From Alkalicella caledoniensis (GTDB taxonomy: Bacteria; Bacillota; Proteinivoracia; Proteinivoracales; Proteinivoracaceae), in NCBI RefSeq assembly GCF_014467015.1, contig NZ_CP058559.1, forward strand, positions 2,232,001 to 2,296,000: a DNA stretch of 64,000 nucleotides, in the 5' to 3' direction. Position numbers and translations under genes: made by a program. Positions 1-64,000 of the stretch are shown piece by piece; within the stretch, counting starts at the first letter, position 1, and each line of letters begins with the position of its first letter. A model generated the notes under the pieces. The model was not told the origin of the DNA and did not search any database. It was given only the letters and a program-made list of their open reading frames with translations.

Positions 1-1315
1 TGCTCTTCCATTTGCCAGTACTATAATAACCTACAGTAAGGATTAAGCCAAGGGTCCATCCACTGGGTATAGACCACCAGATTCCGTCAGAACCTAAACG
101 AGGGGTAAGCAAGTAAGCAACTGGTACCCTTATAAGCCATAGGGTGATCATGGAGATAAATAAAGGAACCATGGTATCGCCAGCCCCTCGTAAAACTCCT
201 GTTGTTATGAACATAACTGAAACTACAACGTAGAATAGAGATACGATTTGAATTTTTCTCATTCCGATGGCCACAACCTCTGGATTAGAGTCAAACATCC
301 TCATAAGTGGCTCTCCAAATACAAATAATGAAATAGTAACAAATAAGGCCATGGCAGAAGACATGATGATAGTAGTTATATAACCTTTTTTAACTCTATG
401 CATTTTGTTGGCGCCTATGTTTTGACCAACAAAAGTAGAGATGGCCTGACCGAAGTTCATAATAGGCATCAAGGCAAAGGCATCTATTCTTCCAGCAGCA
501 GTATAAGCAGCCATGGTGTTAGAACCAAAGGAATTAACAAGGCCTTGAAGGGCTATCATACCTAGTGAAAATAGAGTCTGCTGAATACCGCTAGGTATAC
601 CGATTTTGAGGCATTTAAGGAAAATCAACTTATCAAAGACCATCTCCTTGATATTAACTGAAAGTAGAGACTTAGTCTTACTTAGATGATATAATCCAAA
701 GAAAAATGAACAACTTTGTGCAATAACAGTAGCCCAAGCTACACCAGCAACACCCCAACCAAATACGCCAACGAACAATAAGTCCAAGGCAATGTTTATC
801 ACTGAGGCAATAATTAGAAAGGTTAGGGGAGTTTTAGAATCTCCTACACCCCTTAGAATTGCACTAATGGCATTGTAACCGAAAGTAGAAACCATACCTA
901 TAAACATGATATTTAAGTAAGTTTGAGCCAAAGGTAGAACAGAATCTGGGGTGTTAAGCAAAGCCAGGATATGCTTGCTAAACAATAATCCAATTATGGT
1001 GGTAGCTATAGATGCAAAAAACAAGAATATATATGTTGTACCTACAGTCTTTTTAACCATCTCAAAATCCTTAGCTCCAAAATACTGAGAAATCAATATG
1101 GTAGCACCCATGGTAACTCCCATGAGTAATGATACTAATAAAAATATTATGGGAAAACTAGCACCCACTGCTGCTAAAGCATCGGTCCCCTCGAACCTAC
1201 CGATTATTATACTATCTACCGTATTATACAATTGCTGAAAAACATTTCCTATTAACATGGGAAGTGTAAAGTAAAAAATCTGTTTGGGAATATTCCCTTC
1301 TGTAAGGTCTCTCAT
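1..1315 (-). CDS. MATE family efflux transporter (partial, C-terminus outside window)
   Basis: This is an inner-membrane multidrug/cation antiporter of the MATE family (MepA/NorM-like), expected to expel organic cations or drugs in exchange for Na+ or H+. The reverse strand is open for 438 codons from an ATG at 1315, preceded by a GGAGG-type site. The start reads MRDLTEGNIPKQIFYF and is followed by the MATE hallmark PMLIGNVFQQLYNTVDSIIIG, then alternating hydrophobic segments. Full-length members are about 450 residues, so only a few C-terminal residues are missing. A 47-bp hairpin (1375-1421) lies in its upstream region. The substrate cannot be told from sequence. Confidence 0.9.
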   Translation of the reverse strand, partial: MRDLTEGNIPKQIFYFTLPMLIGNVFQQLYNTVDSIIIGRFEGTDALAAVGASFPIIFLLVSLLMGVTMGATILISQYFGAKDFEMVKKTVGTTYIFLFFASIATTIIGLLFSKHILALLNTPDSVLPLAQTYLNIMFIGMVSTFGYNAISAILRGVGDSKTPLTFLIIASVINIALDLLFVGVFGWGVAGVAWATVIAQSCSFFFGLYHLSKTKSLLSVNIKEMVFDKLIFLKCLKIGIPSGIQQTLFSLGMIALQGLVNSFGSNTMAAYTAAGRIDAFALMPIMNFGQAISTFVGQNIGANKMHRVKKGYITTIIMSSAMALFVTISLFVFGEPLMRMFDSNPEVVAIGMRKIQIVSLFYVVVSVMFITTGVLRGAGDTMVPLFISMITLWLIRVPVAYLLTPRLGSDGIWWSIPSGWTLGLILTVGYYSTGKWKS

Positions 1316-1374
1316 GGTTTCCTCCTGTATGCGAAATATTTTAAACTAAAATAATTCTAAACCAAAAATAATAA

Positions 1375-1421
1375 AAGGTCAATAAGAAAAGTTCGGTTAT
1401 AGAACTTTTTTTATTGACCTT
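1375..1421 (-). promoter_or_regulatory. Long hairpin between divergent MATE and DmpA-like genes
   Basis: An inverted repeat has arms AAGGTCAATAA and AAAAGTTC, separated by one mismatched base, and a 7-nt loop, giving 19 pairs. On the minus strand it is followed by a T-rich run about 60 nt before the MATE start, so it could act as an attenuator of that gene. A protein-binding site is the alternative. No promoter was assigned with confidence. Confidence 0.45.
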
Positions 1422-1525
1422 CAAGGTTCACGGAATAAGCTAACTTTGGAATTCTTTTTCTTGGTATAAAAAATAAGCAGGATTAACATATAAGTTATCG
1501 AAATATTATAACAGGAGGTGTAGCT

Positions 1526-2564
1526 ATGAAAAATAAGAGAATATCCATTAGAGACTATGGAATACATATAGGGACATTACACACTGGTGAACTGAATTCC
1601 ATAACAGATGTAAAAGGGGTAGAAGTTGGGCACGTAACTTTACAAAATGGAGATATGCAAACCGGTGTAACTGCGATAATACCCCATGAAGGCAATATAT
1701 TTAAAGATAAATTAATTGCTCAGAGCCATGTAATAAATGGATTTGGCAAAACAATAGGAACTATACAACTAGATGAGCTAGGAACCTTGGAGACCCCTAT
1801 AATTTTAACTAATACTTTAAGTATAGGGGCCTGTTCTGAAGGACTTGTAGAATATATACTAAGTCAAAACCCACAGATAGGGCGGGATACAGGAACAGTA
1901 AACCCAGTGGTGGCAGAGTGTAATGATATGTATCTTAACGATATTAGGGCAGGTTTTGTTAAGAAGGAGCATGTGAGAATGGCAATTGCCAATTCAACAG
2001 TTGATTGAAGAGGGTGCTGTGGGGGCAGGAACGGGGATGTCATGTTATGGTTTAAAGGGAGGGATAGGAAGCTCTTCTAGGATAATTGAATACCTTTACG
2101 GAACATATACCCTTGGAGTACTGGTGTTATCAAACTTTGGGAAAACAGAAGACTTTATATTAAATGGGACAAGGATAGGATGCGACATAAAAAACAAGAT
2201 AGAACAAAGCACAATTGAGGATAAGGGTTCAATAATAATAGTTGTGGCAACAGACCTACCAGTGGATAGTAGACAGCTAAATAGAATTATCAAAAGGGCA
2301 TCCTCAGGCTTAGCTAAAACTGGATCTTATTATGGTCACGGTAGTGGGGATGTGGTTATTGGATTTAGTACATATAAAAGAATACCCCATGAAAACAAAG
2401 GACTAATAAAATATACTACAATACATGAAGATGATATAGATCAAGCTTTCAAGGCTGTGGCAGAAGCAACAGAAGAAGCAATTCTTAATTCCATGGTTGC
2501 TGCTGAGACCACAGTAGGAAGAGAAGGACATATAAGGTATTCTTTACGTAATTTCTTATTTTAG
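1526..2564 (+). pseudogene. P1/DmpA-type aminopeptidase (peptidase S58), frameshifted
   Basis: This family is Ntn-like, self-cleaving L-aminopeptidase/D-esterases. The N-terminal 160 codons (1526-2008) contain ITDVKGVEVGHVTL and NPVVAECNDMYLNDIR. The C-terminal part continues in the +1 frame with EEGAVGAGTGMSCYGLKGGIGSSSR-type sequence, where cleavage normally exposes the Ser after GGIG as nucleophile (about residue 182 of the repaired protein). Dropping one T near 2006-2008 fuses VNSTVD-like sequence to EEGAVG and restores about 345 residues, close to the family length. The break lies just before the active-site segment, so as read no active enzyme is made. A sequencing error is possible. 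The start has a good AGGAGGTG site. The neighbouring downstream gene is the dha activator. Confidence 0.8.
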
Positions 2565-2586
2565 ATCATTACAAAGGGGTGATCAA

Positions 2587-4614
2587 ATGGATAAAGGAGT
2601 AAAAATCACAATAAATTATGATAAAGGTATCCACACACGAATAGCTGCCATGGTTGTAAAGAGATGTCAGCAGATTATGGATAAGTACAAATGCCAACTT
2701 TACATAAGAAGGGAAAAAGATGACACTGTATTACCGGGCAACAGTTTATTAGCGCTTATATCAATGAGAATACGGCAAGGAGAAAGTATATGGGTCTTTA
2801 GTGATAGTGAGGATGAAGATGGAGTTAATGATTTTGCTAATTTCTTGAAGGGCTCTTTTACAATAAACCAAAGTGAAATTGATGAAGTGGATAGTTTAAT
2901 TCAAAACAATGTTTTAGCCAGTGAGAAGATATTTGAAAGTATTGCCAATGGACTAATTGTACTTGATGAAAAGAATGTTATTAATGTATTTAACAAAGCT
3001 GCAGAGCGCATCACTGGAATTTCAGCAAAAGTTGCAGTGGGTAAAAAATCCAATGAAATAATTGCGAGCTTGCAGCTTCAGGAAGTCATAGCAACAGGAA
3101 TAGGCCAAACGGGGTTGAAACAAAAAATTGGTGAAAAGGTAGTAATTACAAATAGGGGACCTATAATCATAGACAATAAAATAATGGGTGCTGTTGCAGT
3201 TTTTCAGGACATCTCAGAAATTGAAAAATTATCTTGGGAGCTTAATGGTGTAAAGGAATTAAAGCAGAAACTGGAAAACATATTAGAGAACGTTGATGAT
3301 GGAATTTGTATGGTTGACGAAAAACATGTAATTACATATCTGAATAGACCTTTTCAACGGATAATGGAGGTAAGTAATAAATCAATAGGAAAAAATGTTT
3401 TTGAAGTTTTACCTCCTGATATTATTAGTGTGGAATCTAGCCATATCTCTGAACAATCTAGTTTCATTGTAAAAAGGGATGATGGAACTGAGATAATGAT
3501 CAATATAAGTCCAGTATCACTAGATGAAAGTATAAAAGGAATTATTCTGCTAGCCAAAGAACTAACTCAGATTGAAAGACTTATGGATAGGGTTCAAGAA
3601 TTGTCTGCAAAGACTATTTTTCTACAGGAGCAACTTCTTAAAAAACAAGAATTAAGCAAACCATTTCAAAATATTATAGGTAGGAGTGGAGCTTTATTTG
3701 ATGCCCTAAATATAGCATCTAAGGCTTCTGAGACTAATAGCACTGTTTTAATTAGGGGAGAAAGCGGTACAGGAAAAGAACTCGTTGCAAAGGCAATTCA
3801 TTATTCAAGCCATAGGAGAAACAACCCTTTCGTTCGAGTTAATTGTGCAGCAATCCCAGCTAATCTACTGGAGTCAGAACTATTTGGCCATGAAAGGGGC
3901 TCCTTTACTGGAGCAATAAAACAGAAACTAGGTAAATTTGAGCTTGCCAATGGTGGAACTATTTTTTTAGATGAAATTGGTGATATGGATAAATCCATGC
4001 AAGCTAAGCTACTTAGAATATTGCAAGAAAAGGAAATTGAACGGGTAGGAGGTCTAAAGACAATTACAATTGATGTAAGGGTAATTGCAGCAACCAACTC
4101 CCCATTAGAAGTTATGATAGAAGAGGGGAATTTCCGGCAGGACCTCTATTACAGGCTCAATGTTATACCTGTTATGATGCCACCCTTAAGACACAGAAAA
4201 GGAGATATCCCGCTACTATCTCAATACTTTATCCAAAAGGTAGCAACAAAAAATAATTATCAACCTAAAGAAATCACCAAAAGCGCACTGAAATGTTTAG
4301 AGGATTACAGGTGGCCAGGGAATGTAAGGGAGTTAGAAAATATTATTGAGATGTCTATGACATTGTCCAATGATAGCATGATTAAGGTGAGTGATTTACC
4401 TCAGTATATAGTTGGAAACAAAGATAATAAGGAAATGTTAAAGGTTACTTCAGACATGGAGGGACATATACCTACACTAGAAGAAGTTGAAAGAAAATTG
4501 ATTGAACTATCCCTCCAAAAATATAGATCCTTTCGGGGAGCAGCAGAAGCATTAGGAATAAACCATAAAACCGTTGCTGCCAAAGCTCGTAAATATAATA
4601 TAAGCTCATGGTAG
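2587..4614 (+). CDS. Sigma-54-dependent activator with N-terminal HPr-like domain (DhaR-like role)
   Basis: This 675-residue enhancer-binding protein would open sigma-54 promoters using ATP. Residues 1-95 resemble HPr: GIHTRIAAMV keeps the phospho-His (H16) and Arg (R18) of HPr. Two PAS-like regions follow (about 110-210 and 230-330). The AAA+ domain has Walker A GESGTGKE (about 391-398), the sigma-54 contact loop GSFTGA (about 438-443) and Walker B FLDEIGD (about 460). A Fis-type helix-turn-helix ends the protein (EAALGINHKTVAAKARK). A -24/-12 promoter begins 7 bp after its stop, upstream of dhaM, and a second precedes dhaK, so control of the Dha phosphotransferase system is a strong inference. 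The HPr-like domain suggests the activator senses PTS phosphate flow. AGGGGTGAT precedes the ATG. Confidence 0.9.
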   Translation: MDKGVKITINYDKGIHTRIAAMVVKRCQQIMDKYKCQLYIRREKDDTVLPGNSLLALISMRIRQGESIWVFSDSEDEDGVNDFANFLKGSFTINQSEIDEVDSLIQNNVLASEKIFESIANGLIVLDEKNVINVFNKAAERITGISAKVAVGKKSNEIIASLQLQEVIATGIGQTGLKQKIGEKVVITNRGPIIIDNKIMGAVAVFQDISEIEKLSWELNGVKELKQKLENILENVDDGICMVDEKHVITYLNRPFQRIMEVSNKSIGKNVFEVLPPDIISVESSHISEQSSFIVKRDDGTEIMINISPVSLDESIKGIILLAKELTQIERLMDRVQELSAKTIFLQEQLLKKQELSKPFQNIIGRSGALFDALNIASKASETNSTVLIRGESGTGKELVAKAIHYSSHRRNNPFVRVNCAAIPANLLESELFGHERGSFTGAIKQKLGKFELANGGTIFLDEIGDMDKSMQAKLLRILQEKEIERVGGLKTITIDVRVIAATNSPLEVMIEEGNFRQDLYYRLNVIPVMMPPLRHRKGDIPLLSQYFIQKVATKNNYQPKEITKSALKCLEDYRWPGNVRELENIIEMSMTLSNDSMIKVSDLPQYIVGNKDNKEMLKVTSDMEGHIPTLEEVERKLIELSLQKYRSFRGAAEALGINHKTVAAKARKYNISSW

Positions 4615-4620
4615 CTAAAG

Positions 4621-4637
4621 TTGGCATATATATTGCA
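4621..4637 (+). promoter_or_regulatory. Sigma-54 (-24/-12) promoter of dhaM
   Basis: TTGGCA at -24 and TTGCA at -12 have GG (4623-4624) and GC (4635-4636) separated by exactly 10 bp, the invariant sigma-54 spacing. It lies between the activator's stop and dhaM, with a predicted start near 4648. It also overlaps a TTG that might otherwise be taken as a dhaM start. Confidence 0.85.
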
Positions 4638-4674
4638 GTTATATAAGTATCAAAATACGTTGGGAGGAAAGATA

Positions 4675-5067
4675 ATGGTAGGGATGGTAATAGTCTCTCA
4701 TAGTGCAAAATTAGCAGAGGGAGTTAAAGAAATAGCTGAACAGTTAAATGATGGAAGTGTTCAAATAGAACTAGCTGGAGGGGTAGATGGAGATATAATC
4801 GGAACAAGCCCTGTTAAGATTCAAAATGCCATTGAAAGATTAAAGGACAAAAAGGCAATATTGATATTTTTTGATTTAGGCAGTGCTGTCATGAGTAGTG
4901 AAATGGCCCTAGAATTATTAGATGAAGAGATAAGTGGTAAAGTATATCTAGTCAATGCACCTTTAGTAGAAGGGGTAATTGCTGCAACAGTGCAGGCGTC
5001 AACAACCGATGACATTGATAGTATTATAAAAATTGCACAAGAAAGCAAAGATATAGAAAAAATATAG
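4675..5067 (+). CDS. dhaM: DhaM-type PTS EIIA component of dihydroxyacetone kinase
   Basis: This is a 130-residue cytoplasmic EIIA(Dha) phosphocarrier, which passes phosphate from HPr to the ADP bound on DhaL. The N-terminus GMVIVSHSAKLAEG carries the active His (H9). The PIK-like AGGVDGDIIGTS and LFFDLGSAVMSSEMALE segments are characteristic. E. coli DhaM fuses EIIA, HPr and a partial EI. Here only EIIA is present, with a free HPr encoded in the dhaK operon. The ATG at 4675 was chosen over an upstream TTG because it has GGGAGGAAA in front and the TTG lies in the sigma-54 promoter. Its last codons match the 3' end of the convergent PfpI gene, both lying in an inverted-repeat element. Confidence 0.88.
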   Translation: MVGMVIVSHSAKLAEGVKEIAEQLNDGSVQIELAGGVDGDIIGTSPVKIQNAIERLKDKKAILIFFDLGSAVMSSEMALELLDEEISGKVYLVNAPLVEGVIAATVQASTTDDIDSIIKIAQESKDIEKI

Positions 5068-5069
5068 TA

Positions 5070-5100
5070 AAAGGGAGTAGGTAAAAAAACCTACTCCCTT
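5070..5100 (+). terminator. Hairpin after dhaM
   Basis: AAGGGAGTAGG pairs with CCTACTCCCTT around an A-rich loop, 2 bp after the dhaM stop. The same hairpin recurs at 7031-7061 as part of a larger inverted repeat. A T-run is weak, so terminator function is likely but not certain. Confidence 0.6.
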
Positions 5101-5292
5101 CAGACTGATGACAAAGTCATTTTTTGTAATGTCGCATATTAAACGCTACACAAAATTCTGTGTCGAGACTTAAGGCTTCTATCTAAACTCCAGAAGGGGA
5201 CAGCTCCAATTCACCGTCCCTGGTTCAATGGAGCTCTCGGAACGTCAGACTGTGTGAGAATTAAACAATAATATATGTCTAAAATGCCTCCA

Positions 5293-5314
5293 AAGTACTG
5301 TAAATACAGTACTT
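5293..5314. terminator. Palindrome upstream of IS transposase
   Basis: AAGTACTGTA/TACAGTACTT form a perfect 10-bp stem with an AA spacer, followed by a T-rich stretch. Lying between the IS end and the transposase, it would block read-in transcription from outside, a common IS safeguard. Confidence 0.55.
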
Positions 5315-5368
5315 TTCCCTTTTTCTGTAGTATAATTAAGTTATAGAATATCGGAGAGGGGATTTTAA

Positions 5369-6868
5369 ATGTCATTTATACAAGGTACAGATAGAAAGCA
5401 AAAAACAATGTTTCCTGACTGCATAGAAGATTACATAGGTGAGGATAATCCCGTTAGGGTAATTGATGAATACGTAAAACTGGTCAATATGAGTGCATTC
5501 ACTAAATCAAAGGAACACCGCAGAGGTGCACCAGGATATCATCCCTCTGTTTTATTGAAGTTATATCTATATGGGTATGTAAATGGCATAAGATCATCTA
5601 GAAAGCTAGAAACAGAATCTCACAGGAATATAGAAGTGGTTTGGCTATTACAAAAACTAAAACCTGATTTTAAAACAATAGCTGATTTCAGGAAAGAAAA
5701 TAAAACTCAGCTAAAACAAGTTTTCAAGGATTTTACTAAGTTGTGTAAGGATCTCAAACTATTAGGCGAGGAATTCATAGCAATAGATGGGACTAAAATT
5801 CAAGCTAATAATTCAAAGAAGAATAATTTCTCAAAGAAAAAAATACAAAGACACAAACAATATATCGAAGATAAGGTTAATTCCTATCTAGATTTGTTAG
5901 AAAGCAGTGACAAAGACGATTCACCTAAACTTAAGTATACACCTGAAGAAATTCAGCAAAAAATTGAAAAACTCAAGGAGCGTAAAATTAAATTTGAAGA
6001 GTTGGAAAAAAAACTACAGGATAGCGAAAGTAATGAAATATCTACAGTTGACGAAGATGCTAGGCTTATGGACAACAAAAACAATGGTGTTACTGTAGCA
6101 TATAACATACAAACAGCTGTAGACTCTAAGCATGGTATTATAGTCGCATATGATGTTACAAACAATCCCGCAGATCAAGGTAACCTAAATTCACTTGCAG
6201 AAAAGGCTAAAGATATATTTGGAAAAAGGAAACTTGAAGTAGCGGCAGATAAAGGCTATTACCAAGCAGACGACCTCATGAAATGTGAGAGAAACGAAAC
6301 AACAGTCTATTTGCCAAAACAGTCGTATTCTAACGCCACAGGAGACAAAGATTTCTACGGAGATAAATTTACTTATGTGCCTGAAAAAGACTTATATATT
6401 TGTCCTTTGGGCCATGAATTACGCAGAATAAACCACAAATCAAAAGAACCAAAAAGAATAAAATATAGAAACTACGATGCCTGTAAAAACTGTGAATCAA
6501 AAAGCAAATGCACCACTGCAGCCAAAGGCAGGATAATAAATCGGTCACCTAACCAAGATTTTTTGGATACTATAGATGCTAGAACAGAAGCAAATATGGA
6601 CAAATACCTACAAAGGCAGATGATTGTTGAGCATCCTTATGGAACCATCAAAAGGACAATGAATGCTGGGTATTTTTTAACAAGAGGGATGGATTCTGTA
6701 ACTACAGAGACAGCCCTAGTTTTGCTAGCCTATAATTTTAAAAGAGTAATAAATATTATAGGAGTGAAAGAACTACTAAGGATATTAGTAGCTCTTAGAC
6801 CCACTTTATCATTGTATTTTTATATGTTTAAGTCATATTGCACCAAAAGACAGGAAATTTACGGCTAA
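5369..6868 (+). CDS. IS1182 family transposase (copy 1)
   Basis: This 499-residue DDE transposase catalyses cut-and-join of its own IS. The N-terminus SFIQGTDRKQKTMFPDCIED and HRRGAPGYHPSVLLKLYLYG match the IS1182 type. Likely catalytic acidic residues lie in FIAIDGTKIQAN, EVAADKGYYQADD and MIVEHPYGTIKR. A Cys cluster (CPLGHE, CKNCESKSKC) lies between the second and third. It is intact, with a GGAGAGGGG site before the ATG and a -10-like TATAAT 20-30 bp upstream. The stop codon falls inside a GGCTAATC/GATTAGCC hairpin at the IS end. Confidence 0.95.
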   Translation: MSFIQGTDRKQKTMFPDCIEDYIGEDNPVRVIDEYVKLVNMSAFTKSKEHRRGAPGYHPSVLLKLYLYGYVNGIRSSRKLETESHRNIEVVWLLQKLKPDFKTIADFRKENKTQLKQVFKDFTKLCKDLKLLGEEFIAIDGTKIQANNSKKNNFSKKKIQRHKQYIEDKVNSYLDLLESSDKDDSPKLKYTPEEIQQKIEKLKERKIKFEELEKKLQDSESNEISTVDEDARLMDNKNNGVTVAYNIQTAVDSKHGIIVAYDVTNNPADQGNLNSLAEKAKDIFGKRKLEVAADKGYYQADDLMKCERNETTVYLPKQSYSNATGDKDFYGDKFTYVPEKDLYICPLGHELRRINHKSKEPKRIKYRNYDACKNCESKSKCTTAAKGRIINRSPNQDFLDTIDARTEANMDKYLQRQMIVEHPYGTIKRTMNAGYFLTRGMDSVTTETALVLLAYNFKRVINIIGVKELLRILVALRPTLSLYFYMFKSYCTKRQEIYG

Positions 6869-7030
6869 TCCTTGAGTTTTTAGAGATTAGCCACACAGTC
6901 TGACGTCCTATTCCTCGCCCCTTCTTGCGTTTAGCTATTCAGCTCTTAAGTCTATCTCCTCGAATTGATTGTGCTGCTTTTTAATATGCAATTCGGGTCA
7001 ATGACTTTGTCTAAGTTTGTCTACAAGCTA

Positions 7031-7061
7031 AAGGGAGTAGGTAAAAAAACCTACTCCCTTT
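7031..7061 (-). terminator. Hairpin after the PfpI gene
   Basis: This is the mirror copy of the hairpin after dhaM (GGGAGTAGG / CCTACTCCC), located 3 bp beyond the PfpI stop on the minus strand. It marks the end of the dhaK operon. Confidence 0.55.
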
Positions 7062-7063
7062 TA

Positions 7064-7582
7064 CTATATCATTAAATCTATAAAGGCCCTCATATAATCG
7101 GGCAGATCAGGTGGACGTCTACTGGAAACTAAATTTTTGTCAACTACAACAGGAACATCAACCCACGTGGCCCCCGCATTTTCCATATCATCTTTAATCC
7201 CAGGGGTGCTGGTAACTGTTTTGCCATCTAGAATCTTAGCAGATATAAGTACCCAACCAGCATGACATATCTGTCCGATAGGCTTATTTAATTGATCCAT
7301 TTTTTGTACCAGATCTATAACCTCTGGGTAGCGTCTTAACTTGTCAGGAGCCCATCCACCGGGAACAAGTATAGCGTCATACATATGGGCATCAACTTCA
7401 CCGAAAGATAAATCAGTTGTTGCAGGAACACCGTACTTACCAATATATTTGGTTTTTGCTTCTGGGCCTACTAAATCTACAGTAGCCCCTTCTTCCTGTA
7501 GCCTTAATATGGGATACCACAACTCTAAATCCTCAAAGTCATGGTCAACTAAAGCTATAATTTTACGACCAATTAGATTCAT
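7064..7582 (-). CDS. DJ-1/PfpI family protein (glyoxalase/deglycase-like)
   Basis: About 172 residues of the PfpI class I glutamine-amidotransferase-like fold, whose members act on methylglyoxal or glycated products or as stress proteases. The nucleophile elbow GQICHAGW gives Cys106-His107, and the conserved Glu is in DHDFEDLELWYP (E17). It is the last gene of the dhaK-dhaL-HPr operon. Dihydroxyacetone phosphate breaks down to methylglyoxal, so a detoxifying role beside Dha kinase is plausible. The ATG at 7582 was chosen for its GGAAGGTGA spacing; a GTG at 7591 is an in-frame alternative. Confidence 0.88.
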   Translation of the reverse strand: MNLIGRKIIALVDHDFEDLELWYPILRLQEEGATVDLVGPEAKTKYIGKYGVPATTDLSFGEVDAHMYDAILVPGGWAPDKLRRYPEVIDLVQKMDQLNKPIGQICHAGWVLISAKILDGKTVTSTPGIKDDMENAGATWVDVPVVVDKNLVSSRRPPDLPDYMRAFIDLMI

Positions 7583-7625
7583 ACTAATCACCTTCCACTA
7601 AAAAATTTATAATTATATTTTATAG

Positions 7626-7886
7626 CTATTCAAAATTATTTTCAAACAGAGAAACTATTTCCTTAAGGGCTATTTCTTCATCTTCGCCGGATATATTAAG
7701 GCTTACTATTTCTCCTTGTTTGACCCTTAAGGACATCAAGGATAATATACTTTTACAATTGGCGGTTTTATCTTTATATCTAATATCTATGTTGCTAGAA
7801 TACTTGGCTGCAGCTTTAACTAACATTGCAGCTGGTCTAGCATGTAGCCCTACTTCATTGGTTACCTTTATTGATTTCTCAATCAT
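7626..7886 (-). CDS. HPr family phosphocarrier protein
   Basis: This 86-residue cytosolic HPr keeps the phosphorylation motif GLHARPAAMLV (His15, Arg17) and the regulatory CKSILSLMSL (Ser46), the site used by HPr kinase in Firmicutes. It sits between dhaL and the PfpI gene with short gaps, so it probably supplies phosphate to the EIIA-only DhaM encoded nearby. A housekeeping PtsH is expected elsewhere in the genome but cannot be checked here. Confidence 0.92.
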   Translation of the reverse strand: MIEKSIKVTNEVGLHARPAAMLVKAAAKYSSNIDIRYKDKTANCKSILSLMSLRVKQGEIVSLNISGEDEEIALKEIVSLFENNFE

Positions 7887-7912
7887 GTATGATCATCCCT
7901 TCGGATAATAGA

Positions 7913-8539
7913 TTAGTCAGCCAAGTTGTCTATAATTGTTTTAATAATTAAGTAACTTGAGGTAGCACCAGGATCTTGATGCCCGATACTTCTATCACCA
8001 AGATAGTTGGCTCGCCCCTTTTTAGCTGCTACTGTCTTTGTATAGTCAACGCCATTTTTAGCTGCAACTAAAATGTTTTGTATCAGATTTTCTTTATCTA
8101 AATTATCTTCAACACCGGCTTTATAGGCTTCATATGCGGGTATTAAGGTGTCGAGCATTGTTTTATCTCCCCTTGAAGCCTTGCCCCTTGAGATAATTCC
8201 CGATATAGCAGCATCAAACATTGCTAAACCATCCTCATTGTTAAGAGAGTATTTACCTTTAGCAATTTGTCCTGCGCGCATGAATGCAGTGCCATAAAGG
8301 GGGCCTGAAGCTCCACCTACCTTAGAAATAAGTATCATTGCTATGGTGGACAAAATATTACCACAGTCTTTATCATTCAGGTCCTCGATTTTATCAACTA
8401 TGGCTGAAAAACCTCTATCTAGGTTAATTCCGTGATCACCATCTCCAATTGCTTGATCTAGATCAGTCAAATAAGCTCTATTCTCTTTTATAACTTTAGC
8501 GATGCTATTGATAGTTTTTACCAAGTTGTTATTATCCAT
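7913..8539 (-). CDS. dhaL: Dihydroxyacetone kinase subunit DhaL (ADP-binding)
   Basis: 208 residues, the normal length for DhaL. This subunit holds ADP-Mg permanently; the ADP is rephosphorylated by DhaM and transfers phosphate to dihydroxyacetone on DhaK. The Mg-binding motif DQAIGDGDHGINLDRGF (Asp33, Asp35, His36) and GGASGPLYGTAF are clear, as is RSIGHQDPGATSS near the C-terminus. It starts at ATG 8539 with AAGAGGTGGTT in front and lies 78 bp after dhaK in the same operon. Confidence 0.95.
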   Translation of the reverse strand: MDNNNLVKTINSIAKVIKENRAYLTDLDQAIGDGDHGINLDRGFSAIVDKIEDLNDKDCGNILSTIAMILISKVGGASGPLYGTAFMRAGQIAKGKYSLNNEDGLAMFDAAISGIISRGKASRGDKTMLDTLIPAYEAYKAGVEDNLDKENLIQNILVAAKNGVDYTKTVAAKKGRANYLGDRSIGHQDPGATSSYLIIKTIIDNLAD

Positions 8540-8617
8540 AGAAAACCACCTCTTTTAGTTGAAGATATTATATTAGTTTAGGCTTAGAGAAAACAATTTC
8601 CCTAAGCCTAAGAAGGT

Positions 8618-9619
8618 TTAAACCTGTGTAAAAGCGGGAGTATCTGCTTCAGCGTCTAGTAGATCTTTTAATTCATCGTCCAGTTTTAACAAAGTAATTG
8701 AGGCACCAGCCATTTCTAAAGAAGTCATATAATTACCAACTAAAGTCTTGTAAATCTTTATACCTCGTTGGGAGAGGATTTCATTAACTTTTTTGTTAAT
8801 TATATATAACTCCATACTTGGAGTACCCCCAAGACCATTTACCAAAACAGCCACTTCACTGTCGCTATAATCTAAATCAGCTAGTATCTTATCTAGTAGG
8901 TGGGTAGTTATTTCATCAGCAGTTTTTATAGAATCTTTATGTGTTCCCGGCTCACCGTGTATACCCAAACCTACTTCCATTTCATTTTCTTCAAGGGTGA
9001 AAGAGGGCTTTCCTGCCGCAGGAACAGTGCAAGGAGTCAACGACATACCCATTGAACGTACATTAGCTATGGTTTTTTCTGCAACTCGCTTAACCTCAGA
9101 GAGGTCCATGCCCTTTTCAGCTGCAGCACCGGCAAGCTTATGTACAAAGACTGTACCAGCAATTCCTCTTCTGCCAGTTGTCCAAGTACTATTTTCTACG
9201 GCAACATCATCATTCACAACTACACTTTCCACTTCTATATCCAACCCTTCCATAGCAGCCATTTCTGCAGCCATTTCAAAATTCATTACATCACCGGTAT
9301 AGTTTTTAACTACCATTAAAACCCCTGCGCCACCATTTACAGCTTTTAAAGCTTCAAATATTTGATCAGGTGTAGGAGATGTAAATACAGCACCTGCTAT
9401 TGCCCCATCTAACATACCCTTACCTACAAAACCGCCATGACTAGGCTCATGGCCACTGCCCCCACCGCTTATTAGAGCAACTTTCCCTTTCACTGGTGAA
9501 TTTGCCCTAACTAAAACATTGAAACCACTTACCTGGCGAACATAGTTGGGATGGGCTTTAACTATGCCTTCTAACATTTCTTCCACAACGAGTTCTGGAT
9601 TGTTAATAAGCTTTTTCAC
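8618..9619 (-). CDS. dhaK: Dihydroxyacetone kinase subunit DhaK (substrate-binding)
   Basis: 333 residues. DhaK binds dihydroxyacetone covalently through a His, here His221 in GLGIHGEPGTH. ALISGGGSGHEPSHGG near residue 50-62 is the phosphate/substrate loop. The GTG start at 9619 follows GGAGGAATT and gives the usual KKLINNPELVVEEMLEG N-terminus. Longer in-frame starts were rejected because they run through the -24/-12 promoter. It is first in an operon dhaK-dhaL-HPr-PfpI and is predicted to be sigma-54 dependent and controlled by the HPr-domain activator. Confidence 0.95.
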   Translation of the reverse strand: MKKLINNPELVVEEMLEGIVKAHPNYVRQVSGFNVLVRANSPVKGKVALISGGGSGHEPSHGGFVGKGMLDGAIAGAVFTSPTPDQIFEALKAVNGGAGVLMVVKNYTGDVMNFEMAAEMAAMEGLDIEVESVVVNDDVAVENSTWTTGRRGIAGTVFVHKLAGAAAEKGMDLSEVKRVAEKTIANVRSMGMSLTPCTVPAAGKPSFTLEENEMEVGLGIHGEPGTHKDSIKTADEITTHLLDKILADLDYSDSEVAVLVNGLGGTPSMELYIINKKVNEILSQRGIKIYKTLVGNYMTSLEMAGASITLLKLDDELKDLLDAEADTPAFTQV

Positions 9620-9661
9620 GGAAATTCCTCCTCTAAATATATTAATATTCAAAATATTTAA

Positions 9662-9677
9662 TGCAATTAACGTGCCA
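9662..9677 (-). promoter_or_regulatory. Sigma-54 (-24/-12) promoter of dhaK
   Basis: On the minus strand the sequence is TGGCACG-TTAA-TTGCA, an exact match to the sigma-54 consensus with GG and GC 10 bp apart. It lies about 43 bp upstream of the dhaK GTG, leaving room for a short leader and the GGAGG site. Confidence 0.93.
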
Positions 9678-9761
9678 TTAAGGGTGTTTTGTAAAAAATA
9701 GAAGAAATTAGACCTTTGCACTATATATATTAAAGTAATGAAGGCAAATATTACAGAAACT

Positions 9762-9795
9762 GGGGAATTTTTCCCCAATAAATTCATTTTTCCCC
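9762..9795 (-). promoter_or_regulatory. Candidate upstream activator site for dhaK
   Basis: GGGGAA-TTT-TTCCCC (9762-9776) is a perfect 6-bp inverted repeat, followed by a further TTTTCCCC half-site (9788-9795). It lies 85-130 bp upstream of the -24 element, the usual distance for enhancer-binding protein sites. Assignment to the nearby activator is inference. Confidence 0.4.
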
Positions 9796-9871
9796 ACGGA
9801 AGAAGAAATGCCACATACATCAACAATTATATTAATAATTGTTAACAGTTTATTAAACCCGTTACCAACTA

Positions 9872-9935
9872 TTGACAAGGATAGTTAAATTATATAATAT
9901 TAGTTATATAACAAGCGTTATATAACTAATATTAT
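9872..9935 (+). promoter_or_regulatory. tetR promoter with overlapping long palindromic operator
   Basis: TTGACA (9872-9877) and TAATAT (9895-9900) are 17 bp apart. A perfect inverted repeat with 19-bp arms (9894-9912 and 9917-9935, spacer AAGC) covers the -10 box and the start site. This is the classic arrangement for TetR autorepression and would also control the downstream oxidoreductase. Confidence 0.8.
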
Positions 9936-9949
9936 TAGGGGGGATACCC

Positions 9950-10525
9950 ATGGGTCCAAAAACTAAGTTCAATAAACAGGATATTGTTGAGGCAGCCTTT
10001 AAAATAGCAAGGGAAAAAGGCTTTTCGGCAATCACAGCTAGGAACGTTGCTAAAAGGCTAGAGTCCTCTGTGGCACCTATATATGTTAACTTCGCAACAA
10101 TAGAAGATTTGACTACAGCTGTAGTAGAACGGGTTTTTGCCCTATCCGATGAGTTCCTTGCAAGGGAAAAAGGGGCAGACATATTTGAAAATATAGGAAG
10201 AGCAAGTCTTAATTTTGCAAGGCAATATCCGGTTTTTGTGCAAGAGTTGATTTTAAAGCCTAATCCATACATGGCTTCCTACGAAAAGGTTGAAGATACT
10301 ATCCTTGAAGCCATTAAAGGGGAAGAAACTATGATTGGGCTAACTAGAGATGAGCAAAGGAGATTACTTTTAAAGTTGCGTATTTTTCAAACAGGACTTA
10401 CGGCATTTGTGGCAAATGGTCATATACCTTCTTGGATAGATGAAGATGAAGTGGAAGAACTTCTTTTTGAAGTGGGTGATGAATTCCTAAGGGCTCTGAA
10501 AATGAAGGGAGAGAATAAACGGTGA
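9950..10525 (+). CDS. TetR/AcrR family transcriptional regulator
   Basis: 191 residues. The N-terminal helix-turn-helix is KQDIVEAAFKIAREKGFSAITARNVAKRLESSVAPIYVNF, read in parts; it is followed by an all-helical ligand-binding region. It is likely a repressor acting on the palindrome at 9894-9935. Its TGA overlaps the GTG of the oxidoreductase by 4 bp, so the two are translationally coupled and probably functionally linked. The inducer is unknown. The start has a GGGGGGAT site. Confidence 0.9.
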   Translation: MGPKTKFNKQDIVEAAFKIAREKGFSAITARNVAKRLESSVAPIYVNFATIEDLTTAVVERVFALSDEFLAREKGADIFENIGRASLNFARQYPVFVQELILKPNPYMASYEKVEDTILEAIKGEETMIGLTRDEQRRLLLKLRIFQTGLTAFVANGHIPSWIDEDEVEELLFEVGDEFLRALKMKGENKR

Positions 10526-12012
10526 AGAAATTAGTTATAATTGGTGGAGGAATAGCAGGACTTAGCGCAGGTATTTTTGCCCAAAAGAATGGATTTGATA
10601 GTGTTATACTGGAAAAACATCATACTTTAGGAGGGGAATGCACAGGTTGGGATCGTCAAGGCTATCACATCGACGGGTGTATTCATTGGCTTGTGGGCAC
10701 AAAAAAAGGAACTGCCATTCATGACCTATGGAATACAGTAGGGGCACTAGATGGTGTTGAGTGTTTCCATCCAGAGAGCTTTTTATCATTTGAGTATGAT
10801 GGCGTTACTGTGCATTTTTATAGGGACCTTGAAAGGCTGAAGTCCAGTTGGATTGAGTTATCTCCAGAGGATGAAGAAGCCATTGAAGGATTTTATCAGA
10901 CTATAAAACGCTTACAAACCTTTGAGATACCTGTTGGAAAACCCATGGATATGATGAACATTATCGAAAAGGTTAAATTTTTATTGTCTATGAAGGACGC
11001 AGGGTATGTTATGCAAAAATACGGCAAAGTTAGCTTAAAAGAGTATGCGAAAAATTTTAGACATCCTGCTTTAAGGGAAACCGTTGCGTTCTTTATGCCA
11101 GATGGCTACAGTGCTTCATCCCTCTTTTTTGCCCTTGCATCATTTACTAAAGGGCAAGCATCTATTCCTTATGGGGGCTCAAAGGCTATGGCCATGCGTA
11201 TGGTTGAACGTTATCTTGAGCTAGGAGGCACCATAGAAAAAAGTTGTGAAGCCATGGACCTGACAATAAAAGAGAACCAGGTAAAAAATGTTATCTGTAA
11301 GAATAACAAGACCTTTGAAGCAGACTATATTGTTGCTGCCTGTGACCCGAAAGTTTTGTATCAGACATTGCTAAAAGGAAAGTATCCAGATAAGCAATTT
11401 GAGCAACGTTATAACGATCCAAAGGTTTATCCATTAGCATCTAATATGTATGTATCAATTGGATATGAAGGGACAATTGAAGATATACCTAGGACTTTAA
11501 ATTTCCCTGTTACTCCTTTTGAGATTAATGCAGTGCAAATAAATCGTATATCCATAAACAATTATCAATATGAGCCACTGTTCGCACCAAAAGGTCATAC
11601 AGTTTTCACATGTGCCATAAATCAGTTCCACTGTGACTATGATGCTTGGAAAGAACTTTACAAAAACCAAGGTGCATACAAAAGTGAAAAAGCAAGAATT
11701 GGGGAAGAAATCCTCCGGTCCATGGAGGAAAGGTTTCCAGAAATGAAAGGAAAGCTGAAGGTCCTTGATGTAGTTAGCCCAATGACCTATGAAAGATATT
11801 GTAACGCATATAGAGGTGCTTTCATGGCTTTTTTACCTACCATAGGAAGTAAAGAGATGGCCCATAAAGGGGTAATAAAAGGATTGGATAATCTATACTT
11901 AAGTGGTCAGTGGTTACAACCACCAGGAGGTCTTCCTGTGGCACTTATTACAGGAAAAGATACGGTGATGAGAATCTGTAAAAAAGAGAAGAAGAAATTT
12001 ATAGCGCACTAA
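10522..12012 (+). CDS. FAD-dependent oxidoreductase, phytoene desaturase (CrtI)-like
   Basis: 496 residues with an N-terminal dinucleotide-binding motif (VIIGGGIAGLSAGIFA, about 5-20), an acidic residue at the end of beta-2 (ILEKHHTLGGECTGWDR) and the C-terminal FAD closure GLDNLYLSGQWLQPPGGLPVA. This is the CrtI/retinol saturase-like class of flavin desaturases and isomerases. No carotenoid genes lie beside it, so the substrate is unknown. The GTG start overlaps the tetR stop. An intrinsic terminator follows, so the operon is tetR plus this gene. Confidence 0.85.
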   Translation: MKKLVIIGGGIAGLSAGIFAQKNGFDSVILEKHHTLGGECTGWDRQGYHIDGCIHWLVGTKKGTAIHDLWNTVGALDGVECFHPESFLSFEYDGVTVHFYRDLERLKSSWIELSPEDEEAIEGFYQTIKRLQTFEIPVGKPMDMMNIIEKVKFLLSMKDAGYVMQKYGKVSLKEYAKNFRHPALRETVAFFMPDGYSASSLFFALASFTKGQASIPYGGSKAMAMRMVERYLELGGTIEKSCEAMDLTIKENQVKNVICKNNKTFEADYIVAACDPKVLYQTLLKGKYPDKQFEQRYNDPKVYPLASNMYVSIGYEGTIEDIPRTLNFPVTPFEINAVQINRISINNYQYEPLFAPKGHTVFTCAINQFHCDYDAWKELYKNQGAYKSEKARIGEEILRSMEERFPEMKGKLKVLDVVSPMTYERYCNAYRGAFMAFLPTIGSKEMAHKGVIKGLDNLYLSGQWLQPPGGLPVALITGKDTVMRICKKEKKKFIAH

Positions 12013-12014
12013 AA

Positions 12015-12046
12015 AGGAAGAGCCTATTTATGGGCTCTTCCTCTTT
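12015..12046 (+). terminator. Intrinsic terminator after the oxidoreductase
   Basis: AGGAAGAGCC pairs with GGCTCTTCCT across an 8-nt loop, followed by CTTTT. It separates the tetR operon from the convergent cation transporter. Confidence 0.85.
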
Positions 12047-12098
12047 TAGTTGATTTTCCTAACAACTTTCCACTAACCAATTTTCTAAATAAATACTG

Positions 12099-12974
12099 TT
12101 ACCACTTATATGGATGTTTGTGAGTCTTGGGTTCTAGATGTATTGTGGTCCGTATATCAGAAATTGTATTATGAATATCACGCTCTATGGCGCTTGATAT
12201 ATCATGGGCTTCTGTCAGGCTGAAATCATCAGGGAAAATCAAGTGTAAATCAACCTGTCTTATAATGCCTACCTTTCTAGATCTCAAGTGATGATAATCT
12301 AATGCTGGAGGACTGTAACTATCTATGATCCCTTTAATTTTATCAATATCTTCTTGGGATAAGCTTCGGTCTAAAAGTTGACTGATGGACTCTTTACCTA
12401 TATCATAGCCAGTCTTTATTATAATAAGTGCTACAACAATTGCAACTATGGGGTCGATTAACCTCAAACCAGTGAAGCGAATAAAAATTAATCCTACAAT
12501 AACACCTATTGATGTAATGACATCTGTTAGAAGATGTAAAGCATTTGCCTTCAATGCTGTAGATTTTTCTTTTTTTGCTACTTTTAGCATTACTAAAACA
12601 GCAGCCCCATGCAATGTGATGGAAACAATCATCATAATAATCCCTGGCAATGTTTCTGTTATAAGACTTCTGTGGTAAATTCTTAAGACGGCCTGTGTAA
12701 TAATAGTAATGGATACTATAAAAATTAATACACTTTGTATTGCTGCTGCTAAATCTTCATATTTACCATGACCATAATTATGACATTTATCTGCAGGCTT
12801 TTTGGCAAAATGGATAGCTATTAAGGTTATAGTAGAGGCAAAGACATCCATAGTGGAATGCATGGCATCCGAAATTATACTTATAGAATTGGTTTTCAGG
12901 CCCACGATAACCTGAAAGATTACTAAGAAAATACTTACTCCTATAGCTAAAAAAGCTGCTCTAACTTTATTCAT
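12099..12974 (-). CDS. Cation diffusion facilitator family transporter
   Basis: A 291-residue inner-membrane metal/proton antiporter (Zn, Fe, Mn or Co efflux). It has six hydrophobic segments and the CDF metal site residues in ISDAMHSTMDVF and HLLTDVITS, plus the His-rich loop CHNYGHGKYEDLAA. The cytoplasmic C-terminal domain (QVDLHLIFPDDFSLTEAHDIS, TTIHLEP) has the usual dimer fold. The ATG at 12974 has AAAGGTGG nine bases upstream; a GTG at 12986 is less likely. It is divergent from the isoprenoid-synthase-like gene. Confidence 0.92.
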   Translation of the reverse strand: MNKVRAAFLAIGVSIFLVIFQVIVGLKTNSISIISDAMHSTMDVFASTITLIAIHFAKKPADKCHNYGHGKYEDLAAAIQSVLIFIVSITIITQAVLRIYHRSLITETLPGIIMMIVSITLHGAAVLVMLKVAKKEKSTALKANALHLLTDVITSIGVIVGLIFIRFTGLRLIDPIVAIVVALIIIKTGYDIGKESISQLLDRSLSQEDIDKIKGIIDSYSPPALDYHHLRSRKVGIIRQVDLHLIFPDDFSLTEAHDISSAIERDIHNTISDIRTTIHLEPKTHKHPYKW

Positions 12975-13045
12975 TAAAATTACCACCTTTATAATTTATT
13001 GTCTATTTAATCTATGAATTAAGCCTATAAAATGACAACGATTCA

Positions 13046-13061
13046 GGGAAAAAATTTTCCC
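13046..13061. promoter_or_regulatory. Palindrome in divergent intergenic region
   Basis: GGGAAAA-AA-TTTTCCC is a perfect 7-bp inverted repeat between the divergent CDF and isoprenoid-synthase-like genes. It may be an operator. It resembles the GGGGAA/TTCCCC repeat upstream of dhaK, but that may be chance. Confidence 0.3.
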
Positions 13062-13144
13062 GGGGCTAAAAATTGAGAATAATTAGCATTTTCATCTTTA
13101 CTACTAAATAAACTAGGGGTAGAATGTTAGGGGGAGGGATTTTA

Positions 13145-14074
13145 GTGGATACATTGGCAGATAAAGTTCAGTCAAAAGTGAAAGAGTATGTAGGGCATGA
13201 CTTAGATTTAATACTGGAAATTTACAAAGAAGACAAAATAATGGCTAAAAGTTTTTCCATATTTACATACTTAGTAGCAAAAGGATATGGGAAGGATGAA
13301 ATAATAGCAGAAAGAATTGCCGAGATAATGGAAGCATTTTTTTTGGCGACTTCCATCCATGATGATATCATTGATTGTGAAGATAAGATAAACGAAAAAC
13401 TTATGGATCAAAAACTAAATGACCGTATTGTCCTTGGAGATTACTTTTTTGTTGAGTTAGCTGTGCTCATGGGGAAGCTTACACCCCATCTTAAAGAAGA
13501 TGTTCGTGATAAGTTTTTAGAGTATTTTACTAATGAAATGCTTGTAGTAGCGAAAAGTCAAATGATAGATCAGAAAATGATAAAGAAAAAATACTCCATA
13601 CAGGAATCTCTGAAGCAATCAGAAGATAGGGGAGGCAGCTGGGGGAGGCTTGTCATGGGAAGCGTTGCCACAGCTTGTGAGGCCAATATAAAAGAAGTAC
13701 AGCTTTTAACTGAAGCAGCTAACAATCTTTTTATTGCTCTAACCATTTTAGATGACCTTCAAGACTTAACAGATGATATTAAAAATGGTATTTATAGCTT
13801 AGCTCCCAGTTATTACTTAGATAATCATGGTGATATAAGCCTCTTTAACAAAGTAAAAGATATTAAAAAGATTAAAAAAGAACTTCAGAAAAATGGGGCC
13901 TTTAAATATACATTGGAGACGGCTAAGGGTTATGGTGCAAAGGCTTCAGCTCTATTAGACCAGTTCTTAGTGGATAAAGAAGGAATGAATTGGTTTCAGC
14001 TTAAAGCTTTTTTTGGCACTATATATAAACAACTAGATGCGCTAAGTGATACCACCTTAGTGGAGAGATTTTAA
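13145..14074 (+). CDS. Polyprenyl synthetase-fold protein (class 1 isoprenoid synthase-like)
   Basis: About 309 residues, predicted all-helical. Both Asp-rich motifs of trans-isoprenyl diphosphate synthases are present: HDDIIDCED (72-80) and DDLQDLTDD (203-211). Such enzymes condense allylic diphosphates with isopentenyl diphosphate, and some, such as ComQ, prenylate peptides. No quinone, carotenoid or ComX gene lies beside it. The GTG at 13145 was chosen because AGGGGGAGGG lies 5-15 bp upstream; an ATG at 13124 would sit on that site. It stands alone, and its product is unknown. Confidence 0.7.
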   Translation: MDTLADKVQSKVKEYVGHDLDLILEIYKEDKIMAKSFSIFTYLVAKGYGKDEIIAERIAEIMEAFFLATSIHDDIIDCEDKINEKLMDQKLNDRIVLGDYFFVELAVLMGKLTPHLKEDVRDKFLEYFTNEMLVVAKSQMIDQKMIKKKYSIQESLKQSEDRGGSWGRLVMGSVATACEANIKEVQLLTEAANNLFIALTILDDLQDLTDDIKNGIYSLAPSYYLDNHGDISLFNKVKDIKKIKKELQKNGAFKYTLETAKGYGAKASALLDQFLVDKEGMNWFQLKAFFGTIYKQLDALSDTTLVERF

Positions 14075-14166
14075 CTTAGTATTAAATATCTCTTGCCTAT
14101 TTGACAAAAAATGGTTAAGCACATATAATTTATATAGAGTCATTTTTATTTTAGGGGGACGAATTT

Positions 14167-14193
14167 GTGTCAGTGAGTGAATTAACTAATTAA
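14167..14193 (+). CDS. Putative leader peptide, 8 residues (VSVSELTN)
   Basis: GTG start 8 nt after AGGGGG, then TCA GTG AGT GAA TTA ACT AAT TAA. The coding bases form the 5' arms of the downstream stem, so ribosome position would change RNA folding. It is inferred, and too short to judge by coding statistics. Confidence 0.4.
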   Translation: MSVSELTN

Positions 14194-14320
14194 GGAACTG
14201 AATAGTTCAAAAGGGTAAATCTGCAGTTATATGCAGGTGTATTTGTTGTTACCTTTTTTGAATCCTTAAGTTAATGAACACTGGCCAATAATCAACCCAT
14301 AAATATTCAGGGGATATTTG

Positions 14321-14343
14321 CCGTGCGTGTGCACGGTTTTTCT
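14321..14343 (+). terminator. Intrinsic terminator ending the structured leader
   Basis: CCGTGC-GTGT-GCACGG followed by TTTTTCT is a GC-rich stem with a U-tract. It lies about 185 nt after the predicted start site and about 290 bp before the MutS2-like gene. Confidence 0.85.
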
Positions 14344-14361
14344 ATGTCCTTTTATAAAATT

Positions 14362-14406
14362 CGGGCTGTAGGTGAACTATGTTCATTTGCACGCCCGTTT
14401 TGTTTT
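14362..14406 (+). terminator. Second terminator-like hairpin
   Basis: CGGGC pairs with GCCCG, with an inner GTGAAC/GTTCAT stem, followed by TTTTGTTTTT. It comes 20 bp after the first terminator and reinforces a stop in front of the downstream genes. Confidence 0.65.
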
Positions 14407-14523
14407 TATGTACAAATTTTAGTACCACCTTTACCACAAAACAAAACTGGGAAATTGGATAAAAAGCAATTAAAAAACTTGTTAGGGAGTTCGGATTTAA
14501 CTACTGAAAACATTGTCAATTAA
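14407..14523 (+). pseudogene. Remnant of an AMP-binding (acyl-CoA synthetase-type) C-terminus
   Basis: The frame ending at 14523 reads VQILVPPLPQNKTGKLDKKQLKNLL. This resembles the LPKxxTGKIDKKxLK catalytic-Lys segment at the end of acyl-adenylate enzymes. Nothing upstream in this frame resembles the rest of such an enzyme; terminators occupy that stretch. It is interpreted as a deletion remnant. The match is short, so identification is tentative. Confidence 0.4.
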
Positions 14524-14571
14524 GGAATGACAACTGGAGATTATGGGGTATAAAAAGGAGTGTGATGTAAT

Positions 14572-14640
14572 ATGTCAGTAAAGATAAAATCACAATGTAG
14601 CATAAGCTATAAACTTAAAAAACAAGGAGGCTCATGTTAG
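14572..14640 (+). CDS. Small ORF overlapping the MutS2-like start (22 residues)
   Basis: ATG with AAAAAGGAG about 10 nt upstream; it reads MSVKIKSQCSISYKLKKQGG and ends SC. Its TAG overlaps the ATG of the MutS2-like gene (ATGTTAG), and the AAGGAGG for that gene lies within its last codons. This arrangement suggests translational coupling or a second leader peptide. No family was recognised. Confidence 0.4.
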   Translation: MSVKIKSQCSISYKLKKQGGSC

Positions 14641-16598
14641 AAATGAATGAAAAAACATTGAATAACTTAGAGTACTATAAAATTATTGAAACATTAAAAG
14701 AGTTTGCCCATTCATCGTTAGGTAAGAGAAGGGTAGAAAAACTAAGACCTCAAATAAACCTAGAAGGGATTAAAATGCAAATACAAGAAACAACCCAAGC
14801 AAAAGCAATACTCAACAAAAAATCTAGAGTACCACTAAATGGTCTAGATGGCTTTGAAAAAGTATATGTAAAAATAGGGAAAAACAACTGCCTTAACCCA
14901 GAAGACTTTACTGCCATAGGGGAATTGCTAAGTGGAGTAAGGCAGATGAAGACCTTTATGAGAGAAATGGAAGTAGTTGCCCCAATAGTAAGTGGCTATG
15001 TATACTCCATGGCAGATTTATCTGGATTACAAAATGAAATCCTAAATAGTATAGGTAACGGCAGGGTACTTGATAAAGCATCCCCCACTCTAAATAAAAT
15101 TCGTAAAAAGAAAAACGTGGTGGAGGAAAGAATAAAAGCAAAACTACAAAGTTTTCTAACATCTTCTATTCATAGTCCGCATCTGCAAGAAAAAATAATT
15201 AGTACTAGAGAAGGACGTTATGTAATACCTGTAAAGCAGCAATACAAAAACAGCTTTGAGGGTAATGTGCTAGACTCATCAAGAACAGGATCAACCCTCT
15301 TTGTAGAGCCTGAAGCAGTAAAAAGACTTCATGATGAACTTAACACACTAAGGGTGGAAGAAGAAAAGGAATTGTATATAATTTTATCTAAGCTAACAGT
15401 TCAAGTGGAGATGCACCAACAAGAAATCAAAATAATAGTTGAGACCTTAGAAACATACGACTTCCTCTTTGCTAAAGCAAGATATTCTCAAAGTATAAAA
15501 GGTAACCCAATTTATATAAATGATTGTAATAAAATCAATATAAAAGAGGGAAGACATCCACTCCTTGGAGATGAAGCAGTACCACTAGACTTCACTATTG
15601 GCGATACCTTCAGATCACTTATAATAACAGGACCCAATACAGGGGGGAAAACTGTAGTTCTTAAAACCATAGGGCTTTTAACACTAATGGCTCAAGCTGG
15701 CCTACATGTACCTGCCAGTGAAGACAGCCAACTGTCAGTGTTTTTAGATGTTCTTACTGACATAGGTGATGGTCAAAGTATAGAACAATCTTTAAGTACC
15801 TTTTCATCCCATATTAGAAACATCATTGGTATACTAGGTTGTGCTGAAAAAGACACCCTAATCCTAATAGATGAGGTCGGTACTGGAACTGATCCTTCTG
15901 AAGGATCAGGGTTAGCCATGGCAATACTAGAAGAACTACACAACTCGGGGGCCACAACAGTTGCCACTACCCACTATAGTGAAATAAAAACATTTGCCCA
16001 AGAACACCCAGGTTTTGAAAATGGGTCAATGGGTTTTGACATCAGTACCCTTAAACCATTGTATAAACTAAGTATTGGGGTAGCGGGAGAAAGTAACGGG
16101 TTTTTAATTGCATTAAGGCTTGGCATGAAAAAAGAACTAGTAAGAAGAGCCCATAATCTAATATATAAAGAAGATAGAGAGTATGATATTGAATTTGAGG
16201 AAAGTAATCCCATTGAAGATGAAATTATAAAAAGTCATATGGATTTAGTTAATAGTAAAAACAAGCAACAGTTGTATAAAAAACAGGTAGATAAAGTTAC
16301 CATAGAACACTCTTTTGACCTAGGAGATAGTGTATATATACCTACAATGGATAGAACTGGCATAATCTGCGAACTGGAAAACAGTAAGGGGGATTTAGGT
16401 GTTATGATAATGAAGAAGAAATTTAAAATTAATAAAAAACGCCTAAGGCTTCATATAGAAGCAAAAGAACTGTACCCAGAAGGATATGATCTTGATATAG
16501 TTTTTAAATCAAAAGAAAATCGAAAGTTAGACCATGATATGAACAGAAAATACACCGGTGACACCATAAGGATAATAAAGGAAGGCAAAGAAAACTAA
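14634..16598 (+). CDS. MutS2-like ATPase lacking the Smr domain
   Basis: About 654 residues. The order matches MutS2: N-terminal MNEKTLNNLEYYKIIETLKE, lever/coiled-coil region, then an ABC-type ATPase with Walker A GPNTGGKT (about 333-340), signature-region LSTFSSHIRNI, Walker B TLILIDEVGTGTDP and H-loop ATTHYSEIK. A KOW-like segment (SFDLGDSVYIPTMDRTG) follows. MutS2/RqcU is normally about 780 residues and ends in an Smr nuclease domain, which is absent here. MutS2 in Bacillus senses collided ribosomes, and this may be a specialised paralogue. ATG 14634 or 14643 could start it; AAGGAGG ends at 14630. The upstream attenuator-like leader suggests antibiotic- or translation-stress control. Confidence 0.85.
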   Translation: MLEMNEKTLNNLEYYKIIETLKEFAHSSLGKRRVEKLRPQINLEGIKMQIQETTQAKAILNKKSRVPLNGLDGFEKVYVKIGKNNCLNPEDFTAIGELLSGVRQMKTFMREMEVVAPIVSGYVYSMADLSGLQNEILNSIGNGRVLDKASPTLNKIRKKKNVVEERIKAKLQSFLTSSIHSPHLQEKIISTREGRYVIPVKQQYKNSFEGNVLDSSRTGSTLFVEPEAVKRLHDELNTLRVEEEKELYIILSKLTVQVEMHQQEIKIIVETLETYDFLFAKARYSQSIKGNPIYINDCNKINIKEGRHPLLGDEAVPLDFTIGDTFRSLIITGPNTGGKTVVLKTIGLLTLMAQAGLHVPASEDSQLSVFLDVLTDIGDGQSIEQSLSTFSSHIRNIIGILGCAEKDTLILIDEVGTGTDPSEGSGLAMAILEELHNSGATTVATTHYSEIKTFAQEHPGFENGSMGFDISTLKPLYKLSIGVAGESNGFLIALRLGMKKELVRRAHNLIYKEDREYDIEFEESNPIEDEIIKSHMDLVNSKNKQQLYKKQVDKVTIEHSFDLGDSVYIPTMDRTGIICELENSKGDLGVMIMKKKFKINKKRLRLHIEAKELYPEGYDLDIVFKSKENRKLDHDMNRKYTGDTIRIIKEGKEN

Positions 16599-16692
16599 AC
16601 TAATTATTAACAATTTATGAAATCCTTTGACAGTTTTAAAGAAATAAATTAAACTTATAGAAGAAAAATAAAAGTTGTAAGGAGGTAAGGAT

Positions 16693-16755
16693 ATGTTAGT
16701 AAATGAAGTTGTAAAGCTAAAACAAAACCTTGCCTTTCTTATGGGATATCTCTAG
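16693..16755 (+). CDS. Small ORF, 20 residues, with its own ribosome site and terminator
   Basis: A perfect GGAGGT precedes an ATG encoding MLVNEVVKLKQNLAFLMGYL. A TTGACA at about 16627 may serve as -35, and a 13-bp perfect terminator follows. It could be a leader peptide or a free-standing microprotein. No family was recognised. Apart from this and the terminator, I see nothing else in 16599-16923. Confidence 0.4.
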   Translation: MLVNEVVKLKQNLAFLMGYL

Positions 16756-16783
16756 GATTATTAGGGGGATCTAAAAAATCAAG

Positions 16784-16820
16784 AAAAGCCATGGGTTTTG
16801 TAGACCCATGGCTTTTATAT
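16784..16820 (+). terminator. Strong intrinsic terminator
   Basis: AAAAGCCATGGGT and ACCCATGGCTTTT form a perfect 13-bp stem with a 7-nt loop, followed by a T-rich stretch. It follows the 20-residue ORF and precedes the GNAT fusion gene. Confidence 0.85.
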
Positions 16821-16923
16821 TTTCAAGAGAGGGGGATAAAGATGATGATAATTAAGGTGATTGACTTATAATCTTGTAAAAAATGAATGACATGATTCAA
16901 TGAAATAAAGGGAGGAAGAACAA

Positions 16924-19900
16924 ATGGTTGATATTAAAATAATTGAATACCATAGAGGAATTGCGCAAGAAGTTGCAGACATGTGGAATGCAAGCCATGA
17001 AGGGTGGGGCGGTGGAGATACAGTTAGGACCGCAGAGGATGTGCACCGCTCGGAATCAAACTCAGAAAATACGAATTTATTTATAGCCATGGAAGGGGAA
17101 AAGGCTGTGGGATATTGCAGCCTTTCAGAATATAGATTTGATGAAAACACCATGTATATACCATTATTAAATGTAAGACCTACCCACCACGGCAAAAAGA
17201 TAGGAAAAGAACTATTACTAGCTGCACTAAATAGAACAATAGAACTAGGCTGGCCAAGACTTGACCTATTCACATGGCCAGGTAACACTAAAGCTGTTCC
17301 CTTATACAAAAAATGTGGATTCTTCTGGGAGGATATGGATGAGTCTACCCACTTACTTAACCTGATTCCAACTGTGCTAAAGACACAGGCTATAAAAGAC
17401 TACTTTCAACATATTGATTGGTATAACGACAGTACTAGGATCATCGAAGTTAAACCTGATGGAGAAAAAGAAAATAGTTTTGAATACTATCAATACTCGT
17501 GGATAAAAGGAGACATAAATCTTAGAGTTCAGTTCGAAAGAAGGGGAAGGGGTCTAAGGCTAATAGAGACTGACGACTACCTAGTTTGTGCAACTGTAGA
17601 AAAAATGAACTTGGTGTTCGGTAGAAAATATCAAGTTGAATATAAAGTGGTCAATAAAAGTGGAAGACCATTGAGTATTGAAATAGAGGGATACAAGGAT
17701 AAAAACATTGATAATACATTTATTGCCTCCCAAGAAGTATCAACAGAAGTAATAATTAGCAATAACTTTACCGTAGGAGAAGTTCAAGAGGAGCAAAGTA
17801 ACTTTAAAACCCACCCTACAGTAGCTGCAAAGATCAAAATAAATGGAAAACAAGCATTGTTCCAAATAGGTATTGTTCCCGAGTTTCCAGCAAAACTTGT
17901 TTTTAAAGGTAGCAAGGAAATGTGTTATATAAATAAACAGGGAGAGTTTTATCTGGATATACAAAACAAATTTGACGAGGCAGCAGAGTTTGAATTTGAT
18001 CTACCAGAATCGCACTTTGTTGATCTACATCAAAAACATTTTAAAATAACTTTAGAACCTAAAGATAGAACTTCTATCCCTATTAACTATACTCTTAAGG
18101 GCTTTGGTTTTTATTACCCCAAATTGGAAGTTAGGGTTACCCTTAAAAACGGTGATATAATTACATTTACTAAAAAAATAGGTTACGCTTTTAAAGGTTT
18201 AAATGCCCAATTCTATGGAGAAACAGAGCACTACTGGGAGATTTATAACGACAAGTTTGTAGTGAAGTTAGAAAAAATGGATAACTGGCAGACACCAACT
18301 AGACAAGTGAATGATGGCTTTATTACAGCTCATATGCCACCTAGAATTGGAAAACCGTTTTTTGATGAATTTGCTAAGAAAAAACCAACAGACATAAAAT
18401 TCTATAAGAAAAATGGGTCTGCGGTGTTAGAGTATATACTACAATCAGATAAAAAGAAAGGAATTCAAGTAAAAACAATACATGAACTATTATCCAATGG
18501 TCTTTTGGCATCTAACTATGAAATAATAAACAAAGGTTATGAATCAGACGAAGAGCTCTCCTTAGCATTACCTGTAATGCATAACATGGAAGGTGCAGTG
18601 ATACCATTAGCTTCTGGCATTGTTGAACTACACGATTCCATAGGTGCCGAATTAGGATATTGGGAAAGCAAAGACTTAAATGAGAACTGGCTGTTTGCAA
18701 AGTCAAGAACCATACCAAGGGGATTGGCATGGCCAGAGGAATACGAGGTGGAGTTCAAAGGTTGGCACTTGATGTTAACAACAAGTTTAGGGAAAATTGG
18801 TGTGGGAGATAAGGTGGTAACTAAACCTATTTATATATCAGTAGGGGCATTTTCCACATGGCAAGAATTCAGAGCCTTTGCAAAGCAGGAAGATTCTATA
18901 GATTATCAAAATCCTATAGAGCATATTACCTTAAGGGTAAATGGTGGGAATCCCTTTGTTGACGATATCATCAATGTATCTGTGGAAGAAAAAAAGACTT
19001 CACCCTTAGATGGTGAAATCTCAGTGGGAATAAACGGTAATGTTAAAAAAGAGAAAGTAAGTCCAGATGATAAGAAAAAGTTTATTGAGTTTCAATTGAA
19101 ATCAAGCAAAGAGATAGATTATGTTACTTCTATTATAGATTTATCAAGTTATAGATTAGAGAAAGAGAGTGTAGTATTTAGGAAAGGCAAAAATACTATT
19201 AACACCAGTGTTATAGAAGAACAAGGGCAGATGGTCTATGTGGCAGATAATGGGGTTCTACAAATAAAAACTTCTCCCGCATACGGACCAAATCTCTACT
19301 CTTTACAGTTTAAAGGTAAAGAATGGCTAGACAATACCTTCCCCAAAGTTGGTCCTAAGTCTTGGTGGAACCCATGGCAAGGAGGCCTATATAGTACGCC
19401 AGAAGGACTTCTTTTACGAACTGCCATGAAGGAGACAATTAACGTGAGTTTTACCCAAATAAATGATCAATTCTATAACCAATGGGAAGGTATAAAAATC
19501 ACTGTCAAGGTAACCGAACACGAGAGATTCAAAGGCTTAACCTTCCATCAGTACTATCTAATGCTTCCTGGTTCACCTGTTTTATGCCAGCTAGTAGAAA
19601 TAGAGCAAAATACAGGGGCATATATAGAAGGTGATTGGATGCACTCTTACTTCTTTAAGCCAAATGACCATATCAAGACTTGCTTCCATAAGTATAAGAA
19701 TACCTCTGGTGAGTGGGTAACTAGTAAAGCAGGATCCAATGCCTTTGATGGAACAGCACTTTCATCGGTTTCAGTTGAGTCGAGTAAAGAAAAGAATTTA
19801 GTCCACTATATTTCTGACCATAGGGAAAGGCAATTGATGGTCTCAACAAATCAGGAAGTTATCTTTATACTAGACTTTCCTAAATATGCCATTAAAAACG

Positions 19901-19995
19901 GCGAAACCGTAAAATTCAAACCAAACTTCTTCGTACTTACAGATCAAAGAATAAATGAGCTGGCATTGAAGGATCTTATGGAGTTAAAATTCTAA
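16924..19995 (+). CDS. Large GNAT-domain fusion protein (1023 residues)
   Basis: Residues 1-150 are a GNAT N-acetyltransferase: IAQEVADMWNASHEGWGG, then LNVRPTHHGKKIGKELL (acetyl-CoA loop) and FTWPGNTKAVPLYKKCGFFWEDMD. The remaining roughly 870 residues look beta-rich and soluble, with no signal peptide or membrane segment. The C-terminal third has aromatic clusters (PKSWWNPWQGGLY, YIEGDWMHSYFFKP) reminiscent of carbohydrate-processing beta-sandwich domains. Similar large GNAT proteins are, to my knowledge, annotated in Clostridia only by the acetyltransferase part. Substrate and role are unknown. AGGGAGGAAG precedes the ATG. It appears monocistronic between two terminators. Confidence 0.8.
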   Translation: MVDIKIIEYHRGIAQEVADMWNASHEGWGGGDTVRTAEDVHRSESNSENTNLFIAMEGEKAVGYCSLSEYRFDENTMYIPLLNVRPTHHGKKIGKELLLAALNRTIELGWPRLDLFTWPGNTKAVPLYKKCGFFWEDMDESTHLLNLIPTVLKTQAIKDYFQHIDWYNDSTRIIEVKPDGEKENSFEYYQYSWIKGDINLRVQFERRGRGLRLIETDDYLVCATVEKMNLVFGRKYQVEYKVVNKSGRPLSIEIEGYKDKNIDNTFIASQEVSTEVIISNNFTVGEVQEEQSNFKTHPTVAAKIKINGKQALFQIGIVPEFPAKLVFKGSKEMCYINKQGEFYLDIQNKFDEAAEFEFDLPESHFVDLHQKHFKITLEPKDRTSIPINYTLKGFGFYYPKLEVRVTLKNGDIITFTKKIGYAFKGLNAQFYGETEHYWEIYNDKFVVKLEKMDNWQTPTRQVNDGFITAHMPPRIGKPFFDEFAKKKPTDIKFYKKNGSAVLEYILQSDKKKGIQVKTIHELLSNGLLASNYEIINKGYESDEELSLALPVMHNMEGAVIPLASGIVELHDSIGAELGYWESKDLNENWLFAKSRTIPRGLAWPEEYEVEFKGWHLMLTTSLGKIGVGDKVVTKPIYISVGAFSTWQEFRAFAKQEDSIDYQNPIEHITLRVNGGNPFVDDIINVSVEEKKTSPLDGEISVGINGNVKKEKVSPDDKKKFIEFQLKSSKEIDYVTSIIDLSSYRLEKESVVFRKGKNTINTSVIEEQGQMVYVADNGVLQIKTSPAYGPNLYSLQFKGKEWLDNTFPKVGPKSWWNPWQGGLYSTPEGLLLRTAMKETINVSFTQINDQFYNQWEGIKITVKVTEHERFKGLTFHQYYLMLPGSPVLCQLVEIEQNTGAYIEGDWMHSYFFKPNDHIKTCFHKYKNTSGEWVTSKAGSNAFDGTALSSVSVESSKEKNLVHYISDHRERQLMVSTNQEVIFILDFPKYAIKNGETVKFKPNFFVLTDQRINELALKDLMELKF

Positions 19996-19996
19996 A

Positions 19997-20027
19997 AAGA
20001 GGAGTCCATCTGGACTCCTCTAAATTT
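19997..20027. terminator. Bidirectional terminator
   Basis: GAGGAGTCCA pairs with TGGACTCCTC around a TC loop, with A-run before and T-run after. It serves both the GNAT fusion gene and the convergent rubrerythrin-like gene. Confidence 0.85.
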
Positions 20028-20456
20028 TTAATAATATCTCTCTAGCATACCTTCTAAAGCTCTAGCATGACGTGCTTCATCCTTTGCTGCCTCATCAAAT
20101 ACGTCGTGAGCAGGGTCATTTTCCAGTTGTTTAGCTTTAAGAGCACTTTCTCTTTTCATGTTATTAGACTTAACTTCACCCCTAAGGGCAGTTTCGAGAT
20201 TGTCTTTAGTAATAGTTGAGATGTCACCATTAAGTTCAATAAACCTTGCAGCATGGGCCGCTTCTTCCCAAGCTATAGTCTTAAGAACTTCTCCAATCTC
20301 AGGATACCCTTCCCGTTGGGCTTGCCTAGCTACTGCTAAGTACCAACCAATCTCAAAATTTTCACCATCGATGTTAGCCTTAACATCCTCTTCAAGACCA
20401 GTGCCCTTAGTAACACCAATCTTGTTTTCAATAACTAAATCTAATTCCAAATGCAA
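20028..20456 (-). CDS. Rubrerythrin-like ferritin-domain protein (no rubredoxin domain)
   Basis: 142 residues forming one ferritin-like four-helix domain with di-iron motifs EEAAHAAR (about 64-71) and DEARHARALEG near the C-terminus. Rubrerythrins reduce peroxide in anaerobes. The usual C-terminal rubredoxin domain (two CxxC pairs) is absent, so electrons must come from another protein. The ATG at 20456 follows a run containing AAAAAGGAGG. Monocistronic. The family call is secure; the peroxidase role is inferred. Confidence 0.88.
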   Translation of the reverse strand: MHLELDLVIENKIGVTKGTGLEEDVKANIDGENFEIGWYLAVARQAQREGYPEIGEVLKTIAWEEAAHAARFIELNGDISTITKDNLETALRGEVKSNNMKRESALKAKQLENDPAHDVFDEAAKDEARHARALEGMLERYY

Positions 20457-20521
20457 AACCTCCTTTTTAAATTATCACCATATATAATTTCCCCCAGAGG
20501 TTTATAAATAATGCGAGAAAA

Positions 20522-20567
20522 AGGGAGGCATACATTAATTAAAAGGCTAATTAATATGTGCCTCCCC
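20522..20567 (-). terminator. Terminator of the MFS gene
   Basis: GGGAGGCA..ATTAATT and AATTAAT..TGCCTCCC form a long stem with an 8-nt centre. On the minus strand it is followed by TTTTT, just after the MFS stop codon. Confidence 0.8.
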
Positions 20568-20573
20568 GACAAC

Positions 20574-21833
20574 TTAAGCTTCTTTTTGTAATAAAGTGGC
20601 AAGTAAAGCTATGATCCCCATGGCTAAAAACACTGTAAATGCTAATCTGTAAGCAACAAGTGAATAGACCCTTGCTCCATTTACTAGTTCGCCTCCCCAG
20701 TTTAAATCAAGTACAAATCCCACAAAAATATTAAGTATAGCACCACCTAAGAAACCGCCTACATTTGCTACACTAGTTGCGGTCCCTGAGAGATGCGGGT
20801 TGTTAACTTCTTTTACATTGGTGAATGATAAGATAAAGGATACTGCTGTAATCCCAAGGGACAAATATAAGAAGGGAAGTTGCCACAATGGAGGCTGACC
20901 ACCTGTAATTACTATTATGTAAAACCAGATTATTGTAAAGATAGAGCCTCCACCTAGTATAACTGTTTTAATTTTTCCTATCCTTTTAGCTATACCCCCC
21001 ATTATTACTGAACCAACCATTATCCCCACAGTTAACAGTAGAACATAGTTAGAAGCAACGCTTCTGGGCAACTCATATATATGCATTAAATAAGGTATAC
21101 CCCAAAGACCCGAAAAAGAAGTGATGGTACCCATAAGTGTAAACAATATAAAAAAGTTTGGCCAAGTGTGTTTATTCTTTATAACTTCTAGTAAACCATG
21201 CCAGAATGGCAAATCACTTTTTGGAGCATCGCCATTTGGGGAGGGAAATCCTATATCCCTGGGATGGTCTTTAACAAAAATTAAAATCAGAGCGTAGAAG
21301 AACAGTGAGATTATACCTATAAGTACAAATGAATATCTCCAACCCACAGCTAGAACTAAGAAAGCTAGGGGTGTAGTAGCTAATACTCCACCGAAATTAC
21401 CCACTAGGGAAGTCCAACCAGATATCATAGGGAACTCTTCCCTTTTGTACCAAACAGCTTGAATTTTAAGTATGGATACGAAAACACCTGCAACGCCTAC
21501 ACCAACTAATAATCTACCTACATATGCAATAAGAATATTAGGGGCAAAGCTAAAGATTATTGATCCTATTCCAGCAAGGAGCATGCCCATACTAATGGTT
21601 TTCCTAGGGCCAATATGGTCTATCATAATACCATAGGGTATTTGCATGGCTGCATATGCCCAAAAATACATTGAGGCCAGATTGCTAAGCTGTGTACCTG
21701 TTAAATTAAGTTCGGACGCAAGGTCTTCTGCCACTACAGCAGTTGAATAACGATGAAAGAACACAATGACAAAGGCTAGTACCAATACTGACCATATGGT
21801 CCATTTAGTTCTATTATATTTTGCTATTTCCAT
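20574..21833 (-). CDS. MFS transporter
   Basis: About 419 residues with 12 hydrophobic segments, an inner-membrane secondary transporter. The N-terminal FFHRYSTAVVAEDLASELNL and the loop DHIGPRKTISMG (the GxxxDxxGxRK motif of MFS) are seen. The sequence resembles the anion:cation symporter/sugar-phosphate exporter-like group, but the substrate is unknown. Start chosen at ATG 21833 (MEIAKYNRTKW). An in-frame GTG at 21866 would add 11 residues encoded through a hairpin. Monocistronic and divergent from the DUF1576 gene. Confidence 0.88.
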   Translation of the reverse strand: MEIAKYNRTKWTIWSVLVLAFVIVFFHRYSTAVVAEDLASELNLTGTQLSNLASMYFWAYAAMQIPYGIMIDHIGPRKTISMGMLLAGIGSIIFSFAPNILIAYVGRLLVGVGVAGVFVSILKIQAVWYKREEFPMISGWTSLVGNFGGVLATTPLAFLVLAVGWRYSFVLIGIISLFFYALILIFVKDHPRDIGFPSPNGDAPKSDLPFWHGLLEVIKNKHTWPNFFILFTLMGTITSFSGLWGIPYLMHIYELPRSVASNYVLLLTVGIMVGSVIMGGIAKRIGKIKTVILGGGSIFTIIWFYIIVITGGQPPLWQLPFLYLSLGITAVSFILSFTNVKEVNNPHLSGTATSVANVGGFLGGAILNIFVGFVLDLNWGGELVNGARVYSLVAYRLAFTVFLAMGIIALLATLLQKEA

Positions 21834-21860
21834 AAAAAAACCTGCCGTTATCAGACAGGT
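21834..21860 (-). promoter_or_regulatory. Terminator-like hairpin abutting the MFS start
   Basis: On the minus strand ACCTGTC pairs with GGCAGGT (one G-T pair) around TGATAAC and is followed by TTTTTTT directly before the ATG. It could attenuate transcription or mask initiation of the MFS gene. Confidence 0.45.
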
Positions 21861-21990
21861 GTTCACCTCGCCTTCTTGATTAGTATACCCTAGTATAGTT
21901 TATAGTTTTTTAACTCTTAAGTAAAGGTGTTTTGTACATGTGTATTATCTGATATAATTAAATAAAAAATGCAGAGGAGTCTTTCGGGGA

Positions 21991-23244
21991 ATGAAAAAAT
22001 TATGGAGTTTTGATTATGTGGTTGTTGACGATAAAGCAAAAGAATTTGTAATTGCGTTTTACTTACTGACGTTAATTGTAGTAGGGGTACTTTTACAAAC
22101 TCCCCAAGAGTTATTTCGAGGCCTTATAAATATTTTTACAACACCAGGTATGTTAATAACTGATTATATGGTGGTAGGAGGGGTTGGAGCTACACTAGTT
22201 AACGGTGCAGTGGTAGGAGTTATAGGTTTTATACTGCTCAAAATAAATAAGATTGCCTTTAATGGTCCACCCATTGCTGCTATCTTTACAATGGTTGGTT
22301 TCGGTTTTTTTGGTAAGAATATCTGGTCAATTTTACCTGTTATTTTAGGTGTATTTATTTACAGTCGTATTAAGGGTCAAGCATTTAAAACATATATTTA
22401 CCCAGCACTGTTTGGAACAGCCCTAGCACCATTGGTGACACAAGTAGCCTATGGTTTTGGCTGGGGCGTACCTGTTAGTATAGTAGTGGGTACACTGGCA
22501 GGTATTATTGTTCCACCTTTAGCCAGTCACTTGTTAAGGGCCCATGAAGGGTACAATATCTATAACATCGGTTTTACTGCTGGTTTTGTGGGACTATTAT
22601 TTACCAATTTATTTAGAAGCTATGGATTCAATAGTGATATAATAGTAATATGGGGAACTGAGTTTAATCCTCTAATGCGCCAGATTTTTATACCCATTTT
22701 TCTAAGTATGGTTTTACTTGGGATTATATTTAACAAAGGCAAGGTTAAAGATTATTCAGAGATTTTAAAACACCCAGGCACTTTGATAACAGATTTTGTA
22801 GTACTAGGTGGATTTGGGAGTACCCTTATAAACATGGGACTTGTTGGCCTTGTGGGCTCCGGATATATTGAACTAGTCTCAGGTCATTACAACGGAGCAA
22901 GTGTGGGAGGGCTGTTAACAATGGTTGGTTTTGCAGCCTTCGGTAAGCACATTTTTAACATTATTCCAGTCATGGGTGGTGTTTGGTTAGGAACTGTATT
23001 CTCCATTTTCGAACCAAACGCCCCAGGGGCACTATTAGCAGCACTTTTTGGTACAACACTGGCACCCCTTTCAGGCCAGTTCGGTCCAATTATAGGTGTT
23101 TTAGCAGGATTCGTGCATTTATCAATAGTTTCAAATGTAGGTATACTTCACGGAGGATTAAACCTTTACAACAATGGTTTTGCAGGTGGTCTTGTGGCAA
23201 CCATTTTTGTAGCTCTAATAAATGGATTTAAAGGAGATAAGTAA
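21991..23244 (+). CDS. DUF1576 family membrane protein
   Basis: 417 residues, highly hydrophobic, with an internal repeat. Halves share the patterns TPGMLITDYMVVGGVGATLVNG and HPGTLITDFVVLGGFGSTLINM, then FxMVGFGFFGKN and LLTMVGFAAFGKH. The duplicated multi-pass fold suggests a transporter or channel, but no function is established for the family to my knowledge. The ATG follows GAGGAG and TCGGGGA. It is followed 15 bp later by a GHKL ATPase gene, likely the same operon. A TATAAT at about 21952 may be its -10. Confidence 0.85.
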   Translation: MKKLWSFDYVVVDDKAKEFVIAFYLLTLIVVGVLLQTPQELFRGLINIFTTPGMLITDYMVVGGVGATLVNGAVVGVIGFILLKINKIAFNGPPIAAIFTMVGFGFFGKNIWSILPVILGVFIYSRIKGQAFKTYIYPALFGTALAPLVTQVAYGFGWGVPVSIVVGTLAGIIVPPLASHLLRAHEGYNIYNIGFTAGFVGLLFTNLFRSYGFNSDIIVIWGTEFNPLMRQIFIPIFLSMVLLGIIFNKGKVKDYSEILKHPGTLITDFVVLGGFGSTLINMGLVGLVGSGYIELVSGHYNGASVGGLLTMVGFAAFGKHIFNIIPVMGGVWLGTVFSIFEPNAPGALLAALFGTTLAPLSGQFGPIIGVLAGFVHLSIVSNVGILHGGLNLYNNGFAGGLVATIFVALINGFKGDK

Positions 23245-23259
23245 AGGAGGGGATACTAC

Positions 23260-23607
23260 TTGAAATCTGAAAAAAAGAAAATTCAAGGTATAGTAAAGGA
23301 ACTCATTTCAAACTCACTAAATGCAGAAGCAGAAGATGTAAATGTAAGTGTAAATAGACGTGCTGGTAAAACCATAATTATTGTCCAAGATGACGGAAAG
23401 GGTATGGATGAAGAAACAGTTCAGAAAGTTTATGAACTCCTTAACCAGCCAAGGAGAGATGAACTTGAAGACTATTATGGTGGCCTTGCGGGAAACAGTA
23501 TGACAGCTTCAGGTCTCAATATTGTAGGTATGCTCATTGATGAAGCAAAAGTGGAAAGTGAAATTAATAAAGGAACTAAAGTTACTGTCATAAGATATAA
23601 AAAATAA
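23260..23607 (+). CDS. Small GHKL (HATPase_c) ATP-binding protein
   Basis: 115 residues containing the Bergerat ATP-binding motifs: N box KELISNSLNAEAEDV, G1 box DDGKGMD and a G2-like GLAGNSMTASGLNIVGMLIDEA. There is no His kinase dimerisation domain. Stand-alone proteins of this kind resemble anti-sigma-factor or MutL/histidine kinase ATPase domains. The TTG start at 23260 has AAAGGAGGGG in front. Coupling with the DUF1576 gene suggests a joint, unknown role. The stop lies within a bidirectional terminator. Confidence 0.85.
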   Translation: MKSEKKKIQGIVKELISNSLNAEAEDVNVSVNRRAGKTIIIVQDDGKGMDEETVQKVYELLNQPRRDELEDYYGGLAGNSMTASGLNIVGMLIDEAKVESEINKGTKVTVIRYKK

Positions 23608-23637
23608 GAGACTCTCACCGAAGAGTCTCTTATTTTT
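23603..23637. terminator. Bidirectional terminator
   Basis: AATAAGAGACTCT and AGAGTCTCTTATT form a 13-bp stem around a 6-nt loop, followed by TTTT. It is shared by the GHKL ATPase gene and the convergent trpS. Confidence 0.88.
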
Positions 23638-23656
23638 TATGCTTTTCCTAGAAATT

Positions 23657-24643
23657 TTACACCAAACCTATGCTATCTTTAACTTTTTTCATGGTAAACT
23701 CGGCTAAGGCCTTAGCCCTTTGAGCTCCCTGGGTGTAAACATCAACCAAATAGTCTTGATTGTTCATGTACTCTTCATATTTTTCCTTGAAAGGTTTCAA
23801 TGAATCTACAGCTAGTTCGCCTATTTCAGTCTTAAGTGCACCATACCCTTTGCCGTCATACTTTGTAACAACGTCTTCGATGCTCATGCCAGATAGCTTT
23901 GAGTATATGGTAATTAAGTTTTTGACTCCTGGCTGTTCATCTCTATATTGAACTACACCTTCACTATCGGTTACGGCACGTTTAAACTTCTTTATGATAT
24001 CTTTCTCACTATCCAGTAAAAAGATAGTACCATTTTGATTTTCATCAGACTTAGACATTTTGCTCTCGGGCTCTTGTAAACTCATAATCCTAGCTCCTAC
24101 TTTAGGTGTATGAACTTCTGGTATGGCGAAAACTTCTCCGTATGAATTGTTGAATCTTGTGGCAATATCCCTAGAAAGCTCTAAATGTTGTTTTTGGTCT
24201 TCACCTACAGGGACCAAATTAGCTTGATATAGAAGAATATCAGCAGCCATTAATACTGGATAGGTGAAAAGCCCAGAATTGATATTTGTAGTCTGCTTTG
24301 CAGATTTATCTTTGAACTGAGTCATTCTATTAAGTTCACCCATATAGGTATTGCAACTCAAAATCCATGTTAACTCAGTATGTTGTGGTACATGGGATTG
24401 GAAGAAAATGATATTCTTCTTTGGATCTAAACCACAGGCTAAGTACTGTGCTAAAAAAGATAGACATGTTTTTCTAAATTCTTTAGGGTCGTTTTTAACT
24501 GTCAGGGAATGTAAGTCAACTATAGAGTAGAGGCACTGGTAATCATCTTCTAAAGCTTTCCAGTTCTGTACAGCCCCTATATAATTTCCTAAGGTCAAAC
24601 TCCCGGTGGGTTGAGCACCACTAAAAACAACTTTTTTATCCAT
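23657..24643 (-). CDS. trpS: Tryptophanyl-tRNA synthetase
   Basis: 328 residues, the normal size. This class I synthetase charges tRNA-Trp. The HIGH-like segment is GAQPTGSLTLGNYIGA and the KMSKS loop is ESKMSKSDENQ. Start set at ATG 24643, which has AAGGAGGT immediately upstream and gives the usual MDKKVVFSGAQ; an upstream extension has no support. Expression is controlled by a Trp T-box leader at 25239-25490, unusually about 590 nt upstream, with tandem repeats between. Confidence 0.96.
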   Translation of the reverse strand: MDKKVVFSGAQPTGSLTLGNYIGAVQNWKALEDDYQCLYSIVDLHSLTVKNDPKEFRKTCLSFLAQYLACGLDPKKNIIFFQSHVPQHTELTWILSCNTYMGELNRMTQFKDKSAKQTTNINSGLFTYPVLMAADILLYQANLVPVGEDQKQHLELSRDIATRFNNSYGEVFAIPEVHTPKVGARIMSLQEPESKMSKSDENQNGTIFLLDSEKDIIKKFKRAVTDSEGVVQYRDEQPGVKNLITIYSKLSGMSIEDVVTKYDGKGYGALKTEIGELAVDSLKPFKEKYEEYMNNQDYLVDVYTQGAQRAKALAEFTMKKVKDSIGLV

Positions 24644-24677
24644 AAATACTACCTCCTTAAATTTATAATGACTGTAT

Positions 24678-24699
24678 GGCAGGGCTTTGTACCTGCCCG
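24678..24699. repeat. Dispersed hairpin repeat, copy A
   Basis: The block GGCAGGGCT-N2-GTACCTGCCCG is an imperfect inverted repeat that recurs at 62378-62399 with only the two central bases changed. It is likely a small dispersed intergenic repeat. Confidence 0.55.
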
Positions 24700-24728
24700 A
24701 CTTTCTAAGTTTGCAGATAAAAGGGAAA

Positions 24729-25200
24729 ATCAAAACATATTGACACGGATAACACAGATGATAAAAGAGATTAAACCTACCACAGATTAGCAAAGAGAAT
24801 TATGTACACTGTGCTAATAATTAGAAAACTAAAGCTAAAAAACTTAAAACCTTTTGGCCACAGATCTACATGATCTACATGATCTATATGATCTAAAAGC
24901 TAAAGGCTAAGTCAAAACATATGGACACGGATTACACTGATTTAAAAAGAGATTAAAGGCCTACCACAGATTTGGCAAAGCAATAATTATGTACACTGTG
25001 CTAATAATTAGAAAATTAAAGCTAAAAACTTAAAACCTTTTGCCACAGATCTACATGATCTATATGATCTAAAAGCTAAAAGGCTAGGGGCTAAAGGCTA
25101 AATTAAAACAAATTGACACGGATTACACTGATTTTTAAGAGAGATTAAAAGCATACTACAGATTAGAAAAGAAATATTATGTACAATAACTAATAACTAA
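24729..25200. repeat. Degenerate tandem repeat, about 185 bp, 2.5 copies
   Basis: Units start near 24729, 24910 and 25100. Each begins with a TxAAAACAxATxGACACGG block, then a CACTGAT-type block, an ACCACAGATT block and GTACACTGTGCTAATAATTAG, and ends in CCACAGATCTACATGATCT and AAAGCTAAAGGCTAA. Inside is a 9-bp microsatellite (ACATGATCT, 3-4 copies). No gene is seen in 24661-25238. The region separates the T-box terminator from trpS. Confidence 0.8.
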
Positions 25201-25238
25201 TAACTAAAGTCTTTCCACTTTCCGCTAACTGCTAACAA

Positions 25239-25490
25239 AAAAATCCCCACATCTCTAAAAAAATTAGAGACGAAGGGATATACTCCGCGGTACCACTCTA
25301 GTTGGTGTATAAACACACACCCCCTTGAATCCTATAACGGAGGATAACCGTTTTAGCCTACTTAGATTTCAGCTAAACACTCACAAGTCCATTCGGGAAA
25401 GCTCCTTATGTCCATGTCCCACCAATCATGGACTCTCTGTAGCAGCAAGCTAAACCTACTAATCTTAGTCAACGCTTTGAATATTAAAAA
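25239..25490 (-). promoter_or_regulatory. T-box riboswitch leader, tryptophan-specific
   Basis: Read on the minus strand. The T-box core AGAGTGGTACCGCGG lies at 25299-25285. Stem I has the loop-E pair AGTA (25460-25457) and GAA followed by the specifier TGG (25391-25389), the Trp codon. A terminator (stem GTCTCTAA with TTAGAGA and outer ATCCC with GGGAT, then TTTTTTT) ends at about 25239. Uncharged tRNA-Trp should stabilise the antiterminator and raise trpS expression. Confidence 0.93.
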
Positions 25491-25491
25491 A

Positions 25492-25520
25492 ATTATAGCT
25501 TAAAACCAAAGTTAAGTCAA
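25492..25520 (-). promoter_or_regulatory. Promoter of the T-box/trpS transcript
   Basis: On the minus strand TTGACT (25520-25515) and TATAAT (25497-25492) are 17 bp apart, directly upstream of the T-box leader. Confidence 0.85.
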
Positions 25521-25714
25521 ATATTTAAGTATAATTATAAAAAGAAATTTTTAAGTAATTTAAGGGTTATACTATACTAAAATGCTAAATAATTACGTAA
25601 TAATTACAAATATAGTTATTATATAAAAAAAAGCAAATAATTGCAGGAAAAGAAGAGCATGGTGTTGAATTAGTAAAGTGAAAAACAATCCAACTTGTAG
25701 GGAGGTGAAATCCC

Positions 25715-26011
25715 TTGCACCTAGAGAAATTAGGTAAGGAACATATTAACCAAATGTTCGAAGGGATTCTAAAGTTACAGGATGTTGACGAGTGCTATAG
25801 ATTTTTTGAGGACCTATGTACAGTAAATGAAGTAAAGTCCTTAGCACAAAGGCTAGAAGTTGCTCGCATGTTAAAAAATGGTCATACCTATCACAAGATA
25901 GAAGAAGCAACTGGTGCCAGTACCGCTACCATAAGTAGAGTTAAAAGATGCTTAGAATACGGAGAAGGCGGGTACAATATAATATTAGCTAGACTTGAAA
26001 AAGAGGAATAA
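25715..26011 (+). CDS. YerC/YecD family TrpR-related protein
   Basis: 98 residues with a TrpR-like helix-turn-helix: LAQRLEVARMLKNGHTYHKI, then GASTATISRVKRCLEYGEGGY. This conserved Firmicutes family resembles the Trp repressor DNA-binding domain, but its ligand is not established. Being next to the trpS T-box is suggestive only. The TTG start has GGGAGGTGAAAT in front. The stop codon sits inside its terminator loop. Confidence 0.9.
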   Translation: MHLEKLGKEHINQMFEGILKLQDVDECYRFFEDLCTVNEVKSLAQRLEVARMLKNGHTYHKIEEATGASTATISRVKRCLEYGEGGYNIILARLEKEE

Positions 26012-26024
26012 TCCTCTTTTTTTT
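25998..26024 (+). terminator. Terminator overlapping the yerC-like stop
   Basis: AAAAAGAGGA and TCCTCTTTTT flank the ATAA that contains the stop codon, followed by a further T-run. Confidence 0.8.
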
Positions 26025-26055
26025 ATCTTATTGGGGGCTATTTTATATGTTTTTT

Positions 26056-26106
26056 AAAAATACTATACCAAAATGGAGCAATGCTCCATTTTGGAATAGT
26101 ATTTTT
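26056..26106. repeat. Long perfect-arm palindrome upstream of the alcohol dehydrogenase
   Basis: Arms AAAAATACTAT and CCAAAATGGAGC are joined by one mismatched A, with a 3-nt centre, giving 23 pairs, and T-runs at both ends. It could be a bidirectional terminator. It is also 87-137 bp upstream of the sigma-54 -24 element, the right place for an activator binding site. Confidence 0.65.
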
Positions 26107-26192
26107 TTAAGCCCAGGTGTTCTATAATCTAACAGTTTAAATAAGTTAAAAAATTCACACAAATTTAGCGCGTTCTTAGATAAAACATTAAG

Positions 26193-26209
26193 TTGGCACA
26201 GAAATTGCT
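26193..26209 (+). promoter_or_regulatory. Sigma-54 (-24/-12) promoter of the alcohol dehydrogenase
   Basis: TTGGCAC-AGAAA-TTGCT has GG and GC exactly 10 bp apart. The start site would be near 26220, leaving a leader of about 140 nt before the ATG. No sigma-54 activator gene is adjacent. Confidence 0.87.
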
Positions 26210-26358
26210 TTTATAGAGTATAGAAAGATATACTAGCCTGTTCTTAAAGGGAGAGTGTCTAATAGGAGGTGAGTTTTATTTTTCCTTAAAAAAGGGTCAG
26301 TATGTTTTAATAAGAATCTAATAAAAATCTAATTAAAATTTACTAAGGAGGGTTTTTT

Positions 26359-27510
26359 ATGACAACCAGTGCGTATTTTATTCCAACGGTTAACTTATTT
26401 GGTGCAGGTAGTGTTAACGAGGTAGGTGCAAAAGTTAAAACATTAGGTGGAAGTAAAGTATTGATCGTCACAGATGAGGGTTTAGTAAAGATGGGTATGG
26501 CTGAGAAAGTTAAAAATCTTATCGAAGAAGCCGGTTTAGAAGTTGTTGTTTATGGTGGAGCTGAACCAAACCCAACTGATAATAATGTAGACTCAGGCTT
26601 TAATGTTTGGACTGAAGAAAACTGTAATGCCTTAGTATCCTTAGGTGGAGGCTCATCCCATGACTGTGCAAAGGGTATCGGTCTTTTAGCTGCAAACGGT
26701 GGAAAGATCCATGACTATGAAGGTGTTGATCAATCATCTAATCCAATGGTTCCATACATAGCAGTAAACACCACTGCTGGAACAGCTTCTGAAATGACTC
26801 GTTTTTGTATTATAACTGACACCAGCCGTAAAGTAAAAATGGCAATTGTAGATTGGCGTGTAACACCACACGTATCAATAAACGACCCTGAATTGATGGC
26901 AGGAATGCCTCCGGCGTTAACGGCAGCTACAGGTATGGACGCATTAACCCATGCAATTGAAGCTTATGTTTCAACAGCTGCAACTCCACTAACGGACTCA
27001 GCTGCTCTTATGGCAGTTAAGATGATTACTAAGTACTTACCTAAAGCAGTAGCCAACGGTGCAGACATGGAGGCTAGGGATCAAATGGCCAGTGCACAAT
27101 TCTTAGCGGGTATGGCATTTAACAATGCTTCCCTAGGATATGTTCATTCCATGGCCCACCAATTAGGTGGATTCTATAACTTGCCTCATGGAGTATGTAA
27201 CGCCATATTATTACCACATGTTGAACAATTTAACTTAATAGGATGTGCTGACAGGCTAAGGGATGTGGCAATTGCCATGGGTGAAAATGTAGATGGACTT
27301 TCAGTGCCAGATGCTGCTCAAAAGGCAATTGACTCAATTAAAAAACTTTCTAGCTCCATAGGCATACCATCTGGCCTTGCAGAGCTAGGTGTAAAAGAAG
27401 AAGACTTTGAAGTCATGGCAACAAACGCTAAACTAGATGCTTGCCAGCTTACAAACCCACGTACTGCCACATTACAACAAGTTATTGATATATTCAGAAG
27501 CGCTATGTAA
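26359..27510 (+). CDS. Iron-containing alcohol dehydrogenase
   Basis: 383 residues of the Fe-dependent (group III) family, an NAD(P)-linked cytosolic enzyme interconverting aldehydes and alcohols. It has the cofactor motif [13 protein letters not shown] and metal-site regions [12 protein letters not shown] and [17 protein letters not shown]. The length is typical. An AAGGAGG precedes the ATG. Expression is predicted to depend on sigma-54 (26193-26209), as known for some clostridial alcohol dehydrogenases. Exact substrate (ethanol, butanol, propanediol) cannot be told. Monocistronic, closed by a strong terminator. Confidence 0.95.
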
Positions 27511-27525
27511 GTTTTTAGTGCCAAT

Positions 27526-27565
27526 AAAAAGCTGTGAGGGATGCTCCCCCCTCGCAGCTTTTTGT
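27526..27565 (+). terminator. Terminator after the alcohol dehydrogenase
   Basis: AAAAAGCTGTGAGGG pairs with CCCTCGCAGCTTTTT (one G-T pair) across an 8-nt loop, followed by TTTG. Confidence 0.88.
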
Positions 27566-27710
27566 TATTTTCACCATACATCCACAACAAACAGCATGGT
27601 AAACTCTTTTAAAATTCTGTAGGCTATTTTAGATTTAAGTTACCGGTAGACTATCTCGTCTAATTTACAACAGGAAGCATAAATATTATAAAAAAGGAGG
27701 GAGATGTAAA

Positions 27711-28037
27711 GTGAAAATTTATATTTTGCTATCTGTTTTTTTTGTCCTTATTTATTTTAGTATCAAGCTGAGGGTTGTAAATAGACGTAATGTATCTGAT
27801 TATTACGAATATGAACCTAAAGACACACCGTTATCTAGGAGTATTGTGGAACTTATTTCAATTGCTGGTGGTATATACATAGCACTAACCCTGGCACTAT
27901 CTTTCTTAAAGATCGATTACGCGCCCATGTACAGATTGTTAGAAGTTGAGTTTGACTTTCTAGCTGCACTATCCATAGTCCTTGCCAGCGTTCAACCAGT
28001 ATTTACTTTTATAGGAAGTAAATTAAAACTCAAATAA
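27711..28037 (+). CDS. Small membrane protein of unknown function
   Basis: 108 residues. An N-terminal hydrophobic helix (IYILLSVFFVLIYFSIKL) is followed by a charged segment rich in Tyr, Asp and Glu. Further hydrophobic stretches follow (IVELISIAGGIYIALTLALSF and FLAALSIVLASVQPVFTFIG). No family was recognised. The GTG start has AAGGAGGGAG in front. It lies 66 bp before pcrA and may share its transcript. Nothing notable was seen in 27566-27700. Confidence 0.7.
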   Translation: MKIYILLSVFFVLIYFSIKLRVVNRRNVSDYYEYEPKDTPLSRSIVELISIAGGIYIALTLALSFLKIDYAPMYRLLEVEFDFLAALSIVLASVQPVFTFIGSKLKLK

Positions 28038-28103
28038 CATTGCATAGAACAGGGGTTTGATTTAAAATAATAGGTAGAAAACAATGGGAAAGGAATTAAA
28101 CCT

Positions 28104-30260
28104 ATGGATATAACAAAAAATTTAAACCCAGAACAAAGAAAAGCCGCTGAATGTACAGAAGGGCCACTTCTTATAATTGCAGGAGCAGGAAGTGGTAAAA
28201 CACGAGTATTAACCCACAGAATAGCCTATATACTTGAAAAGGGATTGGCAAAACCTTGGCAGATACTTGCCATTACATTTACAAACAAAGCTGCTGCAGA
28301 GATGTTTGAAAGGGTAGATAACATGGTCTATGGTGCTAAAGATATGTGGATATCTACCTTTCACTCTGCCTGTGTAAAGATTTTAAGAAGGGAAGCAACA
28401 AGGGTAGGTTTTGATACTAATTTCAATATCTATGATACCAGCGACCAAACAAAGCTTATCAAAGACTGTCTCAAGGAATTGAACATAGACGATAAAAAGT
28501 TTCCACCTAAAACCTTTATAGGCGCCATATCAAAGGCTAAGAATATGTTGATTTCTCCAGTTGACTATGCTCCCAAGGACCATTTTGAGAGCTTAGTACA
28601 AAATGTGTACAAGCTTTACCAAAGAAGGTTACAGAACAATAATGCCATGGATTTTGATGATCTGATTTTTGAGACAGTAAAGTTATTTAGGTTTAACCCC
28701 GATGTACTAGAAAAATATCAAGAAAGATTTAAGTACATCATGGTAGATGAGTACCAAGATACAAACCATAGTCAATACGTACTGGTTAACTTTTTAGCAC
28801 AAGGGCATAGGAATCTGTGTGTAGTTGGTGACGATGACCAGTCAATCTACCTTTTCAGGGGAGCAGATGTTTCAAATATATTAGATTTTGAAAAAGATTA
28901 TCCTGAAGCCACTGTAGTTAAACTCGAGCAAAACTATCGATCCACTAAGACCATTATTGCAGCTGCAAATGATGTTATAAAGCAAAACGAAGGTCGTAAA
29001 GGTAAAAACCTATGGACTGATAATGACGAAGGTGAAAAAATCGTAGTTCACCAAGCAATTGACCAATACCAAGAAGCAGAATTTATAATTGGAGAGATAG
29101 AGAAGCATGTAAGCCACGGTAAAAACTATAAAGATATGGCTATTTTATTTAGGACAAATGCCCTATCCCGTGTACTTGAGGAAGTATTAGTCCGTAGAGG
29201 AATACCATATGTAATATATGGAGCAACGGAGTTCTACAAAAGAAGAGAGATAAAAGATGTCCTGGCGTATTTAAAAGCTTTGGTTAACCCAGAAGACAAT
29301 TTAAGTATAGCCCGTATTATAAACGTGCCCCGTAGGGGAATCGGTGACACTACCATTGACAAATATCTAGCATATGCAGAAGAGGCTAGTTTGTCCCTAT
29401 ACCAGGTGTTAAAAAACCACAGTGATGTTGTACCTAGAAGTAGCAAAAAAGTCCAAGATTTTGTAGCACTCATTGAACAGCTTAGATCTATGGCTGAATA
29501 TTTAACGGTGTCAGAGCTGCTAGATGAAGTAATAAACCGTACAGGCTATCAATCAATGCTTCAAAACGAAAATACCGATGAAGCCCGTATGAGACTGGAA
29601 AACATCCAAGAGCTTTCCACTGTAACCCAAGAATTTGATAATAACAGTGAAGGCGGACTGGAGGAATTTGTGCAAGAGATATCCCTTAACACAGATACCG
29701 AAAGTGTAAATGCCGACGGAAATGTAGTTAAACTATTGACTCTCCATAGTGCAAAAGGTCTTGAGTTCCCTATTATCTTTATTGCAGGAGCTGAAGAAAA
29801 GATTTTCCCTCATATAAGGTCATTTGAAGAACCAATTGAGATGCAAGAGGAAAGAAGATTATGTTATGTGGGTATAACCAGGGCCATGGAGAAGCTATAC
29901 TTCACCTGTGCTCAAAGCAGGAGTCTATATGGACGTACAGACCGTAATCCAGTTTCTAGATTCTTAGATGAGATTAAAGCGGAGCTTTTAGATAATAATA
30001 GCCCTAAAGGATATCAAGTAAAAGAGCTATTCACTAAAAGTCCTTCTTTATCAAATAACATATATGCAAAGCCTGTTAAACAAAATATCAACATCCCATA
30101 CCAAGTTGGTATGGTTGTAGAACATAAAAAGTTTGGACAGGGTATAATAATAGGTATACAGCCACTAGGGGATGACCAATCAGTAACAATTGATTTCCAA
30201 ACTGCAGGAAACAAAAAACTAATGGCAAGTTTTGCACCCCTAAAAGTAATAGAGAATTAG
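28104..30260 (+). CDS. pcrA: ATP-dependent DNA helicase PcrA/UvrD
   Basis: 718 residues, a superfamily 1A 3'-5' helicase for repair and plasmid/replication fork maintenance. Visible are the Q-motif region LNPEQRKAAE, Walker A GAGSGKT (about 31-37), TFTNKAAAEM, DEYQDTNHSQ, GDDDQSIYLFRGA, LEQNYRST, LLTLHSAKGLEFPIIFIAG and the RRLCYVGITRA arginine finger. The C-terminus carries a Tudor-like VGMVVEHKKFGQGIIIGI. Next to ligA, as commonly seen in Firmicutes. The ATG is preceded by AAAGGAATTAAACC, a weak site. Confidence 0.95.
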   Translation: MDITKNLNPEQRKAAECTEGPLLIIAGAGSGKTRVLTHRIAYILEKGLAKPWQILAITFTNKAAAEMFERVDNMVYGAKDMWISTFHSACVKILRREATRVGFDTNFNIYDTSDQTKLIKDCLKELNIDDKKFPPKTFIGAISKAKNMLISPVDYAPKDHFESLVQNVYKLYQRRLQNNNAMDFDDLIFETVKLFRFNPDVLEKYQERFKYIMVDEYQDTNHSQYVLVNFLAQGHRNLCVVGDDDQSIYLFRGADVSNILDFEKDYPEATVVKLEQNYRSTKTIIAAANDVIKQNEGRKGKNLWTDNDEGEKIVVHQAIDQYQEAEFIIGEIEKHVSHGKNYKDMAILFRTNALSRVLEEVLVRRGIPYVIYGATEFYKRREIKDVLAYLKALVNPEDNLSIARIINVPRRGIGDTTIDKYLAYAEEASLSLYQVLKNHSDVVPRSSKKVQDFVALIEQLRSMAEYLTVSELLDEVINRTGYQSMLQNENTDEARMRLENIQELSTVTQEFDNNSEGGLEEFVQEISLNTDTESVNADGNVVKLLTLHSAKGLEFPIIFIAGAEEKIFPHIRSFEEPIEMQEERRLCYVGITRAMEKLYFTCAQSRSLYGRTDRNPVSRFLDEIKAELLDNNSPKGYQVKELFTKSPSLSNNIYAKPVKQNINIPYQVGMVVEHKKFGQGIIIGIQPLGDDQSVTIDFQTAGNKKLMASFAPLKVIEN

Positions 30261-30291
30261 ATGTTGGCTATGGGCCCAAGACTAAAGCCTT

Positions 30292-32360
<2,069 letters not shown>

Positions 32361-32380
32361 TAATTTTTAAATAATATAAC

Positions 32381-32407
32381 AAAGCCCCGTTTTTTCGGGG
32401 TTTTTTG
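32381..32407 (+). terminator. Terminator after ligA
   Basis: AGCCCCG pairs with CGGGGTTT-side bases around TTTTTT, followed by TTTTTTG, a short GC-rich stem with a U-tract. Confidence 0.85.
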
Positions 32408-32554
32408 TTATTAGTCACCAAGTCTCACTTGCTGTTTATTGGTGAAGGTGGATAATATTGAAGTCATTGTGAATTAATGTTTATTAAGGTACGAATATAT
32501 ACCCTCTTCCAGGACATAATACCTTCGAATTATGGACTAGAAAGGGTGGGTAAT

Positions 32555-33373
32555 TTGTTCAATAGGGTCATTTTAAAACATTTAGGTGAAGGTATTTTTA
32601 TAGGAATTGTCTCAGCGATGGTAGTCATGGCTTTTTTTATGCCCTATTTTTCTATACATAGTAGCTTTAATAATGAGATTCGTGATGTTTTGATGGCATA
32701 TAGCCCTAGTGAAGTATCAATTAAAGAGATACTTGTAGAAGATTCTGACCTAAGGGTTATACACTTTGAGGACCTCAGGGATATAACAGGAACCATATTT
32801 AGTACATCTTTACTTTCAAACAGAATCAATGGCGAAGAGGATGTTATGTTTTTTTCGAGCTTTGACTATATGTTAAACAACAATGTGAATGATGGAAACA
32901 CTATAGAACGTTTTGGCATAAATGGCATTTATTCAGGCTATTTTCCTTTAGATCACCCATATGGGGAAAATTTCTTGGTCATGGTTTCAAACAGTGTAGA
33001 AGAACTCCATATACGAGGGGAAATAAGAGAATGGTCCATGAAAGAAGAATACCAGACAAATTTTTTCCCCCGTGGTTTTAGAGGAAGTAAATTATGGTCT
33101 TTTTTATTTTTCACGGGATCCATATACTTGGTATTTGGAGTATGTGGCCTGTTGATTGACACACCTGCAAGTTATCTAAAAGATAACTTTATGAGAATGG
33201 GAATTGTATCTATGAGTATTTTGTTATCAATTCTTATCTATGGGGTTTTCTATAATTCCTATGATTACTATACGATCATTTGGTCTACTATCATAGCAAT
33301 AAGTGCAAATTTATTGATGATTTTACCACTTACCATGCTATGGTTTGGCAAAAAAATATATAAAAGGGTATAA
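32555..33373 (+). CDS. Predicted membrane protein of unknown function
   Basis: About 272 residues. One hydrophobic helix near the N-terminus (GIFIGIVSAMVVMAFFMPYFS) is followed by about 140 residues of likely extracellular domain. Then come three C-terminal hydrophobic segments (FLFFTGSIYLVFGVCGLLID, GIVSMSILLSILIYGVFYN and IIAISANLLMILPLTMLWF). No family was recognised. The TTG at 32555 was chosen because AAAGGGTGGG lies just before it; an in-frame ATG at 32477 would add 26 residues without a ribosome site. It sits between ligA and the flavin reductase gene. Confidence 0.65.
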   Translation: MFNRVILKHLGEGIFIGIVSAMVVMAFFMPYFSIHSSFNNEIRDVLMAYSPSEVSIKEILVEDSDLRVIHFEDLRDITGTIFSTSLLSNRINGEEDVMFFSSFDYMLNNNVNDGNTIERFGINGIYSGYFPLDHPYGENFLVMVSNSVEELHIRGEIREWSMKEEYQTNFFPRGFRGSKLWSFLFFTGSIYLVFGVCGLLIDTPASYLKDNFMRMGIVSMSILLSILIYGVFYNSYDYYTIIWSTIIAISANLLMILPLTMLWFGKKIYKRV

Positions 33374-33478
33374 CAATTGTTTTAACTCTCAATACTAAAA
33401 AAGAAAGTCAAAACTTGTGACAAGGATAGATTGTAGTACATGTAAAGTGTCACCAAGTTAGTAAAGGAGGGTTAAACA

Positions 33479-33976
33479 ATGGAAGTAAAGGTTCAAGAGG
33501 CTTTAGATAAACTTGCAGGTCCAGTAGGGATTTTAGGGGCCTCCAAAGATGGGGACCATAAAGTAATCACAGTTTCCTGGTTTACTCAAGTATCGAGATT
33601 TCCCCCTATGATAGTTGTAAGTGTTTCACCAAATAGCTCCATTACTCCGATAGTATCAGGGCAGAGGGAATTTGTTCTATCTTTACTACCCCAGGAGATG
33701 GAAGAAGTAGCTAGAATATGTGGACATACATCAGAAAATGTGGATAACAAGCTTGAAACGTCAAAGCTTAGTACAAAAGAAAGTAAACATGTGAAAGTAC
33801 CTTCCATAAACGAAGCAATTGTAAATTTAGAATGCCAAACAGTACAGCAACATCTAGCAGGGGATCATAGTATAATAGTTGCTAAAATCCTACACGTAGA
33901 TAAAATAGATGATAAAAAGCCACTAATTTTCTACGATAGAGATTTGTGCACAGTGGATAACTCCCTATCAAAGTAG
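33479..33976 (+). CDS. Flavin reductase family (FMN-binding split barrel) protein
   Basis: 165 residues. The pattern KLAGPVGILGASKDGDHKVITVSWFTQVSRFPPMIVVSVSPNS, read in parts, is typical of the flavin reductase-like/FMN-binding split barrel family, which reduces or holds free flavins using NAD(P)H. It lacks any partner oxygenase here. AAAGGAGGG precedes the ATG. Followed by an intrinsic terminator, so probably monocistronic. Confidence 0.88.
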   Translation: MEVKVQEALDKLAGPVGILGASKDGDHKVITVSWFTQVSRFPPMIVVSVSPNSSITPIVSGQREFVLSLLPQEMEEVARICGHTSENVDNKLETSKLSTKESKHVKVPSINEAIVNLECQTVQQHLAGDHSIIVAKILHVDKIDDKKPLIFYDRDLCTVDNSLSK

Positions 33977-33993
33977 ATTATTTTATCTAATTT

Positions 33994-34032
33994 GCATCCT
34001 TTAATGTTAAATACATATAAGGATGCTTTTTT
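33994..34032 (+). terminator. Terminator after the flavin reductase gene
   Basis: GCATCCTT pairs with AAGGATGC across a 17-nt loop, followed by TTTTTT. Confidence 0.8.
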
Positions 34033-34107
34033 AATTTAAAGGGATACTCTTTTTTATTTCTCACCTATAGTGATATAATATTGTTGCATTAAAGTAGGAG
34101 GTGTAGG

Positions 34108-34389
34108 ATGGGAGTGTCAGAAAAGGAAGTGAAAAGATTAGCTGAGCTTTGTAAGCTAAAGTTTGGTGACGAAGAATTAAGTATAATTACAGACCGAATT
34201 AATAAAGTTGTAAAAGATACTGATAAAATACAGGGCGTAAACATAAAAGAGTATATACAAACAGATTTAACAAAAAACACCATGCGAGCAGACGTATCAA
34301 GTGTTTCATTTACAACGGAAGAAGCACTTGCAAATAGCAGCAACAAAAAAGACGAATTTATTGCAGTGCCATCGGTTTTGGTTAAATAG
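34108..34389 (+). CDS. gatC: Asp/Glu-tRNA amidotransferase subunit C
   Basis: 93 residues. GatC stabilises GatA in the amidotransferase that converts Glu-tRNA-Gln or Asp-tRNA-Asn to the amidated form. It has the usual start VSEKEVKRLAELCKLKFGDEEL and the ending AFIAVPSVLVK-like sequence (here DEFIAVPSVLVK). It is first in gatC-gatA-gatB with an 11-bp gap to gatA. AGGAGGTG precedes the ATG. Confidence 0.94.
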   Translation: MGVSEKEVKRLAELCKLKFGDEELSIITDRINKVVKDTDKIQGVNIKEYIQTDLTKNTMRADVSSVSFTTEEALANSSNKKDEFIAVPSVLVK

Positions 34390-34400
34390 GGAGGCTAGCT

Positions 34401-35855
34401 ATGTACATCAAGAAGTTAAATAAGTTACTAACTGAAAAAGAAATATCCTGTAAAGAACTTACAGAAATCTACATAGAAAAACTAGAAGCCTTAGATAAAA
34501 GCATATCTGCTTTTATCACAATAACAAAGGATGAAGCACTTAAAAAGGCTAATGAAACTGATGAAAAAATAGCACAGGGACAGGCTATTGGATTACTTGA
34601 TGGGATTCCCATGACCCTAAAAGATAATATAAGTACCAAGGGAATATTGACTACAGCAGCATCGAAAATGTTAGAAAACTATATACCGCCATACAGTGCC
34701 ACTGTTTTCAACAAACTATCAAAATCAGTATTGCTTGGTAAGGTTAATTTAGATGAGTTTGCAATGGGGACATCTACGGAAACATCATATTTTTACAACA
34801 CTAAAAATCCATGGGATCTGAACAGGGTACCTGGTGGTTCCAGTGGTGGGTCTGTGGCATCTATTGCCGCTGATCTTGCAGTATTTTCCTTAGGCTCCGA
34901 TACAGGGGGGTCTATCCGCCAACCGGCAGCTTTTTGTGGAGTTGTGGGGATGAAACCTACCTATGGTTTAGTATCTAGGTATGGTGTGTTTTCTTTAGCG
35001 TCATCTCTAGATCAGGTGGGACCAGTCACTAAAACTGTAGAGGATAGCGCCCACGTGTTAAGTGCAATTTTAGGACATGATTCCTTAGACTCAACTTCCT
35101 CAAACATAGATAAATTAGACTATAACATGGCCCTTTTACAAGACTTAAAAGGTATGAGGATAGGAATCGCTAAAGAATTTCTCCCCAAAGAAATAAATCC
35201 TACAGTAAAAAAAGCTTTTAACAAGTCAGTGGAGCTACTAGAAAGTTTAGGTGCTAAAATAATTGAAATAAGTCTCCCGCATATGGATCTAGGTTTAACT
35301 GTGTATAGTATAATAGCGTACTGCGAAGCAGCGTCAAACTTGGCTAGATATGATGGTGTAAGATTTGGTATGTCTTTGGATGAATCCCTAGATACAGTGA
35401 CAGAAGCTAGAGCAAAGGGATTTGGGCAAGAGGTTAAAAGAAGGATTATGCTGGGAACATTCTTCCTACAAGGGGGAAACTACAAAAAGTACTATGAACA
35501 AGCAAAAAGTGTTCAGGGGTTAATAATCAGTGACTTCCAGCGGGCTTTTGCTCAATGTGACTGTATATTAAGTCCAACTACATTGGACACTGCCTTTGAA
35601 AGTGGGAAGGAGATAGAGCCTCACTTAATGGCTCTAAACGACTTGCTTACAATACCTGTAAACCTCGCTGGATTACCTGCCATGTCCATTCCCTGTGGTT
35701 TCGACTCTAACGGACTCCCAATAGGACTACAGATAATAGCAAATAAGTATGAAGAAGGGAAAATGTTTACTACAGGCCATAACTATCAAATTCATACAGA
35801 TTTTCACCTTCAAAAACCAAAGATAGTTGAAGGGGGAATTATAGATGGTTTTTAA
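34401..35855 (+). CDS. gatA: Asp/Glu-tRNA amidotransferase subunit A
   Basis: 484 residues of the amidase signature family. It releases ammonia from Gln for transfer to the mischarged tRNA held by GatB. The Ser-cisSer-Lys triad regions are seen: GIPMTLKDNI (Lys), PGGSSGGSVASI (Ser nucleophile) and SDTGGSIRQPAAF (cis-Ser). Its stop overlaps the gatB ATG by about 10 bp, indicating coupled translation. Confidence 0.97.
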   Translation: MYIKKLNKLLTEKEISCKELTEIYIEKLEALDKSISAFITITKDEALKKANETDEKIAQGQAIGLLDGIPMTLKDNISTKGILTTAASKMLENYIPPYSATVFNKLSKSVLLGKVNLDEFAMGTSTETSYFYNTKNPWDLNRVPGGSSGGSVASIAADLAVFSLGSDTGGSIRQPAAFCGVVGMKPTYGLVSRYGVFSLASSLDQVGPVTKTVEDSAHVLSAILGHDSLDSTSSNIDKLDYNMALLQDLKGMRIGIAKEFLPKEINPTVKKAFNKSVELLESLGAKIIEISLPHMDLGLTVYSIIAYCEAASNLARYDGVRFGMSLDESLDTVTEARAKGFGQEVKRRIMLGTFFLQGGNYKKYYEQAKSVQGLIISDFQRAFAQCDCILSPTTLDTAFESGKEIEPHLMALNDLLTIPVNLAGLPAMSIPCGFDSNGLPIGLQIIANKYEEGKMFTTGHNYQIHTDFHLQKPKIVEGGIIDGF

Positions 35856-37284
35856 ACCAGCCATAGGACTTGAAATACATGTGGAGCTACTAACATGTAC
35901 AAAGATATTTTGTGGATGTAGGACAGATTTTGGTGCAGCGCCCAACAGTCAGCTATGTCCAGTATGTCTTGGTCTCCCAGGGGCTCTTCCTGTCCTCAAC
36001 GAAAAAGTTGTAGAGCTAGCTGTTAAGACTGGTCTTATTTTAAATAGCCAAATTAATTACTATAGCAGCTTTGATAGGAAGAATTATTTTTATCCTGACT
36101 TAGTTAAGGGATATCAAATAACTCAATATTACGAACCTCTAGCCCGAGGGGGATACTTAGATATTACTAAGGGACGAATCAATAAAAGAATAAGAATAAA
36201 TCGAATCCATATTGAAGAAGATGCAGGTAAGTCCATACACTTAAGTGAAGAAACCTTACTAGACTATAACAGATCCGGAGTCCCTTTGATGGAAATAGTA
36301 ACAGAACCAGAATTTGAAAGTGGTGAAGAGGTAGTTTGTTTTTTAGAAAGGCTCAGAGAAAAACTAGTCCATGGAGATATATCAGACTGCAAACTAGAAC
36401 AAGGGAGTCTTAGAGTTGACGTGAATATATCTTTATCAACTAAAGGCAAACCACTAGGTAAAAAAACTGAAATCAAAAACATAAACTCTTTTAAAAATAT
36501 CGAAAAAGCTATTACTCATGAAATAAAGAGACAAGCTAAACTATTAGAACATGGTGAGGATATAAAGGAGCAAACCCTTGGATACAATGATAAGGATAAT
36601 TCAGTAATTATTATGAGGGACAAGGAAGCCACAAATGATTACATGTTCTTCCCTGAGTATGATTTACCTAATTTAGTGCTAGAGGAGAAATACATAGAAG
36701 AAATAAGAAAAAGTCTTCCAAGGGACACCCAAGATATTCGCCAAGAGTTAATTGGACTTGGCTTAAGCTTGAATCAAATAGATAAGATTCTAAAGACTAA
36801 GGGAATGCTCCAATATTTCCATGGGATATTTGAAGAATATAAAGACTCAAATAAAATAGCGAACATCTTGTTTGGTGATTTCTCTAGATATTTAAATGAT
36901 AAGAAGATTAGTATCGAAAAAGTAGCATTACCACCAAAGTATATTAGCGATCTTTTACAATTGGCTGACGCCGGCAAAATAAATAGTGTGGCTATGAAGA
37001 AGATACTTTTCGAAATGTTAGCATGTGACCCAAAAGCTCTTGTTAAACCTGAGTATTTAATAGAGAAACTAGATTTGTCTCAGACATTTAGTGAAAAAGA
37101 GATAGATGAAACAGTGGATAAAGTGATAAATGATAATCAAGGTGTTGTGGAGGATTATCTAAATGGTAACAATAAAGTCTTTAAATATCTTATGGGTCTA
37201 ATCATGAAAGAAACAAAAGGAAAAGCTAATCCTACGATATTAAGGGAAGTCTTAAAAGGTAAACTAGATAACAAAAAGGAATGA
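35845..37284 (+). CDS. gatB: Asp/Glu-tRNA amidotransferase subunit B
   Basis: 479 residues. GatB binds the mischarged tRNA, phosphorylates its carboxylate and amidates it. The N-terminus FKPAIGLEIHVELLT, the zinc-site Cys residues in KIFCGCRTDFGAAPNSQLCPVCLGLPG, and DYNRSGVPLMEIVTEPE are diagnostic. The C-terminal YqeY-like helical tail is present. It overlaps gatA and ends in a terminator. Confidence 0.97.
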   Translation: MVFKPAIGLEIHVELLTCTKIFCGCRTDFGAAPNSQLCPVCLGLPGALPVLNEKVVELAVKTGLILNSQINYYSSFDRKNYFYPDLVKGYQITQYYEPLARGGYLDITKGRINKRIRINRIHIEEDAGKSIHLSEETLLDYNRSGVPLMEIVTEPEFESGEEVVCFLERLREKLVHGDISDCKLEQGSLRVDVNISLSTKGKPLGKKTEIKNINSFKNIEKAITHEIKRQAKLLEHGEDIKEQTLGYNDKDNSVIIMRDKEATNDYMFFPEYDLPNLVLEEKYIEEIRKSLPRDTQDIRQELIGLGLSLNQIDKILKTKGMLQYFHGIFEEYKDSNKIANILFGDFSRYLNDKKISIEKVALPPKYISDLLQLADAGKINSVAMKKILFEMLACDPKALVKPEYLIEKLDLSQTFSEKEIDETVDKVINDNQGVVEDYLNGNNKVFKYLMGLIMKETKGKANPTILREVLKGKLDNKKE

Positions 37285-37306
37285 CCCTAAAAAGTCATTC
37301 CTTTTG
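37273..37306. terminator. Terminator after gatB
   Basis: AAAAGGAATGAC pairs with GTCATTCCTTTT around an 8-nt loop. The stop codon lies in the stem. Confidence 0.85.
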
Positions 37307-37451
37307 TTATCCACAGAGAAATTCAATTGAAAATATAATTTGAACTATCGTTACTAACAATAAGACAAGTAATCCACAAAAATTACCCACAAAAGGGAGA
37401 TATCCACATAAATTTTCCTTGCAAAAGATAAATGAGCTGGTTTTATCCACA
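37307..37451. promoter_or_regulatory. Cluster of DnaA-box-like sites
   Basis: Five sites in 145 bp share one orientation: TTATCCACA at 37307 and 37443 (perfect consensus), and TAATCCACA (37370), TTACCCACA (37383) and ATATCCACA (37400), each with one mismatch. They lie between the convergent gatB and hslO genes, so promoter control is unlikely. A DnaA-titration or DnaA-reactivation locus is possible. Confidence 0.6.
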
Positions 37452-37453
37452 GC

Positions 37454-38326
37454 TTATATGCTATTTATTATTTCTTCCAGATCTTTAACGGAGAAATCAT
37501 AGTTTTCGCCGCAAAAGTGGCACTCAAGGCTTATATCCTCACCATCATGTACAATTTCTGTTAGCTCATCTTTACCAAGGCTCATAAGACTACGGGCATA
37601 TCTGTCTTTTGTGCAGTTGCATTTGTAATTTAAATCCACTTTTGCTAATATTTCTGGGTCTAGATCCCCCACTAACCAGTCTAGCATAGCTTCAGGGGTC
37701 TTAACATCCAATATTAAATCAGTGACACCTTTAATAAGGGAAAGCTTATCTTCTAAGATTCCTATTTCTTCGTCGGTGGCTCCAGGCATAATCTGTACAA
37801 GGAAACCACCAGCAGCTATGATGGAGCCATCTGTGTCTACAAGCACACCCAGTCCAAAGGATGAAGGCTTTTGCTCTGATTTAGCATAATAATAAGTTAA
37901 GTCCTCAGCTACTTCTCCTGACACTATATCCATACTAGAAGTATATGGCTCTCTAAGCTTTAAATCCTTAATAACTATCAGTTTTCCACTACCTACACCA
38001 CTAGAAACATCTATTTTGCCTAAACTGTTGGCAGGTAAGGATATATCTGGGTTATTTACATAGCCCCTTACCTCACCTACGCCAGCATCAGCGAAAACCT
38101 GCCCTAAAGGACCGTCACCATCTAACTTTAAGTTGATGCGCTCTTTGCCTTTAAACTCAGAGGATGCCATCAACAAAGAACCAGTCATAAGCCTACCTAG
38201 GGCAGCTGAAGCCACTGGATACAGTTGGTGCCTATCCCTTGCTTCTTGAACTAAATTAGTTGTAACTGCAGCTAAACAACGAATATGTCCATTGGCCGCA
38301 GTACTATGTATTAAATAATCTTTCAT
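37454..38326 (-). CDS. hslO: Redox-regulated chaperone Hsp33
   Basis: 290 residues. Hsp33 is a cytosolic holdase switched on by oxidation of its zinc centre. The four zinc Cys are present as KCNCTKDR and ECHFCGE near the C-terminus. The N-terminal domain contains IRCLAAVTTNLVQEAR and GALGRLMTG-like sequence (here SAALGRLMTGSLL). Start at ATG 38326 after GGAGGCTTTTTCCC. Probably monocistronic. Confidence 0.95.
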   Translation of the reverse strand: MKDYLIHSTAANGHIRCLAAVTTNLVQEARDRHQLYPVASAALGRLMTGSLLMASSEFKGKERINLKLDGDGPLGQVFADAGVGEVRGYVNNPDISLPANSLGKIDVSSGVGSGKLIVIKDLKLREPYTSSMDIVSGEVAEDLTYYYAKSEQKPSSFGLGVLVDTDGSIIAAGGFLVQIMPGATDEEIGILEDKLSLIKGVTDLILDVKTPEAMLDWLVGDLDPEILAKVDLNYKCNCTKDRYARSLMSLGKDELTEIVHDGEDISLECHFCGENYDFSVKDLEEIINSI

Positions 38327-38480
38327 GGGAAAAAGCCTCCTTACTATTTACTAATTTTTATTATACCCAAACATAGGAGAAAACGCCAGTTGATAGGCAG
38401 AAAGACAAAAAATCCACCGCCACTAGAAACCAAGACGGGGGATTAATGTTAGGCCCTTATTGAGTTTAGCTGTCAGTATG

Positions 38481-39539
38481 CTACCCTAAAATATCAATAA
38501 TCTTGAGCTTGCTTTTACTCAGATCAAGAAAATCGCCAGTTTCTAGTTTTATAACTGGGCGGGTAGGTTCGCTAGGATTTATGTATATAATATCGCCAAT
38601 TTTTCCATCACTTAAGAGGATGGAGTTACCTACGTAAAATCTTGAAATATTATCTAAAAATACCCTACTTACCCTAGGATCCATTGAACCAAAACTGTTT
38701 TGGGCAATTTGCTCTGCTACCTGAAACGGGGAAAACTTATCTCTATAATTCTTATTGGAACTCATAGCATCATAGACATCTGCTACAGCGAGGATTTTAC
38801 CAAACAAGTGGATTGCCTCACCTTTTAGCCCTGTTGGGTAACCACTGCCATCTTCCCGCTCGTGGTGTTGCAACACTGCTAAAGCTACATCTTTACTAAT
38901 ATCAGCTTTAGTATTTAAAAGTTGATATCCGAAAGCACTATGTTTTTGCATTTCTTTAAATTCTTCATCAGTTAAACGTGAGGGTTTATCAAGGATTCTC
39001 TTAGGAACCTTAAGTTTTCCTAAATCATGGGTTAAACCAGCAAAAATAAGCCTTCTAACTTCACCATTTGATCTATTTAACCATTTGCCAATAATACCAG
39101 ACAAAATAGCAACATTTAGTGAATGCTTATTTAGATATTGGTTGTCATGCTTTTGGTATGTCAACCGACCCAATATGTTGTTTGTGGACATAACCTGACC
39201 ATACACAATATCCACTATTTCCCTTATCATCTCTGTTTCAAGTTTTTTCCCAGATGCTATAGCATCAAGCAATTCCCCCGTTAGAAAAAGTGCCTGTTGG
39301 TACTTGTCAGTAAATTCAACAATGTCTTCTGGGGGCTTGGGCCTTGGGATACTCTCATAATCTATTAACTCTTCGAGGTCCTTGACATGAACGTTATCAA
39401 CCCCTAAACTTATCAACTTATAAATCATATGCTCAGTCAATACAGTCTCTTTTGCAATAAATATGCTCCCATGCTTTGTTAGGACATCTCTCCCAACAGT
39501 ATCTCCTGGTTTTAATTTATTCGAATTAACTATTCTCAT
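38481..39539 (-). CDS. HD-GYP domain protein (putative c-di-GMP phosphodiesterase)
   Basis: 352 residues. The C-terminal HD-GYP domain has the metal/active motifs THDLGKLKVPKRILDKPSRL and QHHEREDGSGYPTGL; the GYP triad is intact, which usually goes with cyclic-di-GMP hydrolysis. The first 100 residues form a small N-terminal domain seen in similar clostridial proteins (KPGDTVGRDVLTKHGSIFI). No receiver or membrane domain. ATG 39539 follows AAGGTGATGC. Monocistronic. Confidence 0.92.
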   Translation of the reverse strand: MRIVNSNKLKPGDTVGRDVLTKHGSIFIAKETVLTEHMIYKLISLGVDNVHVKDLEELIDYESIPRPKPPEDIVEFTDKYQQALFLTGELLDAIASGKKLETEMIREIVDIVYGQVMSTNNILGRLTYQKHDNQYLNKHSLNVAILSGIIGKWLNRSNGEVRRLIFAGLTHDLGKLKVPKRILDKPSRLTDEEFKEMQKHSAFGYQLLNTKADISKDVALAVLQHHEREDGSGYPTGLKGEAIHLFGKILAVADVYDAMSSNKNYRDKFSPFQVAEQIAQNSFGSMDPRVSRVFLDNISRFYVGNSILLSDGKIGDIIYINPSEPTRPVIKLETGDFLDLSKSKLKIIDILG

Positions 39540-39684
39540 AGCATCACCTTTTTACTATAAAGTTTGTTTAATTAATAATTCGACTAAATATTGCCAAATC
39601 CTGCTTAAATATAATTATTTAGGATAAAGTAAGATAAATGGGGAAACTTTATTATTAGCATATATTTTCTCAGGAGGTGATAAG

Positions 39685-39855
39685 GTGTCAGAAAAGAAAA
39701 CCTTTGAGGTTGGTGGAATGAAGATTACTAAGTTAGTATCCCAAAACCAAATAGATCAATTTGTACAAACATTACCAGAAGAAGAAAAGCAAGATGTTAA
39801 AAATGTAATATTAGCATTAAACGAAGAAGGCCTAATTAAAATAGAAGAAGCATAA
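39685..39855 (+). CDS. Small conserved-looking protein, 56 residues
   Basis: A GTG start follows a strong CAGGAGGTGAT. The product begins VSEKKTFEVGGMKITKLVSQ and ends LNEEGLIKIEEA; it is acidic, soluble and probably helical. It has its own terminator 8 bp downstream. No family was recognised. The ribosome site, coding-like codon use and terminator make it a real gene. Confidence 0.7.
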   Translation: MSEKKTFEVGGMKITKLVSQNQIDQFVQTLPEEEKQDVKNVILALNEEGLIKIEEA

Positions 39856-39862
39856 AACTCTG

Positions 39863-39886
39863 AGGCGACAAAAGTCGCCTTTTTTA
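39863..39886 (+). terminator. Terminator of the 56-residue gene
   Basis: AGGCGAC-AAAA-GTCGCCT followed by TTTTT, a compact GC-rich hairpin. Confidence 0.9.
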
Positions 39887-39968
39887 GTGTCTCCAAAAGT
39901 TATTTGAGCACTATACAACCCAAACTATTTGGTATAAAATTCAATTAATGACTGAAGGAGGTAAAGAG

Positions 39969-40649
39969 ATGAAAAAAATCTTATTAGTTGAAGACGATTT
40001 AACCCTTTCCCAGGGTATAGAGTTTACTTTGCTAAAAGAAGGATTCCATGTTCATGTTGCCAATACACTAAAGGCTGCAGATCATATATATATAAACCAA
40101 GAAGTTGACTTAATCCTGTTAGACGTAATGCTTCCTGATGGCAGTGGATATGACTTATGTAAAAGAATTAGAGAAAAATCACAAGTTCCCATTGTGTTTC
40201 TAACTGCATGTGATGATGAAGTCAATGTTGTGCTAGGCTTAGACATAGGAGGAGATGACTATATAACAAAACCATTCCGAGTTAAAGAGCTTGTGTCTAG
40301 AATAAAGGCTATTCTTAGAAGAGGCTCACCAGTAGAAGTTAACAGTACCCTACAGTCAGGAGAAATCACACTAGACCCTTTGCAAGGAAAAGTATGGAAA
40401 AGTGGTAGAGAAATACTGCTATCTCCCATGGAATGGAAGCTAATGAAGGTGTTTATCCAAAACACAGGTCAACTATTGACTAGAAACACTATTTTGGAAA
40501 AGTTATGGGATGTTTCTGGGGAGTTTGTTGATGATAACACTTTATCTGTATATATAAGACGTTTAAGGGAAAAAATCGAGGATAAACCCTCAGAACCTAA
40601 ATTTATAGAGACAGTCAGGGGTATGGGCTACCGCTGGAAGCAAAGCTAG
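39969..40649 (+). CDS. OmpR/PhoB-family response regulator
   Basis: 226 residues: an N-terminal receiver (KKILLVEDD, phospho-Asp in LILLDVMLPDGSG, Lys in YITKPF) and a C-terminal winged helix ending FIETVRGMGYRWK. It pairs with the histidine kinase 12 bp downstream. Start at ATG 39969 after AAGGAGGTAAAGAG; an upstream in-frame ATG sits before the ribosome site. The ABC exporter downstream is a plausible target. Confidence 0.95.
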   Translation: MKKILLVEDDLTLSQGIEFTLLKEGFHVHVANTLKAADHIYINQEVDLILLDVMLPDGSGYDLCKRIREKSQVPIVFLTACDDEVNVVLGLDIGGDDYITKPFRVKELVSRIKAILRRGSPVEVNSTLQSGEITLDPLQGKVWKSGREILLSPMEWKLMKVFIQNTGQLLTRNTILEKLWDVSGEFVDDNTLSVYIRRLREKIEDKPSEPKFIETVRGMGYRWKQS

Positions 40650-40661
40650 GAGGGAGCCTTT

Positions 40662-41909
40662 ATGTTAAGGTTGTTTAAAAATAAAGAAATTAAAGTTTAT
40701 ATAGTATTAATGCTTATAATACACATAGGCTTAGGTTTATTCATATACAGTGCATATACTAAAAATACAAAGGTTTTGCAACAAACTATAATAGAAGAGA
40801 GGGTTGCCCTTTTAGGGAATATCATTGCAAATCACCCTCATTCGGAGTCTGAAATCATTCCATTTATTACAGAAAATGCATCCGTGGAACAAATAGAACA
40901 GGGGCTTAAAGTTGCAAGGAGATATGGCATTGATTACAACATGCCAATACAAAGCAGCCCTTTATTACTTAACTTTCAAAGGAAAAATAACTTAAATATT
41001 TTGTATGCCATTTTACTATTTTTTATATTAACAGCAGCTACAGGTGTATTCATATTAAATTATATATACAGTAGACTTAGGAAGTTTTCAAATTATGCTG
41101 AGGCAATTGTAGAGGGAAAATTTGACACCATCTCTGAAAGTCAAGAGGAGGGAGACTTTGCCATGCTAACAGTTCAGTATAATCACATGGCAAAGCGTTT
41201 ACAAGGGTCACTAGAAAGCCTACAACAAGAAAAGGTATACTTAAAGAATATTATCTCAGACATATCCCACCAACTTAAAACACCCCTTTCATCTGTAAAG
41301 ATGTTTAACGAACTACTAATGGATGGAGAAATAGAGGACTTGCAAATGTCCAATGAATTTCTAGCTAAAAGCCAGAGCCAAATAGAGCGAATGGAATGGC
41401 TAATAAAGAACCTTCTAAAAATGGCAAGGCTTGAAACAAATTCCGTGGAGTTTAAAAATAAATTTATATCAATAAATGAAACAATAAGACAAGCTATTGG
41501 TCCACTGCAAGTTAAATGTGAAGAAAAAGGTCAGCAATTAAAATATGTAGATAAAGATATACTTGTTAAGCATGACAAAGAATGGATGGCTGAAGCCATA
41601 AGCAATATAGTTAAAAACGCCATAGAACACACACCTCCTAAAGGGAGTATCCATATAAGCACAGCTGAAACTCCCCTAGCTGTAGAAATACAAATAGATA
41701 ACCAGGGAAATCCTATATCCCAAGGAGATATTCCCCGTTTATTTGAACGATTTTACAAAGGCAAAAACAACTCAACACCAAATAGCACGGGAATTGGACT
41801 AGCCCTAGCCAAAGCCATAATAGAAAACCAAAATGGAACAATAGAAGTGAGAAACAAACAGGAAGGTCCTTCATTTATTATTCTTTTATACAAGTATGAT
41901 AGTTTCTAG
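40662..41909 (+). CDS. Sensor histidine kinase
   Basis: 415 residues. Two membrane helices (VYIVLMLIIHIGLGLFIYSAY near the N-terminus and ILYAILLFFILTAATGVFIL at about 110-130) flank an extracellular segment of about 80 residues. A HAMP linker, a HisKA domain with the phospho-His in SDISHQLKTPLSSVKM (about H203), and an ATPase domain with NIVKNAIEHTP and GIGLALAKAI follow. It is cotranscribed with the response regulator. A ligand cannot be inferred, though such pairs next to FtsX-type ABC exporters often respond to peptide antibiotics. Confidence 0.94.
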   Translation: MLRLFKNKEIKVYIVLMLIIHIGLGLFIYSAYTKNTKVLQQTIIEERVALLGNIIANHPHSESEIIPFITENASVEQIEQGLKVARRYGIDYNMPIQSSPLLLNFQRKNNLNILYAILLFFILTAATGVFILNYIYSRLRKFSNYAEAIVEGKFDTISESQEEGDFAMLTVQYNHMAKRLQGSLESLQQEKVYLKNIISDISHQLKTPLSSVKMFNELLMDGEIEDLQMSNEFLAKSQSQIERMEWLIKNLLKMARLETNSVEFKNKFISINETIRQAIGPLQVKCEEKGQQLKYVDKDILVKHDKEWMAEAISNIVKNAIEHTPPKGSIHISTAETPLAVEIQIDNQGNPISQGDIPRLFERFYKGKNNSTPNSTGIGLALAKAIIENQNGTIEVRNKQEGPSFIILLYKYDSF

Positions 41910-42000
41910 AGGGATTGTAGCCAAGGCTTCAGCCTTTGGAAGGGTTTTGGTAGGGGATATTCCTTGTGCTGCCTTGACCCCCGAAATCAGCCATAGATTG

Positions 42001-42052
42001 CAAACATTAAAACCGTGTAGCCCCTTAAAAGCATACACGGTTTTAATGTTTG
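42001..42052. terminator. Perfect 19-bp-arm hairpin between kinase and ABC genes
   Basis: Arms at 42001-42019 and 42034-42052 are exact reverse complements (core AAAACCGTGTA / TACACGGTTTT) with a 14-nt loop. It probably terminates the two-component operon. The rest of 41910-42176 holds no gene I can support. Confidence 0.7.
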
Positions 42053-42176
42053 TATATCCCTATAAAGATAGTCAAACCCAAGCTTACAAAAATGTAAGAC
42101 AAACATTCACCTGAAAGTAAGATAATAATATTACAATAGTAATTGTCAAAGGAAATAGCAAAAGGAGGAAGGGTTA

Positions 42177-42860
42177 ATGGAAGTATTAAAAACAATAAAC
42201 CTAACAAAAACATATATAACAGGGGAGCAAAAAGTAGAAGCCCTAAAGGATGTTAACATCTCTATAAAACAAGGGGAGTTTGTGGCAGTTGTAGGACCCA
42301 GTGGTTCTGGTAAAAGCACACTACTTCATCTACTAGGGGGGCTAGATAGACCAACCAGTGGCAATGTAATAGTGGATAATACAGATATTTATAGGATGAA
42401 TGAACACAAACTGGCAATTTTCAGAAGGAGAAAAGTAGGATTCATATTCCAGTTCTACAATCTTATTCCTGTACTAACGGCAGAAGAGAATATAACTTTA
42501 CCAACAATGCTAGATGGGAAAAAGGTAGATAAAAAATACTTAGAAGAAATACTAGGTATTTTAGGACTAAAAGATAGAAAAAATCATTTCCCTTCACAAT
42601 TATCAGGAGGGCAGCAACAAAGGGTATCCATAGGTAGGTCGATGATTTACAAGCCATCTATTATATTCGCAGATGAACCAACTGGTAACTTAGATAGTAA
42701 AGCCAGTAAGGAAGTTGTTGAGTTATTAAAATTTTCTGTAAGGAAATACAACCAGACATTGGTAATGATTACCCATGACATCAACATAGCCCAAGAAGCA
42801 GATAGAATTATAAGGATAGATGACGGTGCAATTGTCAAAGATGAGGTGATCAAACAATGA
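42177..42860 (+). CDS. ABC transporter ATP-binding protein (MacB/LolD type)
   Basis: 227 residues. Walker A GPSGSGKST (about 38-46), Q-loop FQFYNLIPVLTAEENI, signature LSGGQQQRVSIGRSM and Walker B FADEPTGNLDSKAS are complete. The sequence type pairs with FtsX-like permeases in peptide or lipoprotein export/resistance systems. Its last codons overlap the permease start by 4 bp (ATGA). AAGGAGGAAGG precedes the ATG. Confidence 0.96.
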   Translation: MEVLKTINLTKTYITGEQKVEALKDVNISIKQGEFVAVVGPSGSGKSTLLHLLGGLDRPTSGNVIVDNTDIYRMNEHKLAIFRRRKVGFIFQFYNLIPVLTAEENITLPTMLDGKKVDKKYLEEILGILGLKDRKNHFPSQLSGGQQQRVSIGRSMIYKPSIIFADEPTGNLDSKASKEVVELLKFSVRKYNQTLVMITHDINIAQEADRIIRIDDGAIVKDEVIKQ

Positions 42861-45397
42861 AATCATTGAATCAAGTTGGGATAAGGTACTTAAAAGAACA
42901 AAAGAAACGTACTATCCTAACCATTATGGGCATAATTATCTCAGTTGCCATGATAACATCCATTGGTACAATGATGTATAGCATGGAAAGGTATGAATAT
43001 AAAAGCACTGTAGAAAGAAACGGATATAACCATGGAGCATATGTGGATATAACAAATGAACAATATTCATATCTTAAGAACAATGTCAATTTTGAAGAAT
43101 TGGCAGAAGCAAAACTAGCAGGAACTAGTTTTACTAAAGATGCCTCAGATAAAACAAAGCGGATAGAGCTAATGGGCTACGAAAAAAGGTACCTAGAGCT
43201 TAGGAGTATGTTACCAGTGGAGGGGAGGCTGCCTGAAAATAAGAATGAAGTGGTTCTTGAGCGTTGGAAAGCAAATCTCCTCGGGATTGAAATAGGTGAC
43301 AAGGTAACTTTGCCTGTAGGCCATTTTAAGCGTGGAAATAAAATTCTTCAAAGAAATGAGTGGGATGAAAATGCAACTTTTCATGAGATTATTGTACATG
43401 ACTTTAATTTGGTTGGTATCATAGAGAGTAACGGTTCTAGTCAATCATATGCAAACTCAAGAGCCATTGTAGATTTAGCGTGGGCAGAGGATGTAAATGA
43501 TACTGGTCTGAGTACTGCAGTGTTTAGAGTTAAAAAAGGACTTGATATAATAAAAACCACTGAAGATGTAGCTAAGGAATTGGATATTGATGAGAACAAT
43601 ATCCAATATAACTTCAACCTCATAAATAGGGAACAAGGGGGTATACAGCCTACCCTTTTGGTAATTGCTACATTCTTAATAGGACTTGTCTGTGTGGCAA
43701 CGGTTGCTGTAATTTATAACTCATTTCATATATCTGTGCTAGAGAGGGTTAAGCAATTCGGTATAATGCGGTCCATCGGGACAACACCAAGGCAAGTGAG
43801 GGTCTTAGTATTTACAGAAGCAGGTATTTTAAGTATTATTTCTATCCCTTTCGGTTTGGCAGCAGGTTATTATGCTACGAAGCTACTTTTTTACCTTTTA
43901 TCAATGGGTGAGTACTCTAGCTTTCAAAACATGCAGATAATGACTTCCAAAGAGGTATTGGGAGGGAGTGCAGTAATTGCACTAATTTCTGTCTATTTGT
44001 CAGCCCTAAGTCCTGCATTAAGTGCAGGCAGGGTTTCACCACTAAATGCCATATTCCAGCACAGAACATTAAAAAAGGAACGTAACACAAAAAGCGGATT
44101 TTTAATTGGAAAGGTGTTTGGCTCAGAAGGAATGTTGGCATATAAGAACCTCCAAAGGAATAGAAAGAGATTAGTAATAACGGCTTTTTCCTTGAGTATA
44201 AGTGTTATTATGTTCATAGTTTTTAGTGTATTTAGTTTCTACGCATTAAGGATAAATGATAATTTATTTGGATATAGTGCAGACTTTGCTATGTACACTA
44301 GGCACGGATCATCTCAGCCCTTTACCCTTGAGGAAATAGCTAAACTTGAAGCAATAGAGGGTGTGGCTGAGGTGCTACCATATGCATATTCGAATTTTAT
44401 AACCTCTATTGAACCAGATAAAATTATGCCTAACATAAAAGAAAGTTTTCCATGGGTCGTAGAGAATGGCTTTATTTATGGCAGTATACAAGGATACCGA
44501 AATGAGGATTTACACCTACTAAGGGAAGAGTTGATAAGTGGAGAAGTTGATGTAGATAAGATAAATAAAGAATTAGGTGTATTCTTAATATATAACTCAG
44601 AACACTATGATCATGAAAACAGAAGAACAACCATAGCACCAACCTTTGACTTAGAAGTAGGCAGCATTATTTACTTGGATACGGAAAATGAATACGTGGG
44701 AGAAGACACAGAAATAGATTTTGATAATGCTATACCTGTAAAAGTAATGGGTCTAGTTGAAAAATCGTCCATAGGGTATCGTTATCCTTCCATGGGTCTT
44801 ATGGGTATAATAACAACATATGAAGTTTACGAACAAATAACTGGGGATTCAGGATTTGGTACTGTCTATGTGAATATTGAGGAAGATGCTGACTACGAAA
44901 CAGTGGTGGCTGGCTTGAATTCAGTGTTAGAAAATAAGGGGGATGCTGGCATTCAAGATAGCATAGCAAATAATAGAAGAGATAGACAAACAGTTCTAGA
45001 ACTTTCCGTTCTGATCTATGGTTTCATAACACTAATAAGCTTAATAGGGGCACTGAATATTATCAATACCATAAGTACTAACCTTATCACAAGAACAAAG
45101 GAATTTGGCATGCTAAGGGCTGTGGGTATGACCCCTAAAGGGATGAGAAAGATGATTCGCCTTGAGGCTATATTTAGTAGTATCACAGGAACAATATTCG
45201 GTCTAATTGTTGGAAACTTATTGGGCTATTACCTTTATACACTACTAAATGATTACGAGGGCTATCCATGGGAATTCCCCTTGAACGCAAATATCATAGC
45301 TATAGTTGCAACGGTAATAATAGCTCTTTTTGCAGCAGTTGCACCACTGAAGAAAATAGCTTCCATGAATATAATGGAAATACTAAGAGAAGAGTAA
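42857..45397 (+). CDS. FtsX-type ABC transporter permease
   Basis: 846 residues. An N-terminal membrane helix (ILTIMGIIISVAMITSIGTMM) is followed by an extracellular MacB-like core. There are then two FtsX membrane blocks (LLVIATFLIGLVCVATVAVIYN onward, and near the C-terminus LIYGFITLISLIGALNII to ATVIIALFAAVAPL) separated by a second extracellular region of about 250 residues. This architecture is used for export of, or defence against, peptides and antibiotics. It is translationally coupled to the ATPase and close to the two-component genes. Confidence 0.92.
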   Translation: MKSLNQVGIRYLKEQKKRTILTIMGIIISVAMITSIGTMMYSMERYEYKSTVERNGYNHGAYVDITNEQYSYLKNNVNFEELAEAKLAGTSFTKDASDKTKRIELMGYEKRYLELRSMLPVEGRLPENKNEVVLERWKANLLGIEIGDKVTLPVGHFKRGNKILQRNEWDENATFHEIIVHDFNLVGIIESNGSSQSYANSRAIVDLAWAEDVNDTGLSTAVFRVKKGLDIIKTTEDVAKELDIDENNIQYNFNLINREQGGIQPTLLVIATFLIGLVCVATVAVIYNSFHISVLERVKQFGIMRSIGTTPRQVRVLVFTEAGILSIISIPFGLAAGYYATKLLFYLLSMGEYSSFQNMQIMTSKEVLGGSAVIALISVYLSALSPALSAGRVSPLNAIFQHRTLKKERNTKSGFLIGKVFGSEGMLAYKNLQRNRKRLVITAFSLSISVIMFIVFSVFSFYALRINDNLFGYSADFAMYTRHGSSQPFTLEEIAKLEAIEGVAEVLPYAYSNFITSIEPDKIMPNIKESFPWVVENGFIYGSIQGYRNEDLHLLREELISGEVDVDKINKELGVFLIYNSEHYDHENRRTTIAPTFDLEVGSIIYLDTENEYVGEDTEIDFDNAIPVKVMGLVEKSSIGYRYPSMGLMGIITTYEVYEQITGDSGFGTVYVNIEEDADYETVVAGLNSVLENKGDAGIQDSIANNRRDRQTVLELSVLIYGFITLISLIGALNIINTISTNLITRTKEFGMLRAVGMTPKGMRKMIRLEAIFSSITGTIFGLIVGNLLGYYLYTLLNDYEGYPWEFPLNANIIAIVATVIIALFAAVAPLKKIASMNIMEILREE

Positions 45398-45422
45398 TAA
45401 GGTAAAGGGTTTTTGAATATAA

Positions 45423-45474
45423 TATAGAATTGTTAAAGGGTGGACATATATGTCCACCCTTTAACAATTCTATA
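45423..45474. terminator. Perfect 52-bp palindrome after the permease
   Basis: The two 26-bp halves (45423-45448, 45449-45474) are exact reverse complements with no spacer; the core is GGGTGGACATATATGTCCAC and the flanks include AGAATTGTTAAA. It lies 20 bp before the YddF-like gene. It could terminate the ABC operon or act as a cruciform/protein site. There is no T-run. Confidence 0.75.
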
Positions 45475-45493
45475 AGCTGGAGAGGGGATTAAC

Positions 45494-45829
45494 ATGGAAC
45501 AAAATAATTTGCCTATTGCTTTATTTAACGGAACAGTATGTACAACAAACGGTTTATACTCTGTAAAGGATATAGATATTGATACAGCTAAAAAGCTAAT
45601 TGATAAAAACGGCTTTATCTCTGCCATAGGTCACGAGGCCACAGCAGAAATTATGTCACAACTAATGGAACAAAATATCCCTATGAATAGAATTCAATTC
45701 CATCAACAAGTAGGGCAAATAGCAATTGTATTTAAACTAAAGGAAAGACCCAAAGAGGGCCATATACTCACAAAAGAGGAATTAGAAAGAGTTGGGTACA
45801 GTTTAAAGATAATGGAAAGATTAGAGTAG
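45494..45829 (+). CDS. YddF/DUF1874 family protein (AcrIII-1-like cyclic-tetra-adenylate ring nuclease)
   Basis: 111 residues. The family pattern is clear: ALFNGTVCTTNGLY, GFISAIGHEATAEIMSQLM and MNRIQFHQQVGQIAIVFKLKERPKEGHILTKEEL. DUF1874 includes viral AcrIII-1 (Crn2), which destroys the cA4 second messenger of type III CRISPR immunity, and B. subtilis YddF from ICEBs1. The catalytic His of AcrIII-1 (His47) is matched by His47 here. No CRISPR or phage gene is in the window, so its target is uncertain. GGAGAGGGG precedes the ATG. Confidence 0.88.
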   Translation: MEQNNLPIALFNGTVCTTNGLYSVKDIDIDTAKKLIDKNGFISAIGHEATAEIMSQLMEQNIPMNRIQFHQQVGQIAIVFKLKERPKEGHILTKEELERVGYSLKIMERLE

Positions 45830-45983
45830 TCCTAACATACGCCTCTAAGTACTAAAACCAACATAAGTCTAAACTGTAGGGTCGAGCTCCGTGGGTTCCG
45901 TACCGACCAGGACCTCATCGGGGGCTTACACATAAGTATTTAGAGCCATAAAACCTTAAAGAATAGCAAAGGAGGCTGAAGTA

Positions 45984-46727
45984 ATGGAATTTAAAAACAA
46001 AGTAGTAATAATAACAGGTGCAGGAAAGGGCATAGGCAAAGCTATAGCCCAAGGATTCGCCCAAAAAGGAGCCAAAGTAATCATAGCAGAAATAGATACC
46101 GAAAATGGTCAAGGCTTAGAGCAACAACTTACATCCCAAGGTCTAATAGCAAAATTCGTCCACACTGACGCAGGTAATAGTAAATCAATCCAGGACATGG
46201 TGTCTGATACCATGAAAGAGTATGGACAAATAGATATTCTTATAAATAACGCTGCCATATCCCATAACTCTTCTTTATGGGTAAGGGATGATCAAGACTG
46301 GGAGAGGGTTATAGCAGTTAATCTAAGCGGCCCATATTACGCAGCAAAATATGCCTCTAAGCACATGGCTAAAAACAGCAGTGGAAACATAATCAACATA
46401 TCGTCAACAAGGGCGTTCATGTCTGAGGCAAAAACCGAGCCATATTCATCCTCAAAGGGTGGTATAGATACATTAACCCATAGCCTAGCCGTAAGCTTAG
46501 GTGAATACGGAATAAGGGTAAACTCCATAGCCCCAGGCTGGATCCACACAGGGGATGAAGCAAACTTAACCAAAGAGGACAACAAACAACACCCAACTGG
46601 AAGGGTGGGAACAGTACAAGACATAGTAGAAGCATGCTACTACCTAGCATCAGAAAAATCAAGCTTCATGACAGGCCAAAACATAACAATAGACGGTGGA
46701 ATGACTAAAAAAATGATTTATATCTAA
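45984..46727 (+). CDS. SDR family oxidoreductase
   Basis: 247 residues, a classical short-chain dehydrogenase/reductase. It has the cofactor motif ITGAGKGIGKAIA, NNAAIS, active Ser in NISSTRA, YSSSKGG with catalytic Tyr-Lys, and the C-terminal SSFMTGQNITIDGGM. It is close to FabG/glucose dehydrogenase-like enzymes, but the substrate is unknown. AAAGGAGGCTG precedes the ATG. Monocistronic by position. The gap 45830-45983 holds only a GGTCG/CGACC hairpin. Confidence 0.93.
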   Translation: MEFKNKVVIITGAGKGIGKAIAQGFAQKGAKVIIAEIDTENGQGLEQQLTSQGLIAKFVHTDAGNSKSIQDMVSDTMKEYGQIDILINNAAISHNSSLWVRDDQDWERVIAVNLSGPYYAAKYASKHMAKNSSGNIINISSTRAFMSEAKTEPYSSSKGGIDTLTHSLAVSLGEYGIRVNSIAPGWIHTGDEANLTKEDNKQHPTGRVGTVQDIVEACYYLASEKSSFMTGQNITIDGGMTKKMIYI

Positions 46728-46772
46728 CCCGTGATCCCTGAATGTATTTAAAATTTGTTTACAAAAAGTTAA

Positions 46773-46828
46773 TTGACTGATGACCGTCAAAGTTATACAA
46801 TAGCATTACCGACCGACCGTTCGGTCGG
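46773..46828 (+). promoter_or_regulatory. Promoter and TetR operator of the RND efflux operon
   Basis: TTGACT (46773) and TACAAT (46796) are 17 bp apart. Just downstream, CCGACCG-TT-CGGTCGG (46813-46828) is a perfect palindrome of the kind bound by AcrR/TetR repressors, placed over the start-site region. It would let the TetR protein encoded after the pump repress the operon. Confidence 0.85.
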
Positions 46829-46859
46829 AAAAAAGAAAATAAACGGGGAGTGAAATACC

Positions 46860-49800
46860 TTGCTATCGAATTTTAGTGTTAGAAAACCTTATACCATAGT
46901 AGTAGCAGTTGTTATTATTGCTATTTTAGGTATAGTGTCATTTATGAATATGACAACAGACTTATTACCTAGTATGGATTTACCATATGCTGTAGTTGTT
47001 ACAACATATCCAGGTGCAAGCCCTGAAGAAGTGGAATCTGGCGTAACTCGCCCCATAGAGCAATCCATGGCTTCGCTTAGTAATATAAAGAATATAAGCT
47101 CCATGTCTCAAGAACACATGTCTTTGGTTATACTTGAGTTTTCTCAAACTGTAAACATGGATACGGTCTTTATTGAAATGCGTGAAAGTTTAGACATGAT
47201 TATGGCAACAATGCCTGACGATGTTGGCAGTCCCATGATGTTAAAACTAAACCCTGATATGATGCCCGTAATGGTATTATCTGTAGCTGTAGAAGGAGCA
47301 GAGATAGCTGAAGCTTCTCAGTTTATCTCAGATAATGTAGTGCACGAGTTTGAAAGCGTAGAAGGTGTAGCTTCAGTATCAGCAACTGGTTTAGTAGATA
47401 ATAGTATACACATTATTATTAGAGAAGACAAAATTGAAGAGATAAATAACAACCTAGCAATGATGATGGCACAAATGGGTGCACAAGCTCCAGAGGTTAG
47501 CTTAACAAGGGATATGGTTTCTGGTATATTAAAAGGGCAAAACTTTAGTATGCCTGCAGGATATATTACAGAAGATGGTATAGACTACCTAGTTAGAGCA
47601 GGAGAAAGAATCAACGATATTGATGAACTAAAAGAATTAGTTCTTATGCAATTGCCTATACCTGGTATGGATCCCATAAGATTAGAAGATGTGGCAGAAG
47701 TCGTGCTAACTGATAACTCTGACACCATGTACTCAAAATTAAATGGTAATAATGCCGTTATTCTAAGCCTTCAAAAGCAATCTGAGTATTCCACCGCAGA
47801 TGTGGCTTCTAGGGTGCGGGATAGAATGGATATTGTACAAGAAAGAAACCAAGGATTAGAAATAGTAGCCCTAATGGACCAAGGTGTCTACGTAGACATG
47901 GTTGTTGGTTCAATCTCATCAAACCTGATATTTGGTGGAGTTTTAGCAGTGCTAATTCTACTACTTTTCCTAAGAGATATTAGACCTACAATCGTTGTAG
48001 GATTTGCTATCCCTGTAAGTTTAGTAACTGCACTGATACTGATGTACTTTAGTGGAGTAACATTAAACATTATATCCATGGGTGGTTTGGCCCTGGGTGT
48101 AGGTATGTTAGTAGATAACTCCATTGTTGTTATTGAAAATATCTATAGAATGAGAAGTGAAGGTAAGGGTGCTAAAGAGGCAGCTGTAGAAGGAGCTAAA
48201 GAAGTATCTGGAGCTATTGCAGCTTCTACCTTGACAACAGTTTCTGTTTTTGCTCCAATCCTATTCACTCAAGGTATGACTAGACAAATATTTACGGATA
48301 TGGGCCTAACCATAACCTATTCACTTGTTGCTAGTTTACTAATTGCCTTAACATTAGTGCCAATGATGGCTTCAACAGTTATTACTAAAGAAGTTAGAAA
48401 AGAAGAGAAAAAGCTAAATGCAGTTAAGGCTAGTTATACAAAGGTGCTAGAGTTTTCACTAAAGCGTAAGTGGGTAGTTATAGTTACGGTTATAGCATTG
48501 TTTGTAGGCAGTATTGCAGGGGCATTTAGTATGGGTACAGAGTTTTTCCCTGCTTCTGATACTGGTCAGTTAATGGTGAATATACGTATGCCAGAGGGAA
48601 GCACTTTAGAAGAGACCGCTGAGGTTTCCGATGAAGTCATAAATATTATTGGTCAAATCCAATATGTAGACAACGTAGGAGCCTCAATTGGTGGCGGAGG
48701 CCCCATGGGAATGGGTATGGGCTTTGGCGGCGGAGGAAACTACGAGACTGTCTCCATATATGTCCTAGTAGATGAGGATAATGTGAACCAATCTTCAGAT
48801 ATAGTTAGACAAATAAACGAAAAAACCGCTCATATAAATGCAGAAATATCTGCAGGAGACTCTGGTGCTGATATGGGTGCTATGATGGGTGGAAGTGGTA
48901 TATCAATTACAGTAAGTGGACGCGACTTCCAAACCCTTGAAGAAGTTGCTAAAGATATAGCAAAAATAGTTACATCTGTAGAAGGTACCACCGAAGTTTT
49001 CGATGGTATAGATAGAACAGAACCAGAGTTACGAGTCATTGTGGACAAAGAAAAGAGTATTGCCCATGGCTTAACAGTTGCTCAAGTCTTTGTGCAATTA
49101 AATGAACTTCTTAGGGATGAACCTGCTACAACGACCATTTCTGTTGGAAACATCGACTATAACGTAATGGTAAAAGATGAAGACAGCATGAAAGGAGTTA
49201 CCGGCAGGGATATCGAAAATCTTATGATAGAGACACCTCAAGGTGCAGTAGTACCATTAAGTGAAATCGCTTCTGTGGAAGAAGGAACAGGTTATGGAAC
49301 AATAAGAAGAGAAAATCAACAAAGGCTACTAAATGTTACTGCAGAGCTAGAAGATGGGTTCAATATAGGACTAGTAAGTAGAGAAATCAACAATAAACTA
49401 TCTGACTATGATACCCCAGATGGATACAACGTAAGAATGGGTGGAGAACAAGAAATGATCAACGATGCATTTGGAGACCTATTCCTAATGCTTGCAATGG
49501 CAGTAGCCTTTATCTACCTGATAATGGTGGCACAGTTCCAATCATTGTTATCTCCTTTTATCGTAATGTTCACAATACCCCTAGCCTTTACAGGTGGATT
49601 CTTAGCTCTTATGGTTACAGGGAGCCCAGTTAGCATAGTAGCCTTTATCGGGCTGATAATCCTAACAGGTGTGGTTGTAAACAACGGAATAGTTTTCGTT
49701 GATTATATAAACATCCTAAGGGCATCCGGTATGACTAAAAAAGATGCTATAATACAAGCAGGTAATGTACGTCTAAGACCTATAGTTATGACAGCACTGA

Positions 49801-49982
49801 CAACGATTATTGCACTGTCAACCATGTCATTTGGTATGGGAACTGGTACTGAAATGATACAGCCTATGGCTATTACAGCGATCGGTGGGCTAATATATGC
49901 AACTATCCTTACACTTATACTAATTCCAGTTCTATATGACCTAATGAATAGAAAGGATAAGTTATCTCAAAAGGAAGTGTAG
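46860..49982 (+). CDS. RND-family efflux permease (HAE1/SwrC-like)
   Basis: 1040 residues with 12 predicted membrane helices and two large extracytoplasmic loops, the usual RND plan. An N-terminal helix (PYTIVVAVVIIAILGIVSF) is followed by TTDLLPSMDLPYAVVVTTYPGASPEEVE. The helix 4 region GGLALGVGMLVDNSIVVIENI carries the proton-relay Asp. A Gly/Met-rich stretch (GGGGPMGMGMGFGGG) in the second loop is unusual and might bind metal. No membrane-fusion or outer-membrane partner is present, as in Firmicutes SwrC. TTG start after GGGGAGTG. Likely drug, solvent or surfactant efflux. Confidence 0.93.
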   Translation: MLSNFSVRKPYTIVVAVVIIAILGIVSFMNMTTDLLPSMDLPYAVVVTTYPGASPEEVESGVTRPIEQSMASLSNIKNISSMSQEHMSLVILEFSQTVNMDTVFIEMRESLDMIMATMPDDVGSPMMLKLNPDMMPVMVLSVAVEGAEIAEASQFISDNVVHEFESVEGVASVSATGLVDNSIHIIIREDKIEEINNNLAMMMAQMGAQAPEVSLTRDMVSGILKGQNFSMPAGYITEDGIDYLVRAGERINDIDELKELVLMQLPIPGMDPIRLEDVAEVVLTDNSDTMYSKLNGNNAVILSLQKQSEYSTADVASRVRDRMDIVQERNQGLEIVALMDQGVYVDMVVGSISSNLIFGGVLAVLILLLFLRDIRPTIVVGFAIPVSLVTALILMYFSGVTLNIISMGGLALGVGMLVDNSIVVIENIYRMRSEGKGAKEAAVEGAKEVSGAIAASTLTTVSVFAPILFTQGMTRQIFTDMGLTITYSLVASLLIALTLVPMMASTVITKEVRKEEKKLNAVKASYTKVLEFSLKRKWVVIVTVIALFVGSIAGAFSMGTEFFPASDTGQLMVNIRMPEGSTLEETAEVSDEVINIIGQIQYVDNVGASIGGGGPMGMGMGFGGGGNYETVSIYVLVDEDNVNQSSDIVRQINEKTAHINAEISAGDSGADMGAMMGGSGISITVSGRDFQTLEEVAKDIAKIVTSVEGTTEVFDGIDRTEPELRVIVDKEKSIAHGLTVAQVFVQLNELLRDEPATTTISVGNIDYNVMVKDEDSMKGVTGRDIENLMIETPQGAVVPLSEIASVEEGTGYGTIRRENQQRLLNVTAELEDGFNIGLVSREINNKLSDYDTPDGYNVRMGGEQEMINDAFGDLFLMLAMAVAFIYLIMVAQFQSLLSPFIVMFTIPLAFTGGFLALMVTGSPVSIVAFIGLIILTGVVVNNGIVFVDYINILRASGMTKKDAIIQAGNVRLRPIVMTALTTIIALSTMSFGMGTGTEMIQPMAITAIGGLIYATILTLILIPVLYDLMNRKDKLSQKEV

Positions 49983-49985
49983 AAG

Positions 49986-50585
49986 ATGTCCCAAGACAAA
50001 AAAACAATCATATACGAGGCTGCTCTAAGCCTGGTATATGACAATCAAGATTTAAGCAGAATAAAAGTTGCCGACATAGCTGAAAGGGCAAATATCGGCA
50101 AAAGTACTGTTTATGAATACTTTGAAAGTAAAGAACAAGTTATAGGTGAAGCTTTAATATATATGTTCAATAGAGGCATAGCTTCCTTTGAATTTATCAT
50201 AGAAGAAAACAAAACCTTTAAAGAAACCTATATATTACTACTAGAGGGAATCTCTGCCCTAATGAACAAAAATAGAAATCTCTTTGATTTTATGACAATG
50301 AGTCAAAAGGACCTAGATATCCATAACACAATTAAAAAGATAATGCTTCTACAATTGGAGGAAATTAGACAGAAGTATTTTAAGATGATAGAGAAATTAG
50401 TGGATAGAAGTGTAGAAGAAGGAATCATTAAAGAAAAACCTTCTAGGTACGACTGGCACATAGCCGTAATGAGCTCAATGACATGTATTTTTGTTCATAA
50501 ACAACTTAAGGAAGAATTTAATAATTTAAGTGAAGAAGAAGTCCTAGAAAAAGCATATAAAGCATATGTGAAACTATTGAGTTAA
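49986..50585 (+). CDS. TetR/AcrR family regulator of the RND pump
   Basis: 199 residues. The N-terminal helix-turn-helix reads LSRIKVADIAERANIGKSTVYEYFESKEQVI. It starts 3 bp after the RND stop, so it is cotranscribed and probably represses its own operon at 46813-46828. The C-terminal helical domain would bind a pump substrate. A strong terminator follows at once. Confidence 0.93.
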   Translation: MSQDKKTIIYEAALSLVYDNQDLSRIKVADIAERANIGKSTVYEYFESKEQVIGEALIYMFNRGIASFEFIIEENKTFKETYILLLEGISALMNKNRNLFDFMTMSQKDLDIHNTIKKIMLLQLEEIRQKYFKMIEKLVDRSVEEGIIKEKPSRYDWHIAVMSSMTCIFVHKQLKEEFNNLSEEEVLEKAYKAYVKLLS

Positions 50586-50629
50586 AAAACTAAGGGATCT
50601 CAAAACAGTTGAGATCCCTTAGTTTTTTT
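50584..50629 (+). terminator. Terminator after tetR
   Basis: ACTAAGGGATCTCAA pairs with TTGAGATCCCTTAGT around AACAG, followed by TTTTTTT. Confidence 0.92.
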
Positions 50630-50826
50630 CTTTTAATCTGTATTATAAAAAATAATAATTAGACATCCCTTAACGGGTAAAACAATGGATTTTAAAACAC
50701 TATAAAACACTGTTCGCTTTGCTGCTTTAAAGTGACTAGATAATACAGGGAAAATAGGATACACTAATACAGAATATGAAGTTATGAAGAAATGAAAAAT
50801 TTACTGTTTTATTTTTCATATAAACG

Positions 50827-51290
50827 TTGACATAGCCATAGAAAATAGCTATAATAAGTAACAAGAAGAAGTTAACGCAAACCACAGTTAAACTTATAAC
50901 AGAAAAACCAAAATTGATATAACAGATTTTAGCCCTTTTCTCTCTTACTGGGCTACCTTAACCAAAGTTAGTTCCAGTGGGAGAGTTTTTATAAAATATA
51001 TATAACATATAGCCCTTTTCTCTCTTGCTGGGCTACCTTACTAAAGGCTAGCTCCAGCTAGGGAGTTTTATAAGATTGCATAACATATTTGCCCTTTTCT
51101 CTCCTACTGGGCTCCTATAACAAACTAGCTCTAGTGGGAGAGTTTTTATAAAAACTATTTAGCCCTTTTCTTCTCTATGGGACTACCTAATAAAAGTTCC
51201 CATAGAGGAGTTTTAACCTCAAATATAGATTTGCCCTTTTCTCTTCTACTAGGTATACTCCAATACCTTGGTAGGGGAGTTTTTTTATTA
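50827..51290 (+). ncRNA. Consensus promoter and five tandem hairpin/U-tract units
   Basis: TTGACA (50827) and TATAAT (50850) are perfect and 17 bp apart. Five units begin with GCCCTTTTC at 50932, 51012, 51091, 51162 and 51233 (spacing 80, 79, 71, 71). Each holds a long stem ending in GAG-type bases and a T-run: CTCTCTTACTGG/CCAGTGGGAGAG, CTCTCTTGCTGG/CCAGCTAGGGAG, CTCTCCTACTGG/CTAGTGGGAGAG, CTTCTCTATGGG/CCCATAGAGGAG, and a CTACTAGGTAT/ATACCTTGGTAG core. Both sides of the stems change together. In units 1-4 the leading (A)GCCC can instead pair with GGGC inside the stem, giving a competing fold. No ORF explains the region. Probably a multi-step attenuator or an RNA of unknown function. Confidence 0.7.
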
Positions 51291-51349
51291 TAGTAGGAAC
51301 AATAAAGGGGTATGATAGCATAGTATATAAAAGATTAAATGGGAAAATG

Positions 51350-51420
51350 TTGACAAGACTTTTTTATTGAGATAGTATATGCATATAGGTGAATATAAGA
51401 ATATACAGTAGTATATAATA
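51350..51420 (+). promoter_or_regulatory. arsR promoter and probable ArsR operator
   Basis: TTGACA (51350) and TAGTAT (51373) are 17 bp apart. ATATGCATAT and the following GAATATAAGAATAT form AT-rich partial dyads over the -10 and start region, typical of ArsR/SmtB operators. The exact site is not resolved. Confidence 0.65.
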
Positions 51421-51434
51421 GGAAGGAGAAAGTT

Positions 51435-51761
51435 ATGATTGAGATTATTAAAGCACTTAGTGATGAGACTAGAATTAGAATAGTTAATCTTCTACTGCAC
51501 CGTGAGTTGTGTGTTTGTGATATAGAGGGTATTTTATGTATTACTCAATCCAATGCTTCAAGGCATCTTACTAAATTAAAGACAAGTGGTATTATAACCC
51601 ATGACAAAAAAGCACAATGGGTGTTTTATCAGATTAGCGAGGACTTCAGAAGAGATCACAACTTATTAATTCAATATTTAAAAGAACAAACATTTAAAAA
51701 CGTTCAATATAAAAACGATGCTGAAAAACTTAAAAACTACGCGGTAACCTGTCTTACTTAG
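51435..51761 (+). CDS. arsR: ArsR/SmtB family metalloregulator
   Basis: 108 residues with a winged helix (SNASRHLTKLKTSGIITHDKKAQWVFYQI). The metal-binding site ELCVCDIE places Cys26 and Cys28 in the DNA-recognition helix region, as in arsenite-sensing ArsR. It should repress the ars operon until As(III) or Sb(III) binds. First gene of arsR-arsD-arsA-arsA. GGAAGGAGAAAG precedes the ATG. Confidence 0.93.
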   Translation: MIEIIKALSDETRIRIVNLLLHRELCVCDIEGILCITQSNASRHLTKLKTSGIITHDKKAQWVFYQISEDFRRDHNLLIQYLKEQTFKNVQYKNDAEKLKNYAVTCLT

Positions 51762-51835
51762 GTATTTAACTAATAAGTCATATATGTGTGACTATATTAG
51801 GTTTAATATATAAAAAAATTTTAGGAGGTTTTATT

Positions 51836-52138
51836 ATGAAAATTGAGTTTTTTGATCCGCCAATGTGCTGTTCAACTGGTATCTGTGGCCCCAGTGTTGA
51901 TGAAAAATTAGTGAAACTGGGTGAAGATATAGCAAAGCTTAAACAAAAGGGAATTGAAGTGGAAAGATACATGATTTCCCAGCAACCTATGAAGTTTAGG
52001 GAAAACGAAGAAGTATATAAGCTTGTCCGTGAAAATGGAAAAGTAGTACTTCCAGTAACAGCTATTAACGGCAAAGTATTTAAATCTAAAGAATATCCAA
52101 CACTAGAAGAAATGCTAACACAGTTAGGGGTTGAGTAA
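51836..52138 (+). CDS. arsD: Arsenic metallochaperone ArsD
   Basis: 100 residues. ArsD hands As(III) to the ArsA ATPase. The Cys residues required for metal transfer are present in DPPMCCSTGICGPSVDEKL (Cys11, Cys12, Cys17, same spacing as the well-studied ArsD). The C-terminal extra Cys pairs of enteric ArsD are missing. ATG 51836 follows TTAGGAGGTTT. Its stop overlaps or abuts the start of the first arsA. Confidence 0.95.
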   Translation: MKIEFFDPPMCCSTGICGPSVDEKLVKLGEDIAKLKQKGIEVERYMISQQPMKFRENEEVYKLVRENGKVVLPVTAINGKVFKSKEYPTLEEMLTQLGVE

Positions 52139-52139
52139 T

Positions 52140-53021
52140 TTGACAAAATTCATTCTTTTCTCAGGAAAAGGTGGGGTAGGAAAAACATCCATGGCATCTA
52201 CAACTGCGGTATATAATGCAGAACTGGGTAAAAAAACATTAATAGTTACCACTGATCCAGCAGCCAACCTATCCGACGTATTTGAACAAGAAATTGGTCA
52301 TAGAATAACGAAAATAGATGGTTTAGAAAACCTTTACGCAATGGAAATAGATCCTGATCAAGCAACAGCTGAATATAAAGAAAGATCATTAGCACCCATG
52401 AGAGACTTATTTGATGAAGATTTATTAAAGGTAGCTGAAGAACAGTTAAGTGGTCCATGTACAGAAGAAATGGCGGCTTTTGATAAATTTATTGATTTCA
52501 TGGATGGGGCAGATTACGATGTGGTTATTTTCGATACTGCGCCCACAGGACATACAATCCGCTTATTGGAACTGCCTGTTGATTGGAGCAAGCATATTGA
52601 AGAAAGTTCAAAGGGTAGTGGTCAAACATGTATGGGACCTGTGGCATTGATAGAAGATAGTAAGAAAAAGTATGATGACGCCATTGCTAAGCTCAGAAAC
52701 ACTGAAATAACTAACTTTACTTTTGTAATGCAAGCAGAAGAAACATCTTTACAAGAGACTGTGAGAGCTTCAAAAGGTCTGAATGAACTAGGTATCAAAA
52801 CAAGCCAAGTCATTATAAACGGACTTATCCCTGAAGCTGAAGCTGTTGTACCCTTTTTCAAAAAGAAACACGAAAGACAGCTTGTAACAGTTGAAAAAGC
52901 AGAAGAATTATTCAAAAACCTTTCGATTAAAAAAATGGAGCTGTTTGATACAGAACTAAAAGGTGTAGATATGTTTCGAAAATGTGCCACTTTTCTATTT
53001 GGGGGGGAACAAAATGAGTAA
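52140..53021 (+). CDS. arsA: Arsenite-transporting ATPase ArsA, first half-size copy
   Basis: About 293 residues, a single ATPase domain of the ArsA/GET3 fold. P-loop FSGKGGVGKTSMAS (about 8-20), TTDPAANLSDVFEQ and FDTAPTGHTIRLLELP are diagnostic. As(III)-ligand candidates are Cys in LSGPCTEEM and GQTCMGP. Enteric ArsA fuses two such halves; here they are separate genes. Start taken at TTG 52140 (TKFILFSGKGG) because AGGGG lies about 12 bp ahead; TTG 52131 is possible. Overlaps the second copy. Confidence 0.93.
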   Translation: MTKFILFSGKGGVGKTSMASTTAVYNAELGKKTLIVTTDPAANLSDVFEQEIGHRITKIDGLENLYAMEIDPDQATAEYKERSLAPMRDLFDEDLLKVAEEQLSGPCTEEMAAFDKFIDFMDGADYDVVIFDTAPTGHTIRLLELPVDWSKHIEESSKGSGQTCMGPVALIEDSKKKYDDAIAKLRNTEITNFTFVMQAEETSLQETVRASKGLNELGIKTSQVIINGLIPEAEAVVPFFKKKHERQLVTVEKAEELFKNLSIKKMELFDTELKGVDMFRKCATFLFGGEQNE

Positions 53022-53904
53022 TTTAAACACTGTATTATACCCAGGTAAAAGTGGAAGAAAAAACATCTTTTTCTCCGGTAAAGGGGGAGTAGGTAAAACT
53101 TCCATGGCTTGTATTACTGCTGTTCAAAATGCCAAAAAAGGGTTTAAAACACTAGTTTTAACAACTGACCCCGCTGCCCATATAGGAGACGTATTAGATA
53201 AGCCTGTTACTGATAAGATTACAAAAATTGAGGGTGTAGAAAATCTTTACGCAGCTCAAATAGACCAAAAGAAAGCCACAGAAGAATACAAAGAAAAAGT
53301 GTTAAATGATGCTATGGCAAAATTTGATGAAAGCACCATAATGGCTATGAAAGAAGAACTAGAATCACCTTGTACAGAGGAGATGGCATCCTTCCAAAAG
53401 TTTGTGGAGTACGCTTCTTCTGAGGACTTTGATGTCATAGTTATTGATACAGCACCCACAGGCCATACCTTAAGAATGCTTGAACTTCCAATGGATTGGA
53501 GCAAACAAATCCAACTAAAAGCAGGAGAAAATGCCGAAATAACCGAAGAAGACAAAAAACAAAAGGCTAGATTTGATAAAGTAATATCAATGATGAAAGA
53601 TGAAGAAATGACTACCTTTGCTTTCGTTATGTACCCTGAGAAAACACCTATTATAGAAGCATATCGGGCATCTCAAGAATTGATGACCCTAGACATAAAA
53701 ACTCAACTAGTGGTAGCTAACCTGATAATTTCTGAACAAGATGCGGTAACACCTTTCTACCAAAAAAGAAGAAATATGCAACTGGGATATATTCAAGAGA
53801 TAAAGAATACATTTGATAAAGCTCATCTATTGGAAGTTCCTATGTTTGATGATGAGATTAAGGGTATGGATATGCTTAACGAAATTACTACAAAACTATT
53901 TTAA
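53014..53904 (+). CDS. arsA: Arsenite-transporting ATPase ArsA, second half-size copy
   Basis: 296 residues, homologous to the preceding gene: P-loop FSGKGGVGKTSMAC (about 20-33), TTDPAAHIGDVLD, DTAPTGHTLRMLELP and the Cys in LESPCTEEM. The pair may form a heterodimer equivalent to the A1-A2 fusion. A GGGGGGG tract precedes the ATG, which overlaps the end of the first copy by 8 bp. No ArsB or Acr3 membrane partner is found in the window. Confidence 0.94.
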   Translation: MSNLNTVLYPGKSGRKNIFFSGKGGVGKTSMACITAVQNAKKGFKTLVLTTDPAAHIGDVLDKPVTDKITKIEGVENLYAAQIDQKKATEEYKEKVLNDAMAKFDESTIMAMKEELESPCTEEMASFQKFVEYASSEDFDVIVIDTAPTGHTLRMLELPMDWSKQIQLKAGENAEITEEDKKQKARFDKVISMMKDEEMTTFAFVMYPEKTPIIEAYRASQELMTLDIKTQLVVANLIISEQDAVTPFYQKRRNMQLGYIQEIKNTFDKAHLLEVPMFDDEIKGMDMLNEITTKLF

Positions 53905-53918
53905 TTGGAGTTGATCAT

Positions 53919-53965
53919 TTGAAAGTTATTGATATCGAAATATTCGGTGTGAAAACGGAACCCGT
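53919..53965 (+). pseudogene. 5' fragment of an IS-split thioredoxin-like (candidate selenoprotein) gene
   Basis: TTG start 8 nt after GGAG and 15 bp after the arsA stop. It encodes LKVIDIEIFGVKTEP and breaks at the IS1182 target CCGT. Removing the IS and one CCGT joins it in frame to 55627-55918. The joined product would be 112 residues. Confidence 0.7.
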
Positions 53966-55622
53966 CAGACTGTGTGGCTAATCTCTAAAAACTCAAAGAT
54001 TAGCCGTAAATTTCCTGTCTTTTGGTGCAATATGACTTAAACATATAAAAATACAATGATAAAGTGGGTCTAAGAGCTACTAATATCCTTAGTAGTTCTT
54101 TCACTCCTATAATATTTATTACTCTTTTAAAATTATAGGCTAGCAAAACTAGGGCTGTCTCTGTAGTTACAGAATCCATCCCTCTTGTTAAAAAATACCC
54201 AGCATTCATTGTCCTTTTGATGGTTCCATAAGGATGCTCAACAATCATCTGCCTTTGTAGGTATTTGTCCATATTTGCTTCTGTTCTAGCATCTATAGTA
54301 TCCAAAAAATCTTGGTTAGGTGACCGATTTATTATCCTGCCTTTGGCTGCAGTGGTGCATTTGCTTTTTGATTCACAGTTTTTACAGGCATCGTAGTTTC
54401 TATATTTTATTCTTTTTGGTTCTTTTGATTTGTGGTTTATTCTGCGTAATTCATGGCCCAAAGGACAAATATATAAGTCTTTTTCAGGCACATAAGTAAA
54501 TTTATCTCCGTAGAAATCTTTGTCTCCTGTGGCGTTAGAATACGACTGTTTTGGCAAATAGACTGTTGTTTCGTTTCTCTCACATTTCATAAGGTCGTCT
54601 GCTTGGTAATAGCCTTTATCTGCTGCTACTTCAAGTTTCCTTTTTCCAAATATATCTTTAGCCTTTTCTGCAAGTGAATTTAGATTACCTTGATCTGCGG
54701 GATTGTTTGTAACATCATATGCCACTATAATACTATGCTTAGAGTCTACAGCTGTTTGTATGTTATATGCTACAGTAACACCATTGTTTTTGTTGTCCAT
54801 AAGCCTAGCATCTTCGTCAACTGTAGATATTTCATTACTTTCGCTATCCTGTAGTTTTTTTTCCAACTCTTCAAATTTAATTTTACGCTCCTTGAGTTTT
54901 TCAATTTTTTGCTGAATTTCTTCAGGTGTATACTTAAGTTTAGGTGAATCGTCTTTGTCACTGCTTTCTAACAAATCTAGATAGGAATTAACCTTATCTT
55001 CGATATATTGTTTGTGTCTTTGTATTTTTTTCTTTGAGAAATTATTCTTCTTTGAATTATTAGCTTGAATTTTAGTCCCATCTATTGCTATGAATTCCTC
55101 GCCTAATAGTTTGAGATCCTTACACAACTTAGTAAAATCCTTGAAAACTTGTTTTAGCTGAGTTTTATTTTCTTTCCTGAAATCAGCTATTGTTTTAAAA
55201 TCAGGTTTTAGTTTTTGTAATAGCCAAACCACTTCTATATTCCTGTGAGATTCTGTTTCTAGCTTTCTAGATGATCTTATGCCATTTACATACCCATATA
55301 GATATAACTTCAATAAAACAGAGGGATGATATCCTGGTGCACCTCTGCGGTGTTCCTTTGATTTAGTGAATGCACTCATATTGACCAGTTTTACGTATTC
55401 ATCAATTACCCTAACGGGATTATCCTCACCTATGTAATCTTCTATGCAGTCAGGAAACATTGTTTTTTGCTTTCTATCTGTACCTTGTATAAATGACATT
55501 TAAAATCCCCTCTCCGATATTCTATAACTTAATTATACTACAGAAAAAGGGAAAAGTACTGTATTTACAGTACTTTGTAGGCATTTTAGACATATATTAT
55601 TGTTTAATTCTCACACAGTCTG
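53966..55622 (-). mobile_element. IS1182-family insertion sequence, copy 2
   Basis: 1657 bp, with the same 11-bp terminal repeats as copy 1 (CAGACTGTGTG at 53966, CACACAGTCTG ending 55622) and a 4-bp target duplication CCGT (53962-53965, 55623-55626). It is inserted in the gene following the second arsA. Orientation is opposite to copy 1, so recombination between them would invert the 47 kb between. Confidence 0.95.
54000..55499 (-). CDS. IS1182 family transposase (copy 2)
   Basis: 499 residues, identical to copy 1 except for a visible Gly-to-Ser change (KHSIIVAYDV instead of KHGIIVAYDV). All candidate catalytic regions (AIDGTK, AADKGYY, IVEHPYGT) are intact, so it should be active. It is transcribed against the ars operon it interrupts. 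Confidence 0.95.
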   Translation of the reverse strand: MSFIQGTDRKQKTMFPDCIEDYIGEDNPVRVIDEYVKLVNMSAFTKSKEHRRGAPGYHPSVLLKLYLYGYVNGIRSSRKLETESHRNIEVVWLLQKLKPDFKTIADFRKENKTQLKQVFKDFTKLCKDLKLLGEEFIAIDGTKIQANNSKKNNFSKKKIQRHKQYIEDKVNSYLDLLESSDKDDSPKLKYTPEEIQQKIEKLKERKIKFEELEKKLQDSESNEISTVDEDARLMDNKNNGVTVAYNIQTAVDSKHSIIVAYDVTNNPADQGNLNSLAEKAKDIFGKRKLEVAADKGYYQADDLMKCERNETTVYLPKQSYSNATGDKDFYGDKFTYVPEKDLYICPLGHELRRINHKSKEPKRIKYRNYDACKNCESKSKCTTAAKGRIINRSPNQDFLDTIDARTEANMDKYLQRQMIVEHPYGTIKRTMNAGYFLTRGMDSVTTETALVLLAYNFKRVINIIGVKELLRILVALRPTLSLYFYMFKSYCTKRQEIYG

Positions 55623-55626
55623 CCGT

Positions 55627-55918
55627 TGCATCAGCATCTTGTGGTTGAGGCCCTAGCGTAAGCTGTGGTCCCGGTGAGGAACCAACAATGTTAGAGATGT
55701 TTGAAGAAATGAACGAATTCTTAGTTAAAAAAGGCATGAAAGATAAAGTAAACGTCAAGTTTATTGATGTAATGGAAGATGACTTGACAGGATATGAAAA
55801 TGAAGTCGATATTTTAAATCAGGGATATCCATTGCCCATCACATTTATAGAAAAACAAGCAGCCTTTGCAGGGAAAGTAGACAATCAAAAACTCTACTCT
55901 ATTTTAAAAAGATTCTAG
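55627..55918 (+). pseudogene. 3' part of the IS-split thioredoxin-like gene with in-frame TGA (candidate Sec codon)
   Basis: Continuing the frame of 53919-53965, this part reads VASASCG, then TGA (55646-55648), then GPSVSCGPGEEPTMLEMFEE and on to YPLPITFIEKQAAFAGKV..ILKRF. The YPLPITF segment looks like the cis-Pro strand of thioredoxin folds, and Cys21-Gly22-TGA23 sits where the redox motif should be. A GG-loop hairpin lies 18-36 nt downstream. If TGA is selenocysteine, the intact gene encoded a 112-residue redox selenoprotein of the ars operon. Alone, an ATG at 55688 could yield 76 residues without the motif. Now disrupted. Confidence 0.7.
55666..55684 (+). promoter_or_regulatory. Candidate bacterial SECIS element
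   Basis: TGGTCC pairs with GG-A-ACCA (one bulged A) around the loop CGGTGA, whose GG sits near the loop start. The loop begins 23 nt after the TGA, within the usual bacterial SECIS distance. A second, closer stem (AGC-GTAA-GCT) is also possible. Confidence 0.5.
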
Positions 55919-55920
55919 GC

Positions 55921-55959
55921 AAAATAATAACAGCCCTATGAAAGGGCTGTTATTATTTT
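55921..55959. terminator. Bidirectional terminator
   Basis: AAAATAATAACAGCCC pairs with GGGCTGTTATTATTTT around a 7-nt loop, between the split ars-operon gene and convergent nagA. Confidence 0.9.
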
Positions 55960-55969
55960 GCAAATTTAT

Positions 55970-57097
55970 TTAAATCACTTGCTTTCCTTTAACAAAAACA
56001 TGCTTAATATGAAATTTTTCATCCATTAACATTAAATCAGCATATTTTCCTACAGCTACACTGCCTGTTATATCATCTACTCCAATTAGTTTGGCAGGAT
56101 TGATTGAAGCTGCCTTAAGGGCATCTTCCAAGGGGATGCCAAAATCTACACAGTTTTTTACGCAACTCATGAGATTAGTTGTTGATCCAGCAATTGTTCC
56201 GTTTTCTAAGGTGGCAGTGGAATCCTTCACAATTACTTTCTGTCCACCTAACTCATATATACCATCTGAAAGGCCACAGGCACACATACTATCACTTACC
56301 AATATAATCCTCTCAGCCCCTACAGTTTTAAAGGTAGAGCGTATGACGGCAGGGTGTACATGAATACCGTCACAAATAAGCTCGCAACTAACGTTGCTAT
56401 CAAATGCTGCGCCCACGAGGCCAGGGGAACGATGTGTAAAAGGTGCCATGGCATTGTAAAGATGTGTTATATTGGAGGCTCCCAAATCAATAGCTTTCAT
56501 TGAGATATCATAATCAGCCGTTGTGTGAGCTAATGAAATAACAGTAGAGTCTTTCAGTGAACTAGTAAACTGGTCACTTCCATCCAATTCAGGGGAAAGG
56601 CAACAGACCCTAATATTATTTCCACTAGACTCATTTAGTCTGTGGAACATTTCAATATCAGGATTTTTTAGATTATCTCCGGACTGGGCACCCTTTTTAA
56701 GCTCGTTGAAAAAAGGTCCTTCCATATTGATCCCATGCATATATGCACCTTTTTTGTTCTCCCTTATAAAATCCTTTGCGATCTTAAATATGCTATGTAA
56801 CTTTTCTTCACTTAAAGACATAGAAGTTCCAAGGAAGGACGTTATTCCATTATGTGCTAGATATGTTGAGATGGTTTCTAAGGATGATATTTTACCATCG
56901 CAAAAGTCGCATCCATTACAACCATGGGTGTGGATATCAATCAAGCCGGGAACGACATAAAGTCCTTTAGCATCGATTGTTGCTTTTTCCACAACCTCAC
57001 CTATAGTATCTATAATTTCACCGGATAACTTAATGTCTTGCTGTTTGAATGAAAAATTATCACCTAAAACTTGCCCGTTCTTTATAACGGTAGTCAT
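55970..57097 (-). CDS. nagA: N-acetylglucosamine-6-phosphate deacetylase
   Basis: 375 residues, an amidohydrolase that removes acetate from GlcNAc-6-P. Metal-site motifs VPGLIDIHTHGCNGCDF, AHTTADYD, THLYNAMAPFTHRSPG and LVSDSMCACG are seen. It lies 8 bp after nagB in a minus-strand operon. It would process GlcNAc-6-P made by MurQ action on MurNAc-6-P from the divergent operon. AGTAGGTGAT precedes the ATG. Confidence 0.96.
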   Translation of the reverse strand: MTTVIKNGQVLGDNFSFKQQDIKLSGEIIDTIGEVVEKATIDAKGLYVVPGLIDIHTHGCNGCDFCDGKISSLETISTYLAHNGITSFLGTSMSLSEEKLHSIFKIAKDFIRENKKGAYMHGINMEGPFFNELKKGAQSGDNLKNPDIEMFHRLNESSGNNIRVCCLSPELDGSDQFTSSLKDSTVISLAHTTADYDISMKAIDLGASNITHLYNAMAPFTHRSPGLVGAAFDSNVSCELICDGIHVHPAVIRSTFKTVGAERIILVSDSMCACGLSDGIYELGGQKVIVKDSTATLENGTIAGSTTNLMSCVKNCVDFGIPLEDALKAASINPAKLIGVDDITGSVAVGKYADLMLMDEKFHIKHVFVKGKQVI

Positions 57098-57105
57098 TTT
57101 ATCAC

Positions 57106-57879
57106 CTACTTTTTTGGCATGTTAAACTGTTCTACACTTTCTGGATGCTTACTCATAATTTCAGATAGTGCCCCTTCGTCTGCCACAACTGTTAAGTCAT
57201 TGTGTAGTTGTAAAATCGAAGCAGGAACACCCGGTGTTATGGGGCCAAAAAGGGAATCATATAAAATCTTGGATTTGCCCTCACCGCTGGCCAATAATAG
57301 GATTTTCTTCGCCTGCATTATACTTTTAATACCCATGGTATATGCATGGGTAGGCACCTCTTCCTTGGAGTCAAAAAATCTTGCATTGGCTTCAATGGTT
57401 TTGTCGTCAAGCTTAACGCAATGGGTTTCTTTTTCAAAAGCCTCGTTTGGTTCGTTAAATCCAATATGACCATTATGGCCGATTCCAAGTAGCTGTATAT
57501 CAATTCCACCTAGTTGTTTAATAATATTATTATAACGTTTACACTCAAGCTGGGCATCTTTTTCCATGCCATCAGGGATATAAGTATTCTTTAGGTTAAT
57601 ATTTATGTGTTTAAAGAAGTTTTCATACATGTAATAATAGTAACTTTGATCACTGTCTGCTTTAATGCCACAGTATTCATCGAGGTTTACTGACTTAATC
57701 TTAGAAAAATCAATGTCTCCTTTTTCATACCATTCAATTAGCTGCTTGTACACTCCTGTGGGTGTTGAACCAGTGGCTAAACCTACAACACTTTTTGTAT
57801 TTAATATAACTTGTGCTGAAAGGATATTGGCAGCCTTGCGACTCATATCTTGATAATCACGTGCAAAAAGTATTTTCAT
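57106..57879 (-). CDS. nagB: Glucosamine-6-phosphate deaminase
   Basis: 257 residues. It converts glucosamine-6-P to fructose-6-P and ammonia. GLATGSTPTGVYKQLIEW, NLDEYCGI, LLGIGHNGHIGFNEPNEAF are diagnostic of NagB. It is the first gene of nagB-nagA, divergent from murR, so both operons share a 242-bp control region. AAAGGGGTAGTAAG precedes the ATG. Confidence 0.97.
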   Translation of the reverse strand: MKILFARDYQDMSRKAANILSAQVILNTKSVVGLATGSTPTGVYKQLIEWYEKGDIDFSKIKSVNLDEYCGIKADSDQSYYYYMYENFFKHININLKNTYIPDGMEKDAQLECKRYNNIIKQLGGIDIQLLGIGHNGHIGFNEPNEAFEKETHCVKLDDKTIEANARFFDSKEEVPTHAYTMGIKSIMQAKKILLLASGEGKSKILYDSLFGPITPGVPASILQLHNDLTVVADEGALSEIMSKHPESVEQFNMPKK

Positions 57880-57987
57880 CTTACTACCCCTTTTCCTTAA
57901 GAATCATTTTCTTATTCCATTTAAATGGATATTAACATAGGGTCTTCTAAACGTCAATTGTAGAACTCATATATTTAAATAAAAACT

Positions 57988-58094
57988 TGAAAGTTTCATA
58001 TATTTTTGATAAATTAGATGGAAACATCCACTTATTGAAACAAAGTTTCGTTTGTGGCATATTTCGTTGACACTTAGGTTCATGGTGATAAAAT
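57988..58094 (+). promoter_or_regulatory. murR promoter with two candidate operators
   Basis: TTGACA (58067) and TAAAAT (58089) are 16 bp apart upstream of murR. Two dyads, TGAAA-G-TTTCA (57988-57998) and GAAAC-AAA-GTTTC (58037-58049), share a GAAA/TTTC core and are probable RpiR-family binding sites controlling the divergent operons. Confidence 0.6.
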
Positions 58095-58121
58095 AAAAGT
58101 AAGATAAGCGAGGTAGCTAAA

Positions 58122-58967
58122 ATGAAAAGTGTAATTGTAAGATTGAGGGAGTACTATAACGAAGCAAGCACAACTGAGAAGGAAATAGTTAAGTACGTAA
58201 TAAAACATCCAGAAGAAACATCTCAAATGACCGTTTATAAGCTTGCAGAAAAGACCTTCTCATCACCGGCTTCTATTATTAGAATGTGCCAGAAAAATGG
58301 ATTTGGAGGATTTAAGGATTTTAGTAAGGCTTTGATCTTTGAGTTAGCCATGCGTTCCCAGAATCAATCCGCTGAAAAAAGTGAAATAACAAAATCCGAT
58401 AGAATCGAGGATATAATCGAAAAAGTCACCTACAAAAACATTATATCCTTAGAGGACACCAAAAATCTCATGGACCCTGAAACCCTAAATAAAAGTATTC
58501 AATTACTAATCAATAGTGAAAACATATGTATATATGGCATTGGATCCTCACTTATCGTTGCAAAGGATGCCCAACAAAAGTTCATGAGGCTAAATAAACA
58601 TTGTTCTGTAAGTGATGACTGGCATTTACAATTATTATCAGCAAGAAACATGTCAGATAGAGATGTTGGAATAATCGTATCATACTCAGGTCAGACCGCA
58701 GAGATGATAGAATGTGCCAATACCATGAAGGAAAATGGAGTAAAGATTATATCAATTACAAAATACGGAACATCACCCATTGTTGAAATTTGTGATTACA
58801 ACATATTTGTTGCTGCAAATGAATCAACATTTAGGAGTGGTGCTATGTCTTCGAGAATATCGCAGCTTAATGTTATTGATATATTATATACTGGTTTTGC
58901 AAATACGCAATATGAGAAATCCCTTCAATTAATTGCTAAAACACATATCAGAAAGGGGAATAACTAA
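58122..58967 (+). CDS. murR: MurR/RpiR family transcriptional regulator
   Basis: 281 residues. An N-terminal RpiR helix-turn-helix (MTVYKLAEKTFSSPASIIRMCQKNGFGGFKDF, read in parts) and a C-terminal SIS sugar-phosphate domain (IYGIGSSLIVAKDAQQKFMRL, IIVSYSGQTAEMIE). It heads the operon with murQ, whose ATG overlaps its stop. It likely senses MurNAc-6-P and controls murQ, the PTS gene and perhaps nagBA. Confidence 0.93.
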   Translation: MKSVIVRLREYYNEASTTEKEIVKYVIKHPEETSQMTVYKLAEKTFSSPASIIRMCQKNGFGGFKDFSKALIFELAMRSQNQSAEKSEITKSDRIEDIIEKVTYKNIISLEDTKNLMDPETLNKSIQLLINSENICIYGIGSSLIVAKDAQQKFMRLNKHCSVSDDWHLQLLSARNMSDRDVGIIVSYSGQTAEMIECANTMKENGVKIISITKYGTSPIVEICDYNIFVAANESTFRSGAMSSRISQLNVIDILYTGFANTQYEKSLQLIAKTHIRKGNN

Positions 58968-59860
58968 TGATAGATTTAAATAGTATGTCAACAGAACAAA
59001 GGAATAATAAAACATTAGATTTAGATACAATGTCAATAACTGATGCCTTAAACACTATGAATGAAGAAGACGCTAAGGTTCCAGAAGCCATAAAAAAAGT
59101 AATCCCCCAAATTGAAAAGGCTGTAAAAGGTGTAATAGCAGCTTTTGAAAAAGGTGGAAGACTAATTTATATGGGCGCAGGTACCAGTGGTAGACTAGGT
59201 GTGTTAGATGCAGTGGAATGCCCTCCAACCTTTGGCACTCCACCAGAAAAGGTTGTTGGACTGATAGCAGGAGGAGAGAAAGCCTTTGTTAAAGCAGTTG
59301 AGGGTGCTGAAGATAGTATAACAATGGGTGTAGAGGATCTTAAAGAGATTGGTCTTACCCCAGAGGATATTGTGATAGGAATAGCTGCCAGCGGTAGGAC
59401 TCCATATGTTATAGCTGCTTTAGATTATGCGAAAAAGGTAGGGTGTGAAACAGTTGGTATATCCTGCAATAAAGATTCAGCTGTGGGTTTAGCAGCTGAT
59501 ATAGCCATAGAGATTGTTGTTGGACCTGAGGTATTAACAGGGTCCACAAGATTAAAAGCCGGTACCGCGCAAAAAATGGTGTTAAATATGATATCTACTA
59601 CTGCCATGGTTGGCATTGGGAAAGTCTATAAAAATTTAATGGTAGATGTCCAGAGGACCAATAAAAAGCTTGAAACTAGGGCAGAAAATATCATTATGAA
59701 TGCCACTGAAGTTGATAGGGATACTGCAAAGGAAGTTTTGGAAAAAGCTGAGGGCAGTGTTAAGTTTGCAATAACTATGATTTTACTAAACTGTGATTTG
59801 CAAACAGCTAAAGAGAAATTAATTTTGGCCAATGGCCATATTAGGAAAACCCTAATATAA
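58967..59860 (+). CDS. murQ: N-acetylmuramic acid 6-phosphate etherase
   Basis: 297 residues. It cleaves the lactyl ether of MurNAc-6-P to give GlcNAc-6-P and D-lactate. Motifs IYMGAGTSGRLGVLDAVECPPTFG, GIAASGRTPYV and GSTRLKAGTAQKMVLNM are diagnostic, with a C-terminal UBA-like helix region. It overlaps murR by 1 bp and precedes the MurNAc PTS gene. Product passes to NagA/NagB encoded divergently. Confidence 0.97.
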   Translation: MIDLNSMSTEQRNNKTLDLDTMSITDALNTMNEEDAKVPEAIKKVIPQIEKAVKGVIAAFEKGGRLIYMGAGTSGRLGVLDAVECPPTFGTPPEKVVGLIAGGEKAFVKAVEGAEDSITMGVEDLKEIGLTPEDIVIGIAASGRTPYVIAALDYAKKVGCETVGISCNKDSAVGLAADIAIEIVVGPEVLTGSTRLKAGTAQKMVLNMISTTAMVGIGKVYKNLMVDVQRTNKKLETRAENIIMNATEVDRDTAKEVLEKAEGSVKFAITMILLNCDLQTAKEKLILANGHIRKTLI

Positions 59861-59887
59861 AATAAAAAAAGGAAGAGGTGTTTTCAG

Positions 59888-61309
59888 ATGGCGACTAACA
59901 AAGAATTAGCCAGCAAAATCCTTGAATTAGTTGGTGGTAAAAGCAATGTCAAAGCTGCAACTAATTGTATGACCAGATTACGTCTTCGAATCAAGGATAC
60001 TTCAAAAGTTAAAGTGGATGAACTAAAATCCACCGAGGGAGTAATGGGTGTTGTAGAGTCTGATACCCTGCAGGTTGTTGTGGGACCTGGAAAAGCTAAA
60101 AAACTTGCAGATATTTTTAACGATGAACTAGGAGTACCTAAGGATTCAGTGGTTACTGAAGACTGGCAAGAAAATAAAGCAAGTGTTAAGGCTGGACAAA
60201 AGAAAGGTGCTTTAAAAGCAGGCCTAGAAACAATAGCCGGAATCTTTATACCTCTTATACCTGCAATTATTGCAGCGGGTATTTTTAACGGATTTGCATC
60301 CCTAATTGGTACAATGCAAGGTCAAGAAGTTATAAGTGGTGATACATGGGAATTTATCCGTCTAATGTTCTCGCTAATAGGATCTGGTTTCTTAGGTTAC
60401 TTCGCAATATATACAGGTGTTAATGCAGCCAAAAGATTTGGAGCAACTGAAGCCCTAGGTGGTATGATAGGTGCCATGACCATAGGTTCTCAAATTGTTA
60501 ATATATCTCAAATGTTTGGTCTGTATGACGCAGACGTTCCATTAAACTCAATTCTAACTACTGGAAAAGGTGGTATCATTGGTGTTATCATCGGTGTTTA
60601 TTTATTAGCTAAAGTAGAGAAAGCTGTTAGGAAAGTAGTGCCCGATGTTTTAGATCTTATTGTAACTCCTCTAGTTACATTATTAGTAGTTGGTTTAGCA
60701 CTTGTACTAGTTATTATGCCAGTTTCAGGATTTGCTTCAGACATTCTAGTTGATGGATTAAGTGTTATCATCAACTCTGATAACACAATTGTAAGTATAA
60801 TATCTGGATATGTTTTAGCAGCACTTTTCTTACCAATGGTTCTTTTAGGCTTACACCATGGTCTTATCCCAATATATGCAATCCAGCTAGAAGCCATGGG
60901 TGGGGTATCCCTATTCCCTGTACTTGCAATGGCTGGTGCTGGTCAAGTTGGTGCAGCTATAGCTATATACCTAAAAGCAAAAAAAGTTAATAACAAAAGG
61001 ATGCAGTCAGTTATTACAGGTGCACTACCAGCAGGTATTCTAGGAATTGGTGAACCGCTAATATACGGTGTTACACTTCCATTGGGTAAACCATTTATAA
61101 CTGCAGGTTTAGGTGCTGGTTTCGGTGGAGCCTATGTAATGGCTACAAACGTAATGGCTTCAGCATGGGGACCATCAGGTCTTGTTGCGCTACCACTTAT
61201 GCATGCAGATAAAATCATCCATTTCTTCTTTGGTATCGTTATATCCTATATAGGTGGTTTCATCATAACAAATATCTTTATCAACTCTAAAGACGTAGAA
61301 AATGTATAA
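59888..61309 (+). CDS. murP: PTS EIIBC component, MurNAc type
   Basis: 473 residues. The N-terminal EIIB domain has the phospho-Cys in AATNCMTRLRLR (Cys27). The EIIC membrane domain follows (about 115-470), with GIFIPLIPAIIAAGIFNGF and GIGEPLIYGVTLPLGKPF. There is no EIIA domain, so a glucose-type EIIA from elsewhere is needed, as for MurP. Its position between murQ and mupG supports MurNAc (or MurNAc-GlcNAc) uptake with phosphorylation. AGGAAGAGGTG precedes the ATG. Confidence 0.92.
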   Translation: MATNKELASKILELVGGKSNVKAATNCMTRLRLRIKDTSKVKVDELKSTEGVMGVVESDTLQVVVGPGKAKKLADIFNDELGVPKDSVVTEDWQENKASVKAGQKKGALKAGLETIAGIFIPLIPAIIAAGIFNGFASLIGTMQGQEVISGDTWEFIRLMFSLIGSGFLGYFAIYTGVNAAKRFGATEALGGMIGAMTIGSQIVNISQMFGLYDADVPLNSILTTGKGGIIGVIIGVYLLAKVEKAVRKVVPDVLDLIVTPLVTLLVVGLALVLVIMPVSGFASDILVDGLSVIINSDNTIVSIISGYVLAALFLPMVLLGLHHGLIPIYAIQLEAMGGVSLFPVLAMAGAGQVGAAIAIYLKAKKVNNKRMQSVITGALPAGILGIGEPLIYGVTLPLGKPFITAGLGAGFGGAYVMATNVMASAWGPSGLVALPLMHADKIIHFFFGIVISYIGGFIITNIFINSKDVENV

Positions 61310-62345
61310 TAAATTAGGATTATCCGTTTACGTATCTACCTTTGATACCCAAATGGATATGCTAGAAAAATTTAAGGGGAGTGGATACTATGTATTCACT
61401 TCCTTCCATATCCAAGAGGAGTTTAACGATACCTATTTGACTAAATCAAAACAAATGTGTAATTGGCTCAAAGAAATGGGATTTCAGATAATAGCAGATG
61501 TATCCCCAAAAACCCTTTCTATTTTTGAAAAAGATTCTATCATTGGCTTTGCTAAGGAAATGAGCATTGATGTATTACGGTTGGACTATGGTTTTACTGA
61601 AGAAGAAATACTTCATGTGGCAAAATACTATCCAATATCATTTAATGCATCCACAGACGATGTGTCTGTTGCTAAGAAAATATTAGAAATGGGAACTGAA
61701 GTATTTGCCTTACACAACTTTTACCCAAGACCGGAAACTGGCCTAGATGACCACTTCTTTAACCACATGAACACAAAACTACAAGAAGCAGGTATAAAAG
61801 CTTTGGCTTTCATACCAGGGGATGAAACTAAAAGGGCACCTATCCACGAAGGGTTGCCAACCTTGGAAAAGCACCGGAGTATACCGCCATATATAGCTTA
61901 CCTGGATCTAGCTATAAACTTCGGTGTAGATGGAATTTTTGTTGGAGACGTTAAAATCTCTGATCAACAAAGCAATTTAATATCAGGCTATCTCAAAGAT
62001 GGAATAATCAGTATACCCGTGGATTTCCCCCAAGGTTATAGCTACCTATACAATGGGGTCTTTACCATAAGAGTCGACTCGCCAAGGGCAATTATGCGCC
62101 TACAAGAATCAAGGGAGTACTCTTGCAATGGAGAAAAACAACAACCATATAATTGCGTAGAAAGAACCATAGGCTCCATAACAATGGACAATATTAAATA
62201 TGGTAGATACTCAGGTGAAATCCAAATTGTAAGAGAAGCCTTAGCCCAAGACGAAAGAGTAAATGTAATCGGCAACATAAAACCTGAATACCTAAGGATA
62301 ATGAACTGTGTCAAAAACACCAAAAAAATAAGGTTTGTAAAATAA
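61302..62345 (+). CDS. mupG: MupG/DUF871 family protein (6-phospho-N-acetylmuramidase)
   Basis: 347 residues. A TIM-barrel N-terminal part (LGLSVYVSTFDTQMDMLEKFKG, LRLDYGFTEEEI, FALHNFYPRPETGLDDHFF) is followed by a smaller C-terminal domain. In S. aureus, MupG cleaves MurNAc-6-P-GlcNAc, the imported PTS disaccharide, to MurNAc-6-P and GlcNAc. This fits a murR-murQ-murP-mupG recycling operon. It overlaps the PTS gene by 8 bp and ends in a terminator. Confidence 0.94.
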   Translation: MYNKLGLSVYVSTFDTQMDMLEKFKGSGYYVFTSFHIQEEFNDTYLTKSKQMCNWLKEMGFQIIADVSPKTLSIFEKDSIIGFAKEMSIDVLRLDYGFTEEEILHVAKYYPISFNASTDDVSVAKKILEMGTEVFALHNFYPRPETGLDDHFFNHMNTKLQEAGIKALAFIPGDETKRAPIHEGLPTLEKHRSIPPYIAYLDLAINFGVDGIFVGDVKISDQQSNLISGYLKDGIISIPVDFPQGYSYLYNGVFTIRVDSPRAIMRLQESREYSCNGEKQQPYNCVERTIGSITMDNIKYGRYSGEIQIVREALAQDERVNVIGNIKPEYLRIMNCVKNTKKIRFVK

Positions 62346-62370
62346 ACACCCTTTGTTGGGTGTTTATTTT
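62344..62370 (+). terminator. Terminator of the mur operon
   Basis: AAACACCC-TTTGTT-GGGTGTTT followed by ATTTT directly after the mupG stop. Confidence 0.88.
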
Positions 62371-62377
62371 CGGTAGG

Positions 62378-62399
62378 GGCAGGGCTCCGTACCTGCCCG
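62378..62399. repeat. Dispersed hairpin repeat, copy B
   Basis: GGCAGGGCT-CC-GTACCTGCCCG matches copy A at 24678-24699 apart from the two central bases. Both copies are intergenic. Confidence 0.55.
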
Positions 62400-62512
62400 G
62401 ACCCACGAAAATGTCAAGGATATTGATCGAAGAGTAAAATTGTATAAACTTGAATACATCTACAATTCACTGTAAAATTAAATGAATAACCTGAAAAAAC
62501 GGAGTGAGTCAA

Positions 62513-62863
62513 ATGAACAACGAAAAATACTGGAAAGCATTAGAACACTTAGTTTCCACATCAAAGATAATAATAGACAGACCCAAAGGAACCCGCCACC
62601 CAACAGCAACGCAAATAATCTACCCACTAGATTACGGATACTTAGAAGGGACATCAGCAGGAGATGGAGAAGGAATAGATGTATGGCTAGGAACTCAAAA
62701 AGAAAGACAAGTAGATGCCATAATATGCAGTGTAGACCTAACCAAACGAGACGCAGAAATCAAAATCCTAATAGGTTGCACAGAACAAGAAAAAGAGACA
62801 ATACATAAGTTCCACAATCAGCTTGAACCAATTAGCGGGATGCTGATAAAAAGAAGCAAATAA
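62513..62863 (+). CDS. Small inorganic-pyrophosphatase-like protein
   Basis: 116 residues. IDRPKGTRHPTATQIIYPLDYGYLEGTSAGDGEGIDVWLG, read in parts, follows the type I pyrophosphatase pattern (PKGS..., YPxxYGxIPGT, DGDPLDV), keeping the acidic metal-site residues. It is shorter than true family I enzymes (about 175 residues) and diverged, so PPi hydrolysis is likely but unproven. ATG 62513 with GGAG 9 nt upstream; a GTG at 62504 is less likely. A short hairpin follows. Confidence 0.8.
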   Translation: MNNEKYWKALEHLVSTSKIIIDRPKGTRHPTATQIIYPLDYGYLEGTSAGDGEGIDVWLGTQKERQVDAIICSVDLTKRDAEIKILIGCTEQEKETIHKFHNQLEPISGMLIKRSK

Positions 62864-62882
62864 ACCCCTATGAAGGGGTTTA
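62861..62882 (+). terminator. Short terminator-like hairpin
   Basis: AAACCCCT-ATGA-AGGGGTTT overlaps the stop of the pyrophosphatase-like gene. The following T-run is short, so efficiency is uncertain. Confidence 0.65.
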
Positions 62883-62975
62883 CTAGGAGTTGCAAAAATT
62901 TGCTTTATCTATAAGCTATAAGCTAAAAGCCAACTGCCTAATTATTAAAGAATTATTAAATCTATATAGATAATA

Positions 62976-63262
62976 TTGTAAAAAAATGATAATTTAGGCT
63001 ATAATCTATTCATAACGTAGAATGGAAGGGGTTAAAAAATGATAATTACTACTTGCTAACTTTATTATCAACAGGATAATTAGTGCAAAAGTTGTACGCC
63101 TATTTGGGTCTGTACTTCTATTTGTTATGCAAGTAGAGTTAATATAGATTAAATCATTTTTAACTACCTATATCCTGGTATTCAATTACCATGATAAGAC
63201 ATGCAAATCCCAATGATTTTAACCTGTAATTAGCTTCTAATTACAGGTTTATATTTTTAGGC
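62976..63262 (+). promoter_or_regulatory. Leader with leader peptide and attenuator upstream of a GNAT gene
   Basis: TTGTAA (62976) and TATAAT (63000) form a likely promoter with an 18-bp spacer. The RNA carries GGAAGGGG and a 6-codon ORF, then about 160 nt with local stems (CTTCTA..TTG/CAAGTAGAG; TGGTA/TACCA). It ends in a perfect terminator AACCTGTAATTAG-CTT-CTAATTACAGGTT (63221-63249) with TATATTTTT, 56 bp before the GNAT start. TAATTAG at 63077-63083 could pair with CTAATTA of the terminator, acting as antiterminator. Confidence 0.65.
63039..63059 (+). CDS. Putative leader peptide, 6 residues (MIITTC)
   Basis: ATG ATA ATT ACT ACT TGC TAA, 7-8 nt after GGAAGGGG. Its position early in a leader with a terminator resembles leader peptides of drug-inducible resistance genes. 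Too short to prove by sequence alone. Confidence 0.45.
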   Translation: MIITTC

Positions 63263-63314
63263 AGACTGAATAGGCCCTTTGTATGTTTTAAAAAAACTTA
63301 AGGGGGAAATGAAG

Positions 63315-64000
63315 ATGACAATTAAATTTAGAAATTATGTACAAAAAGAGCGGTTTGGGAGTGACTATCACAAGGTGATTGAATTCTTGAAACGCATAAA
63401 TCAAGAAGAAGTAGTGAGGCCAAACTTTCAATGGTCAAGATGGGCCTGGTTTATAAGTCGACCCTTAGATAATGAGGAGCAAAAGAACCTAATTGGCCTT
63501 TGGGAAGATGAAGGTAAGATTGTGGCACTTGCAACATTTGAATTATTTTTTGGAAATGTATATGTTATCGTAGATAAAGGTTATAATTTTTTACTACAAG
63601 AGATTATTTCATATTCCATAGATAACCTATCCAACGACGGAGAACTAAAGATCATAATAAATGATAACGATAAAGAATTTCAATCTATGGCAGCAAAAAA
63701 CGGATTTAGGCCTACTGAAAAAAAACAGTGTGTTGCAAAGCTGGAAATAACTGATAACTTGGACTATAACCTTCCAGAGGGATTTACCGTAACTAGCATG
63801 GCAGACAACTGGGACTTTCATCAGTACAACAGTGTAATGTGGAAAGGATTTGGATCCAAAGGAGAGCCAGACCAAAGTCCTGAAATGATTGATTGGAGAA
63901 AGACCATGTTAAGTAGTCCACACCTAACGCCTGAGATTACCATAGCAGTAGTCGCCCCAAATGGAAACTATGCTTCCCATTGTGGACTGTGGTACCACCC
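63315..64000 (+). CDS. GNAT family N-acetyltransferase (partial, C-terminus outside window)
   Basis: 228 codons are visible. The first part (VIEFLKRINQEEVVRPNFQWSRWAWFI, LIGLWEDEGKIVALATFE, AAKNGFRPTEK) looks like one GNAT-type domain. A second begins at about residue 155 (PEGFTVTSMADNWDFHQYNSVMWKGF). Two-domain GNATs often modify small molecules, including drugs. The acetyl-CoA loop of the second domain lies beyond the window. ATG 63315 follows AGGGGGAAATGAAG. It is probably controlled by the attenuator just upstream. Confidence 0.85.
   Translation, partial: MTIKFRNYVQKERFGSDYHKVIEFLKRINQEEVVRPNFQWSRWAWFISRPLDNEEQKNLIGLWEDEGKIVALATFELFFGNVYVIVDKGYNFLLQEIISYSIDNLSNDGELKIIINDNDKEFQSMAAKNGFRPTEKKQCVAKLEITDNLDYNLPEGFTVTSMADNWDFHQYNSVMWKGFGSKGEPDQSPEMIDWRKTMLSSPHLTPEITIAVVAPNGNYASHCGLWYH

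Follow-up and report, generated by a model that had tools for sequence, protein, structure and literature searches.

The DnaA-box clusters (DBCs) of B. subtilis, such as those at gcp/ydiF, ywcI/vpr, ywlC, and yydA, each comprise several intergenic DnaA boxes outside oriC and lie in the oriC-proximal part of the chromosome. A DBC is defined, as quoted in the available text of PMC7561715, by at least three boxes with a mean distance below 100 bp. According to the accessible parts of PMC5295017 and PMC13220808, deletion of six DBCs in B. subtilis causes early initiation, which is partially relieved when one of them is re-added. The same parts of PMC5295017 describe this phenotype as strong only with all six DBCs gone and state that clusters with significant roles had not been identified there. 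For six strong non-oriC sites of this bacterium, the available sections of PMC4447404 give 4–11 boxes. In E. coli, datA consists of five DnaA boxes in non-coding DNA away from oriC, and DARS1 and DARS2, likewise non-coding and located away from the origin, are small clusters of three or six boxes, joined in DARS2 by IHF and Fis sites (PMC4585315, available text).

The locus analysed here shares several of these properties. It is part of a 64-kb stretch of DNA, referred to below as the window, which spans positions 2232001–2296000 of a genome (G000) represented by one contig of 3,695,371 bp. The original prediction had placed two perfect TTATCCACA boxes and three boxes with one mismatch between the convergent genes gatB and hslO, and we recovered all five on the + strand within 145 bp (37307–37451) with an A+T content of 70% (Table 1). 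The successive boxes are spaced by 63-13-17-43 bp. With five boxes and a mean start-to-start distance of 34 bp, this window cluster falls within the DBC definition; its five predicted boxes compare with the 4–11 of the strong B. subtilis sites, the five of datA, and the three or six of the DARS loci. Its gene context differs from that of datA, which adjoins tRNA genes; no tRNA was found in the 64-kb window. In B. subtilis itself, the ten strongest DnaA sites given in the available part of PMC4447404 do not include the gatB-hslO gap. The variants represented by boxes 2 and 4 recur around dnaA of the same genome, whereas the box 3 variant, TTACCCACA, was not found there. The terminator-like hairpin at the gatB end folds on the + strand with −21.9 kcal/mol (z −8.1), and a terminator scan called it on the − strand at 37305–37274. 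An Rfam match to RsaJ was below threshold (17 bits versus 100) and was rejected.

Table 1. Features of the gatB-hslO gap (window positions) and of the box group inside bshC (locus and contig positions)
Feature	Position	Strand	Description
gatB	35845..37284	+	ORF; Pfam GatB_N 1e-109; 3' end borders the cluster
Hairpin, terminator-like, at gatB 3' end	37267..37311	.	3' arm runs into box 1
DnaA box 1	37307..37315	+	TTATCCACA, perfect
DnaA box 2	37370..37378	+	TAATCCACA, one mismatch; variant also three times around dnaA of this genome
DnaA box 3	37383..37391	+	TTACCCACA, one mismatch
DnaA box 4	37400..37408	+	ATATCCACA, one mismatch; variant also once around dnaA
DnaA box 5	37443..37451	+	TTATCCACA, perfect; 2 bp off the hslO stop codon
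hslO (Hsp33)	37454..38326	-	ORF; Pfam HSP33 7e-90; convergent with gatB, 3' end at 37454
bshC box group	L008:2946-3108 (G000:C1:1289445-1289607); L080:2381-2543; L081:2261-2423		three genomes, two genera

The number of boxes in the genome is unremarkable. G000 contains 88 exact TTATCCACA sites versus 74 for the reversed word, and 1731 versus 1656 sites when up to one mismatch is allowed. The word is hardly enriched genome-wide and it is therefore the clustering, rather than the count, that constitutes the signal. Under a Poisson model that assumes even base composition, 0.0012 clusters of five sites in 145 bp are expected in the whole of G000, and 7e-5 with all sites on the same strand. Across 20 sampled 20-kb stretches of the genome (400 kb), the maximum number of same-strand sites per 145 bp was two, and 60 permuted words never exceeded three sites in the 464 kb formed by these stretches and the window. 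The stretches around 20 other exact boxes of G000 contained none with more than three boxes in 200 bp. The window as a whole holds 36 sites versus 22.2 ± 5.1 after shuffling, a number reached in 1 of 100 shuffles. Similar box density throughout the genome, which the original prediction had named as one observation that would count against it, was not encountered in the sampled 400 kb; the density of the window cluster lies above the genome background, as for a DBC.

A shorter pattern does not serve as a cluster marker. The raw three-CCACA pattern matched G000 at 41 places on both strands, equal to the 41 matches of the reversed control, and was abandoned; discrimination comes only from full 9-mer boxes. 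Sixteen of the 41 matches lie in a 6-bp minisatellite and three in a 32-bp repeat. The former is a six-base minisatellite, (CCACAR)n, with about 20 units on the − strand (G000:C1:1822820-1822938), and the latter consists of 32-bp direct repeats with the unit CCACAAAACTAACACTCAAAACCCTATGTG plus two bases (L236:629-761; G000:C1:1713278-1713410).

The position of the cluster on the chromosome was defined relative to dnaA, which is found at 1.927–1.928 Mb on the − strand and is followed by dnaN. Box clusters flank dnaA on both sides (about 1.926–1.929 Mb), an arrangement that resembles the bipartite origin of B. subtilis described in the available text of PMC5295017. The window cluster is 341 kb, or 9.2% of the chromosome, away from dnaA/oriC and thus oriC-proximal, as are DBCs. 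Of the 16 4-kb bins of the window, 15 have a positive GC skew, and cumulative skew rises through the window, as expected for a fork travelling from dnaA through the window; the single slightly negative bin (−0.03) holds the cluster and its two adjoining − strand genes. The claim that the locus is not a standard oriC is borne out by the 341-kb distance to dnaA, dnaN, and their box clusters, together with the absence of a skew switch within the window.

A lack of conservation in close relatives had also been named as counting against the prediction, and such a lack is what we observed in the relatives compared. Our family sample comprised five genomes including G000, the other four belonging to other genera, and the window cluster was present around hslO in none of these four (0/4). 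Only one of the four, G002, was seen with gatB adjoining hslO (based on Pfam matches), and its gap is without any box; the other three have no cluster near hslO, and gatB was not seen beside hslO in the stretches fetched from them. None of 59 hslO loci, mostly clostridial, contained three boxes in 300 bp. A BLAST search with the 169-bp gap against six class genomes returned only the gap itself and short pieces, the next best with an E value of 0.024, and a search with the gatB-hslO gap against plasmids gave no match. As far as can be seen from these comparisons, the window cluster appears lineage-specific.

Six places in G000 contain exact boxes no more than 150 bp apart, namely oriC, the 3' end of tsaD, the side of a yabE-like gene, the window cluster, and the coding frames of bshC and recJ. 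The cluster behind the yabE-like gene, which encodes DUF348, G5, and DPBB domains, spans G000:C1:1741624-1741779 (L006:1625-1780) and is a likely twin of the window cluster. It is located on the opposite arm, 187 kb (5.0% of the chromosome) from oriC, and its boxes are spaced by 73-12-18-44 bp versus 63-13-17-43 bp. Of the five boxes in the twin, three match perfectly and the remaining two deviate at two positions each. Each cluster starts at a strong hairpin, and the boxes of each are directed away from oriC. The four-box cores of the two clusters align with a score of 30.5. None of 2000 controls with relocated boxes attained this score, and when the boxes were fixed and the bases between them shuffled, 0.4% of controls did (p=0.004); the likeness had been noticed, by its spacing, before it was tested statistically. 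BLAST of the window gap did not report the twin. The likeness may reflect either a common origin by duplication or a shared functional geometry, and both are possible. When the yabE-like genes of the four relatives were inspected, the boxes of the twin were not observed there; for two of the relatives (G001 and G002) the loci were cut short (2978 and 3099 bp). When the core of the twin was searched for more loosely in 11 genomes, the only three matches came from G000: the window cluster, the twin, and a site at 2031387, which falls within the frame of an aldose epimerase, has two boxes, and was dropped as a further twin.

The largest non-oriC cluster of G000 is located at the 3' end of tsaD (gcp), at G000:C1:1435924-1436122 (L005:1925-2123), 13.3% of the chromosome from oriC. 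It contains nine boxes with up to one mismatch, seven of which are perfect. B. subtilis too has a DBC at this gene: the available part of PMC4447404 describes in vitro binding of DnaA between the 3' ends of gcp and ydiF, with 10 boxes, a Kd of 0.15 uM (ATP), and a DNA recovery that at 55 nM was 16-fold higher for ATP-DnaA than for ADP-DnaA. Within the class, all 11 scored genomes (11/11) carry 7–9 boxes with up to one mismatch within 250 bp at the tsaD 3' end, nearly all of them in antisense orientation relative to the gene. An example of their spacings is 9-12-44-9-35-45-9; intervals of 9, 12, and 42–45 bp recur in many tsaD clusters. These 11 were taken from 13 genomes, G005 being left out for its weak tsaD match; G007, in which the tsaD reading is broken, yet eight boxes are present, is also not among them.

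We extended the tsaD search to 398 genomes of the phylum (scored tsaD loci of class and phylum together: L092-L102, L150-L172, and L173-L232). In a first set outside the class, 16 of 22 loci showed three or more boxes per 250 bp no more than about 600 bp from tsaD, the 22 being 23 of the loci returned minus L170, which extends just 43 bp downstream. In a second set of 60 loci, hand-picked among the matches listed and including two shorter ones, 36 reached the same box density downstream of the gene, within about 950 bp. The cluster is therefore present in 52 of 82 phylum loci and, with the class, in 63 of 93 scored genomes, a sample of better-scoring matches that is non-random and includes some close relatives (the boxes of L152 are identical to those of L153); the other 30 phylum loci are without the cluster. 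Of the 192 boxes in the 36 positive loci, 178 lie antisense to tsaD. When 40 permuted words were scored as a control, at most one of the 60 loci qualified (mean 0.025). Among the 33 loci formed by the 11 class and 22 phylum genomes, the 600 bp upstream of tsaD never held three boxes in 250 bp, and a single locus had three boxes in the coding frame. Among the open-access papers listed in our literature searches, we saw no report on conservation of the tsaD-linked cluster. Its distribution, its recurring spacings, and the gene end that it shares with a strong B. subtilis DnaA site suggest a cell-cycle element older than the sampled genera.

Boxes were also observed within coding frames. In bshC, four boxes with up to one mismatch are common to G000, G001, and G002 at equal alignment positions and in three reading frames (Table 1), although the G000 protein is only 51–52% identical to its G001 and G002 counterparts. 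Among 1000 permuted words compared between G000 and G001, none shared four positions, two shared three, and 969 shared none, and this group resembles a DnaA-box cluster that has been retained within a coding sequence. The recJ coding frame (2784322; L007:1823-2205) contains three perfect boxes within 383 bp. We dropped a further three one-mismatch boxes grouped at 2788151-2788321, which fall within a RelA/SpoT frame and include no perfect box.

We put a probability of roughly 0.6 on the window cluster being a DBC like those of B. subtilis, located outside oriC and titrating DnaA, titration being the best inference as to its role. The predicted B. subtilis-type cluster is supported by its density, its position, and the likely twin, to which we add the recurrence of two of its three variant boxes at dnaA, the tsaD cluster, and YabA, which we identified in all five family genomes. 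Counting against this are the lack of conservation, the three variants among its five boxes, and the two weak boxes of the twin. DnaA would take the two perfect boxes first and then cooperatively fill the three weaker ones. Because the locus would be replicated early after initiation, its duplication would leave less free DnaA, possibly chiefly in the ATP form, for oriC, and the next initiation would be delayed as a result. The titration load would be shared with the likely twin at the yabE side and with the older tsaD cluster.

Passive titration by itself needs no fixed spacing, and intervals of 12–13, 17–18, and 43–44 bp are common to the window cluster and the likely twin, just as those of 9, 12, and 42–45 bp recur in many tsaD clusters. 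Such recurrence would be compatible with DnaA assembling there into a defined complex that acts like datA or DARS. A geometry-dependent element that alters the nucleotide state of DnaA, whether by datA-like inactivation or by DARS-like reactivation, and holds its spacing fixed for this complex nevertheless appears unlikely: cooperative binding alone may preserve spacing, and B. subtilis is reported, in the available text of PMC13220808, to be without Hda, IHF, datA, and DARS. For DARS-type reactivation at the window cluster we found no specific support. A wider reading, possible but doubtful, is that the non-oriC clusters share a spacing grammar (9, 12–13, 17–18, and 42–45 bp), with an ancestral tsaD cluster kept in similar geometry across much of the phylum and younger copies, such as the window cluster and its twin, derived from duplication of a four-box module; the fixed geometry would then mean that DnaA forms a defined complex, making these clusters active regulators of DnaA in Gram-positive bacteria rather than mere sponges.

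The absence of the cluster from the four family relatives, with its three degenerate boxes and the two more degenerate ones of the twin, would also fit a selectively neutral remnant, either a duplicated DnaA-binding module or a chance cluster surviving in the gap. We regard this as quite unlikely given that two perfect boxes flank the core and that the core spacings match within 1 bp at two loci on opposite arms. Box 1 overlaps the 3' arm of the hairpin and the likely twin starts at a hairpin too, so that DnaA bound there might form a roadblock where gatB transcription terminates, or control read-through towards hslO. Such a transcription device is improbable, as the hairpin is strong already, the remaining four boxes extend as far as 140 bp past it, gatB and hslO both end here, and promoter-like sites are at chance level (3 versus 1.9 ± 1.5). 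A cryptic or secondary replication origin, to which a box cluster in AT-rich DNA might point, is hardly credible with dnaA, dnaN, and flanking box clusters at about 1.926–1.929 Mb and a cumulative GC skew that climbs through the window with one slightly negative bin of 16.

These clusters bear on how bacteria such as B. subtilis, reported in the available part of PMC13220808 to be without Hda, SeqA, datA, and DARS, time their replication. As a DBC, the window cluster would be a modest new member of the set. The tsaD-linked cluster is the more useful of the two, as a place where titration and active control may be compared in many species.

Follow-up and report, generated by a model that had tools for sequence, protein, structure and literature searches.

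A putative small RNA gene of Alkalicella caledoniensis in which a single promoter precedes five tandem seed-terminator modules

Introduction

Few G-rich stretches occur in low-GC Bacillota other than at ribosome-binding sites, a fact that small RNAs (sRNAs) exploit when their exposed C-rich regions block translation (PMC9410917, PMC4132741). Exposed regions of this kind, directed at Shine-Dalgarno sequences, have been described as a hallmark of the sRNAs of Firmicutes (PMC9410917). FsrA, RsaE/RoxS and IsrR bind G-rich ribosome-binding sites (PMC9410917). The multicopy sRNAs LhrC1-5 of Listeria monocytogenes carry a CUCCC...UUUU motif in the single-stranded stretch between two stem-loops (and also in loops), and their targets are blocked at the Shine-Dalgarno sequence (PMC4132741).

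Here we describe an array of five hairpin units between tetR and arsR of Alkalicella caledoniensis, found in a 64,000-nucleotide stretch of its genome (hereafter the window). The predicted array RNA resembles LhrC1-5 in its five copies, in being a short, low-GC RNA with a terminator hairpin at its end (PMC4132741), and in placing a C-rich plus UUUU motif in a single-stranded stretch beside the terminator stem; however, each LhrC copy has its own promoter, whereas here one promoter serves five modules. With FsrA, RsaE/RoxS and IsrR the RNA shares exposed C-rich regions beside hairpins and a promoter and terminator of its own (PMC9410917), but its C-rich regions are repeats of one module, terminator included. 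It differs from all of these in lacking a relevant Rfam match at the gathering threshold or at E<5, in keeping with the original prediction, which knew of no described class with this layout. We conclude that it probably represents a new sRNA family, of a known kind but narrow in distribution, which in this genome has five seed-terminator modules in tandem after a single promoter.

Results

Promoter and boundaries

The element is bounded upstream by the terminator of tetR (Table 1) and downstream by the T7 run at 51280-51286. Its promoter, of the sigma-A type, matches the consensus at 12/12 positions and is thus as perfect as first claimed; two perfect TTGACA-N17-TATAAT sites occur in the whole window, against 0.03 by chance. 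Only this one strong promoter precedes the array: a second promoter-like site, inside it, is a 9/12 match, which is the chance level. The view of the original prediction that the promoter serves an RNA element is supported, and transcription from it is probable. Alignment with the relatives described below places two common motifs in the leader, the short AACCACA and TATAACAG. The array RNA, like that of the relatives, would end at its own intrinsic terminator, as a stand-alone sRNA gene should; a search for a conserved open reading frame within it gave none, and it has no coding capacity.

Table 1. Features of the array and its surroundings (positions in the window)
Feature	Position	Strand	Basis
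tetR intrinsic terminator, boundary of element	50584..50628	+	20-bp hairpin and T-run
RNA promoter, TTGACA-N17-TATAAT	50827..50855	+	12/12; orthologous site of two relatives likewise 12/12
RNA 5' leader, ~68 nt (predicted start site)	50862..50929	+	alignment with relatives
Unit 1: unpaired TAGCCCTTTT, hairpin 50940-50985, T5	50930..50990	+	repeat alignment, folding
Unit 2: TAGCCCTTTT, hairpin 51020-51065, T4	51010..51069	+	repeat alignment, folding
Unit 3: TTGCCCTTTT, hairpin 51099-51142, T5	51089..51147	+	repeat alignment, folding
Unit 4: TAGCCCTTTT, hairpin 51170-51210, T4	51160..51214	+	repeat alignment, folding
Unit 5: TTGCCCTTTT, hairpin 51241-51279, T7; likely main terminator	51231..51286	+	identity to relatives, T-run score
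arsR promoter-like site, TTGACA-N17-TAGTAT, separate from RNA promoter	51350..51378	+	sequence match
arsR, neighbour gene	51435..51761	+	PF01022; orthologues beside single-unit RNA 61-64% identical

The other perfect promoter of the window is followed by a predicted intergenic RNA of ~200 nt (14101-14345, plus strand), with a polyprenyl synthetase-like gene on one side and mutS2 on the other. Its predicted fold is a long rod with interruptions (z -3.7), and hairpins resembling terminators form its end; its shape is like that of 6S RNA, yet Rfam gives no such match. Elsewhere in the window (25263-25481, minus strand) a T-box leader (Rfam RF00230, E 4e-29) precedes a gene resembling that for tryptophanyl-tRNA synthetase.

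Sequence and structure of the five units

The units start at 50928, 51008, 51087, 51158 and 51229, that is, at spacings of 80, 79, 71 and 71 bp, with all copies in register. Each opens with an invariant unpaired 10-mer (GCCCTTTTCT); a hairpin with a stem of 12 bp or more follows, and then a T-run. All five occurrences of GCCCTTTTCT in the window fall in the array, where 0.21 would be expected and no shuffle reached five. Folding gives z from -3.2 to -4.05 for single units and z -5.1 for the whole 431-nt RNA.

Analysis of the stems shows that they vary while remaining paired. RNAalifold finds 15 pairs common to the five units, 10 of them with double changes that preserve pairing. When the five units are taken together with the two homologues described below, 98.8% of cells in a 12-bp stem are paired and 7/12 pairs show double changes – the compensatory changes including G-U pairs – a result that 0/500 shuffles matched in either respect; with slid-partner controls, pairing falls to 40-54%. 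The unpaired CCCTTTT that precedes the stem behaves differently: 7/7 of its columns are invariant across all seven units, compared to 4/12 columns in the 5' arm of the stem (Fisher p = 0.013, a value to be read with the kinship of the copies in mind). In the RNA, a C-rich motif is exposed beside the hairpins, the invariant CCCUUUUCU, whose CCCUUUU is unpaired before the stem in 7/7 units. Because CCCTTTT is invariant while the stem varies with compensation, selection appears to hold sequence in the unpaired part and structure in the stem. The original prediction had given this spacing and this layout, and had read the varying but paired stems as a sign of selection on RNA structure: each of these points bears up under the alignment, folding and shuffling.

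Homologues in related genomes

The original prediction proposed that a covariance model of the five units be run against other genomes. Among 60 relatives searched, such a model has matches in two, both from another genus of the same family and both with a single unit (E = 9e-6 and 1.3e-5, the model having been built without these homologues), whose stem covaries with those of the array. Both homologues are at the orthologous place – SDR, RND pump, tetR, RNA, arsR, followed by nagA and nagB in the opposite orientation – and gene order in the window is the same except for the ars genes and an insertion sequence. Each is preceded by a TTGACA-N17-TATAAT promoter with 12/12 matches and has a single 16-bp terminator; because these bound it, the relatives' RNA should be ~125 nt long, comprising a 5' hairpin, the single-stranded ACUCCCUUUUCUC and the terminator.

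When the two single-unit genomes are compared with each other, the RNA from promoter to terminator is 92.8% identical, as against 72.6% for the flank upstream of the promoter (Fisher p = 7e-6), 60.3% for the flank downstream to arsR, and 80.2% for the arsR coding sequence (63% at third positions); the conserved transcript includes the leader. The conserved block is therefore the RNA gene, and the sequence comparison shows it to be under purifying selection.

No further copy above chance was found with the five-unit model in the 3.7-Mb genome of A. caledoniensis itself (the next match, E = 0.48, is inside a gene), and 398 genomes of the phylum yielded no additional member. In the two genomes of a third genus of the family nothing stood out even at E<=10, and the RNA is absent from 26 loci with a related arsR in named genomes. 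Weaker matches to the model were rejected as due to chance or coding sequence: L007 and L013 are inside genes, and L053 is in terminator-like sequence after an unrelated gene. Carriers of the RNA are thus known from three genomes only, the window genome and the two single-unit relatives.

Identity to the relatives' unit is 69-71% for unit 5 and 48-64% for units 1-4. T-run scores also put unit 5 first: 5.35 for unit 5, 4.81 in the relatives, and 3.2-4.1 for units 1-4. Unit 5 is thus both the nearest to the unit of the relatives and the one with the best T-run. Most simply, it would represent the ancestral terminator, and units 1-4 would be later tandem duplicates, placed upstream and with shorter T-runs.

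Position relative to the ars genes

A promoter-like site for arsR lies downstream of the RNA in all three genomes, its equivalents in the relatives being TTGACT-N17-TAGCAT and TTGACT-N17-TAATAT. In both single-unit relatives, arsR is the only ars gene at this locus. That the array stands before an ars operon is fortuitous and particular to the window genome, in which arsR and nagA are separated by arsD, two arsA genes and an insertion sequence.

The ars cluster of the window (51435-55918) consists of arsR, arsD and two arsA genes; in the stretch up to the insertion sequence, neither an arsB nor an acr3 pump can be recognised. DDE transposase genes are found at 5369-6868 (plus strand) and 54000-55499 (minus strand, between the ars genes and nagA): their products, of 499 aa, are nearly identical, and the genes are inverted relative to each other and ~49 kb apart.

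Discussion

The reading that we consider probable is that the array is a stand-alone gene for a trans-acting, C-rich sRNA of the Firmicutes type (in the style of RsaE, FsrA, LhrC and IsrR), in which a module of seed plus terminator has been multiplied to five. One strong promoter between tetR and arsR would drive a short RNA in which an unpaired C-rich seed (GCCCUUUUCU in the window, CUCCCUUUUCUC in the relatives) lies directly 5' of an intrinsic-terminator hairpin, the loop of which also has a CC motif. In A. caledoniensis duplication of the seed-plus-hairpin module, on the upstream side of unit 5 as the ancestral terminator, would have brought the number of copies to five. Because the internal T-runs are weaker, RNA polymerase would stop at units 1-4 only partly, leaving a ladder of RNAs that carry between one and five seeds and are up to ~430 nt in length. 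This part of the reading we hold tentatively: a nested ladder would make a multi-headed sRNA, with terminator strength setting dose and valency.

Like other C-rich sRNAs of Firmicutes, the seeds would most likely pair with ribosome-binding sites, which are rich in G, on target mRNAs and so block translation, and additional copies would increase dosage or avidity. Base-pairing of this kind is the most likely function, and dose or valency the most likely reason for the copies, because the C-rich motif is of the class, and in the position, seen in known sRNAs, and because Hfq is encoded in 5/5 genomes of the family (the window genome included). The seed in the window genome is GCCC and not the classical UCCC. 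Exact complements of the seed (AGAAAAGGGC) are, genome-wide, nearly all within genes, with 0 at a ribosome-binding site; GAAAAGGG is in mild excess just 5' of ATG when compared to a reversed-pattern control (68 vs 46, 72 vs 55 and 66 vs 53).

The best local target candidate is the ribosome-binding site of nagB, second best of 48 local start regions. It was rejected: 58/1000 shuffled seeds were equally good, and the site is not conserved in the relatives.

If the repeated feature were instead a binding site for protein, the hairpins would titrate CsrA, as do CsrB and RsmZ, or an unknown protein recognising CCCUUUUC together with the stem. Many hairpins repeated in a single RNA are indeed typical of CsrB/RsmZ-type sponges; an identical single-stranded motif recurs beside each stem, multiplication of sites suits titration, and CsrA is encoded in the window genome. 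However, the hairpin loops of the aligned units are without the GGA motif that CsrA sponges display, and the relatives have a single hairpin with one site only, which would therefore make a poor sponge. We regard titration as doubtful.

Plain insulation, by which tandem intrinsic terminators shield arsR from transcription originating at the strong promoter or at tetR and no regulatory RNA is made, accounts for the fact that all units are terminator-like, with unit 5 a good terminator. It nevertheless seems unlikely: tetR already ends in a strong terminator of its own, units 1-4 have weakened T-runs, contrary to what insulation should select for, an invariant unpaired CCCTTTTCT is unnecessary for termination, a strong and conserved promoter would be purposeless, and the entire transcript, leader included, is conserved.

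The array lies upstream of arsR and in the same direction, and its terminator-like hairpins, 5' of a same-strand gene, are reminiscent of attenuators and of T-box or riboswitch leaders. The original prediction had accordingly suggested serial attenuation of the ars genes, with AGCCC pairing to GGGCU in most units as a fold exclusive of the terminator. Such pairing is possible in units 1-3 (~-7 kcal/mol) and partially in unit 4, and to this extent that claim stands; it is absent from unit 5 (-2.5) and from both relatives (+1.3), is far weaker than the terminators (-19 to -27), and at 74.3% is no better than in shuffled sequence (70.1 +- 3.2%). Nor is there, unlike in attenuators and leaders of these classes, a conserved antiterminator. 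The promoter-like site of arsR is 3' of the array, the relatives carry the RNA yet have no arsDA – the downstream ars operon being not conserved – and possess a single terminator in place of several; furthermore, arsR orthologues in two other genomes of the family have no such RNA upstream. Serial attenuators or a riboswitch-like leader, switching in each unit between AGCCC/GGGCU and the terminator, are thus very improbable, and the suggestion of attenuation finds no support: a free-standing sRNA gene fits the layout better.

It is scarcely credible that the array is a repeat acting at the level of DNA (a mobile or recombination element, or iteron-like binding sites) with no function as RNA. 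Its imperfect tandem repeats with inverted arms would suit such an element, but the five copies are all at the array with none elsewhere in the genome, blastn of the element against plasmid and phage collections gives no match, compensatory changes include G-U pairs, and both T-run and promoter are strand-specific. A type III toxin-antitoxin system (repeat RNA before a toxin gene) is rejected because the gene after the array is arsR.

The case for a free-standing sRNA gene carries a warning, namely that terminators in tandem ahead of a resistance operon are not necessarily attenuators. If expressed as proposed, the RNA would define an sRNA family that, within the genomes searched, is confined to two genera belonging to a single family of Bacillota. 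With forms of one and of five modules at the same locus, the multiplication of sRNA copies – and its effects on dose, valency and target spread – would become testable within one transcript.
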